Part shown: in pieces, positions 1 through 64,000 of the stretch
Layout of the letters: each line of letters starts with the position of its first letter
Numbering within the stretch: position 1 is the first letter of the stretch
Source: an uncultured Methanolobus sp.
GTDB taxonomy: Archaea > Halobacteriota > Methanosarcinia > Methanosarcinales > Methanosarcinaceae
Assembly: GCF_963665675.1 (NCBI RefSeq)
Contig: NZ_OY762426.1
Location: 496,001-560,000, forward strand
DNA: 64,000 nt
Direction of reading: 5' to 3'
The notes under the pieces: generated by a model
The model's input: the letters and a program-made list of their open reading frames with translations, nothing else
The model's database searches: none
What the model was told of the DNA's origin: nothing
Program-made: the position numbers and the translations under genes

Positions 1-249
1 GTTGAGCATTGCAAATCTCTTGTGTGTGACGGCCTGATTGACTGGTATAGCAAGGAATTAACTAACGCAGGCCTGGATCTTGTCCATAAAAAAATAAAAG
101 GGGATATGTCTGTGATGTTTGATTGTTCCTGCCTCAATTATACGAACGATAACTTCAAAAAAATAGAGACGACCAAAAAAGAATGGGCAAAAAAGAGGGT
201 TTTGAATACGCTTCAAAAAATTCATGGCAGCCAGAAAACGGTAAAATAA
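1..249 (+). CDS. C-terminal part of a hypothetical protein (5' end outside window)
   Basis: The reading frame is open from the first base of the window, so the true start lies upstream and about 82 C-terminal residues are visible. The piece is hydrophilic and lysine-rich near its end, with the cysteine pair FDCSC near the middle. I recognise no domain and see no membrane segment or metal motif. A GTG at position 22 could serve as a start, but the uninterrupted frame to the edge makes a truncated gene more likely. Function unknown. Confidence 0.45.
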   Translation, partial: VEHCKSLVCDGLIDWYSKELTNAGLDLVHKKIKGDMSVMFDCSCLNYTNDNFKKIETTKKEWAKKRVLNTLQKIHGSQKTVK

Positions 250-552
250 TCCCATATATCTGTTCCTGATTCCATATTGAGCACTGTCGTCTTATTTCTA
301 TATCATTCATTTCAATTGTTATTTTTCCGTATCTGCTTAGACCATAGCAGATGAAACTATTAAACTGGATGAACTGGAATTTAAAGATACAATGGTCCGG
401 TTTATCCTTTTGAAAACGTGTTTCTGGATGTCAAAAAGGCCTCATTATGAGCTTAGAGAAGTATTCAAGCTTTAACTATTAATACTGTTAGTTATAAAAA
501 TACAGATAGTTATGCTAATTTATAAATTGCTATTGAGAGAAGGAGTGTATGA
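250..552. other. Intergenic region with a possible coding remnant
   Basis: No intact gene. The plus-strand frame 341-475 is open for 44 codons and reads like protein (for example LELEFKD-like and KRPHYELREVFKL stretches) but has no good start and follows a TAG, so it is probably a decayed gene fragment. The segment just before 553 is AT-rich and holds the promoter region of the next gene, with a Shine-Dalgarno AAGGAG at about 540-545. Confidence 0.3.
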
Positions 553-1248
553 ATGAGATTAATTGATTTATCCGATGAGAAAGGGCAGATAAGGGTTGAA
601 TTTGGGGGCTGTAATATGAAGTGCCCCTATTGTGTTCACATACATCAGCCTGTAAAAGAATGGACTGTGGATGAAGTACTGGATTATGCCAGGAAGTCTA
701 CGACCGAAAATGTATATCTGGGGGGTGCGGAGCCAACCCTGCAGAAAGACCTGATGCCTTTAATAGAGGGCCTCCATGAGATGGGGAAACAGGTTATTCT
801 GAAATCCAATGGCATGAAACCTGATGTACTTGAAAAGGCCTTTCCTTTTGTGTATGGCTTTGTGCTTGAGATCAAAGCACCTGTAGATGATGTAAAGGCA
901 GTGATGGAAGTTACCGGGATGTCTGAAAAAAGGACACAAAAGTACCTTGAACTTCTAAGTGAATCCATGACCATTGCAAAGCAGAAGTGGCTCAGAGTGT
1001 GGATACGCGTCATTCCTGAATATGTGAATATTGAAACCATGCCTCGCATATTGCCAGACCTTAAGGGTGCCTCTGAAGTGATGCTATACCAGTTCATGAG
1101 TAATCCTGATTTTGACCTGCCTTTCATGGGTCATGATTCACCAACACCTGCCTGGGATGAATTAAAAGAACTTGGAAATTTGGTTATTGAAAAGGTCCCT
1201 CAGGTGAGACTTGTTGGAGACAGGGGAAAACTGGTACTGACAAAATAG
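553..1248 (+). CDS. Radical SAM protein, PFL-activase-like
   Basis: A 231-residue radical SAM enzyme. The cluster motif is CNMKCPYC near residues 20-27 (Cx3Cx2C), binding the [4Fe-4S] cluster that cleaves S-adenosylmethionine. A GGAEPTL motif near residue 57 is the SAM-binding GGE-like element, and KSNGM follows the next strand. It has the short size of activating-enzyme-type radical SAM proteins with no SPASM or extra cluster domain. The start ATG has AAGGAG 7 bases upstream. Substrate cannot be told from sequence; similar small archaeal proteins are generally annotated as pyruvate-formate-lyase-activating-like. Confidence 0.85.
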   Translation: MRLIDLSDEKGQIRVEFGGCNMKCPYCVHIHQPVKEWTVDEVLDYARKSTTENVYLGGAEPTLQKDLMPLIEGLHEMGKQVILKSNGMKPDVLEKAFPFVYGFVLEIKAPVDDVKAVMEVTGMSEKRTQKYLELLSESMTIAKQKWLRVWIRVIPEYVNIETMPRILPDLKGASEVMLYQFMSNPDFDLPFMGHDSPTPAWDELKELGNLVIEKVPQVRLVGDRGKLVLTK

Positions 1249-1389
1249 TAATAAAATTGATGAGTTGAGAGGATTATATTTAATCCTGTGAACTCATTTT
1301 TATATAATTTGTTTTGTTTCTCAGCTGATTTTTATAAGATTAACCGGTACATTTATTCGTTTAGAGAATGTTATATAGGGTTGATTGAA

Positions 1390-1701
1390 ATGCAGGAATA
1401 CAAGTTAAAGCGTGGTTTTAAACCTGAGATGGATAGGATTTACGAGTGCCTTACAGAGAATTTTCCAGGTGAGATAAAGGAAGAAGATGGAAAGTATGTA
1501 ACTTCCTATGGTGTTCTTTCCAAAATTACGGTATGGATAGAAGGTAAGAAACTGGCTGTTGATACGGAAGCTGATACTTCTCTGACAGATGATGAACTTA
1601 TTCTTGATTCTAACAAGCGTTTCAGAGATTTTCTTTTAGCAGCTACAGGCTACACTGCTAAGGAGCGCCTGAAGCAGGCAAAGAAGGAAGTTTCCAAGTA
1701 A
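1390..1701 (+). CDS. DUF5611-like conserved methanogen protein
   Basis: A 103-residue soluble protein starting MQEYKLKRGF. It matches my memory of the DUF5611 family of methanogens: an N-terminal basic strand-helix, the segment EEDGKYVTSYGVLSKI, and a lysine-rich C-terminal helix. An upstream in-frame ATG at 1288 would add 34 hydrophobic residues, but the extension does not look conserved and has no Shine-Dalgarno site, so I chose 1390. It precedes the chorismate-lyase-like gene by 39 bases, with a terminator-like hairpin at its stop codon. Function unknown. Confidence 0.7.
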   Translation: MQEYKLKRGFKPEMDRIYECLTENFPGEIKEEDGKYVTSYGVLSKITVWIEGKKLAVDTEADTSLTDDELILDSNKRFRDFLLAATGYTAKERLKQAKKEVSK

Positions 1702-1718
1702 TTTCCTTCTTTTTTTCT
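1681..1718 (+). terminator. Hairpin plus T-run at the end of the DUF5611-like gene
   Basis: AAGAAGGAA at 1681-1689 pairs with TTCCTTCTT at 1703-1711, followed by a T-rich stretch to 1718. The left arm lies inside the last codons of the gene. The next gene starts only 22 bases later, so this could terminate or merely stabilise the transcript end. Confidence 0.45.
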
Positions 1719-1740
1719 TTGAGCTCACGGAGTCACTTAT

Positions 1741-2247
1741 ATGGACTTTCTTGAAAAACTGAAGAGCTTTGATATTCCGACCTGCCTGAGAATTTGTGCA
1801 GGGACCGATGGTTCGGTGACCTTCCTTCTGGAAATAATGACCAGGTATCCCACTGCTGTTGTCACTGAGTTTCAGCATATTATTCCTGCGGATGAGCAAA
1901 TTGCTGAACTGTTCGATGTGAACGTGGGTGCGGATATAAATGAACGCGTGGTGACCCTCACTGCTGATGATGTACCATATGTGTTCGCCCGTTCACTGTC
2001 GGCTATTGAAAAGATGCCTGAGGCTGTGCGCTCTGATATGATGAAGGCTGACATTCCAATAGGCAGGATATTGCGTGACCACGATATTGAGACTCGCAGG
2101 GACTTTGAAAATATTGAGCTTATTGAAGATGAGCCTCTGTTCGGGGCTCAAAAGTTGCTTTCACGTTCTTATCGTATTGTCCACCACAGCGGTGTGCTTA
2201 TGTGGATCAATGAGAAGTTCCCTGTTGACACACGCTGGTGTTTATAA
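1741..2247 (+). CDS. Chorismate pyruvate-lyase-like protein (DUF98/UbiC-like fold)
   Basis: A 168-residue protein whose features fit the DUF98 chorismate-lyase family (PF01947): GSVTFLLEI near the N-terminus, PYVFARSLSAIEKMP in the middle, IPIGRILRDHDIETRRDF, and the C-terminal LLSRSYRIVHHSGVLMWINEKFP with the conserved SRxYRI and E(K)FP elements. Such enzymes release pyruvate from chorismate to give 4-hydroxybenzoate. Methanogens need an aryl precursor of that type for methanopterin, so a role in C1-carrier synthesis is plausible, but that is inference. The ATG lies directly after a T-rich, ATAT-containing stretch with no clear Shine-Dalgarno. Confidence 0.65.
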   Translation: MDFLEKLKSFDIPTCLRICAGTDGSVTFLLEIMTRYPTAVVTEFQHIIPADEQIAELFDVNVGADINERVVTLTADDVPYVFARSLSAIEKMPEAVRSDMMKADIPIGRILRDHDIETRRDFENIELIEDEPLFGAQKLLSRSYRIVHHSGVLMWINEKFPVDTRWCL

Positions 2248-2322
2248 ATAACCGCTCTTCCAACCGAAAGTTTATTAATTGATTCTGTGTATTAGGGGAG
2301 AGCACCCCAATACTCATTTTGT

Positions 2323-2394
2323 GCCTCGGTGGCCTAGGGGTATAGCGCGTCCTTGGTAAGGACGAGATCGTGGGTTCAAATCCCACCCGAGGCT
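2323..2394 (+). tRNA. tRNA-Thr (anticodon GGT)
   Basis: A complete cloverleaf: acceptor stem GCCTCGG (2323-2329) pairs with CCGAGGC (2387-2393); anticodon stem CGTCC/GGACG encloses the loop TTGGTAA with anticodon GGT; T-arm GTGGG TTCAAAT CCCAC. The discriminator is T and no CCA is encoded, as usual for many archaeal genes. No intron. GGT reads threonine codons ACC/ACU. A TTTATTAA box lies about 50 bases upstream. Confidence 0.95.
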
Positions 2395-2711
2395 CTTATT
2401 ATAATGTTTAAAGCTCTCAGTTTATCTTCTCATTTTAACAAGATTGCTATTTCGGTTCTGTAGTATTCTATTTATATGAGTGACACAAATTTTGCTCTTT
2501 TTCAGTTCCTCAAAAACAATCTGCAAGCTAAAAACAAAGCAACCATCCGCCGAAGGCGGCACATTCCTATGCTGCTGCACAGAATAATATTCCAGTGGGT
2601 ATGTTATTATATACTTATCTTTATAATTGACATTTTTAGTGAACTAATTTAGAAATCTTTATCACCATCTTAGTTTATAAACAAGCTTCATACATTTAAG
2701 GTGGCGATATT
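2395..2711. other. Intergenic region carrying a truncated MITE copy
   Basis: After the tRNA the region holds the left part of the repeated element described at 2454-2605, then AT-rich sequence with TTTATAAAC-like boxes near 2677 that are probably the promoter of the RDD-domain gene. I see no other gene. Confidence 0.5.
2454..2605 (+). mobile_element. MITE-like element, copy E (left part only)
   Basis: Begins with GGTTCTGTAG, a diverged version of the family's terminal repeat GGCTCTGTAGAAATCCTG, followed by the family segment GAGTGACAC, the block CTAAAAACAAAG, and the hairpin CCGCCGAAGGCGG. The right half, including the second hairpin and right terminal repeat, is missing. Confidence 0.7.
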
Positions 2712-3263
2712 TTGAAATGTGAAAAATGTGGTTCGGATATTAATGAAATGTCTAATTCCTGCAGCAATTGTGGTTTTGCTCCGCAGATGGTAACTGTTGA
2801 ATTATATGCAGGATTTTGGAAAAGGTTTATTGCTTACTTATTGGATTCGATAATCCTTGCTATTCCTTTATTTATCGTTTCCATTATATTTGCGGTTTTA
2901 ATTAATGGGATTGCAATGTTACTATTCTTTGGTGATAGTAGTATGGGTTCGAATCCGGCATTAGATATTATGTTTGTTATTGTTGGATTAATACCATCTG
3001 TACTAATATTCATACTTTTGTTGCTTTACTTTGCAGTATTCGAAAGCTCCAACTGGCAGGCAACTCCGGGTAAAAAGATAATAGGTATTAAAGTAGTAGA
3101 TATTCAGGGAGAAAGGATTGCATTTGGCAAAGCACTCTTAAGAAACGTGGGAAGGATTGCTTCCTCTATATTGTGCATAGGTTACATCATTATAGGCTTT
3201 ACCCAGAAAAAGCAGGGTCTGCATGACATGATTGCCGGAACCCTTGTGGTCAATGCAGATTAA
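2712..3263 (+). CDS. Zinc-ribbon / RDD-domain integral membrane protein
   Basis: A 183-residue membrane protein. The N-terminus is a zinc ribbon (CEKCGSD...CSNCG, residues 3-21). It is followed by an RDD domain: GFWKRFIAYLLDSIIL with the characteristic Arg and Asp, two long hydrophobic helices, then PGKKIIGIKVVD and RNVGRI, and a final ...KKQGLHDMIAGTLVV. RDD proteins are membrane proteins of poorly defined role, some linked to ion homeostasis. The start is TTG with GGTGG about 7 bases upstream; no in-frame ATG precedes the zinc ribbon. Confidence 0.85.
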   Translation: MKCEKCGSDINEMSNSCSNCGFAPQMVTVELYAGFWKRFIAYLLDSIILAIPLFIVSIIFAVLINGIAMLLFFGDSSMGSNPALDIMFVIVGLIPSVLIFILLLLYFAVFESSNWQATPGKKIIGIKVVDIQGERIAFGKALLRNVGRIASSILCIGYIIIGFTQKKQGLHDMIAGTLVVNAD

Positions 3264-3591
3264 GATTTCTAAATAATTTGCAAATCATCAGACCAATTTC
3301 GGAGTGGCATGTTTCCAAAAATGTCTCTCCTCTCTTTTTAATTAATATTATTCATGTTATGCATCCGTGGATATTAAAGTTTAAAAATACTATCTGTTTT
3401 ATTATCAATACTCCATAAATATCTGTAGAAAGACTTATACATCAAAACTGAGAATATAGTCTTGAAATAACCAAATGTAATCAGTGGTACGATAACATGG
3501 AAAACGCAAAAAATAATGCCTATGAGCTTTGCTTTTGTAAATCGGATATGCAGGATGTCAGTAAGTATATTGATCCGGCGGTTGACTCATT
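3264..3591. other. Intergenic region with one possible tiny ORF
   Basis: Mostly AT-rich. A 35-codon reading frame (ATG at 3497, stop 3602-3604) starts MENAKNNAYE, contains two cysteines and overlaps the start of the next gene by 13 bases. It could be a translationally coupled leader peptide or chance; there is no strong ribosome binding site. Nothing else recognised. Confidence 0.3.
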
Positions 3592-3888
3592 ATGTCTTTT
3601 GTGAAAGATATGTGGTCGGTGTTGCTTCTCTATTTTATAGGCGATACTCTAACTACTTTATATGCATTACAGACAGGGAATTTTTATGAAGGAAATCCGA
3701 TATTATCCAACATTTTCCACACATATGGCTTTACTTCACTTATTCCTTTGAAGATCGGCTTTTTGTTTGTCATGTACCATGTCTATAACAATGCAGACCG
3801 CTATTACTGGAATATAACGAGATACTCTGTTGCCTGTATAGGACTTATCGCAACATTGAGTAATACAGTGACGGTTGTTCATGGGTAG
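3592..3888 (+). CDS. DUF5658-like small membrane protein
   Basis: A 98-residue protein with three predicted transmembrane segments. The first contains GDTLTTLYALQTG followed by EGNPI, a pattern I associate with DUF5658 membrane proteins. No enzymatic motifs. Function unknown. ATG chosen because it immediately precedes the first amphipathic and hydrophobic segment. Confidence 0.7.
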   Translation: MSFVKDMWSVLLLYFIGDTLTTLYALQTGNFYEGNPILSNIFHTYGFTSLIPLKIGFLFVMYHVYNNADRYYWNITRYSVACIGLIATLSNTVTVVHG

Positions 3889-4034
3889 GTCGGCAAGAGC
3901 ACAAAGTGGCTGATTACTATTTTTTCTGCCTCCCTTATATAAGGAAACAATGTTTTCACCATTTTTCCACAGGTAGTTTTTAATCTTTTGAATCAATTTC
4001 TAATTATGGTTTCATTGTTCCATAGGGGTGTTCC

Positions 4035-4664
4035 ATGACTAAAATTGCTTATCTGTACGTACTTGACACAATGGCTGACTGGGAGTCAGGTTTTTTGATA
4101 GCTGAACTGAATACAGGGCGTGCATTCAGAAAAGATGCGGAAAAGTATACTGTCAAAACAGTGGGTCTTACGAAAGAACCTATTGTAACAATGGGTGGAA
4201 TGCATATTATTCCTGATATTAGTATAGACGAATTAGCAACTGATAACACAGGTGTATTGATCCTGCCCGGCGGTGACACCTGGCTTGAATCAATCCATGA
4301 TCCCCTGATTGGCAAAGTAAACGATTTTCTGGATGCCGGTATTCTGGTGGCTGCCATCTGCGGCGCAACAATGGGACTTGCAAAGGCAGGTCTGCTTGAC
4401 AAACGGACACACACGAGTAATGATCTTGAATTCCTGAAATCAGTTTGCCCGAATTATGCCGGTGAAACATTCTATAGCAATGAACCTGCTGTTACCGGTG
4501 AAAATGTAATTACCGCTACCGGCATTGCTCCACTGGAATTTGCACGTGAGGTACTGAGGGAGCTGGATGTTTTATCAGCAGAGACACTGGAAGCATGGTA
4601 TAACCTGTATGCTACTCATGAAAAAAAGTATTTCTACGCACTCATGGAGTCACTGGAAAAATAG
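4035..4664 (+). CDS. DJ-1/PfpI family glutamine-amidotransferase-like protein
   Basis: A 209-residue class I amidotransferase-like domain. The nucleophile elbow is AAICGATMG near residue 118, with the cysteine at the turn, and an acidic residue (WE, residues 17-18) at the position seen in DJ-1 superfamily members. GVLILPGGDTW forms the preceding strand-loop. It resembles bacterial YdeA/PfpI-like proteins involved in stress or small-molecule handling; the substrate is not predictable. Monocistronic in appearance; ATG with GGGGTG upstream. Confidence 0.85.
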   Translation: MTKIAYLYVLDTMADWESGFLIAELNTGRAFRKDAEKYTVKTVGLTKEPIVTMGGMHIIPDISIDELATDNTGVLILPGGDTWLESIHDPLIGKVNDFLDAGILVAAICGATMGLAKAGLLDKRTHTSNDLEFLKSVCPNYAGETFYSNEPAVTGENVITATGIAPLEFAREVLRELDVLSAETLEAWYNLYATHEKKYFYALMESLEK

Positions 4665-4690
4665 GTTCTTGTTGATGTGCTATTTATTTG

Positions 4691-4740
4691 TCGAGTATAC
4701 TGGACAAATATTGATTTTTTTGTCGAGTATAATCGATGGT
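4691..4740 (+). repeat. 32-bp-period repeat, two units
   Basis: Two TCGAGTATA-type units start at 4691 and 4723, exactly 32 bases apart. The second, TCGAGTATAATCGA, follows a TTG and is followed by GG, as at the start of the ATPase gene at 5632. This is a displaced copy of that gene's leader. Confidence 0.8.
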
Positions 4741-4794
4741 TACATGAGAGAGTTGTACTGTTCCAATGATAGTTTTTATCATATGAAGCAGTAA
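4720..4794 (+). pseudogene. Remnant duplicate of the AAA ATPase gene start
   Basis: From the TTG at 4720 the translation begins SSIIDGYMRELY, closely resembling the SSILDGYIN start of the ATPase encoded at 5632, then runs into a stop at 4792-4794 after 24 codons. Together with the repeat units upstream it appears to be the left-over 5' end of a second member of this ATPase family, placed tail-to-tail with the DUF4013-like gene. Confidence 0.6.
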
Positions 4795-4815
4795 CAACCA
4801 ATTAGTTTTCTGTCA

Positions 4816-5433
4816 TTATTCACTGAAATTATCATAAGGACTATTTTCATTCAGAAAAGTATTTTCGTCTATTGATGTCCCGTTTGTCCTTTCTTCTCCG
4901 GTGAGATCAAATACTACGCCTGTCAAAAATATTTCTGCGAATGGGATTGTTATTAGTGCTCCTATTAACAGGGCCAAGAATCCTATATTTACAAAAAATC
5001 CATAAAGAATAGTTATAAGAATTGTCTCTACAGGCCTGCTTATTGCAATTCTTGCACTTTCCTTACAAGCTGCAATTCCTCCACATTTTCTAAGAACAAG
5101 AAGTGGCATAGTATAGACAAAGGGAAATACCACTATGTATGCTAAAAGCGAGCTGATTAAGGCAATAAGCAAGTATGGCAACGTTGAAACAATGATTACT
5201 ATCCAGCTTCCGAAAAAGTTCCTGAGTTTAAATCCTTCAAATATGTCTTTGACTCTAACATTCTCCGATCTAAGGCTTTTAACAACCATATGATTATAAC
5301 CATATGCCAGTGGACCTATTGTTATCAGGAATATTGATCCAAATAAACCTAAAATTGTTGCTGCAATCCACGTCCCTAAGTCTTTTTTGGTAAGCAGCCA
5401 CGATTCCTTTATTAATCCTTCATAATCTAGCAT
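4816..5433 (-). CDS. DUF4013-like polytopic membrane protein
   Basis: A 205-residue membrane protein with about five hydrophobic segments. It begins with the amphipathic MLDYEGLIKESW, followed by a segment with a glycine and IGPLAYGYNHMV, and an acidic hydrophilic C-terminal tail. The overall pattern is that of DUF4013 archaeal membrane proteins, function unknown. It lies between two copies of the ATPase leader repeat on the opposite strand, so the gene may have been inserted between them or duplicated with them. Confidence 0.65.
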   Translation of the reverse strand: MLDYEGLIKESWLLTKKDLGTWIAATILGLFGSIFLITIGPLAYGYNHMVVKSLRSENVRVKDIFEGFKLRNFFGSWIVIIVSTLPYLLIALISSLLAYIVVFPFVYTMPLLVLRKCGGIAACKESARIAISRPVETILITILYGFFVNIGFLALLIGALITIPFAEIFLTGVVFDLTGEERTNGTSIDENTFLNENSPYDNFSE

Positions 5434-5570
5434 AGTATCTCCAAAAATTGATATCCATGATGATGTTTCAATATCTTATTAACTTTTTTATATGTGTGGT
5501 GTTGTCCATTCGGATTTAATCTGCATTAACATTATAGTAAGTGATATTTTATGATTTAGTCATCTACTCG

Positions 5571-5648
5571 TCGACTATATTGGACAGATATTGGAGTTTT
5601 TGTCGAGTATAATCGATAAATTTAGTATTTTTTGTCGAGTATACTCGA
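5571..5648 (+). repeat. 32-bp tandem array (three units) over the ATPase start codon
   Basis: Units start at 5571 (TCGACTATATTGGA), 5603 (TCGAGTATAATCGA) and 5635 (TCGAGTATACTCGA), spaced exactly 32 bases. The last is a perfect 14-bp palindrome and begins directly after the TTG start codon at 5632. The T-rich spacers also resemble each other. A spacing of three helical turns suggests protein binding along one face of the DNA, such as an operator for autoregulation. Confidence 0.75.
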
Positions 5649-7005
5649 TGGCTATATAAATAATGATGCCAGACTGTTATTTGTGGATATCAAAGGAAAG
5701 CTTAAGAATGCAATAATCGACTGGCATGAAAGAGATTTACCATCGTTGCAAAGGCGTGGGTATAAGCTCGACCTTAACACACCACATGTAAATGACATTG
5801 TGGGCGTAAGGAGGTGCGGCAAGACATTTTATATGTATCAGTTGATACAGGAACTGCTAGAGCAGGGAGTTCCAAAGAGTAATATCTTATATCTGAATCT
5901 TGATGATGACCGACTCCAGCCGATTAATGGTAATGAGCTTCAGCTTCTGATAGAAACATTCAGGGAGATTCGGGACATACAGAACAGTTCGGGTGAAGAT
6001 CGTCTGTATCTATTCCTTGATGAGGTTCAAAGTTATCCGTCATGGGAGCGATGGGTAAAAGGTGTCTATGACAGGAAACAAAATGTGAAGATAGTTATAA
6101 GCGGTTCAAATGCTTCCCTGCTTTCGCAGGATATATCCTCTTTGCTGACAGGCAGGCATTTGAGTACACGGATGTTTCCGTTTAGTTTTGCTGAGTTCCT
6201 TGAGTATCATTCCGTAGACTACGATGTGAAGACACTTCCGTATTCAGAAGACAGGGTTGTTATAAAGCGGATGTTTAGCGAGTATCTGGTAAACGGAGGT
6301 TTCCCGGAGACGATAATTCATCCTTCAATGCCGTCTCATGAGCTGCTCCAGTCCTATTTCGATGATATAATATACCGTGATATTATCTCAAGACATGGCA
6401 TCAGGAATCCGCAGGTGTTCAAAGATCTTGCACTGTTCTGCATATCGAATATCGCCAGACCCCATACTTACAATTCCCTCAGGCGTCTCTTTGCTAATTA
6501 TTCGTCCCTGAGCACCGATTCCCTGATAAATTACATCAACTACCTTGAGGATGCGTTCCTGCTTTTCAGTGTCTCTCACTATGATGATTCCCTGAAACAG
6601 CAGATGAGTAAACCCAGAAAGTTGTATTGCATCGATAATGGCATGATCAATGCCGTCTCCTTCAAGCTCTCATCCGACACCGGCAGACTATACGAGAATA
6701 TGGTTTTCATCCAGCTCTTACGTTCAGGCCAGGAGGTCTACTACTGGCAGAACCAGAAAGGCCATGAGGTTGATTTCGTCACAAAGAAAGGCCTTGAACC
6801 CACACAATTGGTACAGGTCTGCTATGACCTGTCTGACCCCGAAACAAAAGAACGAGAAATAAACGGCCTCCTCGCTGGCATGAAGAATTTTGAGATGGAT
6901 GAAGGGTTAATAATCACATCTGATAAGTTTGGCGAGGAAGAGACAGAGGGGAAGAAGGTGCGGTATGTGCCGTTGTGGTATTGGATATTGGAAGAGAAAA
7001 ACTGA
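5632..7005 (+). CDS. AAA-family ATPase with DUF4143 domain
   Basis: A 457-residue archaeal ATPase. The P-loop is GVRRCGKTFYMYQ near residues 57-69 and Walker B is LYLFLDEVQ near 124-132; ISGSNASLLS is the sensor-1 region. The C-terminal half (YENMVFIQLLRSGQEVYYW...EVDFV) is the DUF4143 nuclease-like domain with the conserved E-D-V core. These ATPases are widespread in methanogens, often in many copies; their role is not settled. The TTG start is embedded in the 32-bp palindromic repeat, which also occurs upstream, so expression is probably controlled there. Confidence 0.85.
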   Translation: MSSILDGYINNDARLLFVDIKGKLKNAIIDWHERDLPSLQRRGYKLDLNTPHVNDIVGVRRCGKTFYMYQLIQELLEQGVPKSNILYLNLDDDRLQPINGNELQLLIETFREIRDIQNSSGEDRLYLFLDEVQSYPSWERWVKGVYDRKQNVKIVISGSNASLLSQDISSLLTGRHLSTRMFPFSFAEFLEYHSVDYDVKTLPYSEDRVVIKRMFSEYLVNGGFPETIIHPSMPSHELLQSYFDDIIYRDIISRHGIRNPQVFKDLALFCISNIARPHTYNSLRRLFANYSSLSTDSLINYINYLEDAFLLFSVSHYDDSLKQQMSKPRKLYCIDNGMINAVSFKLSSDTGRLYENMVFIQLLRSGQEVYYWQNQKGHEVDFVTKKGLEPTQLVQVCYDLSDPETKEREINGLLAGMKNFEMDEGLIITSDKFGEEETEGKKVRYVPLWYWILEEKN

Positions 7006-7017
7006 AAACTTTGAATC

Positions 7018-7791
7018 TCACTTCTTTTCTTTATTCCTCTTATCTCTCACATATATCAACACACTTTTTCCTGAACCACCATGCGTTCTTCTGTCGATAT
7101 CGAACAGGTTTGTTGCTTCCACCAGCTCTCCAAGTTTTTTGTAACCATAGGTTCTCGGGTCAAAGGCAGGATTGCGTTTGATAAGATTTCCACCAACTTC
7201 AGCAAGGAACGCCCATCCTTCTTCATCAGCAGAATCTTCTACCGCATTTCTCAGGTGATTCACAAGTTTTGCATTCCCTCTAAGTTTTTCAATATACTTT
7301 TTTTCTGATTTGGAGGATTCTGAAACTTCAGATGTAGATGCTTCTTCTTTTCTCAGGTTTTCAGTAAAGATGAACTTGTCACAGGCTGAGATAAAAGCCA
7401 CAGGTGTTTTCCTTTCTCCGAAACCATAGACTTTAAGTCCCGATTCTCTTATCCTCTGGGACAAACGTGTAAAATCACTGTCACTTGAAACAATGCAGAA
7501 ACCATCCAGTTTTTCCGTATAAAGGAGGTCCATGGCATCAATGATTAGCGAACTGTCAGTTGCATTCTTCCCTGTGGTATATGCAAATTGCTGAATAGGT
7601 TGAATAGAATGGTCAAGCAGTGATTCCTTCCACGAAACCAGGCTTGGTGACGTCCAGTCCCCATATATTCTCTTCACACTGGCAACACCATAGATGGCGA
7701 TCTCATCCATCAAACCCTCTATAATTGAAGGCTGTGCATTATCAGCATCTATCAGTACAGCAAGTTTATCGTGAGTTCCATTTTCTTCCAT
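7018..7791 (-). CDS. NYN-domain (PIN-like) protein with C-terminal OST-HTH/LOTUS-like domain
   Basis: A 257-residue protein. The N-terminal NYN domain shows LIDADNAQPS (residues 12-21), DSSLIIDAMDLLY and IVSSDSDFTRLSQRIRESG, giving the three acidic residues expected for a PIN-like ribonuclease active site. A hydrophilic linker leads to a C-terminal module (WAFLAEVGGNLIKRNPAFD...YGYKKLGELVE) typical of OST-HTH/LOTUS domains that bind RNA. A cytoplasmic RNA-processing role is likely. Convergent with the ATPase gene, 12 bases away. Confidence 0.85.
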   Translation of the reverse strand: MEENGTHDKLAVLIDADNAQPSIIEGLMDEIAIYGVASVKRIYGDWTSPSLVSWKESLLDHSIQPIQQFAYTTGKNATDSSLIIDAMDLLYTEKLDGFCIVSSDSDFTRLSQRIRESGLKVYGFGERKTPVAFISACDKFIFTENLRKEEASTSEVSESSKSEKKYIEKLRGNAKLVNHLRNAVEDSADEEGWAFLAEVGGNLIKRNPAFDPRTYGYKKLGELVEATNLFDIDRRTHGGSGKSVLIYVRDKRNKEKK

Positions 7792-7880
7792 ATTCTATAT
7801 TGTCCTCTGGTTCCGGGATATCAGTTTTTCCTATCAAAAAAGTATAATCTGAAAATCACTTGAAATAAAGTGGAAGCAAC

Positions 7881-8222
7881 TTATTGTTGCCCCTTCCTCA
7901 AACTCTTCATTCTCTCAAGCTCAGATTCAAGTTCCTGAATCTTAAGATCATCTATTCTGTCAGTAAGCTCATCCAGTTCTTTGTCAGCTACTTTTACCGA
8001 ATCGTGCAGCTTTTCAACAATATTCTTTTCCAGACTGAGCTTTTGCCTTTTAGTCTCACTGATGAGGTCTTCAACAAGAATCTTTCCTTCTTCCTTACTG
8101 ATATTTCCTGCATCGACTTTTTCTTTAACGAACTCTCTGATTCTCTCTTCCGAAAGTGCTGCAAGTCCTGCACCTATAAGTGCTGCTGCTCCTAAAAGAC
8201 CGATTTTTTTCATTTTATCCAT
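7881..8222 (-). CDS. Small coiled-coil protein
   Basis: A 113-residue protein starting MDKMKKIGLLGAAALIGAGL, a short hydrophobic N-terminal segment that may anchor it in the membrane, followed by charged helices with heptad character (KELDELTDRIDDLKIQELE), probably a coiled coil. The segment FVKEKVDAGNISKEEG resembles phasin-like PHA granule proteins, but that is weak. I chose the ATG at 8222 because GGGAG lies 7 bases upstream; the longer frame begins at 8297 without a binding site. Confidence 0.65.
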   Translation of the reverse strand: MDKMKKIGLLGAAALIGAGLAALSEERIREFVKEKVDAGNISKEEGKILVEDLISETKRQKLSLEKNIVEKLHDSVKVADKELDELTDRIDDLKIQELESELERMKSLRKGQQ

Positions 8223-8297
8223 ATTTATAACTCCCATCGGTTGATATTCATAACTTTGCTTAGCTGCAGAGTTCAGATACAACCCCGTTATCCTCAA

Positions 8298-8735
8298 TCA
8301 GCAGTATTTGCACAAATAAATGTGCTCTTCATCATATATCAAAACACTGGAACATCCTTAAATATCAAAAACATCGGCATCATTCAGAAGAGGATGGAGA
8401 ATCACAAACTTCGCTCTTTTTAGCGACAAAAAACAACCTGCAAACTAAAAACAAAGTAAGCATCCGCCGAAGGCGGCACATTTCGATGTCGCTATACAGA
8501 ATATTATTCAAAATCCATGCTAAAATCTACAAAAGTTATGCAACGAAAGTTTTCGGGATATTATTAAGAGTTATGCAGATTATTTTGTTTCGTCTTGTAG
8601 GAAAACGCCGGCTTCGCCGGACCCTTTGGGATTGATAAAGTACTCATGACCTGCGATAGATCATGATTTAAGGATTTCTACAGAGCCGAATTTGGGAATG
8701 TATTTATCTTGAAATATCAATAATTATTTCTGGAC
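8298..8735. other. Intergenic region occupied mainly by a MITE copy
   Basis: The region from about 8413 to 8687 is copy D of the MITE-like element. The rest is AT-rich; a TATTTATCTTG stretch near 8700 may be the promoter of the next gene. No other gene seen. Confidence 0.5.
8413..8687 (+). mobile_element. MITE-like element, copy D
   Basis: Contains the CTAAAAACAAAG block, hairpin CCGCCGAAGGCGG, hairpin CCGGCTTCGCCGG, and a clean right terminal repeat AGGATTTCTACAGAGCC ending at 8687. The left terminal repeat is eroded or deleted; only GCTCT at 8413 might remain. Confidence 0.8.
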
Positions 8736-9269
8736 ATGAAAATCAACGATCTGAAAGCAATTCTCAAATTCAGTTCAAGAGAAGAAGCCATATTTGGAAG
8801 ATTCGATCTCCCCAAAGATGCATTCTATCCCATGATCCTTTCACTGAAAACAGGGGGTGCATGGAGCTATTCCACAGATGACCTGAAAAGCATCTCCGTA
8901 ATGAAAATCTTTACAGATTATGATAAAGAAAGCAAAACAGGTCACACCATTGAAGAAGTATGGTTGTTACTGAACCCTGAGTATGTATCAAAAGAAGGCA
9001 CTGTTCACCGGCTGGAAAAATGCGGCGGAAAAGATGAACGTTCCCTTGTTACCCGACCTTATTCAGTTACACTAAAGGCTGAAAGGATAATAGTTGCTTC
9101 TATCAGCACAGCAAAAAAGAAAATATACTTGAAAGAATCACCGGAAAAAACCGTATCCTTTTCAGGTCCGTCCGCTTTCTATGCTGCACATGAGATGGAG
9201 CATCTGGAACATGTAGAAATCGAAGGACTTCCTATGTGGGCTCTTGAATATGAGGAAGTAACTGACTGA
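8736..9269 (+). CDS. Peptide-deformylase-like protein
   Basis: A 177-residue protein I place tentatively in the peptide deformylase fold. In order it has a strand ending in LLNPEYVSKEGTV (residues 77-90, like the LINP segment of deformylases), EKCGGKDE around Cys96 (in place of EGCLS), RPYSVTLKA (like RPxxVxVxA), and AHEMEHLEHVEIEGL with His152, Glu153 and His156 (in place of QHExDHLxG). Cys plus the two His would be the metal ligands. The N-terminal GxGLAAPQ motif is not recognisable. Archaea do not use formyl-methionine, so the substrate is unclear. No operon partners. Confidence 0.55.
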   Translation: MKINDLKAILKFSSREEAIFGRFDLPKDAFYPMILSLKTGGAWSYSTDDLKSISVMKIFTDYDKESKTGHTIEEVWLLLNPEYVSKEGTVHRLEKCGGKDERSLVTRPYSVTLKAERIIVASISTAKKKIYLKESPEKTVSFSGPSAFYAAHEMEHLEHVEIEGLPMWALEYEEVTD

Positions 9270-9272
9270 TTT

Positions 9273-9286
9273 TGCATTTAAATGCA
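9273..9286. promoter_or_regulatory. Perfect 14-bp palindrome upstream of the TPR gene
   Basis: TGCATTTAAATGCA is a perfect palindrome just after the stop codon of the preceding gene, followed at once by a TTTTATATAG TATA-like box. It could be an operator or a weak hairpin; the start codon of the next gene is about 140 bases downstream. Confidence 0.4.
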
Positions 9287-9426
9287 TAGAGTTTTATATA
9301 GATTGTACATGCTTAAAAATGTGTAAATAGAATTATTAAATAGATTAACAATTTAATGACTGAGTTAAAGGTACTGATTATTACAAACCTCCCGGCAGAC
9401 TATTCCGGCATTAAAAAGGTGTTTAC

Positions 9427-10554
9427 ATGGGAATGTTAGATGACGTAAAATCAAAGAAAAAGCAGAAAGCTGCTGAAAACTGGACGAAAATGGCCGATTC
9501 GGCCAAAACAACTGAAAAACAAATAGAATATTACACCAAATCGCTTGATGTCGATCCTTATAATGCGGAAGCATGGTTCAAGAAAGGCAAAGCTCTGGAA
9601 AAAGTAGGAAGATTTGAAGAAGCAAAAAAGAGTTTTGATCTTGCCATAGAAATCGATCCTGATTACCAGGGCCTGATAGGCGGATCACATGGCTCGTCAG
9701 CAGAGATGTCTAATGCTCACTTTATGGAAGAAGATGCGTATGAACCTGAAACTGCTGAACCTGTAATCGAAGAAGAAATGATGGAAGAAGAGTCCATTTC
9801 CGAGCCTGAAATCATCCATACAGAACCAGAGGAAATTTCCGATGAAAGTATTTCATCATACAGCCCACCAGTTGGTGATGAATCCGTATTCAGCAACGTA
9901 GTTTCAGGAGAGAATACTGACAATGTTTCTCCTTCGGATTCAAATCATGATTCTGTAGAAGAGCAGGAAGTCCGGGAAGAATTTGTTGAAGACATAGCCG
10001 CAGAGCCCGAATTAACATCCGATTTCGGACCGGAGTCAGTTTCAGAATCCCAGGCAGAACCTGAAACCATTTCTGAACAGGATTCAGGATATGAATCCCG
10101 TGGAGAGCCTGAAGAGAATGTTTTCGGAAGCAGTCCTGTTCCCCAACCAGAACCCACGGAACATGATGTAATCTCAGGTTCACCGCCAGTTGATAAAAAT
10201 GATGAATCCGTATTCTCATCACCATCTTCACCAGTTGCCCAGGAGCCGGTTTCGTCTTACACAGCCGAAGAAAATGTCATTGGAAGGAAGGGGGCTGAGA
10301 CAATAAGGTCTGCACCTGTAAGTGCTCCTTCAAGCACACCTGTGGCCGCTTCGGTGCCTCCGGTGTCAGACTCACCAAAAAGGCAGGCAGCAGGATATGA
10401 ATCATCTTCCGGTAGTATAGCAGGTTCAAAACCAATTGCAATTTCAGGAGCTGATCTTGTGGATATAAGAATACCATTAAATGAAACGATCAAATTCTGG
10501 GCAATAGGCATTGTTGCAATGCTAATTGTACTGATTCTCTCTAAGGTCCTTTAA
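9427..10554 (+). CDS. Tail-anchored TPR protein with long acidic disordered region
   Basis: A 375-residue protein with three parts: a lysine-rich N-terminus and about two tetratricopeptide repeats (residues 30-80: DPYNAEAWFKKGKALEKVGR and the following FEEAKKSFDLAIEIDPDY); some 240 residues dominated by Glu, Ser, Pro and Val that are probably disordered; and a single C-terminal hydrophobic helix (FWAIGIVAMLIVLILSKVL) ending at the last residue. This suggests a tail-anchored membrane protein displaying the TPR domain in the cytoplasm. The ATG follows AAAAAGGTG by 6 bases. Partner and function unknown. Confidence 0.75.
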   Translation: MGMLDDVKSKKKQKAAENWTKMADSAKTTEKQIEYYTKSLDVDPYNAEAWFKKGKALEKVGRFEEAKKSFDLAIEIDPDYQGLIGGSHGSSAEMSNAHFMEEDAYEPETAEPVIEEEMMEEESISEPEIIHTEPEEISDESISSYSPPVGDESVFSNVVSGENTDNVSPSDSNHDSVEEQEVREEFVEDIAAEPELTSDFGPESVSESQAEPETISEQDSGYESRGEPEENVFGSSPVPQPEPTEHDVISGSPPVDKNDESVFSSPSSPVAQEPVSSYTAEENVIGRKGAETIRSAPVSAPSSTPVAASVPPVSDSPKRQAAGYESSSGSIAGSKPIAISGADLVDIRIPLNETIKFWAIGIVAMLIVLILSKVL

Positions 10555-10667
10555 GGCCTCATATAGACTACATTTCAAAATAAAGTTAAATCCATATCCG
10601 TTTTTGCGGATATTTTCGTTTTTTAATACTTATCCTTATCTAGCATGAGAACAAAACAGTTGCACTA

Positions 10668-11399
10668 ATGTTCGGACGATTCAGGTACAATAATAACACA
10701 TTTTACGGAGAAGTGCATGACGGTAAAGTTGCTTCTGTAGAAGGCTCTTTCATGGAGTGTGAACTCTCAGATCTGGAAATACTTCCACCTTCAACTCCTT
10801 CCAAGGTAGTATGTGTGGGTCTGAATTATCATGACCATGCAAAAGAACTTGGTCTTAGTGTTCCTGATGAACCAATACTTTTCATAAAGCCACCATCTTC
10901 TGTAATCGGACAGCACGGAAAGATCATGTGTCCGAAGACAAGCAAAAGGGTTGATTATGAAGCAGAACTTGCAATAGTGATCGGCAAAAGATGCAAGAAC
11001 ATAACATATGGCCGTGCCTACGATGTTATTGCCGGTTTTACCTGTTTTAATGATGTTACTGCCCGTGATCTCCAGCAGAAAGATGGCCAATGGACCAGGT
11101 CTAAAAGTTTTGATACTTTTGCACCGGTGGGGCCTTTTGTAGTTCCTGTCGAGGACTTCAACCCGGAGGATGCTTCCATTGTGACCCGGGTAAATGGCGA
11201 AGTAATGCAGGATTCAAATATCAGCAATCTAATATTTGATATCCCTTATCTGCTGGAGTTCATTTCAGGAATAATGACACTGGAAGTCGGTGATATTATT
11301 GCAACAGGAACTCCTCCCGGAGTTGGAGAACTTCATCCAGGAGATGTTGTTGAAGTAGAAATTGAAGGAATAGGAACATTGGTCAACGAGGTTGCATAA
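10668..11399 (+). CDS. Fumarylacetoacetate hydrolase family protein
   Basis: A 243-residue FAH-family enzyme. The N-terminal [16 protein letters not shown] is the small domain; the catalytic domain shows [43 protein letters not shown] (metal-binding Glu residues), [14 protein letters not shown] and [14 protein letters not shown]. The family includes acylpyruvases and oxaloacetate decarboxylase/tautomerases acting on 2-oxo acids with Mg2+. The exact substrate is unknown. Its stop overlaps the ATG of the next gene by one base, so both are probably co-translated. Confidence 0.9.
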
Positions 11400-11698
11400 T
11401 GCTATTCGATCAGGTAAACAGAGAGCTGGAACTTTCCCAGCGTCATTTAGAGGTTTTAAAAGTGGTCGTTGAAAGAGGGCCAATAGGCATACTTAAGCTG
11501 GCGGAAGAGACAGGTATGCCAACACATAAAGTACGCTATTCTCTACGTGTACTTGAACAGGAACAATTGATCAAGCCTTCATCGCATGGAGCGATTGCGG
11601 GTGATTCTGTGAAAGAGTTCCTTTCTGATTTCGAACAAAACATCAATGAACTGATCGGCAAGGCTGAAGCAGTGAAAGAAACAGGTAACTCCTTTTAA
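11399..11698 (+). CDS. Small winged-helix transcriptional regulator
   Basis: A 99-residue DNA-binding protein. LELSQRHLEVLKVVVERGPIG starts the winged helix, with ETGMPTHKVRYSLRVLEQE as the helix-turn-helix and LIKPSSHGAIAG as the wing. The C-terminal helix may be for dimerisation. Its ATG overlaps the stop codon of the FAH-family gene (TAATG), so it probably senses or regulates that gene's pathway. Similar small archaeal regulators are common in methanogens. Confidence 0.8.
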   Translation: MLFDQVNRELELSQRHLEVLKVVVERGPIGILKLAEETGMPTHKVRYSLRVLEQEQLIKPSSHGAIAGDSVKEFLSDFEQNINELIGKAEAVKETGNSF

Positions 11699-11794
11699 GT
11701 GAAATCAGCAGATCAGCTTTATCTGACCATATATTTTAAGTCCAGTTCTTATAATTCACTTTACTATATTGATAACTATATTGATTATTGCAGT

Positions 11795-11811
11795 CCTGAA
11801 ACACTTTCAGG
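11795..11811 (+). promoter_or_regulatory. Leader hairpin upstream of gltX
   Basis: CCTGAAA CAC TTTCAGG is a perfect 7-bp stem with a 3-base loop, 50 bases before the gltX start codon, with no T-run behind it. It could shape the 5' untranslated region. Confidence 0.35.
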
Positions 11812-11860
11812 ATTCCGGCATTTGATCTTTTATTATCACATTTGATTCCGGAGATCTATA

Positions 11861-13570
11861 ATGACTTTAACTGACGACGATAAAAAGACCATAGAAAAAT
11901 ATGCTTTGCAGAATGCTGTTAAATACGGCCAGGCACCGCAGTTGGGTGCTGTTATGGGTCGCGTCATGGGCGAATGTGCCCACCTGCGTCCAATGGCAAA
12001 AGAAGTAGGACCGGTAATCCAGCAGATCCTTGCAGAGGTTGCAAAAGAAACACCTGATCAGTGGCAGGCTCGTCTTGAAGCTCTTGCCCCTGAACTTATA
12101 GAAGAGCTCAATACAAAGAAAGAGCCTGACAAGGGTTTGAAAGCACTGGATGTTGAAGAAGGACAGCAGGTAGTTATGCGTTTTGCACCAAACCCAAATG
12201 GTCCTCCAACTCTTGGGAGTACCCGTGGTATCGTTGTTAATTCCGAATACGTAAAGAAATATGGTGGCAAGTTCATCATACGCTTCGATGACACCGACCC
12301 GCAGACAAAGCGCCCGATGCTTGAAGCATACGACTGGTATGTGGATGACTGTAAATGGCTGGGAGCAGACCCTGATGAAGTAGTAATCGCTTCAGACAGG
12401 ATGCCAATATATTACGACTATGCCCGTAAGCTGATAGAAATGGGACATGCATATGTCTGTTTCTGTGACGGTGCGGATTTCAAGAAATTCAAGGATGCAA
12501 AGGAAGCATGCCCTCACAGGAACGCAAGTCCTGAAGATAACATGGAACACTGGAACAAGATGGTTGCAGGAGAATACGAGGAAAGAGCTGCTGTCCTGCG
12601 TATAAAGACTGATATTACTCACAAAGACCCTGCCCTTCGTGATTTCGGAGCTTTCAGGATTGTTAAGGTTCCTCACCCACGCCCGGAAGTAGATGACAAG
12701 TACTGTGTCTGGCCTTTGCTTGACTTTGAGGGCGCAATTGAGGACCATGAACTCGGAATGACTCATATCATCAGGGGTAAGGACCTGATGGACAGTGAAA
12801 AGCGCCAGACCTATATCTATAATTACCTTGGCTGGGAATATCCGAAAACAACTCACTGGGGTCGCGTTAAAATGCACGAGTTCGGTAAGTTCAGCACAAG
12901 CGGACTTCGCAAAGCTATTGAAGATGGTGAATATTCAGGGTGGGACGACCCACGTCTTCCAACACTGAGAGCACTTCGCAGAAGAGGAATTCTCCCTGAG
13001 GCGATTCGCAAGTTCTTCATAGAAATGGGCGTAGGAGAAACTGATGTCAGCATCAGTATGGACACACTTTACGCAGAGAACCGTAAGCTTGTGGACCCTG
13101 TTGCAAACAGGTATTTTTTTGTATGGAATCCAGTTGAGATAGAAATCACAGATTCAGAACCATGCACAGTGAATCCTTCACTTCATCCGACTGAGGACAG
13201 GGGATGTCGCGAGATAGAAGTTGCCGATAAGGTTTACATCTGCAGTGAAGATGTTGAAAAACTCCAGGTCGGTTCTAAACTCAGACTAAAGGACCTTTTC
13301 AATGTGGAAATCACTTCCACAGAGCCTCTGCAGGCAAAGCATATCGGTGATTCCATTGAATCGGTGAAGAAGGAGAAGATGAGAATCATCCACTGGGCTC
13401 CTACAGATGGAGTTTCTGTAAAGGTATTGTCACCTGACGGAGAGTTCACAGGTATCAGTGAAAAACAGATCACAAGCGAGCTTGATAAGGTCGTGCAGTT
13501 CGAAAGATTCGGATTCTGCCGCATCGACTCTGTTGACGGTGAAGTTGTGGCTTATTATACACATAAGTGA
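11861..13570 (+). CDS. gltX: Glutamyl-tRNA synthetase, archaeal type
   Basis: A 569-residue class Ib synthetase that charges tRNA-Glu (and, in archaea using the transamidation route, tRNA-Gln). The long helical N-terminal extension (about 95 residues) is typical of archaeal enzymes. RFAPNPNGPPTLGSTRG (from residue 107) is the HIGH-region equivalent with Thr-Leu-Gly-Ser in place of the canonical His-containing motif; FDDTDPQTKRP follows, and FSTSGLRKAIEDG takes the KMSKS position. The C-terminal beta-barrel anticodon domain resembles GlnRS. A GGAG site 8 bases upstream supports the ATG. A hairpin with T-run follows. Confidence 0.95.
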   Translation: MTLTDDDKKTIEKYALQNAVKYGQAPQLGAVMGRVMGECAHLRPMAKEVGPVIQQILAEVAKETPDQWQARLEALAPELIEELNTKKEPDKGLKALDVEEGQQVVMRFAPNPNGPPTLGSTRGIVVNSEYVKKYGGKFIIRFDDTDPQTKRPMLEAYDWYVDDCKWLGADPDEVVIASDRMPIYYDYARKLIEMGHAYVCFCDGADFKKFKDAKEACPHRNASPEDNMEHWNKMVAGEYEERAAVLRIKTDITHKDPALRDFGAFRIVKVPHPRPEVDDKYCVWPLLDFEGAIEDHELGMTHIIRGKDLMDSEKRQTYIYNYLGWEYPKTTHWGRVKMHEFGKFSTSGLRKAIEDGEYSGWDDPRLPTLRALRRRGILPEAIRKFFIEMGVGETDVSISMDTLYAENRKLVDPVANRYFFVWNPVEIEITDSEPCTVNPSLHPTEDRGCREIEVADKVYICSEDVEKLQVGSKLRLKDLFNVEITSTEPLQAKHIGDSIESVKKEKMRIIHWAPTDGVSVKVLSPDGEFTGISEKQITSELDKVVQFERFGFCRIDSVDGEVVAYYTHK

Positions 13571-13577
13571 AAAGAAA

Positions 13578-13612
13578 AGGGAACTTCAAATCCCTATTCT
13601 TTTTTCGTTTTT
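13578..13612 (+). terminator. Terminator after gltX
   Basis: AGGGA (13578-13582) pairs with TCCCT (13591-13595), followed by a strongly T-rich tail to 13612. Confidence 0.55.
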
Positions 13613-13614
13613 AT

Positions 13615-13915
13615 GACTCAGTAAAAATCCTGTTTACCTGAGTGACAGAAACATTGCTTTTTTATGTCCACAAAAACAGCCTGCAATCTAAAAACAAAAT
13701 GGCTACCCGCCAAAGGCGGCACGTTGCTATGATTCTGTATAGAAGATTATTGCAAATACCATGTATTTATACTAATAATTCCACGGAAGCTCTTAAGAAA
13801 GTGTTCCAGAGCATTATGCAGATTATTTTGTTTTTTCTTGTGGGAAAACGCCGGCTTTGCCGGACCCTTCGGGAGAACTCATTTATTCATGACTTACGTA
13901 ACTTCGTTTACAAAC
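13615..13915 (+). mobile_element. MITE-like element, copy C
   Basis: Starts at a diverged terminal repeat (CTCAGTAAAAATCCTG) and carries the CTGAGTGACAGAAAC segment, the CTAAAAACAAAA block, hairpin CCGCCAAAGGCGG and hairpin CCGGCTTTGCCGG with ACCCTTCGGG. The right terminal repeat has been lost. It fills most of the gap between gltX and the next gene. Confidence 0.8.
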
Positions 13916-13998
13916 CATCATAATTTTCTAATGGAATGAATTATATAGAGCCATTTTTATCCAAAAAGTCTTTTTTCCAGTTCATTGTTTTACTTAAC

Positions 13999-14964
13999 AT
14001 GGATTCTCATCCCAAATGCAGTTTTTCACGCCCAATAATTGTAATCAGCAGATGTCTTGGATTTGATAACTGTCGCTATGACGGAGAGATTGTTCAATTT
14101 CCTTTAGCAGAAACACTGAAACCATTTGTTGAATTTATTGATGTGTGTCCTGAGTATGATATTGGACTTGGGATTCCAAGGGAACCTATAGTCATAATTG
14201 AAGATATCGATGACATCAACCGTAAATTGATTCAGCCGGCAACAGGACTTGATCTGACTGATAAGATGGAAGCATTTTCACACCTCTATCTTGAAAAACG
14301 GGATGATTTTCATGGCTTCATATTAAAATCAAAATCTCCGTCATGTGGTGTCGGAACTACAAAAGTATTCCCGGATGCAGGAACAGATGAATATATTCAT
14401 CATGAAGGAAATGGTTTCTTTGCAGAGACGATACTTCAGAATTATCCTGATATTCCGGTCATAGATGAAGAACAGATCAAAGACCCGGTAAAATGTGACC
14501 ATTTTCTGACACGGGTCTTTGTGATGGCGTCGTTTATGGATGCATGCGCTTCGTGCAAGATTCATGCACTTGTTGAATTTCATACTGCAAACAAGCTGCT
14601 CTTCATGGCACATAACAAACAGATGATGACTGCAATGGGAAATATTGTTGCAAACAGGACTAATATCCCGGTTGAGAAAGTCTATGAGGATTACACTGAA
14701 CATTTAATGGAGATAATATCCGAGGCTCCACAAAGTGGTTCTGTTATCAATGCTTTTATGCATGCGTTCGGTTATTTTTCAAGACATCTCAGTGCCCCTG
14801 AAAAATTCGGATTCATGCAGCAATTGCAAAAGCTACGAAAGGATGCTTCTGTAATATTTGAATTAAAGGCATGGTTCAGGGAAATGTCAGAAAAATATAA
14901 TGTGGAATATCTCTTAAGACAGACATTTTTCTGTCCTTATCCACCGGAATTATCTCTGCCCTAA
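13999..14964 (+). CDS. DUF523-DUF1722 fusion protein (YbgA-like)
   Basis: A 321-residue two-domain protein. The N-terminal DUF523 part has VISRCLGFDNCRYDG with conserved cysteines, then DVCPEYDIGLGIPREPI and LKSKSPSCGVG, all hallmark segments. The C-terminal DUF1722 (YbgA-like) domain shows ALVEFHTANKLLFMAHN and a conserved YxxH-like helical pattern. Function is not established; thiouracil-desulfurase-like activity has been associated with some DUF523 proteins. The frame also contains an ATG at 13936, but that extension is hydrophobic and unlike the family, so I prefer 13999. Confidence 0.85.
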   Translation: MDSHPKCSFSRPIIVISRCLGFDNCRYDGEIVQFPLAETLKPFVEFIDVCPEYDIGLGIPREPIVIIEDIDDINRKLIQPATGLDLTDKMEAFSHLYLEKRDDFHGFILKSKSPSCGVGTTKVFPDAGTDEYIHHEGNGFFAETILQNYPDIPVIDEEQIKDPVKCDHFLTRVFVMASFMDACASCKIHALVEFHTANKLLFMAHNKQMMTAMGNIVANRTNIPVEKVYEDYTEHLMEIISEAPQSGSVINAFMHAFGYFSRHLSAPEKFGFMQQLQKLRKDASVIFELKAWFREMSEKYNVEYLLRQTFFCPYPPELSLP

Positions 14965-15081
14965 AAACAATCCCGGTTAATTCATGCCTTTTATGCCTGA
15001 AGCAGATAGTTTGATATGTTTTGAGCATCCATATTCTATTGTCGGTACACTGCATGTGGGAAATCTGAAGGAGATGCTATC

Positions 15082-15324
15082 GTGGAAGACAATAATGATA
15101 TGGAATTAACAGATGTTCAGGAATCTGATGAAGAAGAAAAACTGATAGAAGTTTGTCCCGTATGTGGAAGTCCTGATCTTTATTATGAGGCAGGTGGCAC
15201 TGAAGGTCTTTATCACTGCAAGTACTGTGGTTATATCGGCGGTTTTGTCATTGATGCAAATCCAAGGATGATGAAACTCATACGTGATGAATACGAAAGT
15301 AAAGCACGCGTTTCCGAATTATAA
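15082..15324 (+). CDS. Small zinc-ribbon protein
   Basis: An 80-residue protein with an acidic N-terminus and a zinc ribbon CPVCGSPDLYYEAGG...YHCKYCGYIG (Cys pairs near residues 28-31 and 48-51). It is typical of small archaeal zinc-finger proteins of unknown function. The start is GTG, supported by AAGGAG 8 bases upstream. A symmetrical hairpin separates it from convergent rps3ae. Confidence 0.75.
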   Translation: MEDNNDMELTDVQESDEEEKLIEVCPVCGSPDLYYEAGGTEGLYHCKYCGYIGGFVIDANPRMMKLIRDEYESKARVSEL

Positions 15325-15372
15325 AAGTTGCACTTTCCCAAAACGCAATCAACTAAGAAAAAAGAGATATTC

Positions 15373-15390
15373 AGGTGGCACATGCCACCT
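15373..15390. terminator. Bidirectional terminator hairpin between convergent genes
   Basis: AGGTGGCA CA TGCCACCT is a perfect 8-bp stem between the zinc-ribbon gene (+) and rps3ae (-). T-rich tracts flank it on each strand. Confidence 0.6.
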
Positions 15391-15413
15391 ATTTATTGTT
15401 TTAAGTTTTAAAA

Positions 15414-16004
15414 TTAAGCTTTTGCAGGAACAGACAATACTTCTGTCTTTCTGATCTCTACTCTTCTGAGTGGATAGATTGACTTTGCGTTCCTGTAGAT
15501 GTTTGCGGAAAGCTTGCCCATGATGGCTTCTTCGACGAACTGCTCATAGCTAAGCTCTGCTGCACGTTCCTCAGCGATCTTGACCATTACTTCCCTGATA
15601 CCTTTGATCTGGCTGCTTCTTGCTCTCTTGACGGTGAAGCAGATTGGCTTTACTCTGATTTTGTAGCCATCCTTTGTTGTTACGTCAAGGTTTGCGTCAA
15701 TTCTTGATGTCTGGCGCTTTACAATTGAACGAAGGTAATCTGTTGTGATCTCGTGACCAAGGAATCTTGTGTTTGCAGTGTCGCCGTTGACATCGCTGAT
15801 CTCGAGTCTGAGTTTTGTGTTATGCTTTGTGAAATCGTTAGCAATTTCGCCAACCGTGGTCTCAACGACACGACCGATGAGCTGCTCAGGCTCCTCTGCA
15901 GGTGTAACGCCAATGTTTGTCCTGCTCATAAATTCCGGTGTTTCTACGTTGTACCATGTCTTTGACTTCCATTTGTCTAACTTTCTCTGCACTTTCCTTG
16001 CCAA
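15414..16004 (-). CDS. rps3ae: 30S ribosomal protein S3Ae (eS1)
   Basis: A 196-residue protein of the S3Ae/eS1 family, a small-subunit protein shared by archaea and eukaryotes. It starts [18 protein letters not shown], followed by the conserved [22 protein letters not shown], and [20 protein letters not shown] segments and the C-terminal [14 protein letters not shown]. Length and start match the family. In many euryarchaea this gene sits with pcc1, recJ and rps15; here those lie 6-14 kb away. Confidence 0.95.
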
Positions 16005-16319
16005 GTAATAATTCCTCCGAGTGAGTGTGATTTAATAATAAATTTAGTGAAATTGTAATCTGTAATTGTTCAACGAGCTGTCATAAATAATTATGATATA
16101 GTGTATGCACTGATAAATTGGCTCTCTATACTATGCATATCCATATATAAATAGATCGGTTAGGTCTGATTCAGAAAAAGTTCGTACCAAATCTACATTC
16201 GGTCAACAATGGTTACAAAAAGTATTTTATGAATAAATACTTCTCTATGGCAACCACAGTTGAACAACTGTAAAAACGGTACATTTTATCTCATAACTAT
16301 AAGCTCAAGGAGCACTTCA
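16005..16319. other. Divergent promoter region between rps3ae and thiM
   Basis: About 315 bases of AT-rich sequence. CATATATAAATAG near 16142-16155 is a good archaeal TATA candidate. I looked for a TPP riboswitch ahead of thiM and saw no THI-box core. No gene found. Confidence 0.45.
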
Positions 16320-17105
16320 ATGAAAAATCCGCTTGAATCTATAAGGGAATCTAAACCACTGGTCCACCATATTACCAACTGGGTAACGATATACGACTGT
16401 GCTAATATGACAAGGGCCTTCGGTGCACTTCCTGTAATGGCCCATGCACCTGAAGAAGCTGCAGACATGACAGGTATCGCATCTGCACTTGTTCTTAACA
16501 TCGGCACACTCACAACAGAACTTATCGATTCAATGCTGATCTCAGCCCGCACTGCAAACAAAAAGAACATACCTGTGGTACTTGATGCCGTAGGTGTTGG
16601 TGCCACAAATTTCCGCGATGAAATGGCAGCAAAGATACTCGATTCAGTCCGTATCGATATTATCAAAGGTAACTATTCTGAAATTGCAAAACTTGCAGGT
16701 GAAAACGCAATAACAAGAGGAGTCGAGGCTACATCCATTGAAGCAAATCCAAAAAAGATCGCAAAGGAATTTGCAAAAGCAAGGTCATGTGTTGTTGCCA
16801 TGACCGGTGCAGAAGACATCATCAGTGATGGAAAAAAGACCTTCGTGGTAAAGAACGGCCATGAGTCAATGGGCATGATAGTAGGTACCGGATGCATGGC
16901 TGCATCAGTTATCGGTTCATTTGCCGCTGTCAATGAAGACTACTGTGATGCTGCAAAGGATGCACTCTGCTATTTCGGAATTGCAGGCCAGCTTGCAGCC
17001 GTAAACTCAAATGGCCCGGGAACGTTCAAGGCCTACTTTTACGATGAGGTATCCAACCTCACAGATGAAAAAGCGCAGTCCATGTTGAACTTTGAAGAGT
17101 GCTGA
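16320..17105 (+). CDS. thiM: Hydroxyethylthiazole kinase
   Basis: A 261-residue ribokinase-like enzyme that phosphorylates 4-methyl-5-(2-hydroxyethyl)thiazole for thiamine synthesis or salvage. Visible motifs are [62 protein letters not shown] and [13 protein letters not shown], the latter being the catalytic anion-hole region. ATG at 16320 has AAGGAG 7 bases upstream; an in-frame ATG at 16260 lacks one. It is followed without a gap by thiE, forming a two-gene thiamine operon. Confidence 0.92.
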
Positions 17106-17110
17106 AACCG

Positions 17111-17752
17111 ATGATACAAAAAAGATTGTTGCTGGATGAAATTGATTTCTACCTTGTGACAGATTCCGGTCTGTCCAAAGCAGGTACACTTTCAGATGTG
17201 GAAAAAGCTGTTGCTGCAGGGTGCAGGGCCATACAATACCGTGAGAAATCCATCAGCACAAAGGAAATGATACTTGAGGCTGCTAAGATCAAAGAAATAT
17301 GCGGAGACGAGTCAATTTTCCTTGTGAATGATCGCGTTGATGTTGCTTTAGCAGTAGATGCCGATGGTGTGCATATCGGACAGGACGATATGCCAATTGA
17401 AACAGCAAGACGCCTTCTCGGACCTGATAAAATAATCGGCCTCTCAGTCCATAATGTGGAAGAGGCGCTGGAAGCAGAAAAAATGGGTGCTGATTATGTA
17501 GGACTTGGCCCTATATTTAATACTTCTACTAAAAAAGATGCAGGAAATAGCATCGGTTCTGAAAACATCCGTCCTGTAAAAGATGCTATCAAAATCCCTG
17601 TTGTAGCTATAGGTGGCATCAATAAAGAGAACAGTGAAAGTGTGATTGAGGGTGGTGCTGACAGTCTGGTTGCTATTTCTGCTGTTGTTTGCAGTGATGA
17701 TGTGGGACAGGAAACCAGGGATTTTATTGACCTGATACAAAGAACCAGATAA
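17111..17752 (+). CDS. thiE: Thiamine-phosphate synthase
   Basis: A 213-residue TIM barrel that couples HMP pyrophosphate to thiazole phosphate. Motifs: [71 protein letters not shown] and [15 protein letters not shown] at 17099 overlapping the thiM stop is an alternative start; I prefer the ATG at 17111 because the family begins near there. It is co-transcribed with thiM. A MITE copy follows 27 bases after the stop. Confidence 0.92.
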
Positions 17753-17779
17753 CAAAGTTAAATATAATCTTTATTTTTG

Positions 17780-18099
17780 GGCTCTGTAGAAATCCTGCCA
17801 TTATGATTTCTCGCAGATTACGAATATCTTAAATGATTCCGAAGGGTCCGGCAAAGCCGGCTCTTTACCATCAGAAAAAGCAAAAAAATTTGCATATTAA
17901 TACTAGAATACTTTACTTGCATGCTTTCGTAGAATTATCTGTATGAATGTAAAAATCTAAGGGATAGTCTTTTGTATAGAATCATTGGAATGTGCCGCCT
18001 TCGGCGGATGGTTGCTTTGTTTTTAGATTGCCAATTTTTTGTGGAAATAAAATTGGGCAAAGACTGTATCAGTCACATAAACAGGATTTCTACAGAGCC
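17780..18099 (-). mobile_element. MITE-like element, copy A (intact reference copy)
   Basis: A 320-bp element with perfect 18-bp terminal inverted repeats: GGCTCTGTAGAAATCCTG at 17780-17797 and its reverse complement at 18082-18099. It is flanked on both sides by the 8-bp duplication TATTTTTG (17772-17779 and 18100-18107), the footprint of transposition. Inside are hairpins CCGGCAAAGCCGG and CCGCCTTCGGCGG. No transposase is encoded, so mobilisation must come from elsewhere. Confidence 0.92.
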
Positions 18100-18177
18100 T
18101 ATTTTTGAAAAAACAGATTGTCCTGATGGATTTCTCCATCAGAATCTCAATTTTGATTAAAACAAAAGGAGTAAAAA

Positions 18178-19749
18178 TCAGAGGAACTTAATTCCTCTTG
18201 GCAACTCTCCTGCTCTTTTCCTGAATTCCTCAGGCCAGTTCTCAGGGTCAATTCCTTTCTGTGCAAAGAAAGCTGAAGCCCATCTTTCAAGTCCCACACC
18301 GGAACATCCTGACCAGAGTTCTTCTCCGGACTGGCATTTAACATTAAATCCAGATGGGTACTTGTTTCCGTTCACGCTTACATTCTGGAATTCCAGCCAT
18401 TCTGCATCCTCGCCACGGTAAGGAAGCACTGCTTCGTAATCTGTCGTACCGGCTTCAGTCTGCTCGGAAACACCGGTAAGTCCTTCCTGTGCCATGAACC
18501 ATGGTGTGACCCATGCTTTTCTCCATTCAAGATCAAGGAGCTCGTTAAAAATATACATGTACTTCTCATGGAGTTCGTTTGCCGTCTTGATGACCTGTTC
18601 CTTTGTGCCGAGCCAGAGAATCTCTATCCTGTGGAACTCATCAACACGTTCCATACCATGAATTCCACCACTCTCGTACCTGTGTGATGTTCCGGACCTG
18701 TCGAATACCTTTATCGGGAATTCGTCGGTTGGGATGGTCTCACCCTGCAGGTATACCCAGAAAGGAGGACACTGTGCATAGCACATTCCACCGATAGGGT
18801 CACCGATCTTCTCTTTGATAAGTGAAGTTGGAACTTCGTGTGTCACCTTGTAATGGTCAATAACTTCCTCCCAGAATTCAGGGTCTCTTGTCTTTGGAGG
18901 ACATACGTAGTAAATTTCAGGATAGACACCTTTTGCGTGTCCTGATTTCTGCCAGACTTCCCATGGTACTAGCTTTGGGAAGATCATTTCCCTGTATCCA
19001 AGTGGTTCAAGCAGTTCCTCAAGAACGATTCTCTCAAAAGTCCTGAACATTCTGGTAGACTGCGGACCATGTATCCACTGTCCCCTGCTGGCACCTCTTT
19101 TAAGCCAGCCAGCATCCATCATAGCTTTGGTCGGATCTTCGTTGAACTTGTGTTCCTTCTTCTCACTTTGCCAGAGGACATTCCAGTGCTCAGTCTTTCC
19201 ACCGTATGACTGCTGTTCGATCTTATCTTCCATGAGGGAAAGAATCCTGTCGGGGACACGGTTTGACATTGCAGACTCATCAACACCAAGAACGAGTTTA
19301 ATAATCCCATCAGTGTAGGTCATTTCTTCAACATAAGGAATCTTCATTGGAGGAAGTTCTTTCTCAGAAGGGACTTCAATTGTGAATGAATCTACCACAA
19401 TCCCACGAATTCCGATCTTGAATTCCTTTCCGAGTTTTCCTGCAAGAGGTTTTCTCATACGAAGCAGTGCATCGTGTACACGTACGTGCCTGCCTGATTC
19501 TATTGTCAGCTTTACCCTGTCAGCTTCAATACTCCATGCAGTGACCTTTGCACCCTGACCTTCAGGAGCGCCTTTTGTAAGAATGGTTTTGTTAGCTTCT
19601 TCAATGTATGAACCGACGACATCACTTGCTTTGCTGGCATCTGCACTTGTCTTAAGTGAGCACTCCAGCCTGAATTTGAAGTCAATTGTACTTCCTGCAC
19701 CCTCCGGTTTATCTGCCGGACAGCATTCATCTCTTTTCTTTGCTTCCAT
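18178..19749 (-). CDS. serS: Seryl-tRNA synthetase, atypical archaeal type 2
   Basis: A 523-residue methanogen-type SerRS, the rare form with a zinc ion in the active site. The N-terminal domain ([17 protein letters not shown]...) replaces the usual coiled-coil arm. The catalytic core shows [27 protein letters not shown] (the first zinc Cys), [17 protein letters not shown] (motif 2 with a zinc Glu), and [21 protein letters not shown] (third zinc ligand Cys and motif 3). An extra 20-residue N-terminal stretch with a CC pair precedes the conserved start; an internal start cannot be excluded. Flanked by a MITE downstream. Confidence 0.95.
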
Positions 19750-19964
19750 AGATTTCCATTCCTCTGTATAATTGTGATATGTAGTAATGAAGCAGCAATA
19801 ACCGCTTTTTGTGAATCTTTTATAATATTATAGGTATTTCCAGCCCTCAGGCTACTTTATGCAAGATGTATCTTTTGCTAATTAAGAGCTTCTCTTAATT
19901 GGTTGTGCTCCAAGAGTTATTCTTTTAACGGAAAAAAGCGTCTAAGGCAAAAAAGAGGTGCTCT

Positions 19965-20894
19965 ATGAAAGTCCTGATATTAGGTGCAGGAGCAGTGGGT
20001 CTGACCCTTGCTGCAAAATTATCTTCTGTTTGTGATGTACATGCAATATGCCGCCAGAAACATGCTGAGAAAATAAATACAGATGGTTTTAAGATGACAG
20101 GCATCTGGGGTGAAGCAACCTGTAAATTCAGCTGTTCTGAGGATGCCCCTGAAGATGATTACAATTATATTTTCATAACTTCCAAGTCCACGGCAACTGA
20201 ATCGATCTGTAAGCAGTTCGCAAATATAATCAAAGGTAGGGAAGTTATCAGCATGCAGAACGGCATCGGTAACGAGGAGATTATCGCCGGATACACTGAC
20301 AAAGTGATAGGAGGCACCATAATTACCGGTTTTGAATGGGCAGGCGATGCTCAGATACACGTATCCGTTGAAACCGGACCAATGAACCTTGGAAGGTTCC
20401 CTTCTGGACTTGATGACAGCGTTCTCAAACTTGTTGAACTGGTAAAAAGTGCAGGCGTTCAGGTCAGCGGAACAGAGAACATTATGAGTTCAGTCTGGTC
20501 CAAAGTCCTCTACAACTCAGCCCTTAACCCTCTTGGTGCAGTCATGGGAGTTCCATATGGGAAACTTGAAAACTCACACGCATGGAGTATTATTGAAAAC
20601 ATTGCCCATGAGGCTTTCATGGTAACTGAAGCAGAAGCTGTTGTACTTCCATGGAACACAGCAGAAGAATACCTTGCTTTCCTGCATGATTTCCAGCTAC
20701 CGAATACTGCCGAACATCATTCATCCATGTATCAGGATATCACTTCCGGCAGAAAAACCGAGATTGATTTCCTCAACGGTGCAATCGTATCAAGAGCTAA
20801 GAAACTTGGAATAGATGCACCATACAACACGTTCATTTCAGAGCAGATCCGCTTCATGGAAGCATTGCAGGCAGAAAAACTGAAACAGGATTAA
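19965..20894 (+). CDS. 2-dehydropantoate 2-reductase family protein
   Basis: A 309-residue ketopantoate reductase (ApbA/PanE) family enzyme that reduces 2-dehydropantoate to pantoate with NAD(P)H for coenzyme A. The Rossmann motif is ILGAGAVGLTLA (residues 4-15). ISMQNGIGNEEII and the C-terminal ALNPLGAVMGVPYGKL with SSMYQDITSGRKTEIDFLNG match the family's Lys/Asn/Glu active-site helices. ATG preceded by AGAGGTG. Archaeal paralogues may act on other 2-oxo acids, so panE is not certain. Confidence 0.88.
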   Translation: MKVLILGAGAVGLTLAAKLSSVCDVHAICRQKHAEKINTDGFKMTGIWGEATCKFSCSEDAPEDDYNYIFITSKSTATESICKQFANIIKGREVISMQNGIGNEEIIAGYTDKVIGGTIITGFEWAGDAQIHVSVETGPMNLGRFPSGLDDSVLKLVELVKSAGVQVSGTENIMSSVWSKVLYNSALNPLGAVMGVPYGKLENSHAWSIIENIAHEAFMVTEAEAVVLPWNTAEEYLAFLHDFQLPNTAEHHSSMYQDITSGRKTEIDFLNGAIVSRAKKLGIDAPYNTFISEQIRFMEALQAEKLKQD

Positions 20895-20962
20895 GGATTA
20901 CAAACTAAAGTTGGAATTAATGTTGAAATTAATATTGAAACAAAAATTGGAATAGTGATTAT

Positions 20963-21538
20963 ATGGCAGTCAGAACAGTAAGTGAACTTGTGGAACAGGG
21001 ATTTGAAGCTGTTGAAGAAGAAATACTTGAATGCACAGACTGCCAGCTTCATGAAACAGTAACCAATAAGGTAATTAGTAAAGGCTCCCAAACTCCAAGG
21101 GTTGTTTTTGTTGGCGAAGCACCCGGAAAGAATGAAGATGAAACCGGCGTTCCGTTCTGCGGAAGAGCAGGCAGGAACCTCGATGGCATGACCGAATACA
21201 TGGGACTTTCAGACGATGACTATGCTGTTATAAACACAATCAAATGCCGCCCTCCTAAAAACCGTAACCCGCTCAAAAGCGAGATAAAAGCCTGCAAACC
21301 ATTTTTAGAAGCACAGATTCAACTGCTAGACCCAAAAGTAATCATACTTCTTGGAAACACTGCAGAAAAAGCATTTTGTGATGGTGAAAAACTTGAGTGG
21401 GGAGTTCCTAGAGCAGTGGATGGAAAGTACACTCTTCTAAAAATATACCATCCGGCAGCGCTAATTTACCAGCGTTCAAGGATTGAGGAACAGAATTCTC
21501 TGATTGATAATAACAGGTATCTGTGGGAACAGGAATAA
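20963..21538 (+). CDS. Uracil-DNA glycosylase, family 4 (Fe-S)
   Basis: A 191-residue DNA-repair enzyme that excises uracil from deaminated DNA. CTDCQL near residue 25 gives two cluster cysteines; the motif GEAPGKNEDETGVPFCGRAG (residues 52-71) is the catalytic water/uracil-binding motif, and IYHPAALI near residue 160 is the DNA-intercalation motif. Two further cysteines (CRPP and CKPF near residues 95 and 110) complete the [4Fe-4S] cluster. It begins 68 bases after the PanE-like gene and may be co-transcribed with it. Confidence 0.92.
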   Translation: MAVRTVSELVEQGFEAVEEEILECTDCQLHETVTNKVISKGSQTPRVVFVGEAPGKNEDETGVPFCGRAGRNLDGMTEYMGLSDDDYAVINTIKCRPPKNRNPLKSEIKACKPFLEAQIQLLDPKVIILLGNTAEKAFCDGEKLEWGVPRAVDGKYTLLKIYHPAALIYQRSRIEEQNSLIDNNRYLWEQE

Positions 21539-21552
21539 AAAGACAAAAAAGG

Positions 21553-21890
21553 AGCTCTGTAGAAGTCCTGCCATTAAAATGTAAGGACAGTTTGTAAACT
21601 AGTTAATCGTAAATCATGAATAACTTGGTTGATCCCGAAGGGTCCGGCGAAGCCGGCGTTTTCCCACAATAAAAAAGAAGATAATCTTCAAACACTTGTA
21701 TTTTCTTCTCAGGACTTCTGTAGAATTCTTGTATGAATACAGTCGTCATTTTAATGATCTTTTGTACAACAGCGTTGGAATGTGCCGCCTGCAGCGGATG
21801 GCTATTTTGTTTTTAGATTGCAGGTCACTTTTGTAGATATGAAAGAGAGCAATGTGCTGTCAGTCAGATTAACAGCATTTCTACAGAGCA
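21553..21890 (-). mobile_element. MITE-like element, copy B
   Basis: About 338 bp. Left end GCTCTGTAGAAGTCCTG and right end CAGCATTTCTACAGAGC form imperfect terminal inverted repeats. Hairpins CCGGCGAAGCCGG and a mutated CCGCCTGCAGCGG are in the same order as in copy A. The flanks are both A-rich, so any target duplication is unclear. It lies just downstream of the uracil-DNA glycosylase. Confidence 0.85.
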
Positions 21891-21908
21891 AAAAAAATAG
21901 AAAGGAAC

Positions 21909-22142
21909 TCACTCTTCAAGGTCTTCTGCTATCTCTTCTGCCAGCTTTGCATTCATCATCAAATCATCCACAGTAGCAATGAGCGAAGTTATCTTTTCCG
22001 TGGAAATATGAATGCTCACACTGTCATCTTTGACTTCGGTATGCATGTTTGTCAGGTTATCAGGAGCCAGTGAATTTGCAATTCTCTTTGCCACCTGCAT
22101 GGCACCTTCATCCCTGAATTCAATAGTCGTATTAATTTTCAT
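21909..22142 (-). CDS. pcc1: KEOPS complex subunit Pcc1
   Basis: A 77-residue Pcc1-family protein, the dimerising subunit of KEOPS, which makes the universal t6A modification in tRNA. Recognisable features: INTTIEFRDEGAMQVAKRIANSLAPDN, SVSIHISTEKITSLIATVDDLMMNAKLAEE. Length matches archaeal Pcc1. It overlaps the end of the RecJ-like gene by four bases (ATGA), indicating translational coupling. Confidence 0.85.
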   Translation of the reverse strand: MKINTTIEFRDEGAMQVAKRIANSLAPDNLTNMHTEVKDDSVSIHISTEKITSLIATVDDLMMNAKLAEEIAEDLEE

Positions 22143-23479
22143 TCATTCTGCTCCTGCTTTGGGAGTTGTTCTGCAACTATTTCATCAACTTTAGCAATGA
22201 ACTGTTCAGCAGTTCCCGGTGGGATTGATGCACCGGATGCAACATTATGTCCGCCACCTTCACCGCCAACTGACTTTGCAGCCTCGCGGAGGGCAAATGA
22301 AAGATCAAGGCCATTTTCTACAAGTGCACGGGTGCCCCTTGCGGAAACTTTTACAAGTTCATCAACCTGATTTACTGCAACAAAAGGCATTTCAGGATTT
22401 ACATACCTGACAAAAGTACTGGCAATCATGCCGGTGGATTCCATATCCTCTCCTATCAGGTAACCAATACTTGTTCCTTCTTTGACCATATCCATGCCTT
22501 TTTTGATGTTCTCCACAATGGATATCTGGTGAGAGATTGCCATATCCCTTGCTTCTTCCAGATGGGTTTTATCTTTCAGGCATATGGAAAGCCCCATGCC
22601 ATATTTTTCAGCCTTGCCACAGGTATTCAGGATTGCAACAAGGTCATAGACATTGGAAACAATCTCATTGTTCAGTATGTAAACATCACCGATTGCAGCA
22701 TCCACAGCCTCAGGACTAGCATTCTTTGCAAGTTTTAGTGCAATTGCGGAAGTGAGTGCTTTTGTCTGGTCAGGATTCAGGTCTTCAATGTTCCCCTCAA
22801 TTCCAAGGAAATCCAGGAACTGGGCTATCTTTTCACTGTCACCGGTTATGTCAAGATAAGGTTCAGGAGTGTACTCAAGAACCTTTGCAGTATCGCCATC
22901 ACCGATTTTCAGTCCTTTCTTTATTGAAACAACTTCGGCATTCACAGCTTCCTCAAGAATATGACCGTTAAGTGTACTGAAGATCTGTTTGTCACCCACA
23001 GCACCTGCAATTGCAAGTCCTGAAAGGTCAACATTTGCAGGTTCCATTTCCATTGCCACAAAAAAAGTGACTCCAGAACCGGATATGTGCATTGCACCGT
23101 CAATCCCCACAATATGCGGGTTTACCAGCACCTTTGCAGGAGATTCGCCAACAGGAACGTGGTGGTCAAGTACAACAATATCCTGTTTTATTTCGGAGAT
23201 TATATCTGACTGACCACTTCCCATATCACAGAAAATCACAAGGTCATCGTCTGCCGTGGTTTCCTTCACCATTTCAACTACAGATTTATCGAGACGTGGC
23301 ACAATGGATGTATGATAACGGATATCCTGTCTTAGAAGGGCCTGGCAGATAATACCGGCTGACGTCAAACCGTCGGCATCGTTATGGGAAATTACACGTA
23401 CGTGTCCGTATTTCTCAATTACGTCTGCCGCTTCCCGTGCCAGTTCCTTGAGTTTTTGCATCTCGATATTTAAGTTCAT
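22139..23479 (-). CDS. RecJ-like DHH-family exonuclease
   Basis: A 446-residue DHH/DHHA1 phosphoesterase resembling archaeal RecJ/GAN nucleases. VRVISHNDADGLTSAG (residues 28-43) is the first metal motif, VIFCDMGSGQSD the second, IVVLDHHVPVG the DHH motif, and GGEGGGHNVASGASI the C-terminal DHHA1 substrate motif. Homologues degrade single-stranded DNA or RNA and in archaea associate with the replication helicase complex. It starts with GGAG 6 bases upstream and is coupled to pcc1. Confidence 0.88.
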   Translation of the reverse strand: MNLNIEMQKLKELAREAADVIEKYGHVRVISHNDADGLTSAGIICQALLRQDIRYHTSIVPRLDKSVVEMVKETTADDDLVIFCDMGSGQSDIISEIKQDIVVLDHHVPVGESPAKVLVNPHIVGIDGAMHISGSGVTFFVAMEMEPANVDLSGLAIAGAVGDKQIFSTLNGHILEEAVNAEVVSIKKGLKIGDGDTAKVLEYTPEPYLDITGDSEKIAQFLDFLGIEGNIEDLNPDQTKALTSAIALKLAKNASPEAVDAAIGDVYILNNEIVSNVYDLVAILNTCGKAEKYGMGLSICLKDKTHLEEARDMAISHQISIVENIKKGMDMVKEGTSIGYLIGEDMESTGMIASTFVRYVNPEMPFVAVNQVDELVKVSARGTRALVENGLDLSFALREAAKSVGGEGGGHNVASGASIPPGTAEQFIAKVDEIVAEQLPKQEQNE

Positions 23480-23510
23480 CCGAATCTCCGAATAAAGATG
23501 GCAATTAGCC

Positions 23511-24719
23511 TTAATTAGTTTTTCTTCTGTACATCAGAACTTCTCCGGGCATGGTTGAACTTCCGGTTTCCAGCACAGTACCGATGTTGATGCTGGTATT
23601 GATGCCTGTGTGTACATCGTCACCCATGATAACACCAAGTTTTCTCCTGCCGGTGTCCACAACCTCGCCCTTGACAACAGACTTCACATTCTTGTTGTCA
23701 TGCCTGAGGTTTGCAACTTTTGTTCCGGCACCGAAATTACAGTTAGTACCTATGACACTGTCACCGACATAACTAAGGTGACCGACATTTGTGCCATCCA
23801 TTATCACAGTATTCTTTATCTCAACTGCATTTCCAATGCGAACATGATTACCTATTGCAGTTGAAGCCCTGATAAAGCAGTTGGGACCAATATCACAGTC
23901 ATCACCTATGATGACAGGACCCATAATGTAAGCACCGTTTCTGATAATGGAATTCTTTCCAACTTTGACATTACCATGCAGGGTCGCATATGGTTCGATC
24001 GTTCCTTCACAGCTATTATCGATATTTTCGAGCAATACCTTGTTTGCATCCAGTATATCCCATGGCCTGCCAATATCTATCCACTCGGTTTCCAGGAGTT
24101 CATATCCGACATTAAGACCATCATCTATCATCATTTGAAGGGAATCAGTGATTTCGTATTCTCCCCTTGATGATTTACCGGTCTTTGAAATGTAATCAAA
24201 AATAGCATCATGGAATAGGTATATTCCTGCGTTTGCAAGGTTAGTAAGCGGGTTTTTAGGTTTCTCAATGATACGTGTAACCATATCTCCATCGGTTTCA
24301 ATGACACCGAAATGGGAAGGATTTTCCACCTTCTTGACACTAATAATAGCATCTTCAGTTCTTGATACGAGATGAGCGATATGTCCCGTGCTTACAAGCA
24401 TGTCCCCGTTAAGCACTATGAAGTGACCTTTCACAAAGTCTTTTGCACAACCAATGGCATTCGCAGTTCCAAGCTGCTCTTCCTGAAGTACGTATTCAAC
24501 ACTAATCCCAAGATGGCTGCCATCTTTGAAATAATCCTTAATGGCATCTTCACGATAACCTGTTACAATCAGGAACTCTTTTACGCCTGCATCAATTGCC
24601 GCGTTGATTGTATGCTCCATCATTGGCTTGTTAGCGATTGGGAGCATTACTTTTGGTTTTGAAACAGTGAGTGGTCTCATGCGTGTGCCTTCACCGGCAG
24701 CCAGAATTACTACTTTCAT
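23511..24719 (-). CDS. glmU: Bifunctional sugar-1-phosphate nucleotidylyltransferase/acetyltransferase, copy 1 (GlmU-like)
   Basis: A 402-residue enzyme with an N-terminal nucleotidyltransferase ([27 protein letters not shown]) and a C-terminal left-handed beta-helix of hexapeptide repeats ([34 protein letters not shown]). It is expected to acetylate glucosamine-1-phosphate and attach UMP to give UDP-GlcNAc. The ATG at 24719 is preceded by GGAG and overlaps the glmM stop (ATGA); a GTG 9 bases upstream is a weaker start. A second paralogue lies at 27890-29107 in the same operon. Confidence 0.88.
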
Positions 24720-26017
24720 TTGAGGCACTCCTTTACTATATTCTCAACCTTAGCATGCAGCTTCTCAACATCCTGTCTGGCTTCTGCAGTTATCCTTATC
24801 TTTGCCTCGGTTCCCGATGGCCTGACAAGCACCCAGCCACCTTCCATATCAACCCTGATGCCATCTATACTGGAAACTTTGCCCATGCTTTCAAGTTTTG
24901 AACTGACAGCCTGCATGACAGCAGACTTCTTATCATTGTCACATGCAACCGTGCTTCTGAGTGTTGGATATTTTGGTAGCTCATCTCTGAGTTCAGAGAG
25001 TTTCTTCTCTTTCACAATATCAACAAGCAGAGCTGCTGCATAAATTCCATCCGGGCAGTAGGAAATTCTCGGGAATATCCAGCTTCCCGAAGGCTCGCCT
25101 CCAAAATCAGCTTTCAGCTTCTTCATTTCCTCGGCTACATAAACATCTCCAACCTTTGTGTGAACAATAGTGGAACCTGGCATGGAATCATCAACCATCA
25201 TAGATGTGTCAACTGGAACCACTATCTTCGGATTGCCCTTACATTCAAAACGGGCGAAGATTGCAAGCATTTCATCACCTGAAAGGAAAACTCCGTTCTC
25301 ATCAACAGCCATCATCCTGTCAGCATCACCATCATGGGCGATACCAAGAGCTGCATCGAATTCCTTTACGGCTTTTTTTAGCATCCAGAGATTATCCTCT
25401 TTTGGTTCGGGGTTACGTGCAGGGAAATGACCGTCAAGCTGGGAATTTAGTGTGATGACCTCGCATCCCATCTCCCGTAAAAGGAAAGGTGTAATCGTAC
25501 CTCCGGCACCGCCTCCGCAATCAATTACGACACGTATTGGCGCACCTGTGGAATTGCCAAGTATCATATCCATGTGGTCCCTTACAGCATTTCCGTATGT
25601 GGTGATCTCACCAACCTCATTCCAGGGAACAAAAACAAAATCTTCTTTCTCGATGATATACTCTATCCCTCCCTGCTGGGCTGAATCAAATGCCATCCCA
25701 TCAGGATTCCAGAGCTTAATTCCAACATCTTTTGCAGGGTTGTGTGATGCGGTTATCATTACACCACAATCGTAATTTCTTGCTGCGTATGCAAGTGTCG
25801 GAGTTGTTACAAGACCAACTCTTACGACGTCGCAGCCAGCAGACATCAGACCCGAAATTACTGCAAGCTCGATCATCTCGCCTGCTACCCTTGGGTCCCT
25901 GCCGATAACAGCGGTCTTCTTTGATTTTCCAAGAGCCATTCCAACTTTTAGTGCCAGGTCTACGGTAACTTCTACATTTGCAAGTCCGCGGATGCCTGAA
26001 GAACCAAATAACTTCAT
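24716..26017 (-). CDS. glmM: Phosphoglucosamine mutase
   Basis: A 433-residue alpha-D-phosphohexomutase. GSSGIRG (residues 5-11) is the N-terminal substrate motif; [14 protein letters not shown] (near residue 90) contains the phosphorylated serine; [16 protein letters not shown] is the metal-binding loop; [11 protein letters not shown] the sugar loop; and [12 protein letters not shown] the phosphate loop. It interconverts glucosamine-6- and -1-phosphate. Its position between glmS and glmU supports the glucosamine substrate. Confidence 0.9.
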
Positions 26018-26044
26018 TTGCTATCCTCTCTAAAAATAAAATAA

Positions 26045-27874
26045 TTATTCTACAGTCACACTCTTTGCAAGGTTCCTTGGTTTATCAATGGAGCAGTCCT
26101 TTGCAAGTGCTGTATAATATGAAAGCAACTGCAGTGCCACCGATGAAAGTACAGGTGACAGTAGTTCATGTGCAGGTGGCACACGTATAACTTCATCCAC
26201 ATACTTTTCAATTTCTGTGTCATCGTCATCTGCAACTGCAATAACAGTTGCATTACGTGCCTTTACTTCCTTGATATTGCTAAGTATCTTTTCGTAAGTG
26301 TGTCCTTTTGTAGCTATTGCCACAACCGGAGTCTCATCTGTGATAAGTGCCAGTGGCCCATGTTTAAGCTCACCTGCTGCATAACCCTCAGCGTGTATGT
26401 ATGAGATTTCCTTCAGTTTCAGTGCTCCTTCAAGTGCTACCGGGAAATTCAGGTAACGACCAATGAAGAAGTAATCCCTCTTATCTGCAAACTGCACAGC
26501 ACATTCGTTTATTGCATTCTTCCTGCTGAGTACTTTCTGTATCTGTCCGGGAAGCTTTTTAATGCCAACTATCAGGTCTTTTGCTTCGTTGGCACTGATA
26601 ACTCCACGTGTTCTTCCAAGATTTATCGCAAGCATGTAAAGTGCCATAAGCTGGGCTGTGAATGTCTTTGTTGCAGCAACTCCGATCTCGGGTCCAGCTC
26701 TGGTGTAAAGCACGCTGTCGGATTCTCTTGTAATCGTGCTTCCAACAACGTTTGTAATTGCGATGCTTCGGCACCCGTATGAACTTGAACTTCTGACAGC
26801 TGCAAGAGTGTCGGCTGTCTCGCCGGATTGTGTTATTGCAATGGTAAGTTCCTCTCCGCAAAGGACCGGATTACTGTACCTGAATTCAGATGCAGTTTCA
26901 ACATCAGTATGCAGACCTGCAAGTTTCTCAAAAAGATATTTTCCGAAAAGACCGGCATTCCATGACGTTCCGCAGGCGATTATAGTAGCCCTTCTGAGTC
27001 TTTTAGCCTCTTCAGGTTTTAGATATATCTCATCAAGTGTGACAGTTCCTTCAAGTTCAGAAAGCTTACCTGCAAATGTATTCTGTATGGAAGTTGGCTG
27101 CTCGTGAATTTCTTTGAGCATGAAATGCTCATAACCTGCTTTCTCTGCAGCCTCAAGATCCCATTCTATTGTTTCTGTATCCCTTGAAACAGAGTTTCCT
27201 TCACGGTCATAGATCTCTATTGAATCAGGCCTCAGAAGACCGATCTCATTATCATTTATGAAAATGACTTCCTTTGTGTATTTCAAAAAAGCTGTAACAT
27301 CAGATGCTGCATAGTTGCTGCCATTTCCAATTCCTATTACAAGCGGGCTGTCTTTTCTTGCAAATGCTATTAAACCTGGTTCGTTGTTACATAAAGCAGC
27401 AATGGCGTATGATCCGTTAAGCTCCTTTATGGTTTTAGCAAGACCGTCCAGAAGACACATTTCGCTATCAAAGCTCATGTTGAAATGTAAAAGGTGTGCA
27501 ATGACCTCGGTGTCTGTGTCTGACTTGAATTCATATCCCTGTTCTATCAGTCTTTCTTTGAGTTCCAGGTAATTTTCAATTATGCCATTGTGTACTACTG
27601 ATATGTCTGATGAATTATGAGGGTGGGCATTTCTAGTTTCCGGTTTTCCGTGTGTGGCCCATCTGGTGTGTCCGATTCCCACCTTTCCGGATACGTTTTC
27701 CGGAAGTACTCCCTCTAGATCCTTTATTCTGCCTGCAATCTTAAAAGTTTCAAGTTTTTCATTAAAGACAGTTACACCGGCAGAATCATATCCCCTGTAT
27801 TCCAGCATCCTGAGTGAATCCAGCAATACAGGCACTGCCTGACCATCTCCTATATATCCAACTATTCCGCACAT
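26045..27874 (-). CDS. glmS: Glutamine-fructose-6-phosphate aminotransferase (isomerizing)
   Basis: A 609-residue enzyme that makes glucosamine-6-phosphate from fructose-6-phosphate and glutamine. The mature N-terminus MCGIVGYIG exposes the catalytic Cys2 of the glutaminase domain. Two SIS isomerase domains follow, with ACGTSWNAGLFGKYLFE, SGETADTLAAVRSS and the end ...DKPRNLAKSVTVE. Full length for the family. Third-last step gene of the four-gene UDP-GlcNAc operon transcribed towards pcc1. Confidence 0.95.
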   Translation of the reverse strand: MCGIVGYIGDGQAVPVLLDSLRMLEYRGYDSAGVTVFNEKLETFKIAGRIKDLEGVLPENVSGKVGIGHTRWATHGKPETRNAHPHNSSDISVVHNGIIENYLELKERLIEQGYEFKSDTDTEVIAHLLHFNMSFDSEMCLLDGLAKTIKELNGSYAIAALCNNEPGLIAFARKDSPLVIGIGNGSNYAASDVTAFLKYTKEVIFINDNEIGLLRPDSIEIYDREGNSVSRDTETIEWDLEAAEKAGYEHFMLKEIHEQPTSIQNTFAGKLSELEGTVTLDEIYLKPEEAKRLRRATIIACGTSWNAGLFGKYLFEKLAGLHTDVETASEFRYSNPVLCGEELTIAITQSGETADTLAAVRSSSSYGCRSIAITNVVGSTITRESDSVLYTRAGPEIGVAATKTFTAQLMALYMLAINLGRTRGVISANEAKDLIVGIKKLPGQIQKVLSRKNAINECAVQFADKRDYFFIGRYLNFPVALEGALKLKEISYIHAEGYAAGELKHGPLALITDETPVVAIATKGHTYEKILSNIKEVKARNATVIAVADDDDTEIEKYVDEVIRVPPAHELLSPVLSSVALQLLSYYTALAKDCSIDKPRNLAKSVTVE

Positions 27875-27889
27875 TTTTTCACCCTGGTC

Positions 27890-29107
27890 CTATTTTACAA
27901 GTGCATTTGTTGGTACATCCTCTGAAATTGTTTTTCCGGAACTGATGCGACAGTTGGACGAAACCATCTTCCCGGCACGTACAAGCACATTTCCACCGAT
28001 GTCTGTGTCGTCACCGATTACAGTTCCAAGCTTTTCAGCTTCATGAAGTTCATTTTCAAGGATTATGTGTAGTTCTTCACCTTCTTCTGTGATGAAGTTC
28101 GGACCTGTTGTAACATTACTTCCTACAACAGAGCTTGATAAATTACTGTGTGTACTGATTCGCACATCCCCCATCAGAATACTGTTCTTGATATATGTGA
28201 ATGAGGCAATTGACACATTATTGCCAATGCTGGTGGAAGGCAATATTACTACATTTGGACCGATATCGCAATTGTCACCAATTACAACCGGTCCCACAAT
28301 GTATGAACCTGCCCTGATGGTTGTGTTACTGCCAATGGAAACACTTCCCTTTATACTGACGCAGTCTTCTATTTTTGCTTTTGAAAGGTCGGTTTCAAAG
28401 TCCCCAAGGACAATTGTGTTTGCTTCAAGCAGATTCCATGAATAAGCTGCATCAAGCCATTCCGCGTTGGTTATGGCTGTAGTCACGGGCAATCCTTCAT
28501 CTATCATCATTTGAAGCGTGTCCGTTATTGCATATTCACCGGTTGTTGATATGGATGTTCTTTCAATCATACCAAAAATATCACTCTTGAAAAGATAGAT
28601 TCCCGTGTTGATGAGGTGACTTACGAGCGTCTTTGGTTTTTCAATTATCTCAACAACTTTTTTCCCTTTTGCCACAATTACTCCGTAGCCGCTGACATTG
28701 TCCTTTTTACAGGTGAGTAATGTTGCATCGCCTTCTTCTCCACTTATCAGATCAGCAATGGCCTCCGGTCCGATTATATTGTCCCCGTTTACAACAACGA
28801 ATTTTTTCTCTTCTTTTCCCATTAGATCGCGTGCCTGAAGAATTGCGTGTGCTGTTCCGATCTGTGCTTTTTGTTCCACATACTCTATTTTCACACCAAA
28901 GTTTATACCGTCTTCAAAATAGTCCATTATACGTTCTTTTTTGTAACCGACGACCAGAATTATCTCTTTGATATTATTCTTTACAAGAGCATTGATAATG
29001 TGTTCAAGAATAGGCTTATTAGCCACCGGAAGCATTACTTTTGACCTTGTGAGTGTGAGAGGCCGGCATCTTTTTCCTTCACCGGCTGCAAGTATGACAG
29101 CTTTCAT
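27890..29107 (-). CDS. Bifunctional sugar-1-phosphate nucleotidylyltransferase/acetyltransferase, copy 2 (GlmU-like)
   Basis: A 405-residue paralogue of the enzyme at 23511-24719. The nucleotidyltransferase shows [18 protein letters not shown] and FVVVNGDNI; the C-terminal beta-helix shows NTTIRAGSYIVGPVVIGDNC and NNVSIASFTYIKN. The C-terminal end is longer and diverged (IGDDTDIGGNVLVRAGKM). It may prefer another sugar, such as glucose- or N-acetylgalactosamine-1-phosphate. It is the first gene of the operon, 16 bases before glmS. Confidence 0.85.
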   Translation of the reverse strand: MKAVILAAGEGKRCRPLTLTRSKVMLPVANKPILEHIINALVKNNIKEIILVVGYKKERIMDYFEDGINFGVKIEYVEQKAQIGTAHAILQARDLMGKEEKKFVVVNGDNIIGPEAIADLISGEEGDATLLTCKKDNVSGYGVIVAKGKKVVEIIEKPKTLVSHLINTGIYLFKSDIFGMIERTSISTTGEYAITDTLQMMIDEGLPVTTAITNAEWLDAAYSWNLLEANTIVLGDFETDLSKAKIEDCVSIKGSVSIGSNTTIRAGSYIVGPVVIGDNCDIGPNVVILPSTSIGNNVSIASFTYIKNSILMGDVRISTHSNLSSSVVGSNVTTGPNFITEEGEELHIILENELHEAEKLGTVIGDDTDIGGNVLVRAGKMVSSNCRISSGKTISEDVPTNALVK

Positions 29108-29292
29108 GGCATATAATGCTCTTTAAAACAATTTATAAGTTGCCTTCATAAGTGTTTTAGAAAACTATAGGTATCCGTATTTTAAAATATTCATTTACGG
29201 AGCTATCGCTGGAATTTGAAGCTGTGAAAAAAGAAAAGTTGTGTTTGACCGGTTGGCCAAACAAGAGATCGCAGAACGACCTACTATTATGC

Positions 29293-29751
29293 TTATCTGG
29301 TAATCAGCATCTCAGCCGTTTCCGGCTTGTATTTCCAGTCTGCTGGAAGGACCTTTGTGGACTGGTAGTATTTTACCAATCTTCTGATCTTTGACTCGAC
29401 ATTCTGGAGAGAACGCTTGTTGTGTACATCCTTGTGGTTGTAGTTCATGTGTTTTCTCATGCCGATTGCTTTTACAATAAGATTGTACAGATCTTCAGGT
29501 ACAGCGAAATCCTCTCCATTGTCCTTAAGAATCTTTGTGATTTTCTTGCCTGTTGCAATCTTAGCATCAGGTACACCATACTTGTCCCTGAGTATCATTC
29601 CGATCTCACTTGTACTTATACCCTGTTTCCAGAGATCAGCAACTACTTCAGTTACTTCATCTCCGGTCATTGTTGACCATGAAGGGATTTCCGTGCGAAG
29701 TGGTCTTGTAGGTCCGGCACTTCCTTTCCTACGGGTGTGCATTTTTGCCAT
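29293..29751 (-). CDS. rps15: 30S ribosomal protein S15 (uS15)
   Basis: A 152-residue archaeal S15, a primary 16S rRNA-binding protein. It begins [19 protein letters not shown], then the archaeal-specific N-terminal domain, and the conserved uS15 core [20 protein letters not shown] and [24 protein letters not shown] lies 6 bases before the chosen ATG; an in-frame ATG 6 bases upstream directly abuts the site and is less likely. Two inverted repeats lie just upstream. Confidence 0.95.
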
Positions 29752-29795
29752 TAGCATCCTCCTGATAATTATAATTTAATTTTTGATTTGATATT

Positions 29796-29826
29796 CTATA
29801 TTGAACTTAGATAGGGTTCAATATAG
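29796..29826 (-). promoter_or_regulatory. Inverted repeat in the rps15 leader
   Basis: CTATATTGAAC (29796-29806) and GTTCAATATAG (29816-29826) form a perfect 11-bp inverted repeat with a 9-base loop, 45 bases before the rps15 start. Could be an autoregulatory RNA structure or a protein-binding site. Confidence 0.45.
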
Positions 29827-29844
29827 CTTAGATGTTTTGATCCT

Positions 29845-29878
29845 TATCGAACTCTTGAACTTGGGAGTCGGTTCGATA
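29845..29878 (-). promoter_or_regulatory. Second inverted repeat upstream of rps15
   Basis: TATCGAAC (29845-29852) and GTTCGATA (29871-29878) form a perfect 8-bp inverted repeat with an 18-base spacer. Lies between rps15 and the convergent-looking end of the secreted small protein gene, and could be a terminator-free structural element or an operator. Confidence 0.35.
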
Positions 29879-29976
29879 AAATATTAATGTGATTGGCGAA
29901 GTGCTACCTATGAAGTCAATCATCTCATATATATGTTATGATTGGTAAGATGCCGATTTCCATCAGGATAACTCGT

Positions 29977-30270
29977 TTACCAAATCATAATTACTATGTC
30001 TGCCCCACCAGGATTTGCATTTCTGTGTATCTTTGAAAGCTGTGTATTTGCAAGATCCAGTCTGCTGCTATTATCTGATGCATTACACATGAGCATAACA
30101 GTTCGATTGATATCTCCACTTTGACTTTTTATTATGTGTTCTGATATCTGTTTAGTGTTCTTTTCTTTAATCAGGCCATATGTTGTATCAACAATATCCA
30201 GACTGATGCTTTGTTCTTCAGACGTCATTTCAATATTAAGCCCGTACAGGTCGTTTACGGTGTAGTTCAT
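29977..30270 (-). CDS. Hypothetical protein, possibly the C-terminal half of a split pilin-like protein
   Basis: A 97-residue soluble segment starting MNYTVNDLYGLNIEM and ending GGADIVIMIW, rich in polar residues and mainly beta-like. Its ATG overlaps the stop of the upstream small gene by four bases (ATGA). The two proteins together would make one protein of about 175 residues with an N-terminal membrane segment, so either they are coupled genes or a frameshift has split a single gene. No recognised domain. Confidence 0.5.
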   Translation of the reverse strand: MNYTVNDLYGLNIEMTSEEQSISLDIVDTTYGLIKEKNTKQISEHIIKSQSGDINRTVMLMCNASDNSSRLDLANTQLSKIHRNANPGGADIVIMIW

Positions 30271-30503
30271 ACAGCCAATGTGATCTCAACACCAGAAGGA
30301 ACATTCACATCAAGTGGAACAATGCTACCTGATCCTTTAGCTGACATTTGTTCTGCATTTGATTCAATTTCAGAAATTATTGCTTTGGTGGTGTGTGTTT
30401 CTTCACTTTCAATCAGGGAGGAAAACGATCCTGTCATCAGGATTAGCAACGCTCCTATTGCTATTATAGCAACCAACATTTTCATTGGGAGGGCATCTGT
30501 CAC
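30267..30503 (-). CDS. Small membrane-anchored (pilin-like) protein
   Basis: A 78-residue protein with one N-terminal hydrophobic helix (MKMLVAIIAIGALLILMTGS) followed by an extracytoplasmic polar part ending VPSGVEITLAV. The layout resembles minor pilin or pseudopilin subunits in archaea, but no class III signal peptide cleavage site is evident. Start is a GTG at 30503, with an ATG at 30485 as an alternative. It overlaps the next gene by four bases. Confidence 0.5.
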   Translation of the reverse strand: MTDALPMKMLVAIIAIGALLILMTGSFSSLIESEETHTTKAIISEIESNAEQMSAKGSGSIVPLDVNVPSGVEITLAV

Positions 30504-30537
30504 CCTCTTGTTTTTTAAAAAGTTCCTGAAAAATTAT

Positions 30538-31773
30538 TTATTTGCCTGTGAGTTTTGTAATGACCTCATCAATGCTCAGGAGTTCCTGCTCACCACTTGT
30601 CATATCTTTTAACATGAGCTTTCTGGCTTCAACTTCTTTTTCACCAATGATTATGACATGCTTTGCGCCAATGTTATTGGCATATGATAACTGAGCCTTG
30701 AAGTTCCTCTTCATCAGGTCATTGTATACTGGAATATGTTTTCTGAGTTCGTTAGCTGTTTTTATTGCATCAAGACGTGTGCTGTCCTTTGCAATTATCA
30801 CGACTGGAACATCATCAGGTGCTCCAAGCTCACATACTTCCATTATCCTGTCAAAACCAAGACCAAATCCGGTTGACGGAACATCTCCGCCACCGAAAAG
30901 CTGGATAAGCTGGTATGATCCACCGCCACATACCTGATTCTGGGCACCGAGTCCTTCTGCGTAAATCTCAAAAACGGTTCCTGTGTAGTAGTCAAGTCCT
31001 CTGGCAATTCCAAAGTTAATTGTGTACTCCACACCATAGGCATCAAGCATAGTGAGAAGTTCCTGGAAATCGTTTATCTCAGGAAGGTCTCCCAGAATAT
31101 CCCTTGCTTTTGCAATTGCATCATTACCTGTGAGTGAGATCAGTTCGATAAGCTTCTGACGAAGGTCTGCAGGAGCATTGATTTCCTCAAGGAAGTTATC
31201 TAGTCCTTCATAATCTTTCTTGTCAACAAGTCTCATGATCTGGCTCTGCTGTTCATTTTCCAGAACACTGAGAAGATGCCTGATAACTCCGAGATTGTTT
31301 ACGTTCAGGTCGCCTTTTATTCCTACAGCCTTGAGCATTTCTGTTGCAAGGGCAATTACTTCGGCATCAGCATCCATTCTTCTGCTGCCTATTAGCTCTA
31401 CACCGAATTGCCAGAATTCTCTGAAGCGTCCTTTCTGTGGTCTTTCATACCTGAAGCAGTTTTCGAAGTAGAATAATTTCAAAGGCTGCTGCTGTGCCTG
31501 CATCTCATTGACGTACATCCTCATGACAGGAGCTGTCAGTTCAGGACGCAGTGTCATCTCCCTGTCGCCTTTGTCAGTGAAGTTGTAAAGTTCTCCGATT
31601 ATACCTTCACCTGATTTTAACGTAAAGAGTTCAAGTTTCTCGAATGTAGGTGTGATTATCTCACTGAATCCCCAGTTCTTAACTACCTGACGCAGGATGC
31701 CTTCTGCGTATCTTCTTTTCCTTGTATCCTCAGGGAGGAAATCACGTGTTCCTCGTGGTTTAGTGATCTTCAT
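30538..31773 (-). CDS. hisS: Histidyl-tRNA synthetase
   Basis: A 411-residue class II synthetase. Motifs: [16 protein letters not shown] at the N-terminus; [39 protein letters not shown] (motif 2); the histidine loop [25 protein letters not shown] (motif 3). The C-terminal anticodon domain shows PVVIIAK and [20 protein letters not shown]. Start ATG at 31773. Complete and uninterrupted. Confidence 0.95.
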
Positions 31774-31891
31774 TTTGTGTCAACCTGATAAGTGTGAATT
31801 ATAAATATTATTTTGAATTATTCCAGTTAATTATGTCTGCTAGTATAAATGTAGTGTATTTTACAGTTTCGATTAGTCCATGTATGCCTGA

Positions 31892-33337
31892 ACTGATATT
31901 ATCCATTGTGATGGTAATGCTGTTTTCTTTGTATTGTATGTGAATGAAGATGCTATTTACAATTCCGGCAGTTCCAATGATTACAGGAACACAACAGTGA
32001 TAGTTAACGGAATTCCAGAACATGATCCCGGATGTAATGATGCTGCGGACAAGTATCGTGGCAAGTTTGTCGATTTGTACGAGATTGAAAAAGGTTACAA
32101 CACCTACAGTGATGGAACTTATCTCTCCGACGAAAAGGTCTATTGTGATATTCCCTCATGGCTTCATAAAAACATGAGCCTGAAAATGGAAAGTATGTTT
32201 TATGCCATTAATACTGATAATCCTACAAGGGAACTAGACTTGCCTGGTGAGAATCTTGGTAAAAATCCAACGACATTGGTCCAGGAAGCTTCGCTTGAGC
32301 TTGCTGACGAAATGGAGGAATCATCCAAACGGGATTCTTTCATAGAGCAGTCTCAATACATGGATTCAGGGCAGTTCACTGCTAGCAGTGCCGCATGTCG
32401 TGTGATCTCAAAAAATGAAGCCTACAACCGCTTGCTTAAGGAACTCAGAGAACGAAACAAAGAAACTGAGGATTCTTTTGAGACTTACATCGACGAATCT
32501 TTTGAGAAAGAGCAGGGACATTCTCTTCTTAGTCCCGTACAAAATAAAGTATCAACGGATGTCATCTTCAATAACCCTGCAACGGACAAAGCCTCAACTG
32601 CCATGGGCGCTGAAATGAGAATCACTAAAACCATTGGGGTTGTGGGAATGCCAAACAGCAAGTACAACTGGACAGAGAATATGATTCTTGTTGTAGACCA
32701 GTATACTGATTATCTTTACCATGACCCGGAATTTGGCCTTCAAAGCCAATACAAATGGGAGGATGGAACAGGAAAAGCCGTCTATACGCTAGCTGTAAGG
32801 AATGTGTGCGTTTTCTCCACAGGAATAGGCGATGATATTGCCGGAATGCTTGAAAAGGCATCTGAACCCCTGAAAAATACAATCTCTCAATCCATGAGCC
32901 AGAGTATTTGAGATGCAAATGCGGAGATAGATTCCCTGCTTGCAGATCTGGCAGACGACAGCACCAAGCTTGTCACAAACGGCGTCTCAACCGATACTAC
33001 TCTCATTGAACAGAACCGCAGTAAAATGATGGACCAATCCAACCATAGATTCTGATGAAATGGATGCGGTTCTTTATCGTCCACAACAAGTGAATTGGAG
33101 AATAGAAATATTAAGTTACACACTCAATATTGAGGAGATCCAAAAAAGGTAATTACCAGTGGCAAATTCACCGCCGCCTATGTCACAATCTCCGAAGAGT
33201 ACTACGATGGTTCAGAATCTACAGAAAATTCAACATCTGGCTCAAAAAATGAAAGTATCTCACTGACAACTCCTGCATTCACTGCATTGTGTGCTGTGTT
33301 AGCGTTGGTCGTAGCAGCTATTTACAAACAAAAGTAG
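31892..33337 (+). pseudogene. Decayed surface/S-layer-type protein gene with PGF-CTERM-like tail
   Basis: The largest open piece is 31934-32911, 325 residues (LYVNEDAIYNSGSSND..., ...EPLKNTISQSMSQS). The frame has no proper start (TTG only) and is open back to 31892. A TGA at 32909-32911 interrupts it; the same frame then continues DANAEIDSLLADLADDSTK to a second stop at 33053. After a frame change, translation from about 33147 gives GKFTAAYVTISEEYYDG, a Ser-rich stretch and a final hydrophobic TPAFTALCAVLALVVAAIYKQK ending at 33337, a PGF-CTERM-like C-terminal anchor. So it is a gene with several lesions and a lost N-terminus. Confidence 0.75.
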
Positions 33338-33482
33338 ATTCGTGTTAGAACCTACTTTTCATAATATTTGTAAAACTTATCTTCTTGTAACTTCCAACTT
33401 CTACATAAATCAAAAACATTAAATATCTCATAAATGTACTATGTTATACATTATCGAATCCTTTTTACAGAGGTATTGAACT

Positions 33483-34781
33483 ATGGACCATACGAAGATA
33501 TTACTTGATGAAAATGAAATGCCAAAACAGTGGTACAACATACTTGCAGACCTGCCGGTGGAGCCTCCGCTGAACCCTGCAACAAATGAGCCAATGAATC
33601 CTGCAGATCTTGAAGCCATATTTGCAAAGGAACTCATCAACCAGGAGATCAGCTCCAAAAGATACATTGATATTCCTGATGAAATACAGGAGATATACTC
33701 ACTCTGGAGACCATCACCTTTGCACAGGGCACACAGGCTTGAAAAGGTACTGGGAACTCCTGCAAAGATCTACTACAAGAATGAAAGCGTCAGTCCAGCA
33801 GGAAGTCATAAGCCTAACACTGCAATCGCACAGGCATACTACAACATGAAGGAAGGCACCGAAAGGATCACAACCGAAACAGGTGCAGGCCAGTGGGGCA
33901 GTGCATTGTCACTCTGCTGTAACTATTTTGATATCGAATGCAAGGTCTACATGGTAAGCTCAAGCTTCTACCAGAAACCATACAGAAAATCTCTCATCAA
34001 TCTCTGGGGAGCGAATGTAGTTCCTTCTCCAAGTACGGACACACAGTTTGGAAGAAAGATTCGTGAGATGTACCCTGATACAACAGGAAGTCTGGGAATA
34101 GCCATCAGTGAAGCTATCGAAGATGCAGCTCTTAACGATAACACCAAGTATGCACTCGGTAGTGTTCTTAACCACACCAGTCTTCACCAGACCGTTGTAG
34201 GTCTTGAGACTCAGGCACAGTTTGAAAAGACAGAGGACTATCCAGACATCGTTATCGGATGCTGTGGTGGAGGAAGCAACCTTGCAGGTGTCAGTCTGCC
34301 ATACATCAGGGACAACCTTGCAGGCAAGACAAACACAAGATTCATAGCAGTCGAACCATCCGCATGTCCGACCCTCACATCAGGCGAGTTCAAGTATGAC
34401 TTCGGTGACATGGCACAGATGACACCACTCCTTAAGATGTACACACTCGGTTCAGAATTCATTCCACCTGCAATCCATGCAGGAGGACTCAGGTACCACG
34501 GTGCATCACCAATTATCAGTAAGATTGTTGCAGACGGAATAATGGAAGCAACCTCATACCACCAGGTAGAGGTATTTGATGCAGCAGTGACATTCGCACG
34601 CAGTGAAGGAATTGCACCTGCACCTGAATCTGCTCATGCAATCAAGTGCGCAATCGATGAAGCACTCAAATGCAAGAAGACCGGTGAAGAGAAGACCATC
34701 CTGTTCAACCTTAGTGGACATGGTCACTTCGACATGGGTTCCTATGACAAGTACTTCAGCGGCGACCTGAGCAACGACTGA
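33483..34781 (+). CDS. trpB2: Tryptophan synthase beta chain, type 2
   Basis: A 432-residue PLP-dependent enzyme of the TrpB2 family, which lacks the alpha-subunit contact features of TrpB1 and often acts alone or as a serine/indole salvage enzyme. The PLP lysine is in [14 protein letters not shown] (near residue 104). [19 protein letters not shown] and the glycine-rich phosphate loop [14 protein letters not shown] follow. N-terminal [16 protein letters not shown] is typical. No trpA or other trp genes are adjacent. AGAGGT precedes the ATG. Terminated by the hairpin at 34797. Confidence 0.93.
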
Positions 34782-34796
34782 GTTTTCTAAGATAAG

Positions 34797-34833
34797 TGGC
34801 AGTTAAAATGCCACAATTCTTATTCTTTTTTTG
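34797..34833 (+). terminator. Terminator after trpB2
   Basis: GTGGCA (34797-34802) pairs with TGCCAC (34810-34815), followed by a T-rich tail to about 34833. Confidence 0.6.
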
Positions 34834-35152
34834 TTACTTTGCTTGTAAAAAGCATGTATACCATCCATTTTCAATTGAAATAAGGGTTAATTTGTGAAAT
34901 GATCCCATTGTGGCTTCTGAACCTGTAAACTTTTAGTTTGTTTATTTTAGTTTAGAAATGTTTATTTCACATCACCCCACAATTATCATGTGGAGTGAAG
35001 AAACACCCTGGAGATGGAGTGTTGTTAGGGCAATAGTTAGCTTGATGCTTACAATATAGTATGGAGTAGTATCTGGCTTTAGTAGTTTTTTTTATAAATG
35101 CACTTTTTTCGGGAATAGTTGTCACTTTCAGAAATAGAGTAAGGGGTAGAAT
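34834..35152 (+). promoter_or_regulatory. Long structured leader of the DUF2193 gene
   Basis: About 320 bases without a gene. TCACCCCACA (34972-34981) pairs with TGTGGAGTGA (34989-34998) with one mismatch and a 7-base loop, and a second small stem AACAC/GTGTT follows at about 35001-35022. A T-run and TTTTTTTTATAAATG near 35088-35100 precede the start codon by about 50 bases. The first hairpin implies either a long 5' leader or a DNA operator. Confidence 0.4.
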
Positions 35153-36628
35153 ATGAAAGAGATATACGATAAAATGGCCACAGAAGCCATGAATGCACAG
35201 AAAGCTGTAGTAAGTACTATTAATAAGAAGCGTGGCACCGCTTTTAAGGTTGAGGATGCAAAACCCTACGTTGATGCAGTTAACAAGATGAAACCAAAGG
35301 GGAATCAATGCAAAGAAGTTTTTGATCTGCATGTAAATTCAGTGAACACTCATTATGAGGTCCTTTCCAGCTTAACAGATAGCGTAAGGCCTGAGGATGA
35401 CCCATTCGTCGAACACTATCAGACACCACCAATTCTGGATATTCTCTATGAGGAAGACCCTTCTTTCAGGGAATCTGTAGAGATATTCATAGACAGGATT
35501 GGAAGATCTGAAGCTCTTATCGGAAAAGAGTCAATCCGCAGATATGCAGGTTTCTATGGCCCGACATGTGTCGTAGATTTTGCTTTTGTCCCCGGCAGTA
35601 CCAGCAATGTAGTCAACAGGATTCTTGAAAAGACAGATATTCCGGTAGACCATAAGCGTGCAATCCTTTCTTCAAAATCATGGGGTATGAACACATCGTA
35701 CGGTATTGGTGCAAAATTCCAGATGGCAATCGAGAATGGTAAAACTCCCGCTGAAGCCGTAAAGGAAGAAATTGAAATGCTTCAGATGGTCTACGATGCA
35801 CCTATGGCTGCCCAGGCCAAGCTCATGGACGAAGCAGGGCACATATCTTTTGACGTAAAGAAGTACATGAACGAGTACAAGAACAAAATGAAGAAAACAG
35901 TCAAAGCCGCAATGGATGAAGATGTTTTCTACGGGAACATAGTTACTGTTCCTGCATATGGAGTTGGTGATGTTGCCCACCACATTTCCCAGTCGATGTT
36001 CAATATGACAAAGGATGACGTTGTCATGGCAGTCATCAATGCCGTAACTGAAGTCATGGACGGTACAATGAACAATGCCATGGGTAAGTTCAAGGACGAA
36101 TATTCACCTCTGACCATTGCGACAGATGCAGCAGCAGCAGCAACAACCAAAATACTCTGGATGGACGGTTTCACAACAATGATGGTATTGGACCTTCTTG
36201 TTAAGAGGTTCCACAACCTTGTACTTAACAATCCAACAAGAGGCGCAGCAGCCGAACTGCACAATGTTGATTTCATTGATCTTATTGAAAAGGGTGAACG
36301 CATAATTGACCACAAACCAAGAGGAATGGGAGGAAAAGTTCAGGGCATCCCTGTTGACATGAGTCCGATAGAAAAGAATGAAGTTCTCAACAACCCTCAG
36401 CGTTACACATACCCGGCATGTGCAATCACTGTCAGGTTCTCGGCTCTTATGCGGCTGGCTGACTTCCCATGCCTGCTAACAAGTGAGCCTGTAACGGCTA
36501 CTATGTTGACAAATATCATATCTTTGCATAAAACCGAACCGCATTCACCTGCACGTACCTGTAAGTTCTGTGCAGCCAACTACTTCGACTACAAGTGCAA
36601 GTACTGCAACTGGGCGGAGGCAGTTTGA
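35153..36628 (+). CDS. DUF2193 family protein (methanogen-conserved, function unknown)
   Basis: A 491-residue soluble protein that I match to DUF2193. It starts MKEIYDKMATEAMNAQKAVV; distinctive segments are RRYAGFYGPTCVVDFAFVPG, SKSWGMNTSYGIGAKFQM, YGVGDVAHHISQSMFNM and NNPTRGAAAELHNVDFIDLI. The C-terminus carries two CxxC pairs (CKFCAAN and CKYCNW), probably a zinc site. No membrane segments. The ORF has no in-frame TAG, so it is not a pyrrolysine protein. AGGGG before the ATG. The structured leader suggests regulated expression. Confidence 0.65.
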   Translation: MKEIYDKMATEAMNAQKAVVSTINKKRGTAFKVEDAKPYVDAVNKMKPKGNQCKEVFDLHVNSVNTHYEVLSSLTDSVRPEDDPFVEHYQTPPILDILYEEDPSFRESVEIFIDRIGRSEALIGKESIRRYAGFYGPTCVVDFAFVPGSTSNVVNRILEKTDIPVDHKRAILSSKSWGMNTSYGIGAKFQMAIENGKTPAEAVKEEIEMLQMVYDAPMAAQAKLMDEAGHISFDVKKYMNEYKNKMKKTVKAAMDEDVFYGNIVTVPAYGVGDVAHHISQSMFNMTKDDVVMAVINAVTEVMDGTMNNAMGKFKDEYSPLTIATDAAAAATTKILWMDGFTTMMVLDLLVKRFHNLVLNNPTRGAAAELHNVDFIDLIEKGERIIDHKPRGMGGKVQGIPVDMSPIEKNEVLNNPQRYTYPACAITVRFSALMRLADFPCLLTSEPVTATMLTNIISLHKTEPHSPARTCKFCAANYFDYKCKYCNWAEAV

Positions 36629-36636
36629 TCACAGGT

Positions 36637-36660
36637 GTGCCTTCTTAAGGCACATTTTGT
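36637..36660 (+). terminator. Terminator between the DUF2193 gene and aqpM
   Basis: GTGCCTT CTT AAGGCAC is a perfect 7-bp stem (36637-36653) followed by ATTTTGTTTT. It lies only 19 bases before the aquaporin start, so it also sits in that gene's leader. Confidence 0.6.
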
Positions 36661-36678
36661 TTTCAGGCGGGTGATTAT

Positions 36679-37428
36679 ATGTCAGAACCGGGTCTTTTAA
36701 AGAGATCCATCGCTGAACTGATCGGGACGTATGTACTGGTATTTCTGGGAACAGGGTCTGTGGTTACAACTGTTCTGCTGATTCAAGGCACAAGCTCGAT
36801 ACCGGGTAACACATTCAATGTGGGTATCGATATTGCGGCATGGTTTGCCATCGGTATTTCTTTTGCCATAGCGATAATTGCCATGATATATGCCTTCGGA
36901 CACATATCGGGAACTCATATCAACCCGGCAGTGAGCATTGCATTGTGGGCAACAGGGCGTTTTCCTGCAAAGGATCTGACGGGTTATATTCTGGCTCAGC
37001 TGATTGGTGCAAGCCTTGCTTCTTTCACCATTGTTGCAATATTAGGCACAAGGGCTGTTGCCACAGGTCTTGGTGCCACGGCGATGTTTGACGGCGTGAG
37101 TTACGGCCAGGCTATACTCTGTGAGGCAGTTGCAACCTTCTTCCTTATGCTGACCATCATGGGCTCGGCAGTGGATAAAAGAGCTCCTGCAGGTTTTGCA
37201 GGACTTGCAATTGGTCTTGTGGTAGCAGCTGATGTTATTGTTGTAGGAAATATAACTGGTTCATCGCTAAATCCGGCTCGTACCTTTGGTCCGTATCTTG
37301 CGGAATTCCTAATGGGAGGTACGAATTTCTGGTGGCAGTTCCCTATCTATATCATAGGACCAATAGTCGGTGCTCTGGTTGCTGCTTTGCTTTATGACTA
37401 TGTTGCAGAGGCAAAAGAAGTTGAATGA
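36679..37428 (+). CDS. aqpM: Aquaporin / glycerol facilitator (AqpM-type)
   Basis: A 249-residue MIP channel with six membrane helices. The two NPA boxes are visible: GTHINPAVSIALWATG (near residue 79) and GSSLNPARTFGPYL (near residue 196, with the selectivity-filter Arg after the box). The N-terminal AELIGTYVLVFLGTGSV is typical. Archaeal AqpM conducts water, with some CO2 or glycerol. ATG with GGCGGGTG upstream. Confidence 0.93.
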   Translation: MSEPGLLKRSIAELIGTYVLVFLGTGSVVTTVLLIQGTSSIPGNTFNVGIDIAAWFAIGISFAIAIIAMIYAFGHISGTHINPAVSIALWATGRFPAKDLTGYILAQLIGASLASFTIVAILGTRAVATGLGATAMFDGVSYGQAILCEAVATFFLMLTIMGSAVDKRAPAGFAGLAIGLVVAADVIVVGNITGSSLNPARTFGPYLAEFLMGGTNFWWQFPIYIIGPIVGALVAALLYDYVAEAKEVE

Positions 37429-37545
37429 AAGCATTGATGGTGCTTTCCCTTTTTTATTTTTAACATTAAGGATGCAGATAAAGTCTGGATATTTCAGATA
37501 GGACAATTTTAATTAGATATAACCCACTCTTTATCCTCAGTTAAC

Positions 37546-39798
37546 ATGAAGACAGAATCACTTGACCTGCCAGACGAAGTCATTCGCTTCTATCTGGATT
37601 CGGGTATTGAAGAACTCTATCCACCTCAGGCTGAAGCAATTGAAAAAGGATTGCTTGAAGGAAATAATCTGCTGGCTGCAATTCCCACAGCTTCAGGAAA
37701 AACACTTCTTGCTGAGCTTGCTATGCTAAAAGCCATTTCAAATGGTGGCAAAGCTCTCTATATAGTACCACTTAGGGCTCTTGCAAGTGAAAAATTCGAT
37801 CGCTTCAGGACATTTTCATCAGTTAAAGTTAAAGGAGAAGGAAACGGCGGTCTCAGGGTTGGAATATCCACAGGTGATTTCGAGTCAAGAGATGAATGGC
37901 TAGGTTCCAATGACATTATAGTTGCCACATCTGAAAAAACTGATTCACTTTTACGTAATGAGACCTCCTGGATGCAGGAGATAACCACAATTGTGGTTGA
38001 TGAGGTACATTTGCTTGATTCGGCAAACCGGGGTCCGACACTGGAAGTAACACTCACAAAACTCATGAGACTCAATCCCGGATGTCAGATAATTGCACTT
38101 TCAGCAACCGTGGGCAATGCTTATGAGATCGCAGACTGGCTGAAAGGAAAACTTGTCCTTAGTGAATGGAGGCCAACACGCCTTCAGGAAGGAGTCTATC
38201 TTAATGGAAACATCAATTTCCATGGTTCACAGAAACTTATTGAAGACCGGGCAAAAGATGAAGCCGTCAATGTAGTGCTGGATACGCTGGAAGAAGGCGG
38301 CCAGTGTCTTGTTTTTGAAAGCAGTCGTAAGAACAGTGTTTCTTTTGCTAAAAGGTCAGGTGCAAAAGTAGCTGAAACCCTTGATAAACCAACAAGGGAA
38401 GCGCTGGATGAACTTGTCGAGGAAATCATAGAGAACGGCGAAACCGAAGCAGCCAACGAACTGGCAAAATGCGTCCGCAATGGAACTGCTTTCCACCATG
38501 CAGGATTGAATTCTGCTCACCGCAGGATCGTGGAGGATGGTTTCAGGTCTAACAAGATAAAGGTAATTTCCAGCACTCCAACCCTTGCTGCAGGACTCAA
38601 TCTTCCTGCAAGAAGAGTAATTATCAGAAGTTACAGACGTTACGATCCAAATTACGGCATGCAGCCAATTCCGGTTCTTGATTACAAACAAATGGCAGGA
38701 CGTGCAGGCAGGCCACACCTTGATCCTTATGGGGAATCGGTTCTAATAGCCAAATCCTACAATGAAATGACAGGGCTTTTTGACAATTACATTGATGCCG
38801 ATGCAGAGGATATCTGGTCCAAACTTGGTTCTGAGAACGCATTGAGGACTCACATACTTTCGACTATTGTCAATGGTTTTGCAACAACAAGGGATGGTCT
38901 TCTGGAATTTATCGAAGCAACGTTCTTTGCTCACCAGAATGATACCTGGGGAATCATGGATGTTGTGGATGAATGCCTGGATTTTCTCAGAAACCATGGT
39001 ATGCTTGAGGGCGAGGAAACTCTTTTGCCAACTGTGCTTGGAAGGCTTGTGTCAACACTCTATATTGATCCGCTTTCAGGTGCTTATATTGTTGAAGGGA
39101 TTAAAAAAGCCAAAGCTGAGGATATCACTGATATGACCCTTCTGCATCTGATATGCAAAACACCTGATATGAGGCAGCTCTATATGAGGGCCAGTGATTA
39201 TGAAGTTATCAATGATATTATCATGGCTCGCAGCGATGAATTTGTGGAGATTCCACCAAGATCAAAGGAAGTTGACTATGAATGGTTCCTGGCTGAAGTG
39301 AAAACTGCACTGCTGGTAGAGGACTGGATAAAAGAGAAGTCTCTTGACCGTATAACAAAAAAGTTTAATGTCGGTGAAGGTGATGTCCATGCATTTGCCG
39401 ATATTGCCGAGTGGCTCATGCATGCAACTTCAAGACTGGCCGGACTTATTGCTCCCGACATGTCAACAGATATTTCCAATCATGTAGCCCTGCTGGAAAA
39501 AAGGATACATTACGGAGCTTCATCCGAGCTTATCGAGCTTGTGAGTATCAGGGGAATCGGTCGTGTACGTGCCCGTAAGCTCTATGACAGTGGACTTAAA
39601 ACGGTACAGGCCATCAAAAGTTCTGATATAGCTACCGTATCTGAATTGATTGGTCCTAAAACAGCCAGGAAACTTTTTGAGGAACTTGGTGTTGCTTCCG
39701 GGTTTAGACCATCTGGCTCAGAAGAGAGCATAAAATCCGGAACCATGGATTCACTTATGGAAAGAGAGCAGAGCACTTTCAGTGATTTTGAAAAATAG
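37546..39798 (+). CDS. hel308: Hel308 DNA helicase (Ski2-like)
   Basis: A 750-residue archaeal Hel308 helicase that unwinds lagging strands at stalled forks. Visible motifs: Q motif [11 protein letters not shown]; Walker [32 protein letters not shown] (DEVH); [43 protein letters not shown]; and [16 protein letters not shown] (motif VI). The C-terminal helix-hairpin-helix [18 protein letters not shown] is domain 5. Full length. TAACATG context with a TATA-like box about 30 bases upstream. Confidence 0.96.
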
Positions 39799-39936
39799 AC
39801 TATTGTTTTTGTGGCTGAATGCATGCAGGTTCTAAGCATTATATATGATGAACAGGTATAAACATCAGAAAATAATCATTATCTATAGTAATACATCTAA
39901 TACATGTAACAATTCACAAACCTCAGGGGAAATACT

Positions 39937-41217
39937 ATGCTTTACAAGAAATTATCCGGACTTACCGATGAAGAAAAGAGCAAACTGATAGGACGTGGTG
40001 GTGGAGATCTTGCAAATGTTGAAGATACAGTTGCATCTATCCTTGAAGATGTAAAGCATAATGGCGACGCAGCCCTGCGTGAATATACTACGAAATTCGA
40101 TGGTGCTGATATTGAGGCAGTTGAAATCACAAAAGAGGAGATCGATGAGGCAGCAGCAAGTATTGGTCCTGAACTCATGAAGCATCTTGAGTTCGCTGCA
40201 AACAACATCCGCAGGTTCCATGAGGCTCAGATGCCGCAAAAGACATGGTTCATCGAAGTCTCACCAGGAATCGAACTCGGACAAAAGTTCACTGCTCTTG
40301 AAAGTGTTGGGGCCTATGTTCCGGGAGGACGTGCATCATATCCATCCACAGCCCTTATGACAATTATTCCTGCAAAGGTTGCCGGCGTTAATAACGTGGT
40401 TATGTGCACTCCGCCTGGCAAGGATGGAATAGTAGATCCTCTCACTCTTGCGGCAGCTAAAGTTGCCGGTGCAGACCATGTTTATAAAATAGGTGGTGTG
40501 CAGGCAATTGCAGGTATGGCTTATGGCACTGAAACTGTCATGAAGGTTGACAAGATAGTAGGTCCCGGCAATGTTTTTGTCACATCTGCAAAAATGCAGG
40601 TCAGGGACACGGCAGAGATTGATTTCCCTGCCGGGCCAAGTGAGGTACTTATCATAGCTGACGATTCCTGCAATGCCAGAATGGCAGCTTCTGACATGAT
40701 AGCCCAGGCAGAACATGATCCTAATGCAGTGTCAGTTATTGTGACAACTTCTGAGAAACTTGCATTAGATGTAAAGGACGAAGTGCTTAAACAGGCAGAA
40801 GAAACCCTCAGGACGGAGATTGTAAATACTTCCCTTGCAAACGCCGCTATTCTTATAGCAGATTCAATGGATGAGTGCATTGAGTTCTCAAATGAATTTG
40901 GACCTGAACACCTTGAGATCATGGTTAAAAATGATGATGAGGTCCTTGAAGGAATCGAACACGCAGGTTCCATATTCGTAGGAAATTACGCCCCTGTTCC
41001 GGTTGGGGATTATGCATCAGGTACAAACCACGTATTGCCAACCGCGGGGTACGCAAGGATCTACTCAGGGCTTAACCTTGCTCATTTCATGAAATCTGCA
41101 AGTATTCAGAGAATAAGTAAGCAGGGACTTTCCACTTTGAAAGATTCTGTAATTGCTCTTGCTGAAAAGGAGGGGCTACAGGCACATGCAGATTCCGTGA
41201 GAACAAGATTTGAATAA
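39937..41217 (+). CDS. hisD: Histidinol dehydrogenase
   Basis: A 426-residue Zn-dependent enzyme that performs the last two steps of histidine synthesis. Motifs: [27 protein letters not shown] [78 protein letters not shown] and [20 protein letters not shown]. The active-site Glu/His and zinc ligands lie within these. Stands alone; other his genes are not here (apart from hisS). A CATTATATATGATG box about 100 bases upstream may be the promoter. Confidence 0.95.
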
Positions 41218-41320
41218 GTTACCTTTATATTTTTTTGTTTTTGAAATCGATAATTATTTAATAGGTAAGCACATACATTATTTTAATAAGTTCTCAACAA
41301 ACTGGAGGTGAGAGAGACTT

Positions 41321-41719
41321 ATGAAAATAAGAGTTGTAAGTTCGCGAGAGGAAATACCACATCTGAATCCAGGTGAGAAGGTAATTCATCTTGCTTTCAG
41401 ACCATCGAACAAGGATATTTTTTCACTGGTCCAGACTTGTCCTAAAGTGGAAGTTATCCAGATTCCGGGTTCTTACAGGCGTACAGTCTCAAAGTCCATC
41501 GAAATGTTCATGCAAATGCAGGGAATTAAGCTCATAGAAGGTGATGTCTGGGGCCACAGGAAAGACATAAACGAGTATTATAGTATCGCTCCGGTGCTGC
41601 TCGATAAGATCAAAGAGCTTAAATCAGAAGGCATGTCTGATGAAAATATAGTAAGTAAACTGGAACGTGAAGGAAAATTGAACAAAGAAATGCTGTTCTA
41701 CATATTAAGCAAAAAATAA
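41321..41719 (+). CDS. DUF1699 family protein
   Basis: A 132-residue soluble protein. It starts MKIRVVSSREEIPHLNPGEKVIHLAFRP, with QIPGSYRRTVSKSIEMFMQMQ and GDVWGHRKDINEYYSI, features of DUF1699, a family found mainly in Methanosarcinales. The C-terminal half (EGMSDENIVSKLEREGKLN) looks like a helical DNA-binding or dimer region, so a regulator is possible. GGAGGTGAGAG upstream of the ATG gives a strong ribosome binding site. Confidence 0.75.
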   Translation: MKIRVVSSREEIPHLNPGEKVIHLAFRPSNKDIFSLVQTCPKVEVIQIPGSYRRTVSKSIEMFMQMQGIKLIEGDVWGHRKDINEYYSIAPVLLDKIKELKSEGMSDENIVSKLEREGKLNKEMLFYILSKK

Positions 41720-41956
41720 ATTTTAAAGGGTTGGAAAAGGTGCGGTATCTAACGATGCGGCACTCCATTTCTATTTTATTAAGGTTTGCTTAGTAAAGTT
41801 GAAATATTTTTATTGCATTGTTTTTTTGATCAATAGGTTTTGCTTTTTTCTTTATTTATAATGTCATCTTGTTTCCCTGTATTTCCGGGACGATGCATAT
41901 TTATAACTTGGTAAGTTCATTACCATTCTGATAAAGATTAAGAGGATCTCACTAAC

Positions 41957-42724
41957 ATGACCCGGAAATATGGTAAAGTCTATCTGGTTGGTTCAGGTCC
42001 GGGTGACCCGGAGTTACTGACACTAAAGGCACGCAGGTTACTCGATACAACTGAAGTCGTGGTATACGATCAACTTCCCGGTAAGGCGATAATAGATTCC
42101 ATTCCTGACAGCACCGAGAAGATCGATGCAGGGAAGCATGCCGGCGATCATACATTAACTCAGGATGAGATCAATGCCCTGATCATCCGGAAAGCCAGGG
42201 AAGGAAAGAACGTGCTTCGCCTCAAAGGTGGCGACCCTTACATGTTTGGTCGTGGTGGAGAAGAGGCCGAGGAACTCATTGCAGAAGGAATTGAGTTTGA
42301 GGTAGTTCCGGGTATCACATCAGCCGTGTCAGCTCCAGCATACGCCGGCATACCTGTGACCCACAGGGACCATGCATCAATGGTGACTTTCATTACAGGG
42401 CATGAAGACCCGACAAAAGAAGAAACAGCTCTTGACTGGGAGACACTTGCAAATTTCGGTGGTACTATCGTCATTTTCATGGGCGTTAAAATGCTTGGCA
42501 GAAATGTCGGCGAACTTATAAAATTCGGCAAGGACCCAAAAACACCTGTTGCTCTCATTGAGAGAGGTACAAGACCTGACCAGCGCGTAACTGTTGGTGT
42601 CCTTGAGAATATCGCAGAAATTGCAAAGGAAAGAGGTGTGAAGGCACCTGCTATTACTGTAATTGGTAATGTAGTGACATTACACGATATTCTTGGCGAG
42701 CAGGTCTCTAATTATTTTGATTAG
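41957..42724 (+). CDS. cobA: Uroporphyrinogen-III C-methyltransferase
   Basis: A 255-residue SUMT that makes precorrin-2 from uroporphyrinogen III for siroheme, heme, cobamide and F430. Motifs: VYLVGSGPGDPELLTLKARR, VVVYDQLPG, LKGGDPYMFGRGGEEAEEL, VVPGITSAVSAPAYAGIPVTHR and VIGNVV. No HemD fusion, but hemD follows after 12 bases. The ATG sits 24 bases after a short AT-rich promoter region with TTTATAAC at about 41899. Confidence 0.94.
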   Translation: MTRKYGKVYLVGSGPGDPELLTLKARRLLDTTEVVVYDQLPGKAIIDSIPDSTEKIDAGKHAGDHTLTQDEINALIIRKAREGKNVLRLKGGDPYMFGRGGEEAEELIAEGIEFEVVPGITSAVSAPAYAGIPVTHRDHASMVTFITGHEDPTKEETALDWETLANFGGTIVIFMGVKMLGRNVGELIKFGKDPKTPVALIERGTRPDQRVTVGVLENIAEIAKERGVKAPAITVIGNVVTLHDILGEQVSNYFD

Positions 42725-42736
42725 AAGGTGTTACCT

Positions 42737-43534
42737 TTGACAAAAGAATCAAAAAGACATGTACTTGCTATAATGAGGCCAAAACGTTATCTTGAAGATT
42801 CGGTTGAACTTGCACAATCAATGGGATTTGAACCTCTTGCAGTTCCAATGATCGAGCTTGAGGGCATGAAAGATGATTTCTTCGATGGCTTCGTTGAAAG
42901 AGTAATGTCAGGAATATCGGATTATGTGATATTCACAAGTGCAAACGGCATAGATTTCACACTGGACAAGATACCTGAAGAAGAGCATGAGAAATTCATT
43001 GCTGCACTCAATTCAACTAACGTAATAGCAATAGGTCCTACTACCCGCAGGGCACTGGATAATATGGATATAAATGTACTTGGCATGCCAGGAGTTTATA
43101 GTTCCGAGGGTCTTGTGGAGTATCTCTGTTCTGATGTAAAAGGCAAGGTCATTGACACAGCGAGAAGTTTCTATGGCTCAACACTTCTCATAGAAGGTCT
43201 GAAGAACTGCGGGGCCGAAATTCATGAGACAAATGTATACACCCTGACAAAACCAGAAGGGGACGCGCAGGCTGAGTTTATACGCAAGGTGCTTGCAGGT
43301 GAAGTTGATGTGTTCGCATTCACAAGTTCCATGATGGTGCGCAATTTCTTTGAGCATGCTGTAGACCAGTCTTCAAAAGATGAAGTTCTGGCTATCATGA
43401 ATAATTCTGTCGTTGCGGCCATAGGTGTGCCCACCGCGCAGACCATTGAGAGTTACGGCGTGAAAGTTTCAGTTACACCTGGCAAATTCACATTCGAAGA
43501 TATTCTTAAAAAAGTTATGGATCTGCTGAACTAG
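42737..43534 (+). CDS. hemD: Uroporphyrinogen-III synthase
   Basis: A 265-residue two-lobed HemD enzyme that cyclises hydroxymethylbilane. Recognisable: AIMRPKRYLEDSVELAQSMG, DYVIFTSANGIDFT, VIAIGPTTRRALD, GKVIDTARS-like, VFAFTSSMMVRNFFEHA and VVAAIGVPTAQTIESYGVKVSV. The likely start is the TTG at 42737, 6 bases after AAGGTG; a GTG at 42728 lies inside that site. Immediately downstream of cobA; the pair supplies precorrin-2. Confidence 0.88.
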   Translation: MTKESKRHVLAIMRPKRYLEDSVELAQSMGFEPLAVPMIELEGMKDDFFDGFVERVMSGISDYVIFTSANGIDFTLDKIPEEEHEKFIAALNSTNVIAIGPTTRRALDNMDINVLGMPGVYSSEGLVEYLCSDVKGKVIDTARSFYGSTLLIEGLKNCGAEIHETNVYTLTKPEGDAQAEFIRKVLAGEVDVFAFTSSMMVRNFFEHAVDQSSKDEVLAIMNNSVVAAIGVPTAQTIESYGVKVSVTPGKFTFEDILKKVMDLLN

Positions 43535-43694
43535 CATTTCCGCTTTTTCTTTTCTTTATTTTTTGCTGGTTTTACAGTCCTTCCCCAAACATCCAATTAT
43601 TGCCGGCCTACCATAGATGTAATATAGGATGATGATATAGGAGTTTCGCATATAATAGAACAATCTTCTTTTATTTTTTATTCGGAGTCCGATT

Positions 43695-44894
43695 ATGATA
43701 GGAATTTCAAAACTTTATTGCAGAACTGTAGAGCCTTCGGACGCGCTCAGATATGGGCGTGACTCTAAAAAACTCCCATCACACTTGCTCCAGTTCTCAA
43801 AGGATAAAAAACCGGTTGTTGTCTGGAATGTCACCCAGCGCTGCAACCTCCGCTGCGTCCATTGTTATGCTCATTCTAAGGATATGGAATACGAGAACGA
43901 ACTGAGCACCGAAGAAGGTATGTCTCTTATAGATGACCTTGCCGATTTTGGTTGTCCTGTGATACTATTCTCAGGCGGCGAACCTCTGATGAGAAAAGAC
44001 CTTCCTGAACTTGCAGGTTATGCACGTTCAAAGGGCATCAGGGCTGTTATCTCAACAAATGGAACTCTTATTACAGAAGAGATGGCAAAAAAGCTCAAAG
44101 ATATCGGGCTTTCCTATGTTGGAATATCCCTTGATGGCATGAAGGAAACAAATGACATGTTCCGCGGACAGGAAGGCTCTTTTGAAAAAGCACTCCAGGG
44201 TCTGCACAACTGCCAGAAGGAGGGAATCAAGGTAGGACTGAGGTTTACCATCAATCGCCATAATGTACATGATATCCCTGCAATATTCGACCTGATGGAA
44301 AAAGAGAATATCCCTCGTATCTGTTTCTACCATCTGGTATATTCTGGTCGTGGTTCTGAAATGGTCAATGAGGACCTGAGCCTTGAGGAAAGCCGCAAGA
44401 CCGTTGACCTGCTGATGGACAAAACAAGAGAGCTTCATGCAAAAGGTATGAAGGCCGAAGTACTGACCGTTGATAACCATTGTGATGGTCCGTACATCTA
44501 CATGCGCCTTCTGAAAGAAGACCCGGAAAGAGCTGCTGAGGTCCTTGACCTCCTGAAAATGAACAGGGGTAATTCCACAGGAATCGGCTTTGGTTGTATC
44601 TCATGGGACGGGGCCGTACATCCTGACCAGTTCTGGAGACACTATTCATTCGGTAATATAAGGGACCGCAAATTCAGTGAGATCTGGAGAGATACCAGTG
44701 ATGAGCTCATGGCAGGGCTCAAAGATCGGAAGCCCCTTATTATGGAAAATGGCGACAGGTGTGCCAATTGTAAATGGTTTGATGTCTGTAACGGAAACTT
44801 CCGCGTAAGGGCGGAAGCTATTTATGGTAACACCTGGGCAGACGACCCTGCATGTTATCTTACTAAAGAAGAGATAGGTTACGACGAGTCTTAA
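43695..44894 (+). CDS. ahbC: Radical SAM/SPASM protein AhbC-like (heme biosynthesis)
   Basis: A 399-residue radical SAM enzyme with the Cx3Cx2C motif RCNLRCVHCYAHS (near residue 52) and a SPASM C-terminal domain with cysteines GFGCISWDG and CANCKWFDVCNGNFRVRAE. The N-terminal MIGISKLYCRTVEPSDALRYG resembles the AhbC of the archaeal alternative heme pathway, which removes acetate side chains of 12,18-didecarboxysiroheme to give Fe-coproporphyrin. Proximity to cobA and hemD supports this. AhbD would be the alternative; assigning C over D is by resemblance. Confidence 0.8.
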   Translation: MIGISKLYCRTVEPSDALRYGRDSKKLPSHLLQFSKDKKPVVVWNVTQRCNLRCVHCYAHSKDMEYENELSTEEGMSLIDDLADFGCPVILFSGGEPLMRKDLPELAGYARSKGIRAVISTNGTLITEEMAKKLKDIGLSYVGISLDGMKETNDMFRGQEGSFEKALQGLHNCQKEGIKVGLRFTINRHNVHDIPAIFDLMEKENIPRICFYHLVYSGRGSEMVNEDLSLEESRKTVDLLMDKTRELHAKGMKAEVLTVDNHCDGPYIYMRLLKEDPERAAEVLDLLKMNRGNSTGIGFGCISWDGAVHPDQFWRHYSFGNIRDRKFSEIWRDTSDELMAGLKDRKPLIMENGDRCANCKWFDVCNGNFRVRAEAIYGNTWADDPACYLTKEEIGYDES

Positions 44895-44910
44895 GTAACC
44901 TTTTTTTCTT

Positions 44911-45012
44911 TCACGCATGCATGTAGGGTATCACATAATTTAGTATGATTATTGCCATGGCTCCTACTACAATAGCAAGAAATGTAAATTTCCCAATCAG
45001 TTTTTTGATCAC
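44911..45012 (-). CDS. Small single-span membrane protein (33 residues)
   Basis: Reverse-strand GTG at 45012 opens a 33-residue protein, basic at the start (MIKKLIGK) and then one long hydrophobic helix (FTFLAIVVGAMAIIILNYV), ending with a tail PYMHA. A GAGGAAA site lies 7 bases upstream. The charge-then-membrane layout and good ribosome binding site make it more than chance. It lies between ahbC and the superoxide reductase gene; function unknown. Confidence 0.5.
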   Translation of the reverse strand: MIKKLIGKFTFLAIVVGAMAIIILNYVIPYMHA

Positions 45013-45082
45013 TGTTGTTTCCTCTTTTCTTTCAATTCATCTGCACGATGCTCTAATTGAAAGGTTGGAATGAACAGGTATA

Positions 45083-45108
45083 AAAAAGATGTGGCGACTG
45101 ATGCCACA
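45083..45108 (-). terminator. Terminator after the superoxide reductase gene
   Basis: On the minus strand TGTGGC (ending 45108) pairs with GCCACA (ending at 45090), followed by a T-run. It is 26 bases after the stop codon of the gene at 45134. Confidence 0.6.
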
Positions 45109-45133
45109 AATGACAGATTTTTTACCTCTGTAT

Positions 45134-45484
45134 TTAAACTTCTATACAGTTTTTCCACAGACCGTGGATATTACAATATTCAAGTGCACAAAAAGCTTTG
45201 AAGTCGTCAATGTTGTTAACGTGGAATGAAACAGTGGGCTCTGTGTACACAGGCTCGAAGTTCATTCTTCCAAAGTCAATCATTTTACCATCTTTTGTAA
45301 TGCCGTAAAGTTCTACCCATTCAATGTGGTGTTCGGCAGTGTTTGGGTGTTTTACATCCTTTCCGACAATTACACGTACATAGTCTGCTTTTGCATGACC
45401 GTGTTCTCTGATAATATCGATCTCAGGGACGTGCTTTTCTTTACCTTCAACTTCCTTTCCTTTCAATACTTCTTCAAATTCCAT
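45134..45484 (-). CDS. Superoxide reductase (neelaredoxin-type, 1Fe)
   Basis: A 116-residue superoxide reductase that reduces superoxide to peroxide without making oxygen, useful in anaerobes. The iron site motifs are visible: EKHVPEI (first Glu/His region), KHPNTAEHHIEWVEL (histidine cluster) and CNIHGLWKN (Cys plus His). It lacks the N-terminal desulforedoxin domain with its second iron. ATG at 45484 chosen (AAGGTG 7 bases upstream); a GTG 9 bases earlier is possible. Clustered with ferritin and DsrE. Confidence 0.92.
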   Translation of the reverse strand: MEFEEVLKGKEVEGKEKHVPEIDIIREHGHAKADYVRVIVGKDVKHPNTAEHHIEWVELYGITKDGKMIDFGRMNFEPVYTEPTVSFHVNNIDDFKAFCALEYCNIHGLWKNCIEV

Positions 45485-45551
45485 ATGTTTCACCTTCTCC
45501 TCAGATTAATGTACTTTTGATAATATTAAATTTTGACGACAATATTTAGTT

Positions 45552-46064
45552 TTATTCCTCAGCATTCGGTGGCGTGAACACTCTTGCTGCAAGTTCCTTA
45601 TCAATCATGAAGAGACCATTTCCATCACTACCTATAAGCTTGAGCTTTGCAATCATTTCATTGTCATTGGCTTCTTCCTCTATCTGTTCTGTTACAAACC
45701 ACTGGAGGAATATCTGTGTAGCATAATCCTTCTCTTCGTTTGCGAGGGTTACCAGATCATGAATTGATTTTGTGATGAACTGTTCATGCTTAAGTGTGGC
45801 CTCAAACATCTCTAACGGAGTTCCGAAATTACCAGGAGGCTTTTCAATCGCTTCAAGAACGACTTTTCCGCCCTGATCGTTCACGTAATCATATATCTTC
45901 ATTGCATGGGCCATTTCTTCCTCATACTGTACCATGAACCAGTTGGCAAAGCCATCAAGTCCTTCATATGTGCAGTGAGCTGACATATCCATGTAAAGAT
46001 ATGCGGAGTACATTTCCTTGTTGATCTGCCCGTTAAGGGCTGCTGTCATTTTTTCGCTTAACAT
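45552..46064 (-). CDS. Ferritin (non-heme, FtnA-like)
   Basis: A 170-residue ferritin. The dinuclear ferroxidase residues appear as QINKEMYSAYLYMDMSAHC (Glu in helix A), WFMVQYEEEMAHAMKIYDY (Glu and His in helix B) and FLQWFVTEQIEEEANDNEMI (helix C/D). It stores iron as ferric mineral in a 24-mer and would work with the neighbouring superoxide reductase to limit Fenton chemistry. Complete; ATG at 46064 shortly after the DsrE-like gene on the same strand. Confidence 0.93.
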   Translation of the reverse strand: MLSEKMTAALNGQINKEMYSAYLYMDMSAHCTYEGLDGFANWFMVQYEEEMAHAMKIYDYVNDQGGKVVLEAIEKPPGNFGTPLEMFEATLKHEQFITKSIHDLVTLANEEKDYATQIFLQWFVTEQIEEEANDNEMIAKLKLIGSDGNGLFMIDKELAARVFTPPNAEE

Positions 46065-46122
46065 TTACAGTCTCCGTTCTTCATGTTGTTTCATAATAAG
46101 TTTTGATTCTAACATAGAATGC

Positions 46123-46473
46123 TCAGACTACTACGATCTCGTAGCCGTCATCCATGTAGCGAGCCATACCCGGATGTCCGTACATTTCATCACACAAAGG
46201 AAGTTCCTGATTTTTTGCACTTTCAAGGCTTTCCATTTTAGATGCGCATGCTCTGCATACACAGTCTATGAGCCCTGCATCCTTTACTTTAAGATAAAGA
46301 GCTGTGAATGGTTTTTTCTCACCCTCGGCTTCTTTTACAAGACGGGTTGCAGAACCTTCAATGATGAGCTTTACATCATAGCCTTTGTCTTTCATATCAA
46401 GTGCATTCATCAGAGCATGGATGAAACACATCTCCTCTCCGTTAAAAGCAAAAATAGCTACTTTTCTGGCCAT
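46123..46473 (-). CDS. DsrE/DsrF-like family protein
   Basis: A 116-residue DsrE-fold protein beginning MARKVAIFAFNGEEMCFIHALMNALDM, with GYDVKLIIEGSATRLV in the middle and the cysteines CVCRACASKM near residue 70, a conserved small cluster typical of cytoplasmic sulfur-relay DsrE/peroxiredoxin-adjacent proteins. A role in thiol or sulfane-sulfur transfer is likely. First gene of a probable three-gene stress operon with ferritin and superoxide reductase. Confidence 0.8.
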   Translation of the reverse strand: MARKVAIFAFNGEEMCFIHALMNALDMKDKGYDVKLIIEGSATRLVKEAEGEKKPFTALYLKVKDAGLIDCVCRACASKMESLESAKNQELPLCDEMYGHPGMARYMDDGYEIVVV

Positions 46474-46638
46474 TCTTTCACCTTACCTGAACCTTACTTC
46501 CCCGCATAGAATTGATGAGATTTCTATAAAGTGTTTTCGGTCTCCTGCTATTTTTATTGAGAATACGGAGGTAGTGTGGTTGCGGCTTATTCCGAATTAT
46601 TATGCTTTGTTAATTGGACATAGTTTTCCCATTATTTC

Positions 46639-46770
46639 GACTCTGTAGAATTCCTGTTTGTCTGAGTGACACAAACATTGCTTTTTTTGTGTCTACAAAA
46701 ACTATCCACAATCTAAAAACAAAGTAACCATCCGCCGATGTATTAAAGTATTAAGCGAACCATACAGAAT
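46639..46770 (+). mobile_element. MITE-like element, copy F (degenerate)
   Basis: Begins GACTCTGTAGAATTCCTG, a near match to the terminal repeat, continues with GAGTGACACAAAC and CTAAAAACAAAG, then CCGCCGA where the hairpin is broken. A family-like ATACAGAATA at the expected distance beyond suggests the copy extends to about 46770. The right half is missing. Confidence 0.7.
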
Positions 46771-46951
46771 ACAGGTTTTCATCTGTTAATTGGTTCCAAA
46801 ATCACTTGTAATGAGTTGGAACAATGAATACAAAAAAGTAACTATTCAGCCTATCTCATTTCCACCAGGCTGCTTTCTCTATTTACGCTCAATTCTGCAA
46901 TAAATAAACATATTCATTTAGCCGAACCTTCAACGAATCAACAATAATAGT

Positions 46952-47143
46952 TTAAATCTCCAGAACCTTGCCATGAACTCTGAACCACTCCTTGCGTTGC
47001 TCATAGTCAGACATAATGGTCTTTATGGAATCCCAATATTTTCTTCCATGATTCTTATGCTTTAAATGCGATGTTGGTAGTTTCATTAATATCTGATGAC
47101 TCCTTTTGCAGTTCACTTCGTCTTGCCTTCTCTGGTACGAAGA
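46952..47143 (-). pseudogene. Possible C-terminal gene remnant
   Basis: A 63-codon open frame on the reverse strand whose amino-acid composition is protein-like, ending HGKVLEI before TAA. There is no initiation codon with a ribosome binding site near the left end; the only ATG lies mid-frame. I interpret it as a leftover of a mobile or phage-type gene, with low certainty. Confidence 0.3.
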
Positions 47144-47469
47144 TTACACTTTCATTAAATTTACATGACAATGATCTAGGAACAACATATCGAATATGTA
47201 TTGATTGTATTCAGAACTGTCAATTGAACTTCGTAGGATATCAATAGCTTTGAATTAATATGTATTGAATTCGTTGATGTGGGTACCATAAATCACACTT
47301 TGGAAATGAACACGATAAAGAGTGAATAATAGAACTTTACTAATCATAATACTTATCCTGATTAGGGTCACCGTATGGTTCATTAACAATTATCGCCCTT
47401 ATTAAAAATGGAAGTGGTTCTATCGAAGATACTGAGGAAACTCAGATAAAAGAATCAGTTAATGAACTT

Positions 47470-48255
47470 TTGGAAGAATACTATCGCCAATCAGTGGAAG
47501 ATTGTCGTATCATTGGAAATCAAAAGTATACAGTATCTATATCAATAGCAGTTGCCAGTGGGGCACTTTTGTATGCAATAGCAACTGCCATTTCCACAAA
47601 CAGTCATACCTTTTATAATGATTTGTTTATCGCTTCAATAGGTATTTTTGCACTACTTATGATTTTGGATAATTTATACAATACACTTTTTTTATTTTTT
47701 CATCTACCTCTCATGACTGATGCTACTGTAAAGATAGAGATGTTACAAAGAGATATATTATTTAAAGAAATGGGTATTGTTGACGTTTTTTATTGGGATA
47801 AAATACCTCACGATAGGAATAATAATTTTAAGGAATTTTTGCAAAAAAAATATATCCTTACAAATATTAGTAAAGTTCATTGTCTCAGAGAGAACGCTGA
47901 TACATATTCAATCATAATTAAAATAGGATGGTTGAAGAAAAAATATGGTTCTTTCTCATTGGACTGCGATAAAAAAATAGCAATTCTAAATATTGATGGA
48001 ATTGAAGTAGATAGATTTAAAGTTAGAGAAGAAGAAGCTAATTTAGTTTTATGGGAAACTGAATTGAAAAATAGATTCAGAGATATTGGTCCCCATTCAG
48101 TCGTTTATAGACCTTCAATACTAAGAGTTAAGCTTGCTATTATAGTAACATGCATAATTGTTGGAGCAATAGTGATTATAACCTCTTTCTATAAAGTGCA
48201 TGAGGACATTATTATTGCATGTGTACATAATTTATGGTACAACTTTTGGTCATAA
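47470..48255 (+). CDS. Hypothetical membrane protein with three transmembrane segments
   Basis: About 261 residues from a TTG at 47470. Two N-terminal hydrophobic helices (YTVSISIAVASGALLYAIAT; LFIASIGIFALLMILDNLY), a large polar cytoplasmic domain, and one C-terminal helix (LAIIVTCIIVGAIVIIT). No recognisable domain. The frame remains open back to 47362 without any ATG, so the true start is uncertain or the gene has lost its 5' end. It lies beside the putative defence operon on the opposite strand and may be an accessory or effector; unsupported. Confidence 0.6.
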   Translation: MEEYYRQSVEDCRIIGNQKYTVSISIAVASGALLYAIATAISTNSHTFYNDLFIASIGIFALLMILDNLYNTLFLFFHLPLMTDATVKIEMLQRDILFKEMGIVDVFYWDKIPHDRNNNFKEFLQKKYILTNISKVHCLRENADTYSIIIKIGWLKKKYGSFSLDCDKKIAILNIDGIEVDRFKVREEEANLVLWETELKNRFRDIGPHSVVYRPSILRVKLAIIVTCIIVGAIVIITSFYKVHEDIIIACVHNLWYNFWS

Positions 48256-48299
48256 TTGTTACGCCAAGAGCAATATACTACTAAAAAGGAACGTATAAT

Positions 48300-48530
48300 T
48301 CAGTAATTTTTTGGGCTTATTTCACCATTCAATATAAGCAACCCCACCAGAGTCCTTGCCACTTTTACAGTATCCTGTTGATTTTTCACACGTGTGCATT
48401 CCCTTTGATTCCTAGGAAAAGTACTTACTGTGAAAGTGTTACCACAAACAGGGCATTTAAATGTCGCATTGTTTCCAAACCAGTCTTCATCCGTTCCTAA
48501 GTTGTTGGGGTCTACATATATTGCATTCAT
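48300..48530 (-). CDS. Small zinc-finger protein
   Basis: A 76-residue protein with CPVCGNTFTVSTFPRNQREC, so a CxxC plus one more cysteine that may complete a zinc site together with nearby residues. The C-terminal half is helical. It lies 111 bases downstream of the methyltransferase on the same strand and may be the last gene of the operon. Function unknown. Confidence 0.6.
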   Translation of the reverse strand: MNAIYVDPNNLGTDEDWFGNNATFKCPVCGNTFTVSTFPRNQRECTRVKNQQDTVKVARTLVGLLILNGEISPKNY

Positions 48531-48641
48531 GATACTTTCTCCTATTTAAGTAATCATGAAATCTATGTCGTTGAGATACCACGGCTGACATAGCCCTATC
48601 TTTAATTGTCATAATCATTAGAGACATTATTCTGATGACTT

Positions 48642-49565
48642 TCATTTTCCTAAAGTACAAACTAAATCGTCAGCTAAAAGTGTTGGCTCCAACTCCCTAT
48701 TGCTTATAAGTTGAAGAGGATCAACCATGTTTTTTTCATCTAAATCGCAATTAGTTATTAGCAGCTCGCTGCCTCTCCTTGCTTTTTTTCTTTTTACATT
48801 TGTCATCCCATATGCTAAATCCCAAGGGATTACATCAGCAAAACTAAATAACTCTCTTATTTCGGGAGAATCATCACACGTTATAAGCCAACGGTGTTTA
48901 CACTTTTCGACATCCTCCGCAAATTTATCATGGTCAAAATTAGTATGTAGATGACCGTTGATTCCGTACAACTTCGAATTTTTTGACGTTAAATAGGGAG
49001 GGTCTAAGAAAAGAAATACATCTTTACCCGGTTTGCTTAATAGATGACCATAATCATTGTTTGTTATCTCTATGCCTTTTAATAAATTGGATAATGGGAC
49101 TAGTTTATCAACCACTGAAGTAGTAAATCTTTTATCGTAAGACTCTTGAGAATAACCTCCTGAATCAATGAGTCCCGAGAATGTTATTCTATTCAGAATA
49201 AAAAATCGGATTGCTCTCTCAAAATTACTCCATTCGTGTTCCGTATTTTTGTAATATTTAAAAAGGTCTTTACCCGATTTAAATTGACTTTTCATTGAGA
49301 TTACTGTCTCTTTGAATATTTCTCCATCTTCTTGTAAATATTCCCAGAAATAATACAAATCGGGGTTAATATCATTTATCGAAAAAGTGGCAAGGGTTGG
49401 AATTTTTTGCTTAGCAGCGATGAAAACAGAGCCACCGCCTACAAAAGGTTCTCTAAATTCTTTAAAGTTTGATGGTATGTACTCCAAAATGGTCTTCAAA
49501 GCTCTGGATTTTCCCCCTGGATATCTCAAAACAGAGGTAACAGTAGGGCTGCTCATATTCTTCAT
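48642..49565 (-). CDS. Dam-type (D12 class) DNA adenine-N6 methyltransferase
   Basis: A 307-residue methyltransferase that would methylate adenine in a specific DNA site. The AdoMet motif I region is RYPGGKSRALKTILEYIP and FREPFVGGGSVFIAA; the catalytic motif IV is FLDPPYLTSKN (DPPY) near residue 200; motif WLITCDDSPEIRELF follows. This is the size and motif order of the D12 class. The four-base ATGA overlap with the upstream gene couples it to the SMC-HerA-NurA operon, where it could mark self DNA. Confidence 0.9.
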   Translation of the reverse strand: MKNMSSPTVTSVLRYPGGKSRALKTILEYIPSNFKEFREPFVGGGSVFIAAKQKIPTLATFSINDINPDLYYFWEYLQEDGEIFKETVISMKSQFKSGKDLFKYYKNTEHEWSNFERAIRFFILNRITFSGLIDSGGYSQESYDKRFTTSVVDKLVPLSNLLKGIEITNNDYGHLLSKPGKDVFLFLDPPYLTSKNSKLYGINGHLHTNFDHDKFAEDVEKCKHRWLITCDDSPEIRELFSFADVIPWDLAYGMTNVKRKKARRGSELLITNCDLDEKNMVDPLQLISNRELEPTLLADDLVCTLGK

Positions 49566-50488
49566 TTCTTTTTTTTAATGTTATCTAGTTTTTCCCAATT
49601 CGCACTATTCTCCGCAATTTTGAATAGGGAATTGCTTATTGCATTTTGATAAGAGATGTCTGCAAATACAAAAGATTGCAACTCTTCGGAATTATATACA
49701 TAATTTTTGTGATTATACAATACGTTGTTACAAAAGGCGTTTATTTTATTTTGTTCTTCAAAAGATAGATTTCCACCAAATACTTTCCATAAAAGGTAAC
49801 TGAGCTTGTCTTCTGAAAGTGTTTCCTTCTCTTCATCGTAAATGTCTAACCAACTTTGACTTTCTTTGTTAAATTTGTATATTCCTCTTGTCAATTCCGG
49901 AAGCTTTTGCAACCTAGCAAAAATAGAATTAACTGGACTTTCTCTAGTCTCTTTAGGCATATCGTATTTAAAATCATCTATTGAGCTATTTAAGAAATTT
50001 ATTGTCTCCAACACAACTTGATGAATATTTTGAATGGATTTTTCTCCATTTTTTCTATTAAGAGGAGTCTTTTCATAGAAAGCACGGAGTGCGACGAGGG
50101 AAAGAATTACTACCTTTTCTTTATTTGGTAGGTCTCCTCCCCACTTAATATCATATTTATATTCATCAATGTCATCCATTAGTATTTCAAAACTAATTTT
50201 CCCTAAAAGGCTTTCTATTTCCCATACACCTTTTGCAGTCATAACATATTTGGAAAAATCATTTCCAGAGCGAATAAAGCCTTTTTCAACAAGCTCATGG
50301 GCAACTTGTGGGTCTAAATTCTCAGAGAAAACCGCAGAGTCATCTAGGTATTGAAGAATATTATTTTTATTTCCTCGCAGAAAAGTTAAATAAATCGATG
50401 ATTTTTGCATTTTAGATGCATTTGATACATTTTTCCATAATTGATTGTAAAAATCTTCCTTTAAAACTAACAGATATTCTTCTGACAT
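49562..50488 (-). CDS. Unrecognised protein with winged-helix-like segment, in SMC-HerA-NurA operon
   Basis: A 308-residue soluble protein starting MSEEYLLVLKEDFYNQLWKN. An N-terminal segment HELVEKGFIRSGNDFSKYV followed by MTAKGVWEIE looks like a winged helix-turn-helix; the rest is helical and charged with no known motif. An in-frame ATG at 50515 would overlap the ATPase gene by 17 bases; I prefer 50488, with GGTG just upstream and a 10-base gap. It is sandwiched between the SMC-like ATPase and the methyltransferase, so it is probably part of the complex. Confidence 0.8.
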   Translation of the reverse strand: MSEEYLLVLKEDFYNQLWKNVSNASKMQKSSIYLTFLRGNKNNILQYLDDSAVFSENLDPQVAHELVEKGFIRSGNDFSKYVMTAKGVWEIESLLGKISFEILMDDIDEYKYDIKWGGDLPNKEKVVILSLVALRAFYEKTPLNRKNGEKSIQNIHQVVLETINFLNSSIDDFKYDMPKETRESPVNSIFARLQKLPELTRGIYKFNKESQSWLDIYDEEKETLSEDKLSYLLWKVFGGNLSFEEQNKINAFCNNVLYNHKNYVYNSEELQSFVFADISYQNAISNSLFKIAENSANWEKLDNIKKKK

Positions 50489-50498
50489 TATAGCACCA

Positions 50499-52670
50499 TC
50501 AGTAAAGTTTTTCAATAGTTAGTTCTTCATCTACGGCTTTTGCAAAGACAGCAAGCAAAATTTTGTTCTGGTCGATTTGTTTTTCAAGAATATTTTGAAT
50601 CGGTTGTAGAGAATTTGAATCCATAGTTGAACCTTCATCAAAAATAACTATCATCCTTCTTTTATCATCTTCTGGCCTGTTTAGTATTGCTTGAATATAC
50701 ATGCTCATTGACTGCCCAGTACTGATATCTTTCATATCAATTTCTCTGCCACCTTCAAGTAATATCGTTTTCTTTAAAAAATCGATTTTAGTTGGTTTCA
50801 AGAACTCATCAATATATGGAAATTCAGGAATCTTATTTGCAAAATAACTGGAAACCGCTTCATTGTAACGTATTTCATTATCTGATGAGAGTTGTTTTCC
50901 TTCAGCTATTTTATGAATGATATCCTCATATTTGGTAAAATTTTGGTCAAGAACATCTATCAATTTGCTTAAATTATCAATTTGAGCAGAATAGCTATGG
51001 TATTTATGAGGTTCTCGACTTTCTAATTCTCTTAACTTTGCTTCATTCTGAGACTTTATACTTAGGAGATTTTTGTGTTTAATATTATGATCTTCGATAT
51101 CCTTTTGACGCTTTTGAAGTTCAATCAAATAAGAATCTTCAGCTTGTAGATAAATATTACTATATTTTGGATATTGAGATAAAATTTCGTCCTGTTTAAT
51201 ACTTATCTCTGATGGATCTGTATTTTCATCAATAATAATACCATTCGCCTTGGCCAAATTTTTGTAATATTCAATTTTTATAAGTATAGGTTGCAGCTCT
51301 TGATTTATTTCATCAATGTTGTCATCAATGATATTCTCATTGTTTTCACGTATTGATTTTTCTCTCTTACCATAAAGAATCTTTAAACTTTCTAAATCGG
51401 ATTCTATTTTATCGATATCAGATTCAATATTTGATATCAATTCAAGAGATTTCTTTAAATCATCATAAATGGATTTAAGCGTTTTGTTGTTTTCACTTTC
51501 CTTTTTTAGTAAATGTACAAGTTCATTTATGTTTTTATCAAAACCTGGGAGAGAAATATCTACAGAACTATATTGCTCAAATATTTTTATTAAATCATGA
51601 TAAAATGAGCCTTTTTTCCCTGATTCACGAATCTCTTTTTCAGCAAGATAACTGTTTATACTTTTCTTTAGAAAAGTGATGTCTGAATTAATGTTATCTT
51701 CAATATGATATGATTTTAGAGATTTCGCAAAATTTAAACTTTTTATTTTTGAAGTATGTACTTTTATTTGTTCTAAATTACGATTAATAAATAGCCGTTC
51801 TAAAGTTGAAGTTAAACTGTTTATTGATAACTTGACACGTGTAATATCCGATTCAATATCTTCCTTTTTATGTTCGTATTGAGTATTAAATCGTTTTGCA
51901 GTTGTCCGTTTTTTAATTAACTTTTGACCTTCGTCTTCTATTGCTTGCATTAAATTTGTTGAATCAAACATATATCTACCAAATTCTCTCAACGAAAGGT
52001 AACTTCCTAATACCCTATATTCCTCTTCAAGCTCCTTTATTAAATTCGCTGAATCTTCTTCTTGCGTAGTGTATTTAGATAATGTGGACTTTAGCTGTGC
52101 AATTTCGTCATCATTTCTTGATCGTGCGATTTCTGATTTTACTTCACCAAGGTAATTTCTGAAATCTGATATTTTTTTATGGTATCTATTTTGTTGATTC
52201 TTGACATCAGCTAGAATTTCTGTAACACGATTCAAGGGGTCTTCAGGAATATCATATACCAAGAAATATTTATCTTTAAAAGTTTGAAGAGGAATATCAT
52301 TTGTTTCCGAGTCGATCGTTTCCTGAACTCTGATATCTTTAGAAACTGCATTTTTCTTTGACGAGGTTAGTTTTATAGTACCGTCTTTGCTTGTAAGAAC
52401 TACATCAAAGGTATAATCCTGACTGTCACGTTGGGCCATATATTCAATATCGTGTCTCAGTGACTCTGAAATACGACAATCAGTATCTTCAAGTCTGTCT
52501 CCATAAAATGCGAGTGCAAGCATGTTTAGAAATGTACTTTTTCCTCGTGCATTGGGGGCTTTTACGTATATAGCATTACCATTTACATTCTTTAGCTTAT
52601 CATCAATGGTAAATATTCGATTGTGATTATCTCCCTCTTTTCTTGAAATTTCATACTCTACTTCAAGCAT
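50499..52670 (-). CDS. SMC/Rad50-like coiled-coil ATPase
   Basis: A 723-residue ABC-type DNA-associated ATPase. The P-loop is APNARGKSTFLNM near residue 38, lacking the usual first glycine and the GxG pattern. The signature ISTGQSMSMYIQ near residue 655 replaces LSGGQ, and MIVIFDEGSTMDS is Walker B with the catalytic Glu. Between them lie about 550 residues with strong coiled-coil character. No CxxC zinc hook is present. It is not Rad50, since no mre11 accompanies it; a RecN/DndD-like or Wadjet-like role is possible. Confidence 0.85.
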   Translation of the reverse strand: MLEVEYEISRKEGDNHNRIFTIDDKLKNVNGNAIYVKAPNARGKSTFLNMLALAFYGDRLEDTDCRISESLRHDIEYMAQRDSQDYTFDVVLTSKDGTIKLTSSKKNAVSKDIRVQETIDSETNDIPLQTFKDKYFLVYDIPEDPLNRVTEILADVKNQQNRYHKKISDFRNYLGEVKSEIARSRNDDEIAQLKSTLSKYTTQEEDSANLIKELEEEYRVLGSYLSLREFGRYMFDSTNLMQAIEDEGQKLIKKRTTAKRFNTQYEHKKEDIESDITRVKLSINSLTSTLERLFINRNLEQIKVHTSKIKSLNFAKSLKSYHIEDNINSDITFLKKSINSYLAEKEIRESGKKGSFYHDLIKIFEQYSSVDISLPGFDKNINELVHLLKKESENNKTLKSIYDDLKKSLELISNIESDIDKIESDLESLKILYGKREKSIRENNENIIDDNIDEINQELQPILIKIEYYKNLAKANGIIIDENTDPSEISIKQDEILSQYPKYSNIYLQAEDSYLIELQKRQKDIEDHNIKHKNLLSIKSQNEAKLRELESREPHKYHSYSAQIDNLSKLIDVLDQNFTKYEDIIHKIAEGKQLSSDNEIRYNEAVSSYFANKIPEFPYIDEFLKPTKIDFLKKTILLEGGREIDMKDISTGQSMSMYIQAILNRPEDDKRRMIVIFDEGSTMDSNSLQPIQNILEKQIDQNKILLAVFAKAVDEELTIEKLY

Positions 52671-52671
52671 G

Positions 52672-52812
52672 TTATTCTCCTATTGTATCCAATAACTGTT
52701 CAAGTAATTCTTCATTGAAGTAGCCTTCAGATATTAACTTCAAAACGTTGACCTGCTCATCATCCTCTATGAGATTAGATAAAAGAGATAGTATTGAAAG
52801 ACCTGCCTCCAT
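52672..52812 (-). CDS. 46-residue protein in the SMC-HerA-NurA operon
   Basis: ATG at 52812 starts one base after the HerA stop; the Shine-Dalgarno AAGGAGG lies inside the last codons of herA. The product (starting MEAGLSILSLLSNLIEDDEQ, ending LLEQLLDTIGE) is acidic and helical, suited to be a small partner or linker. The SMC-like ATPase begins two bases after its stop. The strong ribosome binding site and tight packing make it a real gene despite its size. Confidence 0.65.
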   Translation of the reverse strand: MEAGLSILSLLSNLIEDDEQVNVLKLISEGYFNEELLEQLLDTIGE

Positions 52813-52813
52813 T

Positions 52814-54418
52814 TTAATCCCTCCTTTTGATAACACCTGCAAAGGCCAATGGGAACTTTAAGACTTTTAATTGAGACATCTCATGGATATTTGCAACTGC
52901 AAACCCTTTTCTTAGATTTTGAATTTCATTATCTGAAATATTAATTCCGTGGCTTTTAGCTACGCCATAATCAGATTTAAAGAAAATTTTAGTGTTGATT
53001 ACATTAGAAAGACCTTTTGGAATGTCGGTAGGATTTTGCGAGGAGAATATAACTCCAATTTCCTGACTTCTCCCTTGACGGCATATTGTATCTAAATCCC
53101 CTAGTGCCTCTTTGGAGCTTTCAGTATTATAAAATTGATGAACCTCATCGATTATTATGAGGATGGGAACGTCACTCTGATTTAAACTTTTTAATAGCAC
53201 AATTTGGTGAAGTAAATGTCGGAGCAAGACGGAACCAAACGTTTTAGACTTTTCATCTTCTAAGTCAATAACTGACATCATTCCGTGCTGGAGTATATCT
53301 TTTCCATTCAGTTTATAAGCTTGAGAATCATCAAAATAGGCTCTTGCAAGATTCAGATTTCTTAATATATTAGATGCTGTTCCCGGAGCAAGTGGTGCAA
53401 TACCAAAGTCTCCTCTTGCAAATCGCATGGGGAATTTATTTTTTTCCTCATCTCTTTGGTTTATGTCTGTAAACCAATTTACAAAATTATTAAATGTAAT
53501 TTCGCTTATTTCATTCTCTTCACGTCTTGCTTCACGCCAATATCTAAAAATATCAGGAAGATACTGCCCTGCAATATCACTGATAGATTGAAGTATACCA
53601 TTCAGAGCTTCAGGTTCAATTGTATGCACGTCTAGAGAAATTGGTTGTAATATAGAAGGTGTTACACCTTTAGTTGGTGATATCTTTGTTGTTGCAGGGT
53701 AATATACTTTGAAATTTTTGATGCTGCGTGCTTTTTCTCCAATTACTTCCCATTCTTTTTCGATATCCTCCGATAAAGCATTTGAAGGCATATCCATTTT
53801 TAAAAAATCAACATCCTTTACATTAATTGCAAGGACTGCTCCTCCATTATCCACAAAATGTTGAGCAAGATATTTTGTAGCTACAGTCTTTCCACTACCT
53901 GTTTTTCCACATATAAGAGTTTGATAGAAGAATAAATCACTCGGGAGACAAGTATATAATAGATTATTATTATTATCTGGTAATATTTGGGTTTTATTTC
54001 CATGTACTGTTGCAAGAAACACAGCAGGCCCGGTCTTATTTTCACCGGATTCTTCGTTATTCATTGCTATGTTGATTTCTTGTTGATTTGAGCGTCTTGC
54101 TTCTGAAAGAATATCTACAACATTAACTCCACCATCTGTTCTTTCATTAAGGTCCTTTATAACACGTGCAGAAATTATGTTTTGCCATTTTAAATCAGCT
54201 TTAACTTTTCCTAAGTCCATGTCAACTGTCAGTGGTGAAGGGGTATATGGATACTCTTGGTGACTTTGCTCAACTTGCAATACATAAAGAGGTTTGTCTT
54301 CATTTTCTTTGTCCATTACTGTTAAATACGAACCTTTTGGAAGCAGGTATGCGGTTCCCCTTTTTGATACTAGTTTGTACCTATTGTCTTTATCAGGACC
54401 TATCACAATCCATGTCAT
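52814..54418 (-). CDS. HerA-like DNA translocase ATPase
   Basis: A 534-residue HerA/FtsK-superfamily ATPase. An N-terminal beta-barrel HAS-like domain (MTWIVIGPDKDNRYKL...) precedes the Walker A motif LICGKTGSGKTVATKYL (near residue 170). ILIIIDEVHQFYN is Walker B, and VIFSSQNPTDIPKGLSN is the conserved sensor region. HerA works as a hexamer feeding DNA to NurA nucleases in archaeal end processing. Here it is next to NurA, an SMC-like ATPase and a methyltransferase, which points to a specialised system rather than core repair. Confidence 0.88.
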   Translation of the reverse strand: MTWIVIGPDKDNRYKLVSKRGTAYLLPKGSYLTVMDKENEDKPLYVLQVEQSHQEYPYTPSPLTVDMDLGKVKADLKWQNIISARVIKDLNERTDGGVNVVDILSEARRSNQQEINIAMNNEESGENKTGPAVFLATVHGNKTQILPDNNNNLLYTCLPSDLFFYQTLICGKTGSGKTVATKYLAQHFVDNGGAVLAINVKDVDFLKMDMPSNALSEDIEKEWEVIGEKARSIKNFKVYYPATTKISPTKGVTPSILQPISLDVHTIEPEALNGILQSISDIAGQYLPDIFRYWREARREENEISEITFNNFVNWFTDINQRDEEKNKFPMRFARGDFGIAPLAPGTASNILRNLNLARAYFDDSQAYKLNGKDILQHGMMSVIDLEDEKSKTFGSVLLRHLLHQIVLLKSLNQSDVPILIIIDEVHQFYNTESSKEALGDLDTICRQGRSQEIGVIFSSQNPTDIPKGLSNVINTKIFFKSDYGVAKSHGINISDNEIQNLRKGFAVANIHEMSQLKVLKFPLAFAGVIKRRD

Positions 54419-54422
54419 ATTG

Positions 54423-55493
54423 TCACCTAAACCCTCTAGCTTGATTCATTGTTGGCTGAAGCAATGAATCCATCATAATGTCATTTAGATTATACATTTT
54501 CTTACTTTCCCGTGCAAATTTCTCAGCAATTGCGATGGGTCTAATCTGGGTATTTTTTGTGTCACCCTGAATTAAATAAAGATAATATATTGTTTCCATT
54601 AGTTGAAATATCAGTTCCTTATACATCACATATGTATCAGGATGCATTTCGATTCTTTGAGGAGAGGCACCAAAGGGTTTCATGTAACAGAAAACTTTAG
54701 AGTTAGCACGAACTGTTTGGTCGGTATATCTAAAAAAATTGGTTCGTTGACCACTTTTTAAAAGGTTGTGTGCCCAATGCATATCCGAGTTATATTTTCC
54801 GTATAGTTGAGAAGTATTGTCAGTAACAAGGTTGCTTGAACTATTTTTAACAACAAATATTGGAATAACAGATTTCTCTAATAATCTTGAGTTTAATTCA
54901 TTGTTAAATCGTGTCATCTGTTTTCCAACAAGTGGCCCGTCAATAAAAATAATGCAGTTGTTAGGAATATTTGATAAAATGAACTTATTTCTATCAAGTG
55001 CATAGTCTTCTTTAAATACAGCTTCGATTTTATCTTTTTCTCCCAATGAGTCTGCATCTGTTTTTCCACTAAGGTTAGCGTCACTTAATGACTTGTTTTT
55101 TTCAAGAAGGAGTTTTGAGCGGGTGTAAAACCTAAATGACAAACAAGTTGAAGCCAAGTAATCATCATCGTCCATCAAAATAAGTGAATGGCATGTAAGG
55201 TATCCAGTACCTTCCAGTACTTGGAACAAATCGAATGATTCATCATAGGCCAAGAAGACATGTTTGTCCAGTAACTTCCTTCCATTGGAAGCACACAAAT
55301 CATTACTTCCAAATTCTTCTTCAAGATTTAGTTTCCCAAATGTAGAAAGATAGTCATCTTTAACAACATTTTGTGATATTGGAATTATTGGTAATTCTAT
55401 ATCCTTCTGTATTGATAGTATTTTTTCTTTAAATTGTGGATGAAGATAAAAATTATTCGAAAAGCGGATTCTTTCCACTAGTTTTGCCTCCAA
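54423..55493 (-). CDS. NurA-like nuclease
   Basis: A 356-residue protein with NurA nuclease features: VFLAYDESFDLF near residue 84, CIIFIDGPLVG near residue 185, and a C-terminal RPIAIAEKFARES near residue 330, the segments that carry the catalytic acidic residues and basic groups. NurA degrades DNA with Mn2+ and is driven by HerA. It starts the operon; its stop and the herA start are 4 bases apart. AT-rich upstream promoter region. Confidence 0.75.
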   Translation of the reverse strand: MEAKLVERIRFSNNFYLHPQFKEKILSIQKDIELPIIPISQNVVKDDYLSTFGKLNLEEEFGSNDLCASNGRKLLDKHVFLAYDESFDLFQVLEGTGYLTCHSLILMDDDDYLASTCLSFRFYTRSKLLLEKNKSLSDANLSGKTDADSLGEKDKIEAVFKEDYALDRNKFILSNIPNNCIIFIDGPLVGKQMTRFNNELNSRLLEKSVIPIFVVKNSSSNLVTDNTSQLYGKYNSDMHWAHNLLKSGQRTNFFRYTDQTVRANSKVFCYMKPFGASPQRIEMHPDTYVMYKELIFQLMETIYYLYLIQGDTKNTQIRPIAIAEKFARESKKMYNLNDIMMDSLLQPTMNQARGFR

Positions 55494-56501
55494 AATCTAA
55501 TATGCAAAGTAGGGAGGAGAAAAAGAGGGCTTTTTTTGTAGAACAACTCTTTTGCAAAAACTATCATTAAAAGCTAAATGATTCTTCAGGTATAAATAAA
55601 ATGTTATTTGATTTCAAAATAAAATATAATATCCAAAATTGCATCTATAAAGACGTGAATTTTACTTATAGGCACTACATGAGTGTTCATCCTTGAAATC
55701 CCGTCTGTGATCAACATAACTTAGGTGTTTCCTTATGATGCTACCTTTGATAATTTCAACCCTTAAAATCCAACATTGAACATAATATTTTATTTACAAT
55801 TGGTGTCGTTGCTGCTGTTTTTGTAGTAAGTGTAGTTCATTACAATCATTGCATGCAGCTACAACACTGCATACAGGTGATGTAAGTGACTACATTGCTT
55901 ACACTGTAGTCAATGTAGTCATCATCTACACAGACATGAACACAGCTTATTGATTGTGATTATTTTTAAAAATCAAGCACAACAGCATTGATGAACTTTT
56001 CAATATTGATATATTGGATGGCATCATATCCTTAGATCATGTCAAATGGACTATTCACAATGGATGATGTGAATGATGCTCATGCGTCATCGGTTAAGAG
56101 AAGAATCGTGATAAATAGCATGCAGTTTCATAACTTCATCAAAAACATACCAGTGATAAAACCAGTAGTATGAGATTACTTAACAGTTAAATTCTGTAAG
56201 TTAAGGTAGTTGTTATTGTCCAAAAACATTAGCAATAAGTAAATAAAACTCCTTAACCGAAGACACATGGAATGATGCTATATTGGAAGAGTACTCTGAT
56301 TTTTTTGCATCACTCAGGACAGGTTATAGTATTGAAGATCGATATTTCCACATTGGGGAAGAACATTTGTTGTCTGAATCAGAACTTGCATGGTTAAATC
56401 AGAAATTAGTGAAACGTCATTGCTTACCGATTATGTAGACCTGATCACGGCTAAATAATAATTAATAGGGAACTTATGATGGTTAATATATTGTATTATA
56501 C
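55494..56501. other. Gene-poor AT-rich region with a gene remnant
   Basis: Just over 1 kb. The plus-strand frame 56253-56438 is open for 61 codons and reads like a protein end (DAILEEYSDFFASLRTGYS then IEDRYFHIGEEHLLSESEL), but starts at a stop codon and has no usable ATG. Another patch near 55845-55925 has repeated TGTAGT-like words. The segment upstream of NurA probably carries the operon promoter. No intact gene seen. Confidence 0.4.
56253..56438 (+). pseudogene. Possible gene remnant
   Basis: A 61-codon coding-like frame ending LAWLNQKLVKRHCLPIM and stopping at TAG 56436-56438. The amino-acid pattern looks like a C-terminal helical domain of a real protein. No initiation signal is present; a stop codon lies immediately upstream. 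Interpreted as a decayed gene; family not recognised. Confidence 0.35.
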
Positions 56502-57029
56502 TTATCTTCCAAGCTTCCCTTCTATTGAATCTAATGTTCTTTTTATTTCATTAAGCACTTCCACAATAGTAGAGGCTCTATGATCATCATTTCTTGTTTT
56601 ATCAATATCTTCAATCATAAAAACATCTTTATTTTCATGTGTAATATTTGCAATATCTTCGAAACAGACTTCCATAGTAAGTTGTTTGTACTCCTTAGCT
56701 ATTTTATATGAGTCTGCACACTTGAAAGGTGCATGCAATGAGAAACTTTCAGTAGGATATAATATTGTATAAATAATATCTACTTCATCTCCATCGGGCT
56801 CTATTTTCAGAGTACCTCTGATATTCTTTGCAGGACCTACCCCCAGATTGCGTATTTCCACATCAAATCCATCACCTAAATGTAAATGTGTGGGATTCAC
56901 TTTCAGCGATGGAAGGAACTGATATAAACGAGCAGTTTCCATTTCTTTGACCATCCCTCTGGTTTGCCATGCATAATAAGCAGTGATAATCACCAATATT
57001 GCCGTGAGAACTGATATGGAATCGGTCAT
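56502..57029 (-). CDS. Hypothetical single-span membrane protein
   Basis: A 175-residue protein with one N-terminal hydrophobic helix (SVLTAILVIITAYYAWQT), then a soluble domain with FDVEIRNLGVGPAKNIRGTL, a beta-sandwich-like stretch seen in many small membrane-anchored proteins of unknown function, and a charged C-terminal helix. No catalytic motifs. It is 21 bases downstream of the next small gene on the same strand. Confidence 0.6.
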   Translation of the reverse strand: MTDSISVLTAILVIITAYYAWQTRGMVKEMETARLYQFLPSLKVNPTHLHLGDGFDVEIRNLGVGPAKNIRGTLKIEPDGDEVDIIYTILYPTESFSLHAPFKCADSYKIAKEYKQLTMEVCFEDIANITHENKDVFMIEDIDKTRNDDHRASTIVEVLNEIKRTLDSIEGKLGR

Positions 57030-57050
57030 ATTATCTCCTTTTTGATGGAT

Positions 57051-57467
57051 TCAAAAATCACAGATTAATTCTCCGATAACTTCACCATTTTTCCTTATCG
57101 GATTGCAATTAACCATCCTTGTGGTCTTTGCAGCACTTGGACTACTTCGTGAAGGGTACATGTGTTGTTTATACCATTCCACAGGTACTTTATAGAGAGT
57201 ATATTTGTGAACACCATCTTCCTGTTTCTCTTTGTTTTCGAGTACTGCAATGATGCTTTGGATGTTTTCAAGAACATTTAGCGTTACACCTACGGATGAG
57301 GTATTCTTGTGTGCTGACTTCAAAACGACTATTTGTCCATTGAATTTAGTTTCATTACTTTTAGTTTTGGTGTTAAGTAATTCTGATCCGAGGTGTCGAA
57401 AAGCTAATTCGGCCATACGACGTCCGAAAACAACTCCTTCTCTGCCAGTATTTTTATTTTGTCCCAT
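57051..57467 (-). CDS. Hypothetical protein, soluble
   Basis: A 138-residue protein starting MGQNKNTGREGVVFGRRMAE, with a basic amphipathic start, GQIVVLKSAHKN and a C-terminal RKNGEVIGELICDF. GAGGGTG lies 6 bases upstream of this ATG; an ATG at 57482 overlaps the upstream small gene by four bases and is the alternative. No domain recognised. Part of a compact three-gene minus-strand group. Confidence 0.6.
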   Translation of the reverse strand: MGQNKNTGREGVVFGRRMAELAFRHLGSELLNTKTKSNETKFNGQIVVLKSAHKNTSSVGVTLNVLENIQSIIAVLENKEKQEDGVHKYTLYKVPVEWYKQHMYPSRSSPSAAKTTRMVNCNPIRKNGEVIGELICDF

Positions 57468-57478
57468 ATATCGCACCC

Positions 57479-57610
57479 TCATAAGTATTGTTCTAAATTT
57501 CCTGAAAACTCTTCAAAACCTATTGGATGGTATTCCACTTCACCAAATAACCTCTTATATCTGTCATGGACAGCCTTGCTAGCATTGTTTTTTTCTACCT
57601 TTTCATACAT
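57479..57610 (-). CDS. 43-residue hypothetical protein
   Basis: Starts at ATG 57610 with MYEKVEKNNASKAVHDRYKR and ends IGFEEFSGNLEQYL. Its stop overlaps the alternative start of the next gene by four bases (ATGA), supporting translation of both. The upstream frame is coding-like back to about 57657, so the true protein may be longer or truncated. Function unknown. Confidence 0.4.
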   Translation of the reverse strand: MYEKVEKNNASKAVHDRYKRLFGEVEYHPIGFEEFSGNLEQYL

Positions 57611-57840
57611 ATTTCTATCATTGATATCTTTTCCATAATGTTCGTTCTTTTGTAACTATTCAGCCTACCCATTTCTGCCTATTGATAGTGATTCTATTAA
57701 ATCCGAGATGTTTAGTCCTAAATTTATTCAAAACAAAAAAAGCAATCATTCACCGCAGTTAATATAAATTCGTCGCAGAAAACATACGTATAAATTATTT
57801 TACACAGCGGCTATAGATAGTTTAAAACTTCACTTTCTTC

Positions 57841-57951
57841 TTAATAGTACCTACGCTTGAAACCGTCTTCTATTTTCTTGCCTGTACTCTTTTTTATTTT
57901 GAAGGCATCTCCTATTTTTTCAGCTTGACTTTTGTCTTTCTTCTTTGCCAT
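57841..57951 (-). CDS. 36-residue basic hypothetical protein
   Basis: ATG at 57951 opens a short lysine-rich protein (MAKKKDKSQAEKIGDAFKIK, ending KIEDGFKRRYY). GGAG is about 7 bases upstream. Very basic and small, perhaps nucleic-acid-binding; weak evidence only. Confidence 0.35.
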   Translation of the reverse strand: MAKKKDKSQAEKIGDAFKIKKSTGKKIEDGFKRRYY

Positions 57952-58292
57952 GTCAATAACTCCATTTAAATAACGACATTTTCGTCCATTCCATTTATGT
58001 TTTTTCTACATGATTCCTAGCATAATTATAAAGAAAACATACTTCCTTTATACTATATAGTTCTCAAACGACAATGCAACAGAAGGTACATTTTGTTGCG
58101 TTTTTCAGTTCATATCAATTTTAGACATAATTTGAAATCTGCATACTTGAAATGTGTTTAATTTCAAATTAAAGCAAGAAGAAAACGTTTTAGATGAATA
58201 TGTTGCATTTACTGCAAATATCCTAATATCAGGTGTTTCAATCAGGGATATACATTGTATACCACAGAAAATTCAATACAGGTCATCCTGAC
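57952..58292. other. Intergenic AT-rich region
   Basis: AT-rich, no open frame of note on either strand and no repeat that I can recognise. It may carry promoters for the small minus-strand genes. Confidence 0.35.
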
Positions 58293-58436
58293 CTATACTA
58301 TAGGTTCAAGTGCCAAATATCCCTGAACTTTGATAATGTTGAATTTTTGTCCTTTCTTAAATCCCTCTAACTCCATAATGTTCTTTGGCAATGTGAGTCT
58401 GTATTGTCCATTGTATTCCTGCAAAGTAACGTGCAT
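58293..58436 (-). CDS. AbrB/SpoVT-like small DNA-binding protein
   Basis: A 47-residue protein with the signature of a swapped-hairpin AbrB domain: YNGQYRLTLPKNIMELEGF then KKGQKFNIIKVQG. Such proteins are transcription regulators or antitoxins. GAGGG lies about 7 bases upstream of the ATG. No toxin gene is obvious next to it, so it could be an orphan or regulate island genes. Confidence 0.6.
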   Translation of the reverse strand: MHVTLQEYNGQYRLTLPKNIMELEGFKKGQKFNIIKVQGYLALEPIV

Positions 58437-58571
58437 ATTTTAACCCTCTAATTTAAAGTACTACAATTAGTACTAAATTAAGTGATATTTATACATTTTT
58501 GAGGGTCAGAAACATAATTATATAAAAGTAGACTATATGTAATAAGGTATGGTTGGACCAAAAGGTTAATA

Positions 58572-58778
58572 CACCCGCCGAAGGCGGCACATTCCTATGC
58601 TGTTGAACAGAAGATAGTTCCAAACACTTTGCAGTTATACTGAGAATTCTATAGAATGCCTGCGAAAAAAGTGTTTCAAGGTACTATGAAAATTACTTTG
58701 TTTTGTCTTGCGGGAAAACGTCGGCTTCGCCGTACCCTTGGGATGGATCAAGTTATTCATGACCTACGATAGATCGTA
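58572..58778 (+). mobile_element. MITE-like element, copy G (right part, no termini)
   Basis: Starts at hairpin CCGCCGAAGGCGG (58575-58587) and runs through CACATTCCTATGCTGTTG, TTTTGTCTTGCGGGAAAACG and the second hairpin (mutated CGGCTTCGCCG) to GACCTACGATAGATCG. Both terminal inverted repeats are missing. It marks the right edge of the AT-rich island. Confidence 0.75.
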
Positions 58779-58841
58779 TTGTTCTGACAAAACCTGTCTA
58801 CTTTCCTTTAAGTTCTAACAGCAGGATACAGAGCTATTATT

Positions 58842-58991
58842 TCAGTGATTTTTCAGGAAAAGATTACTCTTACAACAGATAATATCTTCCTCCGCCATAA
58901 TTAGTCCCGGTGAGCTTACATTTTCGTTAAAATCAATCCCATCAAAGATAGGAGGATTGGCCAATTTTAATGGAAGGTCTGTTTGGTACAT
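58842..58991 (-). CDS. Short hypothetical ORF, possibly a remnant
   Basis: ATG at 58991 gives 49 residues (MYQTDLPLKLANPPIFDGID, then FNENVSSPGLIMAEEDIIC and a short basic end). It reads as protein but there is no ribosome binding site, and the frame extends a little upstream without a start. Probably the tail of a broken gene. Confidence 0.3.
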   Translation of the reverse strand: MYQTDLPLKLANPPIFDGIDFNENVSSPGLIMAEEDIICCKSNLFLKNH

Positions 58992-59223
58992 CAATTGGCC
59001 AATATCAACAGGTCAAACACAGCAGTTATGCGTGAACCACTAACTTGCTATACAGAATATATTTCGGAGAACTTTCTAGTTATTGTTGTGATAGTGTTCG
59101 ACCTGTTATGTTCTAATAGTAATTCTTTGTATATCAATATTACGAATGGTGCAAAAAATAACAACTAATAACTATTTATCTGATTGCGGTGTTATTGCGA
59201 TGTGTAGAATAAAAGGTGAAAAT

Positions 59224-59844
59224 ATGGAATTAAAACCATTCAAAAGAGAATCAGTAATGCCTCTTCCGGTTGCTTTCATATCCACAAAAAGCAAAGATGG
59301 GATCAGGAACATTGCTCCGTATGGCTGTGTAATGCCGGTGCTCAGGCCACTTGACCTTATATGTGTTGCAACAGCAAAAAAAAGAGATACGCTTGACAAT
59401 ATCAGGGAAACAGGAGAATTTGTTATCAACCTTGCCAGCGCAGACTTTGCAGATAAGGTCATCCCAACTGCAAAATTCATTCCTGCAGACCAGGATGAAT
59501 TTGAATTTGCAGGTCTTGAGGAAAAAAGTTCGAAGAATATCAGTGCTCCCGGAATAGAGGGATGTTACGCCTGGATGGAATGTGAACTTTTTAAGTTATA
59601 TGAAGAATCCAGCTACATACTGATCATGGGTAAAGTTGTCCATCTGGAAGTTGCGGATGAAGTATATGGTGAAGACGGATTATGCAATGTAGGCAAAGCC
59701 CGGCCTTTAATGATGATGGGAGCCGACAATGGTATGCATTTCTGTACCGTTGAAGAAATAGGGAAGTTTGAACCTTTTGGTGCAATGTTCCCTAAAGGAA
59801 ATGATCCGCTTGCCAAAATGTATAAGGAAAATCATTCTGCTTAA
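59224..59844 (+). CDS. Flavin reductase-like (FMN-binding split barrel) protein
   Basis: A 206-residue flavoprotein of the flavin-reductase-like family. The split-barrel features are [55 protein letters not shown] and [13 protein letters not shown]. Homologues in methanogens bind FMN and may reduce metals or act as redox partners. ATG at 59224 with AAGGTGA upstream; an in-frame ATG at 59146 has no site and adds an unrelated N-terminus. Confidence 0.85.
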
Positions 59845-60025
59845 AGTGCTTTGTATGCACTTTTAATGCAAATCCATTTCTTTTTTATTTCTAATCACAT
59901 TTCATATCGTTCGATATCACTGCTGCGATATTGATTCGTATATCATATGATGAATAAATCCTGAAATCCAATTATAGTAGTCATTATAAAAACCAAGTCA
60001 AAATAAATAATACAAAAAGGATTAT

Positions 60026-60700
60026 ATGTATTACTCTCTTTTAGCATCCGTGATTATCATGTCATCAGATTGTTCTATCGAAAACACAACAAGAGATATC
60101 GCTTCTTTTGAAGATGCTGCAAAATTCCACGGACACATCTGTCCCGGTCTGACTATTGGTTACATCGCAGCAAAAGCAGGTATTGAAAAGCTGGAAACAC
60201 AAAGGGATATTGACGAGGAACTTGTCACCATTGTGGAAAACGATGCCTGTGGAGTTGATGCAGTACAGGTACTTACAGGCTGCACAATAGGCAAAGGAAA
60301 TCTCATTTACAAGGACCATGCAAAACAGGTATTCACATTCATCTGTCGTGAGAGTAAAAAGGCTGTAAGAGTCGCCCTGAAATCAAGCTTTAATATTGAT
60401 AACATTGATCCGAAGGTAAGTGAACTCCGCCCTAAAGTAATCTCAGGCACTGCAACTGAGGAGGAAGAGAAAGAATTCAGTGAAAGGATGAATGGCATTT
60501 CAGTTACAATGAGGAACACCCCTGTTGAAGAGATGTTCGAAGTCAAATTTGTTGACGCTGAAATTCCTGGTAAAGCCAGAATATTCAATTCTCTCCAATG
60601 TTCCAGGTGCGGAGAAATGATGGCAGAATCCAGGGCAAGAGTCCAGAATGGTGAATATATCTGCATCCCATGCTATGAGGAATATAACAGAGGATGGTAA
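60026..60700 (+). CDS. FmdE-type protein (formylmethanofuran dehydrogenase subunit E-like)
   Basis: A 224-residue FmdE-family protein. The N-terminal domain has AAKFHGHICPGLTIGYIAA and ENDACGVDAVQVLTGCTIGKG, the Cys/His metal-binding motifs, and the C-terminus a zinc ribbon CSRCGEMMAESRARVQNGEY then CIPCYEEY. FmdE-like proteins are widespread in methanogens without a proven enzymatic role. The ATG at 60059 is an alternative start. Its stop overlaps a possible start of the binding-protein gene, so it is probably translated with the ABC importer. Confidence 0.85.
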   Translation: MYYSLLASVIIMSSDCSIENTTRDIASFEDAAKFHGHICPGLTIGYIAAKAGIEKLETQRDIDEELVTIVENDACGVDAVQVLTGCTIGKGNLIYKDHAKQVFTFICRESKKAVRVALKSSFNIDNIDPKVSELRPKVISGTATEEEEKEFSERMNGISVTMRNTPVEEMFEVKFVDAEIPGKARIFNSLQCSRCGEMMAESRARVQNGEYICIPCYEEYNRGW

Positions 60701-60702
60701 GG

Positions 60703-62433
60703 ATGAAATTAAATGAAAGATCATTTTCCTTTTTTATATCCTTACTCCTGATTAGCACAGTATTATTCGTACCTGCATCTGCTTCAGGTGAAGACAACAG
60801 TGAAGAAAAAGTGTTTACTGCAAGCTGGGGCACAAGTTCAACAGCAGACTGGGGTTTTCCTTCCCCGCTGACATTCTATCCGCGTGGCCCGGGATACATC
60901 ATGACAAGCTACTGTTTTGATGCACTCGTATGGCCCGAAGAATCAGGAGATTTCACGGGACTGCTTGCTGAATCATGGGATAGCTCAGACGATGGTCTGG
61001 AATGGACGTTCCACCTGAGAGAAGGAGCGACATGGCACGATGGTGAACCATTCACAGCAGATGACGTAGTATTTACAATGGATTACATCAAAGGCAAGGC
61101 ATCAATAAGTCCAATAGGTTCAGGCTGGTACAATACTGCTGTAATCAAGAGCGTTGAAGCTTCTGACGACCATACTGTTGTTATCACACTGAACTACGCA
61201 TATGCGCCTTTTATGCAGCAGGTTGCAGCAGTCATCCCAATAATGCCGAAACATATCTGGGAAAATGTTGAAGACCCAAGCAAATACATGGAAGATGAGG
61301 CTGCAATAGGTACTGGCCCTTTCATTCTTGAAGACTATGATACTGACCAGCAGTCTTACAAGTACACTGCTAACAAGGATTACTATCTTGGTGAACCAAT
61401 TATAGATACTCTAATCTATGTCAAAACATCTGACGTTGTCATTTCCCTGAAGACCGGGGAAGTGGATGAATCAGGTCTCACTCTTGACCAGGTTCAGGCA
61501 CTTGACGAATCTGACAACATGGAAGTAATAAACGGACCTGGTTACTGGGTTTATCGTCTGAGATTCAACATCCCTTCAAACACAATACTCAATGATACAA
61601 CAGTTCGCCAGGCAATCTATTATTCACTGAACTGTTCTGACATTGAAAGCAGGGTACTCCACGGTGGTGGAATCGAAGGAAATCCAGGATACGTTCCTCC
61701 TTATTCAAGCTGGTACAATCCTGATGTCACACAGTATGAGCATGATATTGAAAAAGCCAATCAGATGCTTGATGATGCAGGCTACTTTGAAACTAACAGC
61801 GATGGAGTAAGATTAGATTCAGAAGGAAAACCACTTGAATTCCAGTTATTGTATTCATCTGACCAGCAGAGCCAGAGGATTGCAGAACTTGTCCAGACAT
61901 ACCTGAAAGAAATAGGCATCGACATAACTCTTAAACCGGGAGACACCAAAACCGTTGACGGACTGGTAGGTGCAGGCAACTTTGACCTTGCGATCTACTC
62001 ACACGGTACATCCACAGACCCTGCCAGAATGCTGAACTCATTCCCGACATCAACAGGATGGAATAATTCAGAGTTCATGGCTCTTGCAGAAGAACAGATG
62101 AGCACAATGGATGAGGATGAGCGTAAGGAACTGGTTGACAAGATGCAGGTTCTTATAGCTGATAATGTACCAACGATTCCTCTCATGTACAGGAACGTTT
62201 ACAGTGCAAGCAGCAAGGACACAGTAACCGGTTTCTTCTACACGGATGGTGGAGTAGGTGGCGGTGTACCAACCGAATACAACAAACTTATTTTCATTTA
62301 CGGGACCTGGAATGGTGACGACGATGACACTGCTGAAGACACTACGGGAAATACAGCTGATAGCATTGGCGTACTTGGCTCAGTTGCAATCCTTGCATGT
62401 GCCTTCGTCCTGATGCGCCACTGGAAACGCTAA
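60703..62433 (+). CDS. ABC importer solute-binding protein, family 5
   Basis: A 576-residue dipeptide/nickel-type (SBP_bac_5) binding protein. The signal peptide FFISLLLISTVLFVPASASG near residues 8-27 directs export. WEFTFHLREGATWHDGEPFT-like WTFHLREGATWHDGEPFTAD is the family motif, followed by the usual lobes (DHTVVITLNYAYAPF). A C-terminal hydrophobic helix (GVLGSVAILACAFVLM) with basic RHWKR end anchors it in the archaeal membrane. ATG at 60703 with GAGG 9 bases upstream. Substrate could be peptides, nickel or another complex. Confidence 0.88.
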   Translation: MKLNERSFSFFISLLLISTVLFVPASASGEDNSEEKVFTASWGTSSTADWGFPSPLTFYPRGPGYIMTSYCFDALVWPEESGDFTGLLAESWDSSDDGLEWTFHLREGATWHDGEPFTADDVVFTMDYIKGKASISPIGSGWYNTAVIKSVEASDDHTVVITLNYAYAPFMQQVAAVIPIMPKHIWENVEDPSKYMEDEAAIGTGPFILEDYDTDQQSYKYTANKDYYLGEPIIDTLIYVKTSDVVISLKTGEVDESGLTLDQVQALDESDNMEVINGPGYWVYRLRFNIPSNTILNDTTVRQAIYYSLNCSDIESRVLHGGGIEGNPGYVPPYSSWYNPDVTQYEHDIEKANQMLDDAGYFETNSDGVRLDSEGKPLEFQLLYSSDQQSQRIAELVQTYLKEIGIDITLKPGDTKTVDGLVGAGNFDLAIYSHGTSTDPARMLNSFPTSTGWNNSEFMALAEEQMSTMDEDERKELVDKMQVLIADNVPTIPLMYRNVYSASSKDTVTGFFYTDGGVGGGVPTEYNKLIFIYGTWNGDDDDTAEDTTGNTADSIGVLGSVAILACAFVLMRHWKR

Positions 62434-62462
62434 ACAGGGAAAAACAGGAGAGATAAAGAGCA

Positions 62463-63458
62463 ATGGACAGGAAAAGGTCAGGGCATATAATATCCAGGGG
62501 ACTGGAGTATGCCATCACTTTTTTCCTGATCCTTGCAATCAATTTTTTTCTTCCCCGGGTAATGCCTGGAGGACCATTGCTAAGTATTACAGGCAGTCAG
62601 GGTGCTGATCTTCCTGTGGTCATTGACGAGGAAATGAAGTACAAGCTGATGGAATACTATCATCTCAATGATCCGCTGCATATCCAGTTCATACATTACA
62701 TCTCAGATGCATTGCATCTTGATCTTGGTTATTCCATTTTCTATAACGTACCTGTAGTTGATATTCTGATAGGAAGACTTCCGTGGACCATACTTCTCAT
62801 GGGCACTGCTCTTGTATTTTCAACTATCTTTGGAATAATCATTGGTCTTGAATCTGCCTGGAAACGCGGGGAAAAACTGGACCATGCGCTACTTGTGATA
62901 ATGCCTTTCTTCAGGTCGATACCTGCATTTTTCCTTGGAGCCATCATGATATTTGTTTTCGGATACAAAACCGGATGGTTCCCGACTTCAGGTGCGATAA
63001 CCCCGTATATGAATTATGCAGGATTCATAGATCATGCACTGGATATCATTTCACATCTCGCACTTCCTATGCTCTGTCTTGCAGCCTTTGAAATGCCGGG
63101 TACTTATCTGCTTGTAAGGAACGTATGTGTCCAGCAACTCGGAAAACCGTATGTTCTCATGGCAGAAGCCAGGGGACTTAAAGAAAGGACAATAAAAAAA
63201 CACGTGCTTATCAACTCAATTGTGCCTGTGATAAACCAGATAGCAGCGATGCTTGGTTTTATGGTGGCAGGTACGGTGTTCATTGAAACCGTATTCTCAT
63301 ATCCGGGAATGGGATTGCTGGTCTATAATTCTTTTATTGAACGTGACTATCCGGTACTGCAGGGAGCTTTCGTATTCATGTCACTGGTGGTACTGGCATG
63401 TAACTATGCAGCTGACATTGCATGTTCCTATATTGACGGAAGAACGGGGCAGGAGTGA
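62463..63458 (+). CDS. ABC importer permease, DppB/OppB-type
   Basis: A 331-residue permease with six membrane helices. The EAA motif for contact with the ATPase is EARGLKERTIKKHVLINSIVP, followed by GTVFIETVFSYPGMGLL. The N-terminal RVMPGGPLLSITG is typical of the B subunit. Lies 29 bases after the binding protein and is followed by the second permease, in the usual order. Confidence 0.93.
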   Translation: MDRKRSGHIISRGLEYAITFFLILAINFFLPRVMPGGPLLSITGSQGADLPVVIDEEMKYKLMEYYHLNDPLHIQFIHYISDALHLDLGYSIFYNVPVVDILIGRLPWTILLMGTALVFSTIFGIIIGLESAWKRGEKLDHALLVIMPFFRSIPAFFLGAIMIFVFGYKTGWFPTSGAITPYMNYAGFIDHALDIISHLALPMLCLAAFEMPGTYLLVRNVCVQQLGKPYVLMAEARGLKERTIKKHVLINSIVPVINQIAAMLGFMVAGTVFIETVFSYPGMGLLVYNSFIERDYPVLQGAFVFMSLVVLACNYAADIACSYIDGRTGQE

Positions 63459-63460
63459 AA

Positions 63461-64000
63461 ATGCACGAAAAAACGCTGTTTCAGAGATTGAAAAGTCCAA
63501 AAGGTATTATTGGACTTGCCATACTTTGTTCTTTCATTTTCATTGCCATTGCAGCACCGTTAATCACACCCTATTCACCTGCTGATGTATCCAGCAGTCC
63601 TTTACTTAAGCCCAGTAGTGAACATCCTCTTGGAACCGATGATGTTGGAAAAGATATATTTTCCAATCTAGTCTACGGTTCAAGAACTTCATTGATGGTT
63701 GCCCTGATGGTCTCTTTCGGTGTTTTGGTGATCGGTACGCTTGCAGGTGTATTTTCAGGTTACACCGGTGGCAACTTTGACAGGGTCATGATGAGAGGAG
63801 TTGATATTTTCCTTATGATACCAGACCTGCCCCTTATCCTGATCCTTGCAGCGTACCTGAGTCCAAGTCTTTGGAACATCATTTTCATTCTCATTGTAAT
63901 GGGATGGCCTGTCGGTGCAAGAATCACCAGGGCGCAGACAAAAACATTGAGAGTCTCAGGTCATGTGGACTTTGCCAGAGTTTCAGGTGCAGGTAACTGG
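63461..64000 (+). CDS. ABC importer permease, DppC/OppC-type (3' end outside window)
   Basis: The first 180 residues of the second permease. It starts MHEKTLFQRLKSPKGIIGLA, with an N-terminal membrane helix, EHPLGTDDVGKDIFSNLVYG and LMVALMVSFGVLVIGTLAGV, hallmark C-subunit features. It runs off the right edge. Start is two bases after the DppB stop; GGAGTG upstream. ATPase genes would be expected further on. Confidence 0.93.
   Translation, partial: MHEKTLFQRLKSPKGIIGLAILCSFIFIAIAAPLITPYSPADVSSSPLLKPSSEHPLGTDDVGKDIFSNLVYGSRTSLMVALMVSFGVLVIGTLAGVFSGYTGGNFDRVMMRGVDIFLMIPDLPLILILAAYLSPSLWNIIFILIVMGWPVGARITRAQTKTLRVSGHVDFARVSGAGNW

Follow-up and report, generated by a model that had tools for sequence, protein, structure and literature searches.

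What does a compact minus-strand block of six genes do in an uncultured Methanolobus sp., and do its genes belong together at all? The block lies at 48642-55493 of the window, by which we mean the whole 64,000-nucleotide stretch of DNA analysed, and consists of:

54423..55493, minus strand: NurA-type nuclease, 356 aa (PF09376, alignment)
52814..54418, minus strand: HerA-type DNA translocase, 534 aa (Pfam HerA_C and DUF87, alignment, PDB profile match)
52672..52812, minus strand: 46-aa protein between HerA and SMC (reading frames of 14 loci, alignment of 13)
50499..52670, minus strand: Rad50/SMC-like ATPase, 723 aa (ABC head halves at both ends, coiled coil in the middle)
49562..50488, minus strand: Unk, 308 aa, fast-evolving (predicted N-terminal winged helix)
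48642..49565, minus strand: Dam-family (D12 class) adenine methyltransferase, 307 aa (PF02086, DPPY motif)

Components of the operon

The open reading frames and strands are as the initial annotation had given them, and its identities for NurA, HerA and the methyltransferase are backed by Pfam. Neighbouring genes overlap by at most 4 bp and lie at most 10 bp apart: 4 bp separate NurA from HerA, 1 bp HerA from the small gene, 1 bp the small gene from SMC and 10 bp SMC from Unk (counted with the ATG at 50488 as the Unk start), and Unk and the methyltransferase overlap by 4 bp. The AT-rich setting was also correctly noted, with a GC content of 0.29-0.36 over 46001-60000 versus 0.37-0.45 in the rest of the window (2-kb steps). 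A zinc-finger ORF (48300-48530), 111 bp beyond the methyltransferase, had been listed directly after the six genes; we set it aside because no relative was found at cassette loci (E≤1e-3; 15 loci and L051).

The window NurA matches PF09376 at E 9.7e-06 (25.7 bits, cut-off 21), and its family has invariant YDES, LEG, DGP and SDxHW blocks (12-row alignment); no solved structure gave a profile match at E≤1. The same genome holds a second NurA match followed by a HerA-like ORF, the latter recognised by eye (G000:C2, about 1354121-1357233), and the cassette copy is therefore accessory; an alignment of the cassette NurA profile to this other NurA covered just 26 columns and had no support. HerA matches HerA_C (E 5.6e-12), DUF87, PDB HerA 4d2i (E 1.2e-10) and the PADLOC HerA models (best 4e-13), and carries the Walker A motif GKTGSGKT and the Walker B motif IIIDEVHQF (alignment of 12 sequences).

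The 46-aa ORF looks genuine, as a short ORF occupies the same position between HerA and SMC in 12 other aligned loci, seven of them found via phmmer and five by eye from the reading frames. Frames were inspected in 14 loci, with L030 doubtful; at least two starts are non-ATG, the start in L009 is not fixed, and the alignment of 13 has one invariant column only.

Neither the window SMC-like protein nor Unk has a Pfam match above cut-off. A structure model of the former is nearest to Rad50/SMC heads, and the CxxC (zinc-hook) motif is absent from the window protein and from 22 of 24 members of its family. One LmuB model matches 19/24 SMC relatives at E≤0.01 (best 4.3e-12), with the window protein itself unmatched; weak matches were also found to two JetC models (3/24 and 1/24), to DndD and PbeC (few relatives) and to PADLOC mad8 and mad3 (some relatives). 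Unk, the fastest-evolving member of the cassette, is predicted to form a winged helix at its N-terminus (residues about 1-117). Outside this part there was no Foldseek match at E≤0.001 among PDB and viral models, and we claim no new fold. Relatives of Unk gave a weak JetB match in 1/52 and a PbeC match in 1/52.

Recurrence and genomic surroundings

The initial annotation had proposed recurrence across genomes as a check, and the gene set does recur: NurA, HerA, SMC and Unk lie in one order on one strand in 12/12 loci having all four (SMC and Unk of L030 were recognised via profile only). Carriers are scattered archaea, two bacteria and one virus-collection contig, and several of the hosts are metagenome-assembled genomes; among the carriers are Neobacillus piezotolerans (L013) and a Methanosarcina. 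Of 237 genomes in the class, the seven with the HerA subfamily (E≤1e-60) are also the seven with clear SMC matches, an agreement that would break if the four weak partial SMC matches left out (E 2.4e-5 to 5.4e-4; G217, G044, G054, G222) were counted. Phylum-wide, four of 392 genomes had a clear SMC match, eight weak partial ones being left out, and tblastn found no match for SMC in plasmid records or for HerA in plasmid and phage records. Given this recurrence and co-occurrence, the cassette is more than a chance association, and its spread is sporadic.

These distributions bear on whether the genes form a DNA repair or recombination module, i.e. a variant HerA-NurA-Rad50 end-processing machine whose methylase marks strands or regions. 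In archaea, HerA-NurA is classically arranged with Mre11-Rad50, as set out in PMC12977600, which also notes that the role of HerA-NurA in end resection has recently been questioned. The cassette shares with the repair pairs of T. kodakarensis and Sulfolobus a HerA-type translocase adjoining a NurA-type nuclease, but differs in its divergent NurA, in an SMC without the CxxC hook, in the added Unk, small protein and methylase, and in the second NurA of the same genome. The absence of mre11 from the operon, claimed from the outset, was borne out, as a Pfam scan of 10 locus proteins named no such family. The SMC was found in none of the 26 same-genus genomes, and carriers include bacteria and the viral-collection contig, all of which makes the repair reading improbable.

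Selected neighbouring genes were scanned with the suggested defence islands in mind. Some copies adjoin defence or phage genes: type I restriction-modification HsdM/S/R at L013, the PADLOC candidates PDC-M02A/B at L012 and PDC-S02 at L026, an archaeal phage integrase near L027 and an LmuB-like ATPase adjoining L039. PADLOC returned no defence match for four other neighbours, namely L013:5390-6202, L039:901-1563, L014:2770-3969 and L006:3521-4054, the last a BglII-like enzyme by Pfam. At L051 a block of lower GC contains the six genes, and terminase and head-morphogenesis genes stand to one side of them; on the left side, 0/6 scanned proteins matched a PHROG. Empty-site evidence for insertion was not obtained, because the flanking ferritin and flavin-reductase genes stand apart in relatives having both.

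The integrase near L027 and the phage genes beside L051 would suit a module by which a mobile element is maintained or transferred, with SMC and HerA segregating or pumping the DNA of that element, and HerA/FtsK proteins are described as pumping DNA in mobile elements in PMC10853773. However, the flanks vary between loci, no recurring relaxase or replication gene was recognised by eye in the gene lists, and a nuclease with a methylase fits restriction better, so that we regard this reading as the least probable, slightly behind repair.

Relation to known defence systems

The initial annotation knew of no named system with this composition, and none emerged: no PADLOC-DB model matches the window NurA, SMC or Unk. 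Recurrence together with the lack of a named-system match therefore leaves standing the proposal of a separate system, which was to fall if the genes did not recur or matched a named one. No restriction endonuclease was named among the 10 locus proteins by Pfam, PADLOC or NCBIfam.

Several known systems share parts with the cassette. DUF4297-HerA and Sir2-HerA also pair a HerA motor with an effector, but the cassette has a NurA-type effector and additionally SMC, Unk and a methylase, and no DUF4297 or Sir2 partner was matched among the 10 locus proteins. Lamassu (LmuA-LmuC-LmuB) has a Rad50-like SMC and a small partner controlling an effector, and weak LmuB similarity is seen among the SMC relatives; here, however, HerA-NurA replaces the effector, a methylase is present, the window proteins match no Lamassu model and LmuA was not matched among the 10 proteins. 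Wadjet (JetABCD) resembles the cassette in its SMC ATPase, winged-helix partner and nuclease, and differs in that the cassette nuclease is NurA-type and no Jet model matched among the 10.

MADS, a methylation-associated defence system (PADLOC label mads), shares the link to methylation, and its mad8 model matches the window HerA (5.7e-13); we rejected membership, this being the sole mad match among the 10 locus proteins, with none for NurA, SMC or Unk. Type I/II restriction-modification, BREX and DISARM likewise combine an adenine methylase with an adjacent module that destroys DNA, and no model of the BREX/DISARM proteins PglZ, BrxC and DrmA/B matched the 10 proteins. Dnd/Ssp/PbeABCD and HerA-FtsK capture systems combine an ABC/SMC-type ATPase or a HerA-FtsK motor with DNA modification; the cassette has an adenine methylase instead of phosphorothioation, plus NurA, and the window proteins match no Dnd, Ssp or Pbe model. 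PD-Lambda-5 was also rejected: its B component (PDLC04018) matched the window methylase at E 1.2e-36, weaker than the type II models, and its A component had no match among the 10 proteins. Among the literature matches listed (titles and abstract openings, with subscription papers mostly outside), none describes this gene set.

The methyltransferase and a possible mechanism

The methyltransferase matches D12 PF02086 (E 6e-35) and PDB 7m6b (E 1e-121), its DPPY motif is invariant in an alignment of eight, and PADLOC MTase_II PDLC03247 places 8/8 scanned members in a type II family. The same subfamily occurs in nine of the 12 complete loci, its position varying between downstream, opposite strand and upstream. 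Within the class it is found (E≤1e-50) in 5/7 carriers versus 1/230 other genomes (Fisher 2e-8), adjoining the cassette in all five. Methyltransferase distances track those of the other genes less closely with L030 included (r 0.36-0.57); without L026 and L030 several correlations are weak: the permutations (of 2000) reaching the observed correlation numbered 125 for SMC-MTase, 75 for NurA-MTase, 67 for Unk-MTase and 66 for NurA-HerA, and such correlations can be explained by shared ancestry alone.

From these sequence data we put the probability that the six genes form an unnamed, restriction-modification-like defence system at about one half. The methyltransferase would mark host DNA; the SMC-like ATPase and Unk, possibly acting as sensor and loader, would likely detect foreign DNA that is unmarked or has free ends; and HerA, acting as a pump, would likely pass this DNA to NurA for destruction. 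As background, the Thermococcus kodakarensis HerA-NurA pair cuts both strands of linear dsDNA, activity on dsDNA requires the HerA ATPase, and circular dsDNA is not cut by NurA on its own (PMC12977600), while PMC10586767 describes recognition of DNA ends by Rad50 and proposes LmuB of Lamassu as a sensor of DNA structures. Unk might set specificity, since it evolves fastest, while the small protein might bridge HerA and SMC and methylation might gate the attack. A more specific version, held tentatively, is a class of restriction-modification without a sequence-specific endonuclease, in which a Rad50/SMC-type machine and a rapidly diversifying winged-helix specificity subunit read methylation and, where marks are missing, load HerA, which pumps the duplex into NurA for shredding.

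The part of the restriction-like interpretation that fared less well is self-marking. Three of the 12 complete cassettes (L004, L007 and L013) have no methylase, and their genomes yielded no relative at E≤1e-10 (G051, G546 and G547; completeness is stated for G051 only, at 99%, and the L007 contig stops at NurA); in all, six of the eight genomes searched had none. This counts against obligatory self-marking. N6_Mtase-family genes are present in all three genomes, so that another such enzyme possibly stands in for the missing one.

Defence without self-marking is an alternative that we regard as tentatively as the endonuclease-free class: SMC and Unk would recognise DNA ends, hairpins or topology in the way of Rad50, Lamassu and Wadjet, and load HerA-NurA, the methylase being optional, e.g. 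against other restriction systems. The methylase-less cassettes, the Rad50/SMC-like heads and the LmuB matches agree with it, as does the action of HerA-NurA on linear dsDNA (PMC12977600). On the other hand, the methylase subfamily hardly occurs outside carriers within the class, and a casual add-on is hard to explain because of that contrast. Recurrence, close methylase linkage, the lack of PADLOC-DB cover for the window NurA, SMC and Unk, and the defence or phage genes beside some copies give the initial interpretation partial support.

If the restriction-like reading is true, the cassette would join SMC-based immunity, HerA-nuclease defence and DNA methylation, themes so far seen separately, and HerA-NurA would have a clear counterpart in defence. 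Because a methylase is linked to the cassette, the idea of self-marking can be tested directly.

Recurrence of the cassette

The gene positions claimed in the initial annotation were confirmed for the cassette (48642-55493, minus strand), and Pfam names its NurA-type nuclease, HerA-type translocase and D12 (Dam-class) methyltransferase; the SMC-like protein and the fast-evolving protein with a predicted N-terminal winged helix (hereafter Unk) have no Pfam match above cut-off. Among 10 locus proteins scanned against PADLOC-DB at E<=1, only HerA and the methylase matched. The zinc-finger ORF, which the initial annotation listed after the six genes, lies 111 bp downstream, and we exclude it because no relative was found beside related loci. 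Positions 46001-60000 are more AT-rich than the remainder of the window, and two ORFs without a Pfam family (47470-48255 and 56502-57482) flank the cassette inside this stretch.

A scan of GTDB genomes with an SMC alignment yielded 10 loci:

Archaea: Methanococcoides, Methanosarcinales archaeon, Methanoperedens, Methanofastidiosum, Methanosuratincola, Hodarchaeota, two nanoarchaeal MAGs
Bacteria: Desulfaltia MAG, Neobacillus piezotolerans

Two more loci, one complete and the other partial, came from two scans of viral contigs, and whole-genome searches supplied further ones, including L026; a contig retrieved twice was counted once. NurA, HerA, SMC and Unk are found together at 12 loci (the window, L004, L005, L007, L010-L013, L026, L027, L030 and L051), and in 12/12 they lie in this order on a single strand, so that the gene set does recur. 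A short ORF occupies the HerA-SMC interval in all 13 aligned loci, with a common pattern and a single invariant column. L030 is a divergent variant, with its SMC detected by profile (E 1.1e-38), its Unk recognised by hhalign (96.9% probability, E 1.4e-10) and only a doubtful short-ORF candidate between HerA and SMC. The incomplete loci (L006/L028 with L029, L008, L009 and L014), most of which terminate at contig edges, agree in gene order over the extent covered; L008, a short contig and by eye a near-copy of L007, may be misbinned.

The copy in Methanoperedens genome G130 (L029, L028) looks decayed. Its SMC gene is divided between two contigs, and at one break lies an ORF with weak likeness to a transposase (L029:7299-8444). 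Upstream of NurA there is a fragment of a broken N6_N4-type methylase (PF01555). The window's own genome also contains a second NurA followed by an ORF that is HerA-like by eye (G000:C2, ~1354121-1357233; L038:6122-9234). Inspection by eye of the surrounding ORFs of at least 150 aa revealed neither mre11 nor rad50.

Linkage and co-variation of the methylase

The methylase is closely linked to the cassette, yet not obligatory, because it is present at 9/12 loci and missing from L004, L007 and L013:

Downstream, co-directional: window, L026, L005, L010
Beyond Unk, opposite strand: L011, L027, L051
Upstream: L012, L030

The genomes of these three methylase-free loci (G051, G546 and G547) yielded no relative on searching, and N6_Mtase-family genes occur in all three. 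The same search covered 8 genomes and was positive in two, G550 (L012) and G551 (L010); none was found in the genomes of L006 and L008, nor in G130.

Using profiles derived from the cassettes themselves, we matched HerA at E<=1e-60 in 7 of 237 genomes from the class, and clear SMC matches (E<=3.8e-20) fell in the same 7, after four weak, partial ones had been dropped from the 11 genomes found at E<=0.001. The methylase profile (E<=1e-50) matched five of these carriers and one other genome, G174 (5/7 vs 1/230; Fisher p 2e-8, uncorrected for genome kinship). Between-locus identities of the core proteins are correlated (r 0.53-0.90 across the subsets tried), which shared ancestry alone can produce, and those of the methylase track them less closely, most of all when L030 is included. 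Among HerA, methylase and Unk, conservation is highest for HerA (some pairs excepted) and lowest for Unk, as would be expected if Unk faced changing targets.

Neighbourhood of the loci

At 5/12 loci (L012, L013, L026, L027 with its flank L039, and L051) the cassette has clear defence or mobile neighbours; this is a raw count from chosen ORFs, on contigs of which several are short. A type I RM set lies 1 kb downstream in N. piezotolerans (L013), and an ORF6N gene ~1.9 kb downstream in L007. In L051, from a virus-collection contig, all six genes fall within a lower-GC block of ~5-16 kb (GC 0.36-0.52 vs 0.62-0.69); one flank carries head-morphogenesis and terminase genes, and 0/6 proteins scanned on the opposite flank had PHROG matches.

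Several single neighbours were also observed. An HTH_23/Terminase_5-type gene adjoins the cassette in L004 (13104-13781) and L027 (12901-13563), and an LmuB-like SMC ATPase (L039:4375-6786, PADLOC E 5.3e-30) lies ~3.6 kb from the L027 cassette on its NurA side, beyond an archaeal integrase gene. A BglII-like restriction endonuclease (L006:3521-4054, Pfam E 5.8e-9) lies ~450 bp past Unk in a Methanoperedens copy, and an ORF upstream in L005 (1108-1815) resembles, by eye, an MvaI/BcnI-type restriction enzyme.

Relation to known systems and possible mode of action

Despite its likeness to several named systems, the cassette lacks a defining feature of each that was tested, and among the titles and abstracts listed by literature searches none describes this gene set. 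Its best placement is as a novel variant among the defence systems that unite motor, nuclease and DNA modification.

Published work describes T. kodakarensis HerA-NurA as cutting both strands of linear dsDNA and NurA as single-strand specific (PMC12977600), DUF4297-HerA as protecting E. coli while degrading the DNA of host and phage alike (PMC11291478), and Rad50 as recognising DNA ends, with Lamassu possibly sensing DNA structures (PMC10586767). In the simplest synthesis, in which we infer each link between the parts, SMC and Unk would form a sensor-loader, HerA and NurA a shredder, and the methylase would provide the self-mark.

The G174 match (L079:4620-5504, E 1.7e-74), only distantly related to the cassette methylase, lies ~5 kb from an ORF that is terminase-like by eye, a neighbour that suggests a provirus. 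Such a viral copy of the methylase could shield against a system of this kind.
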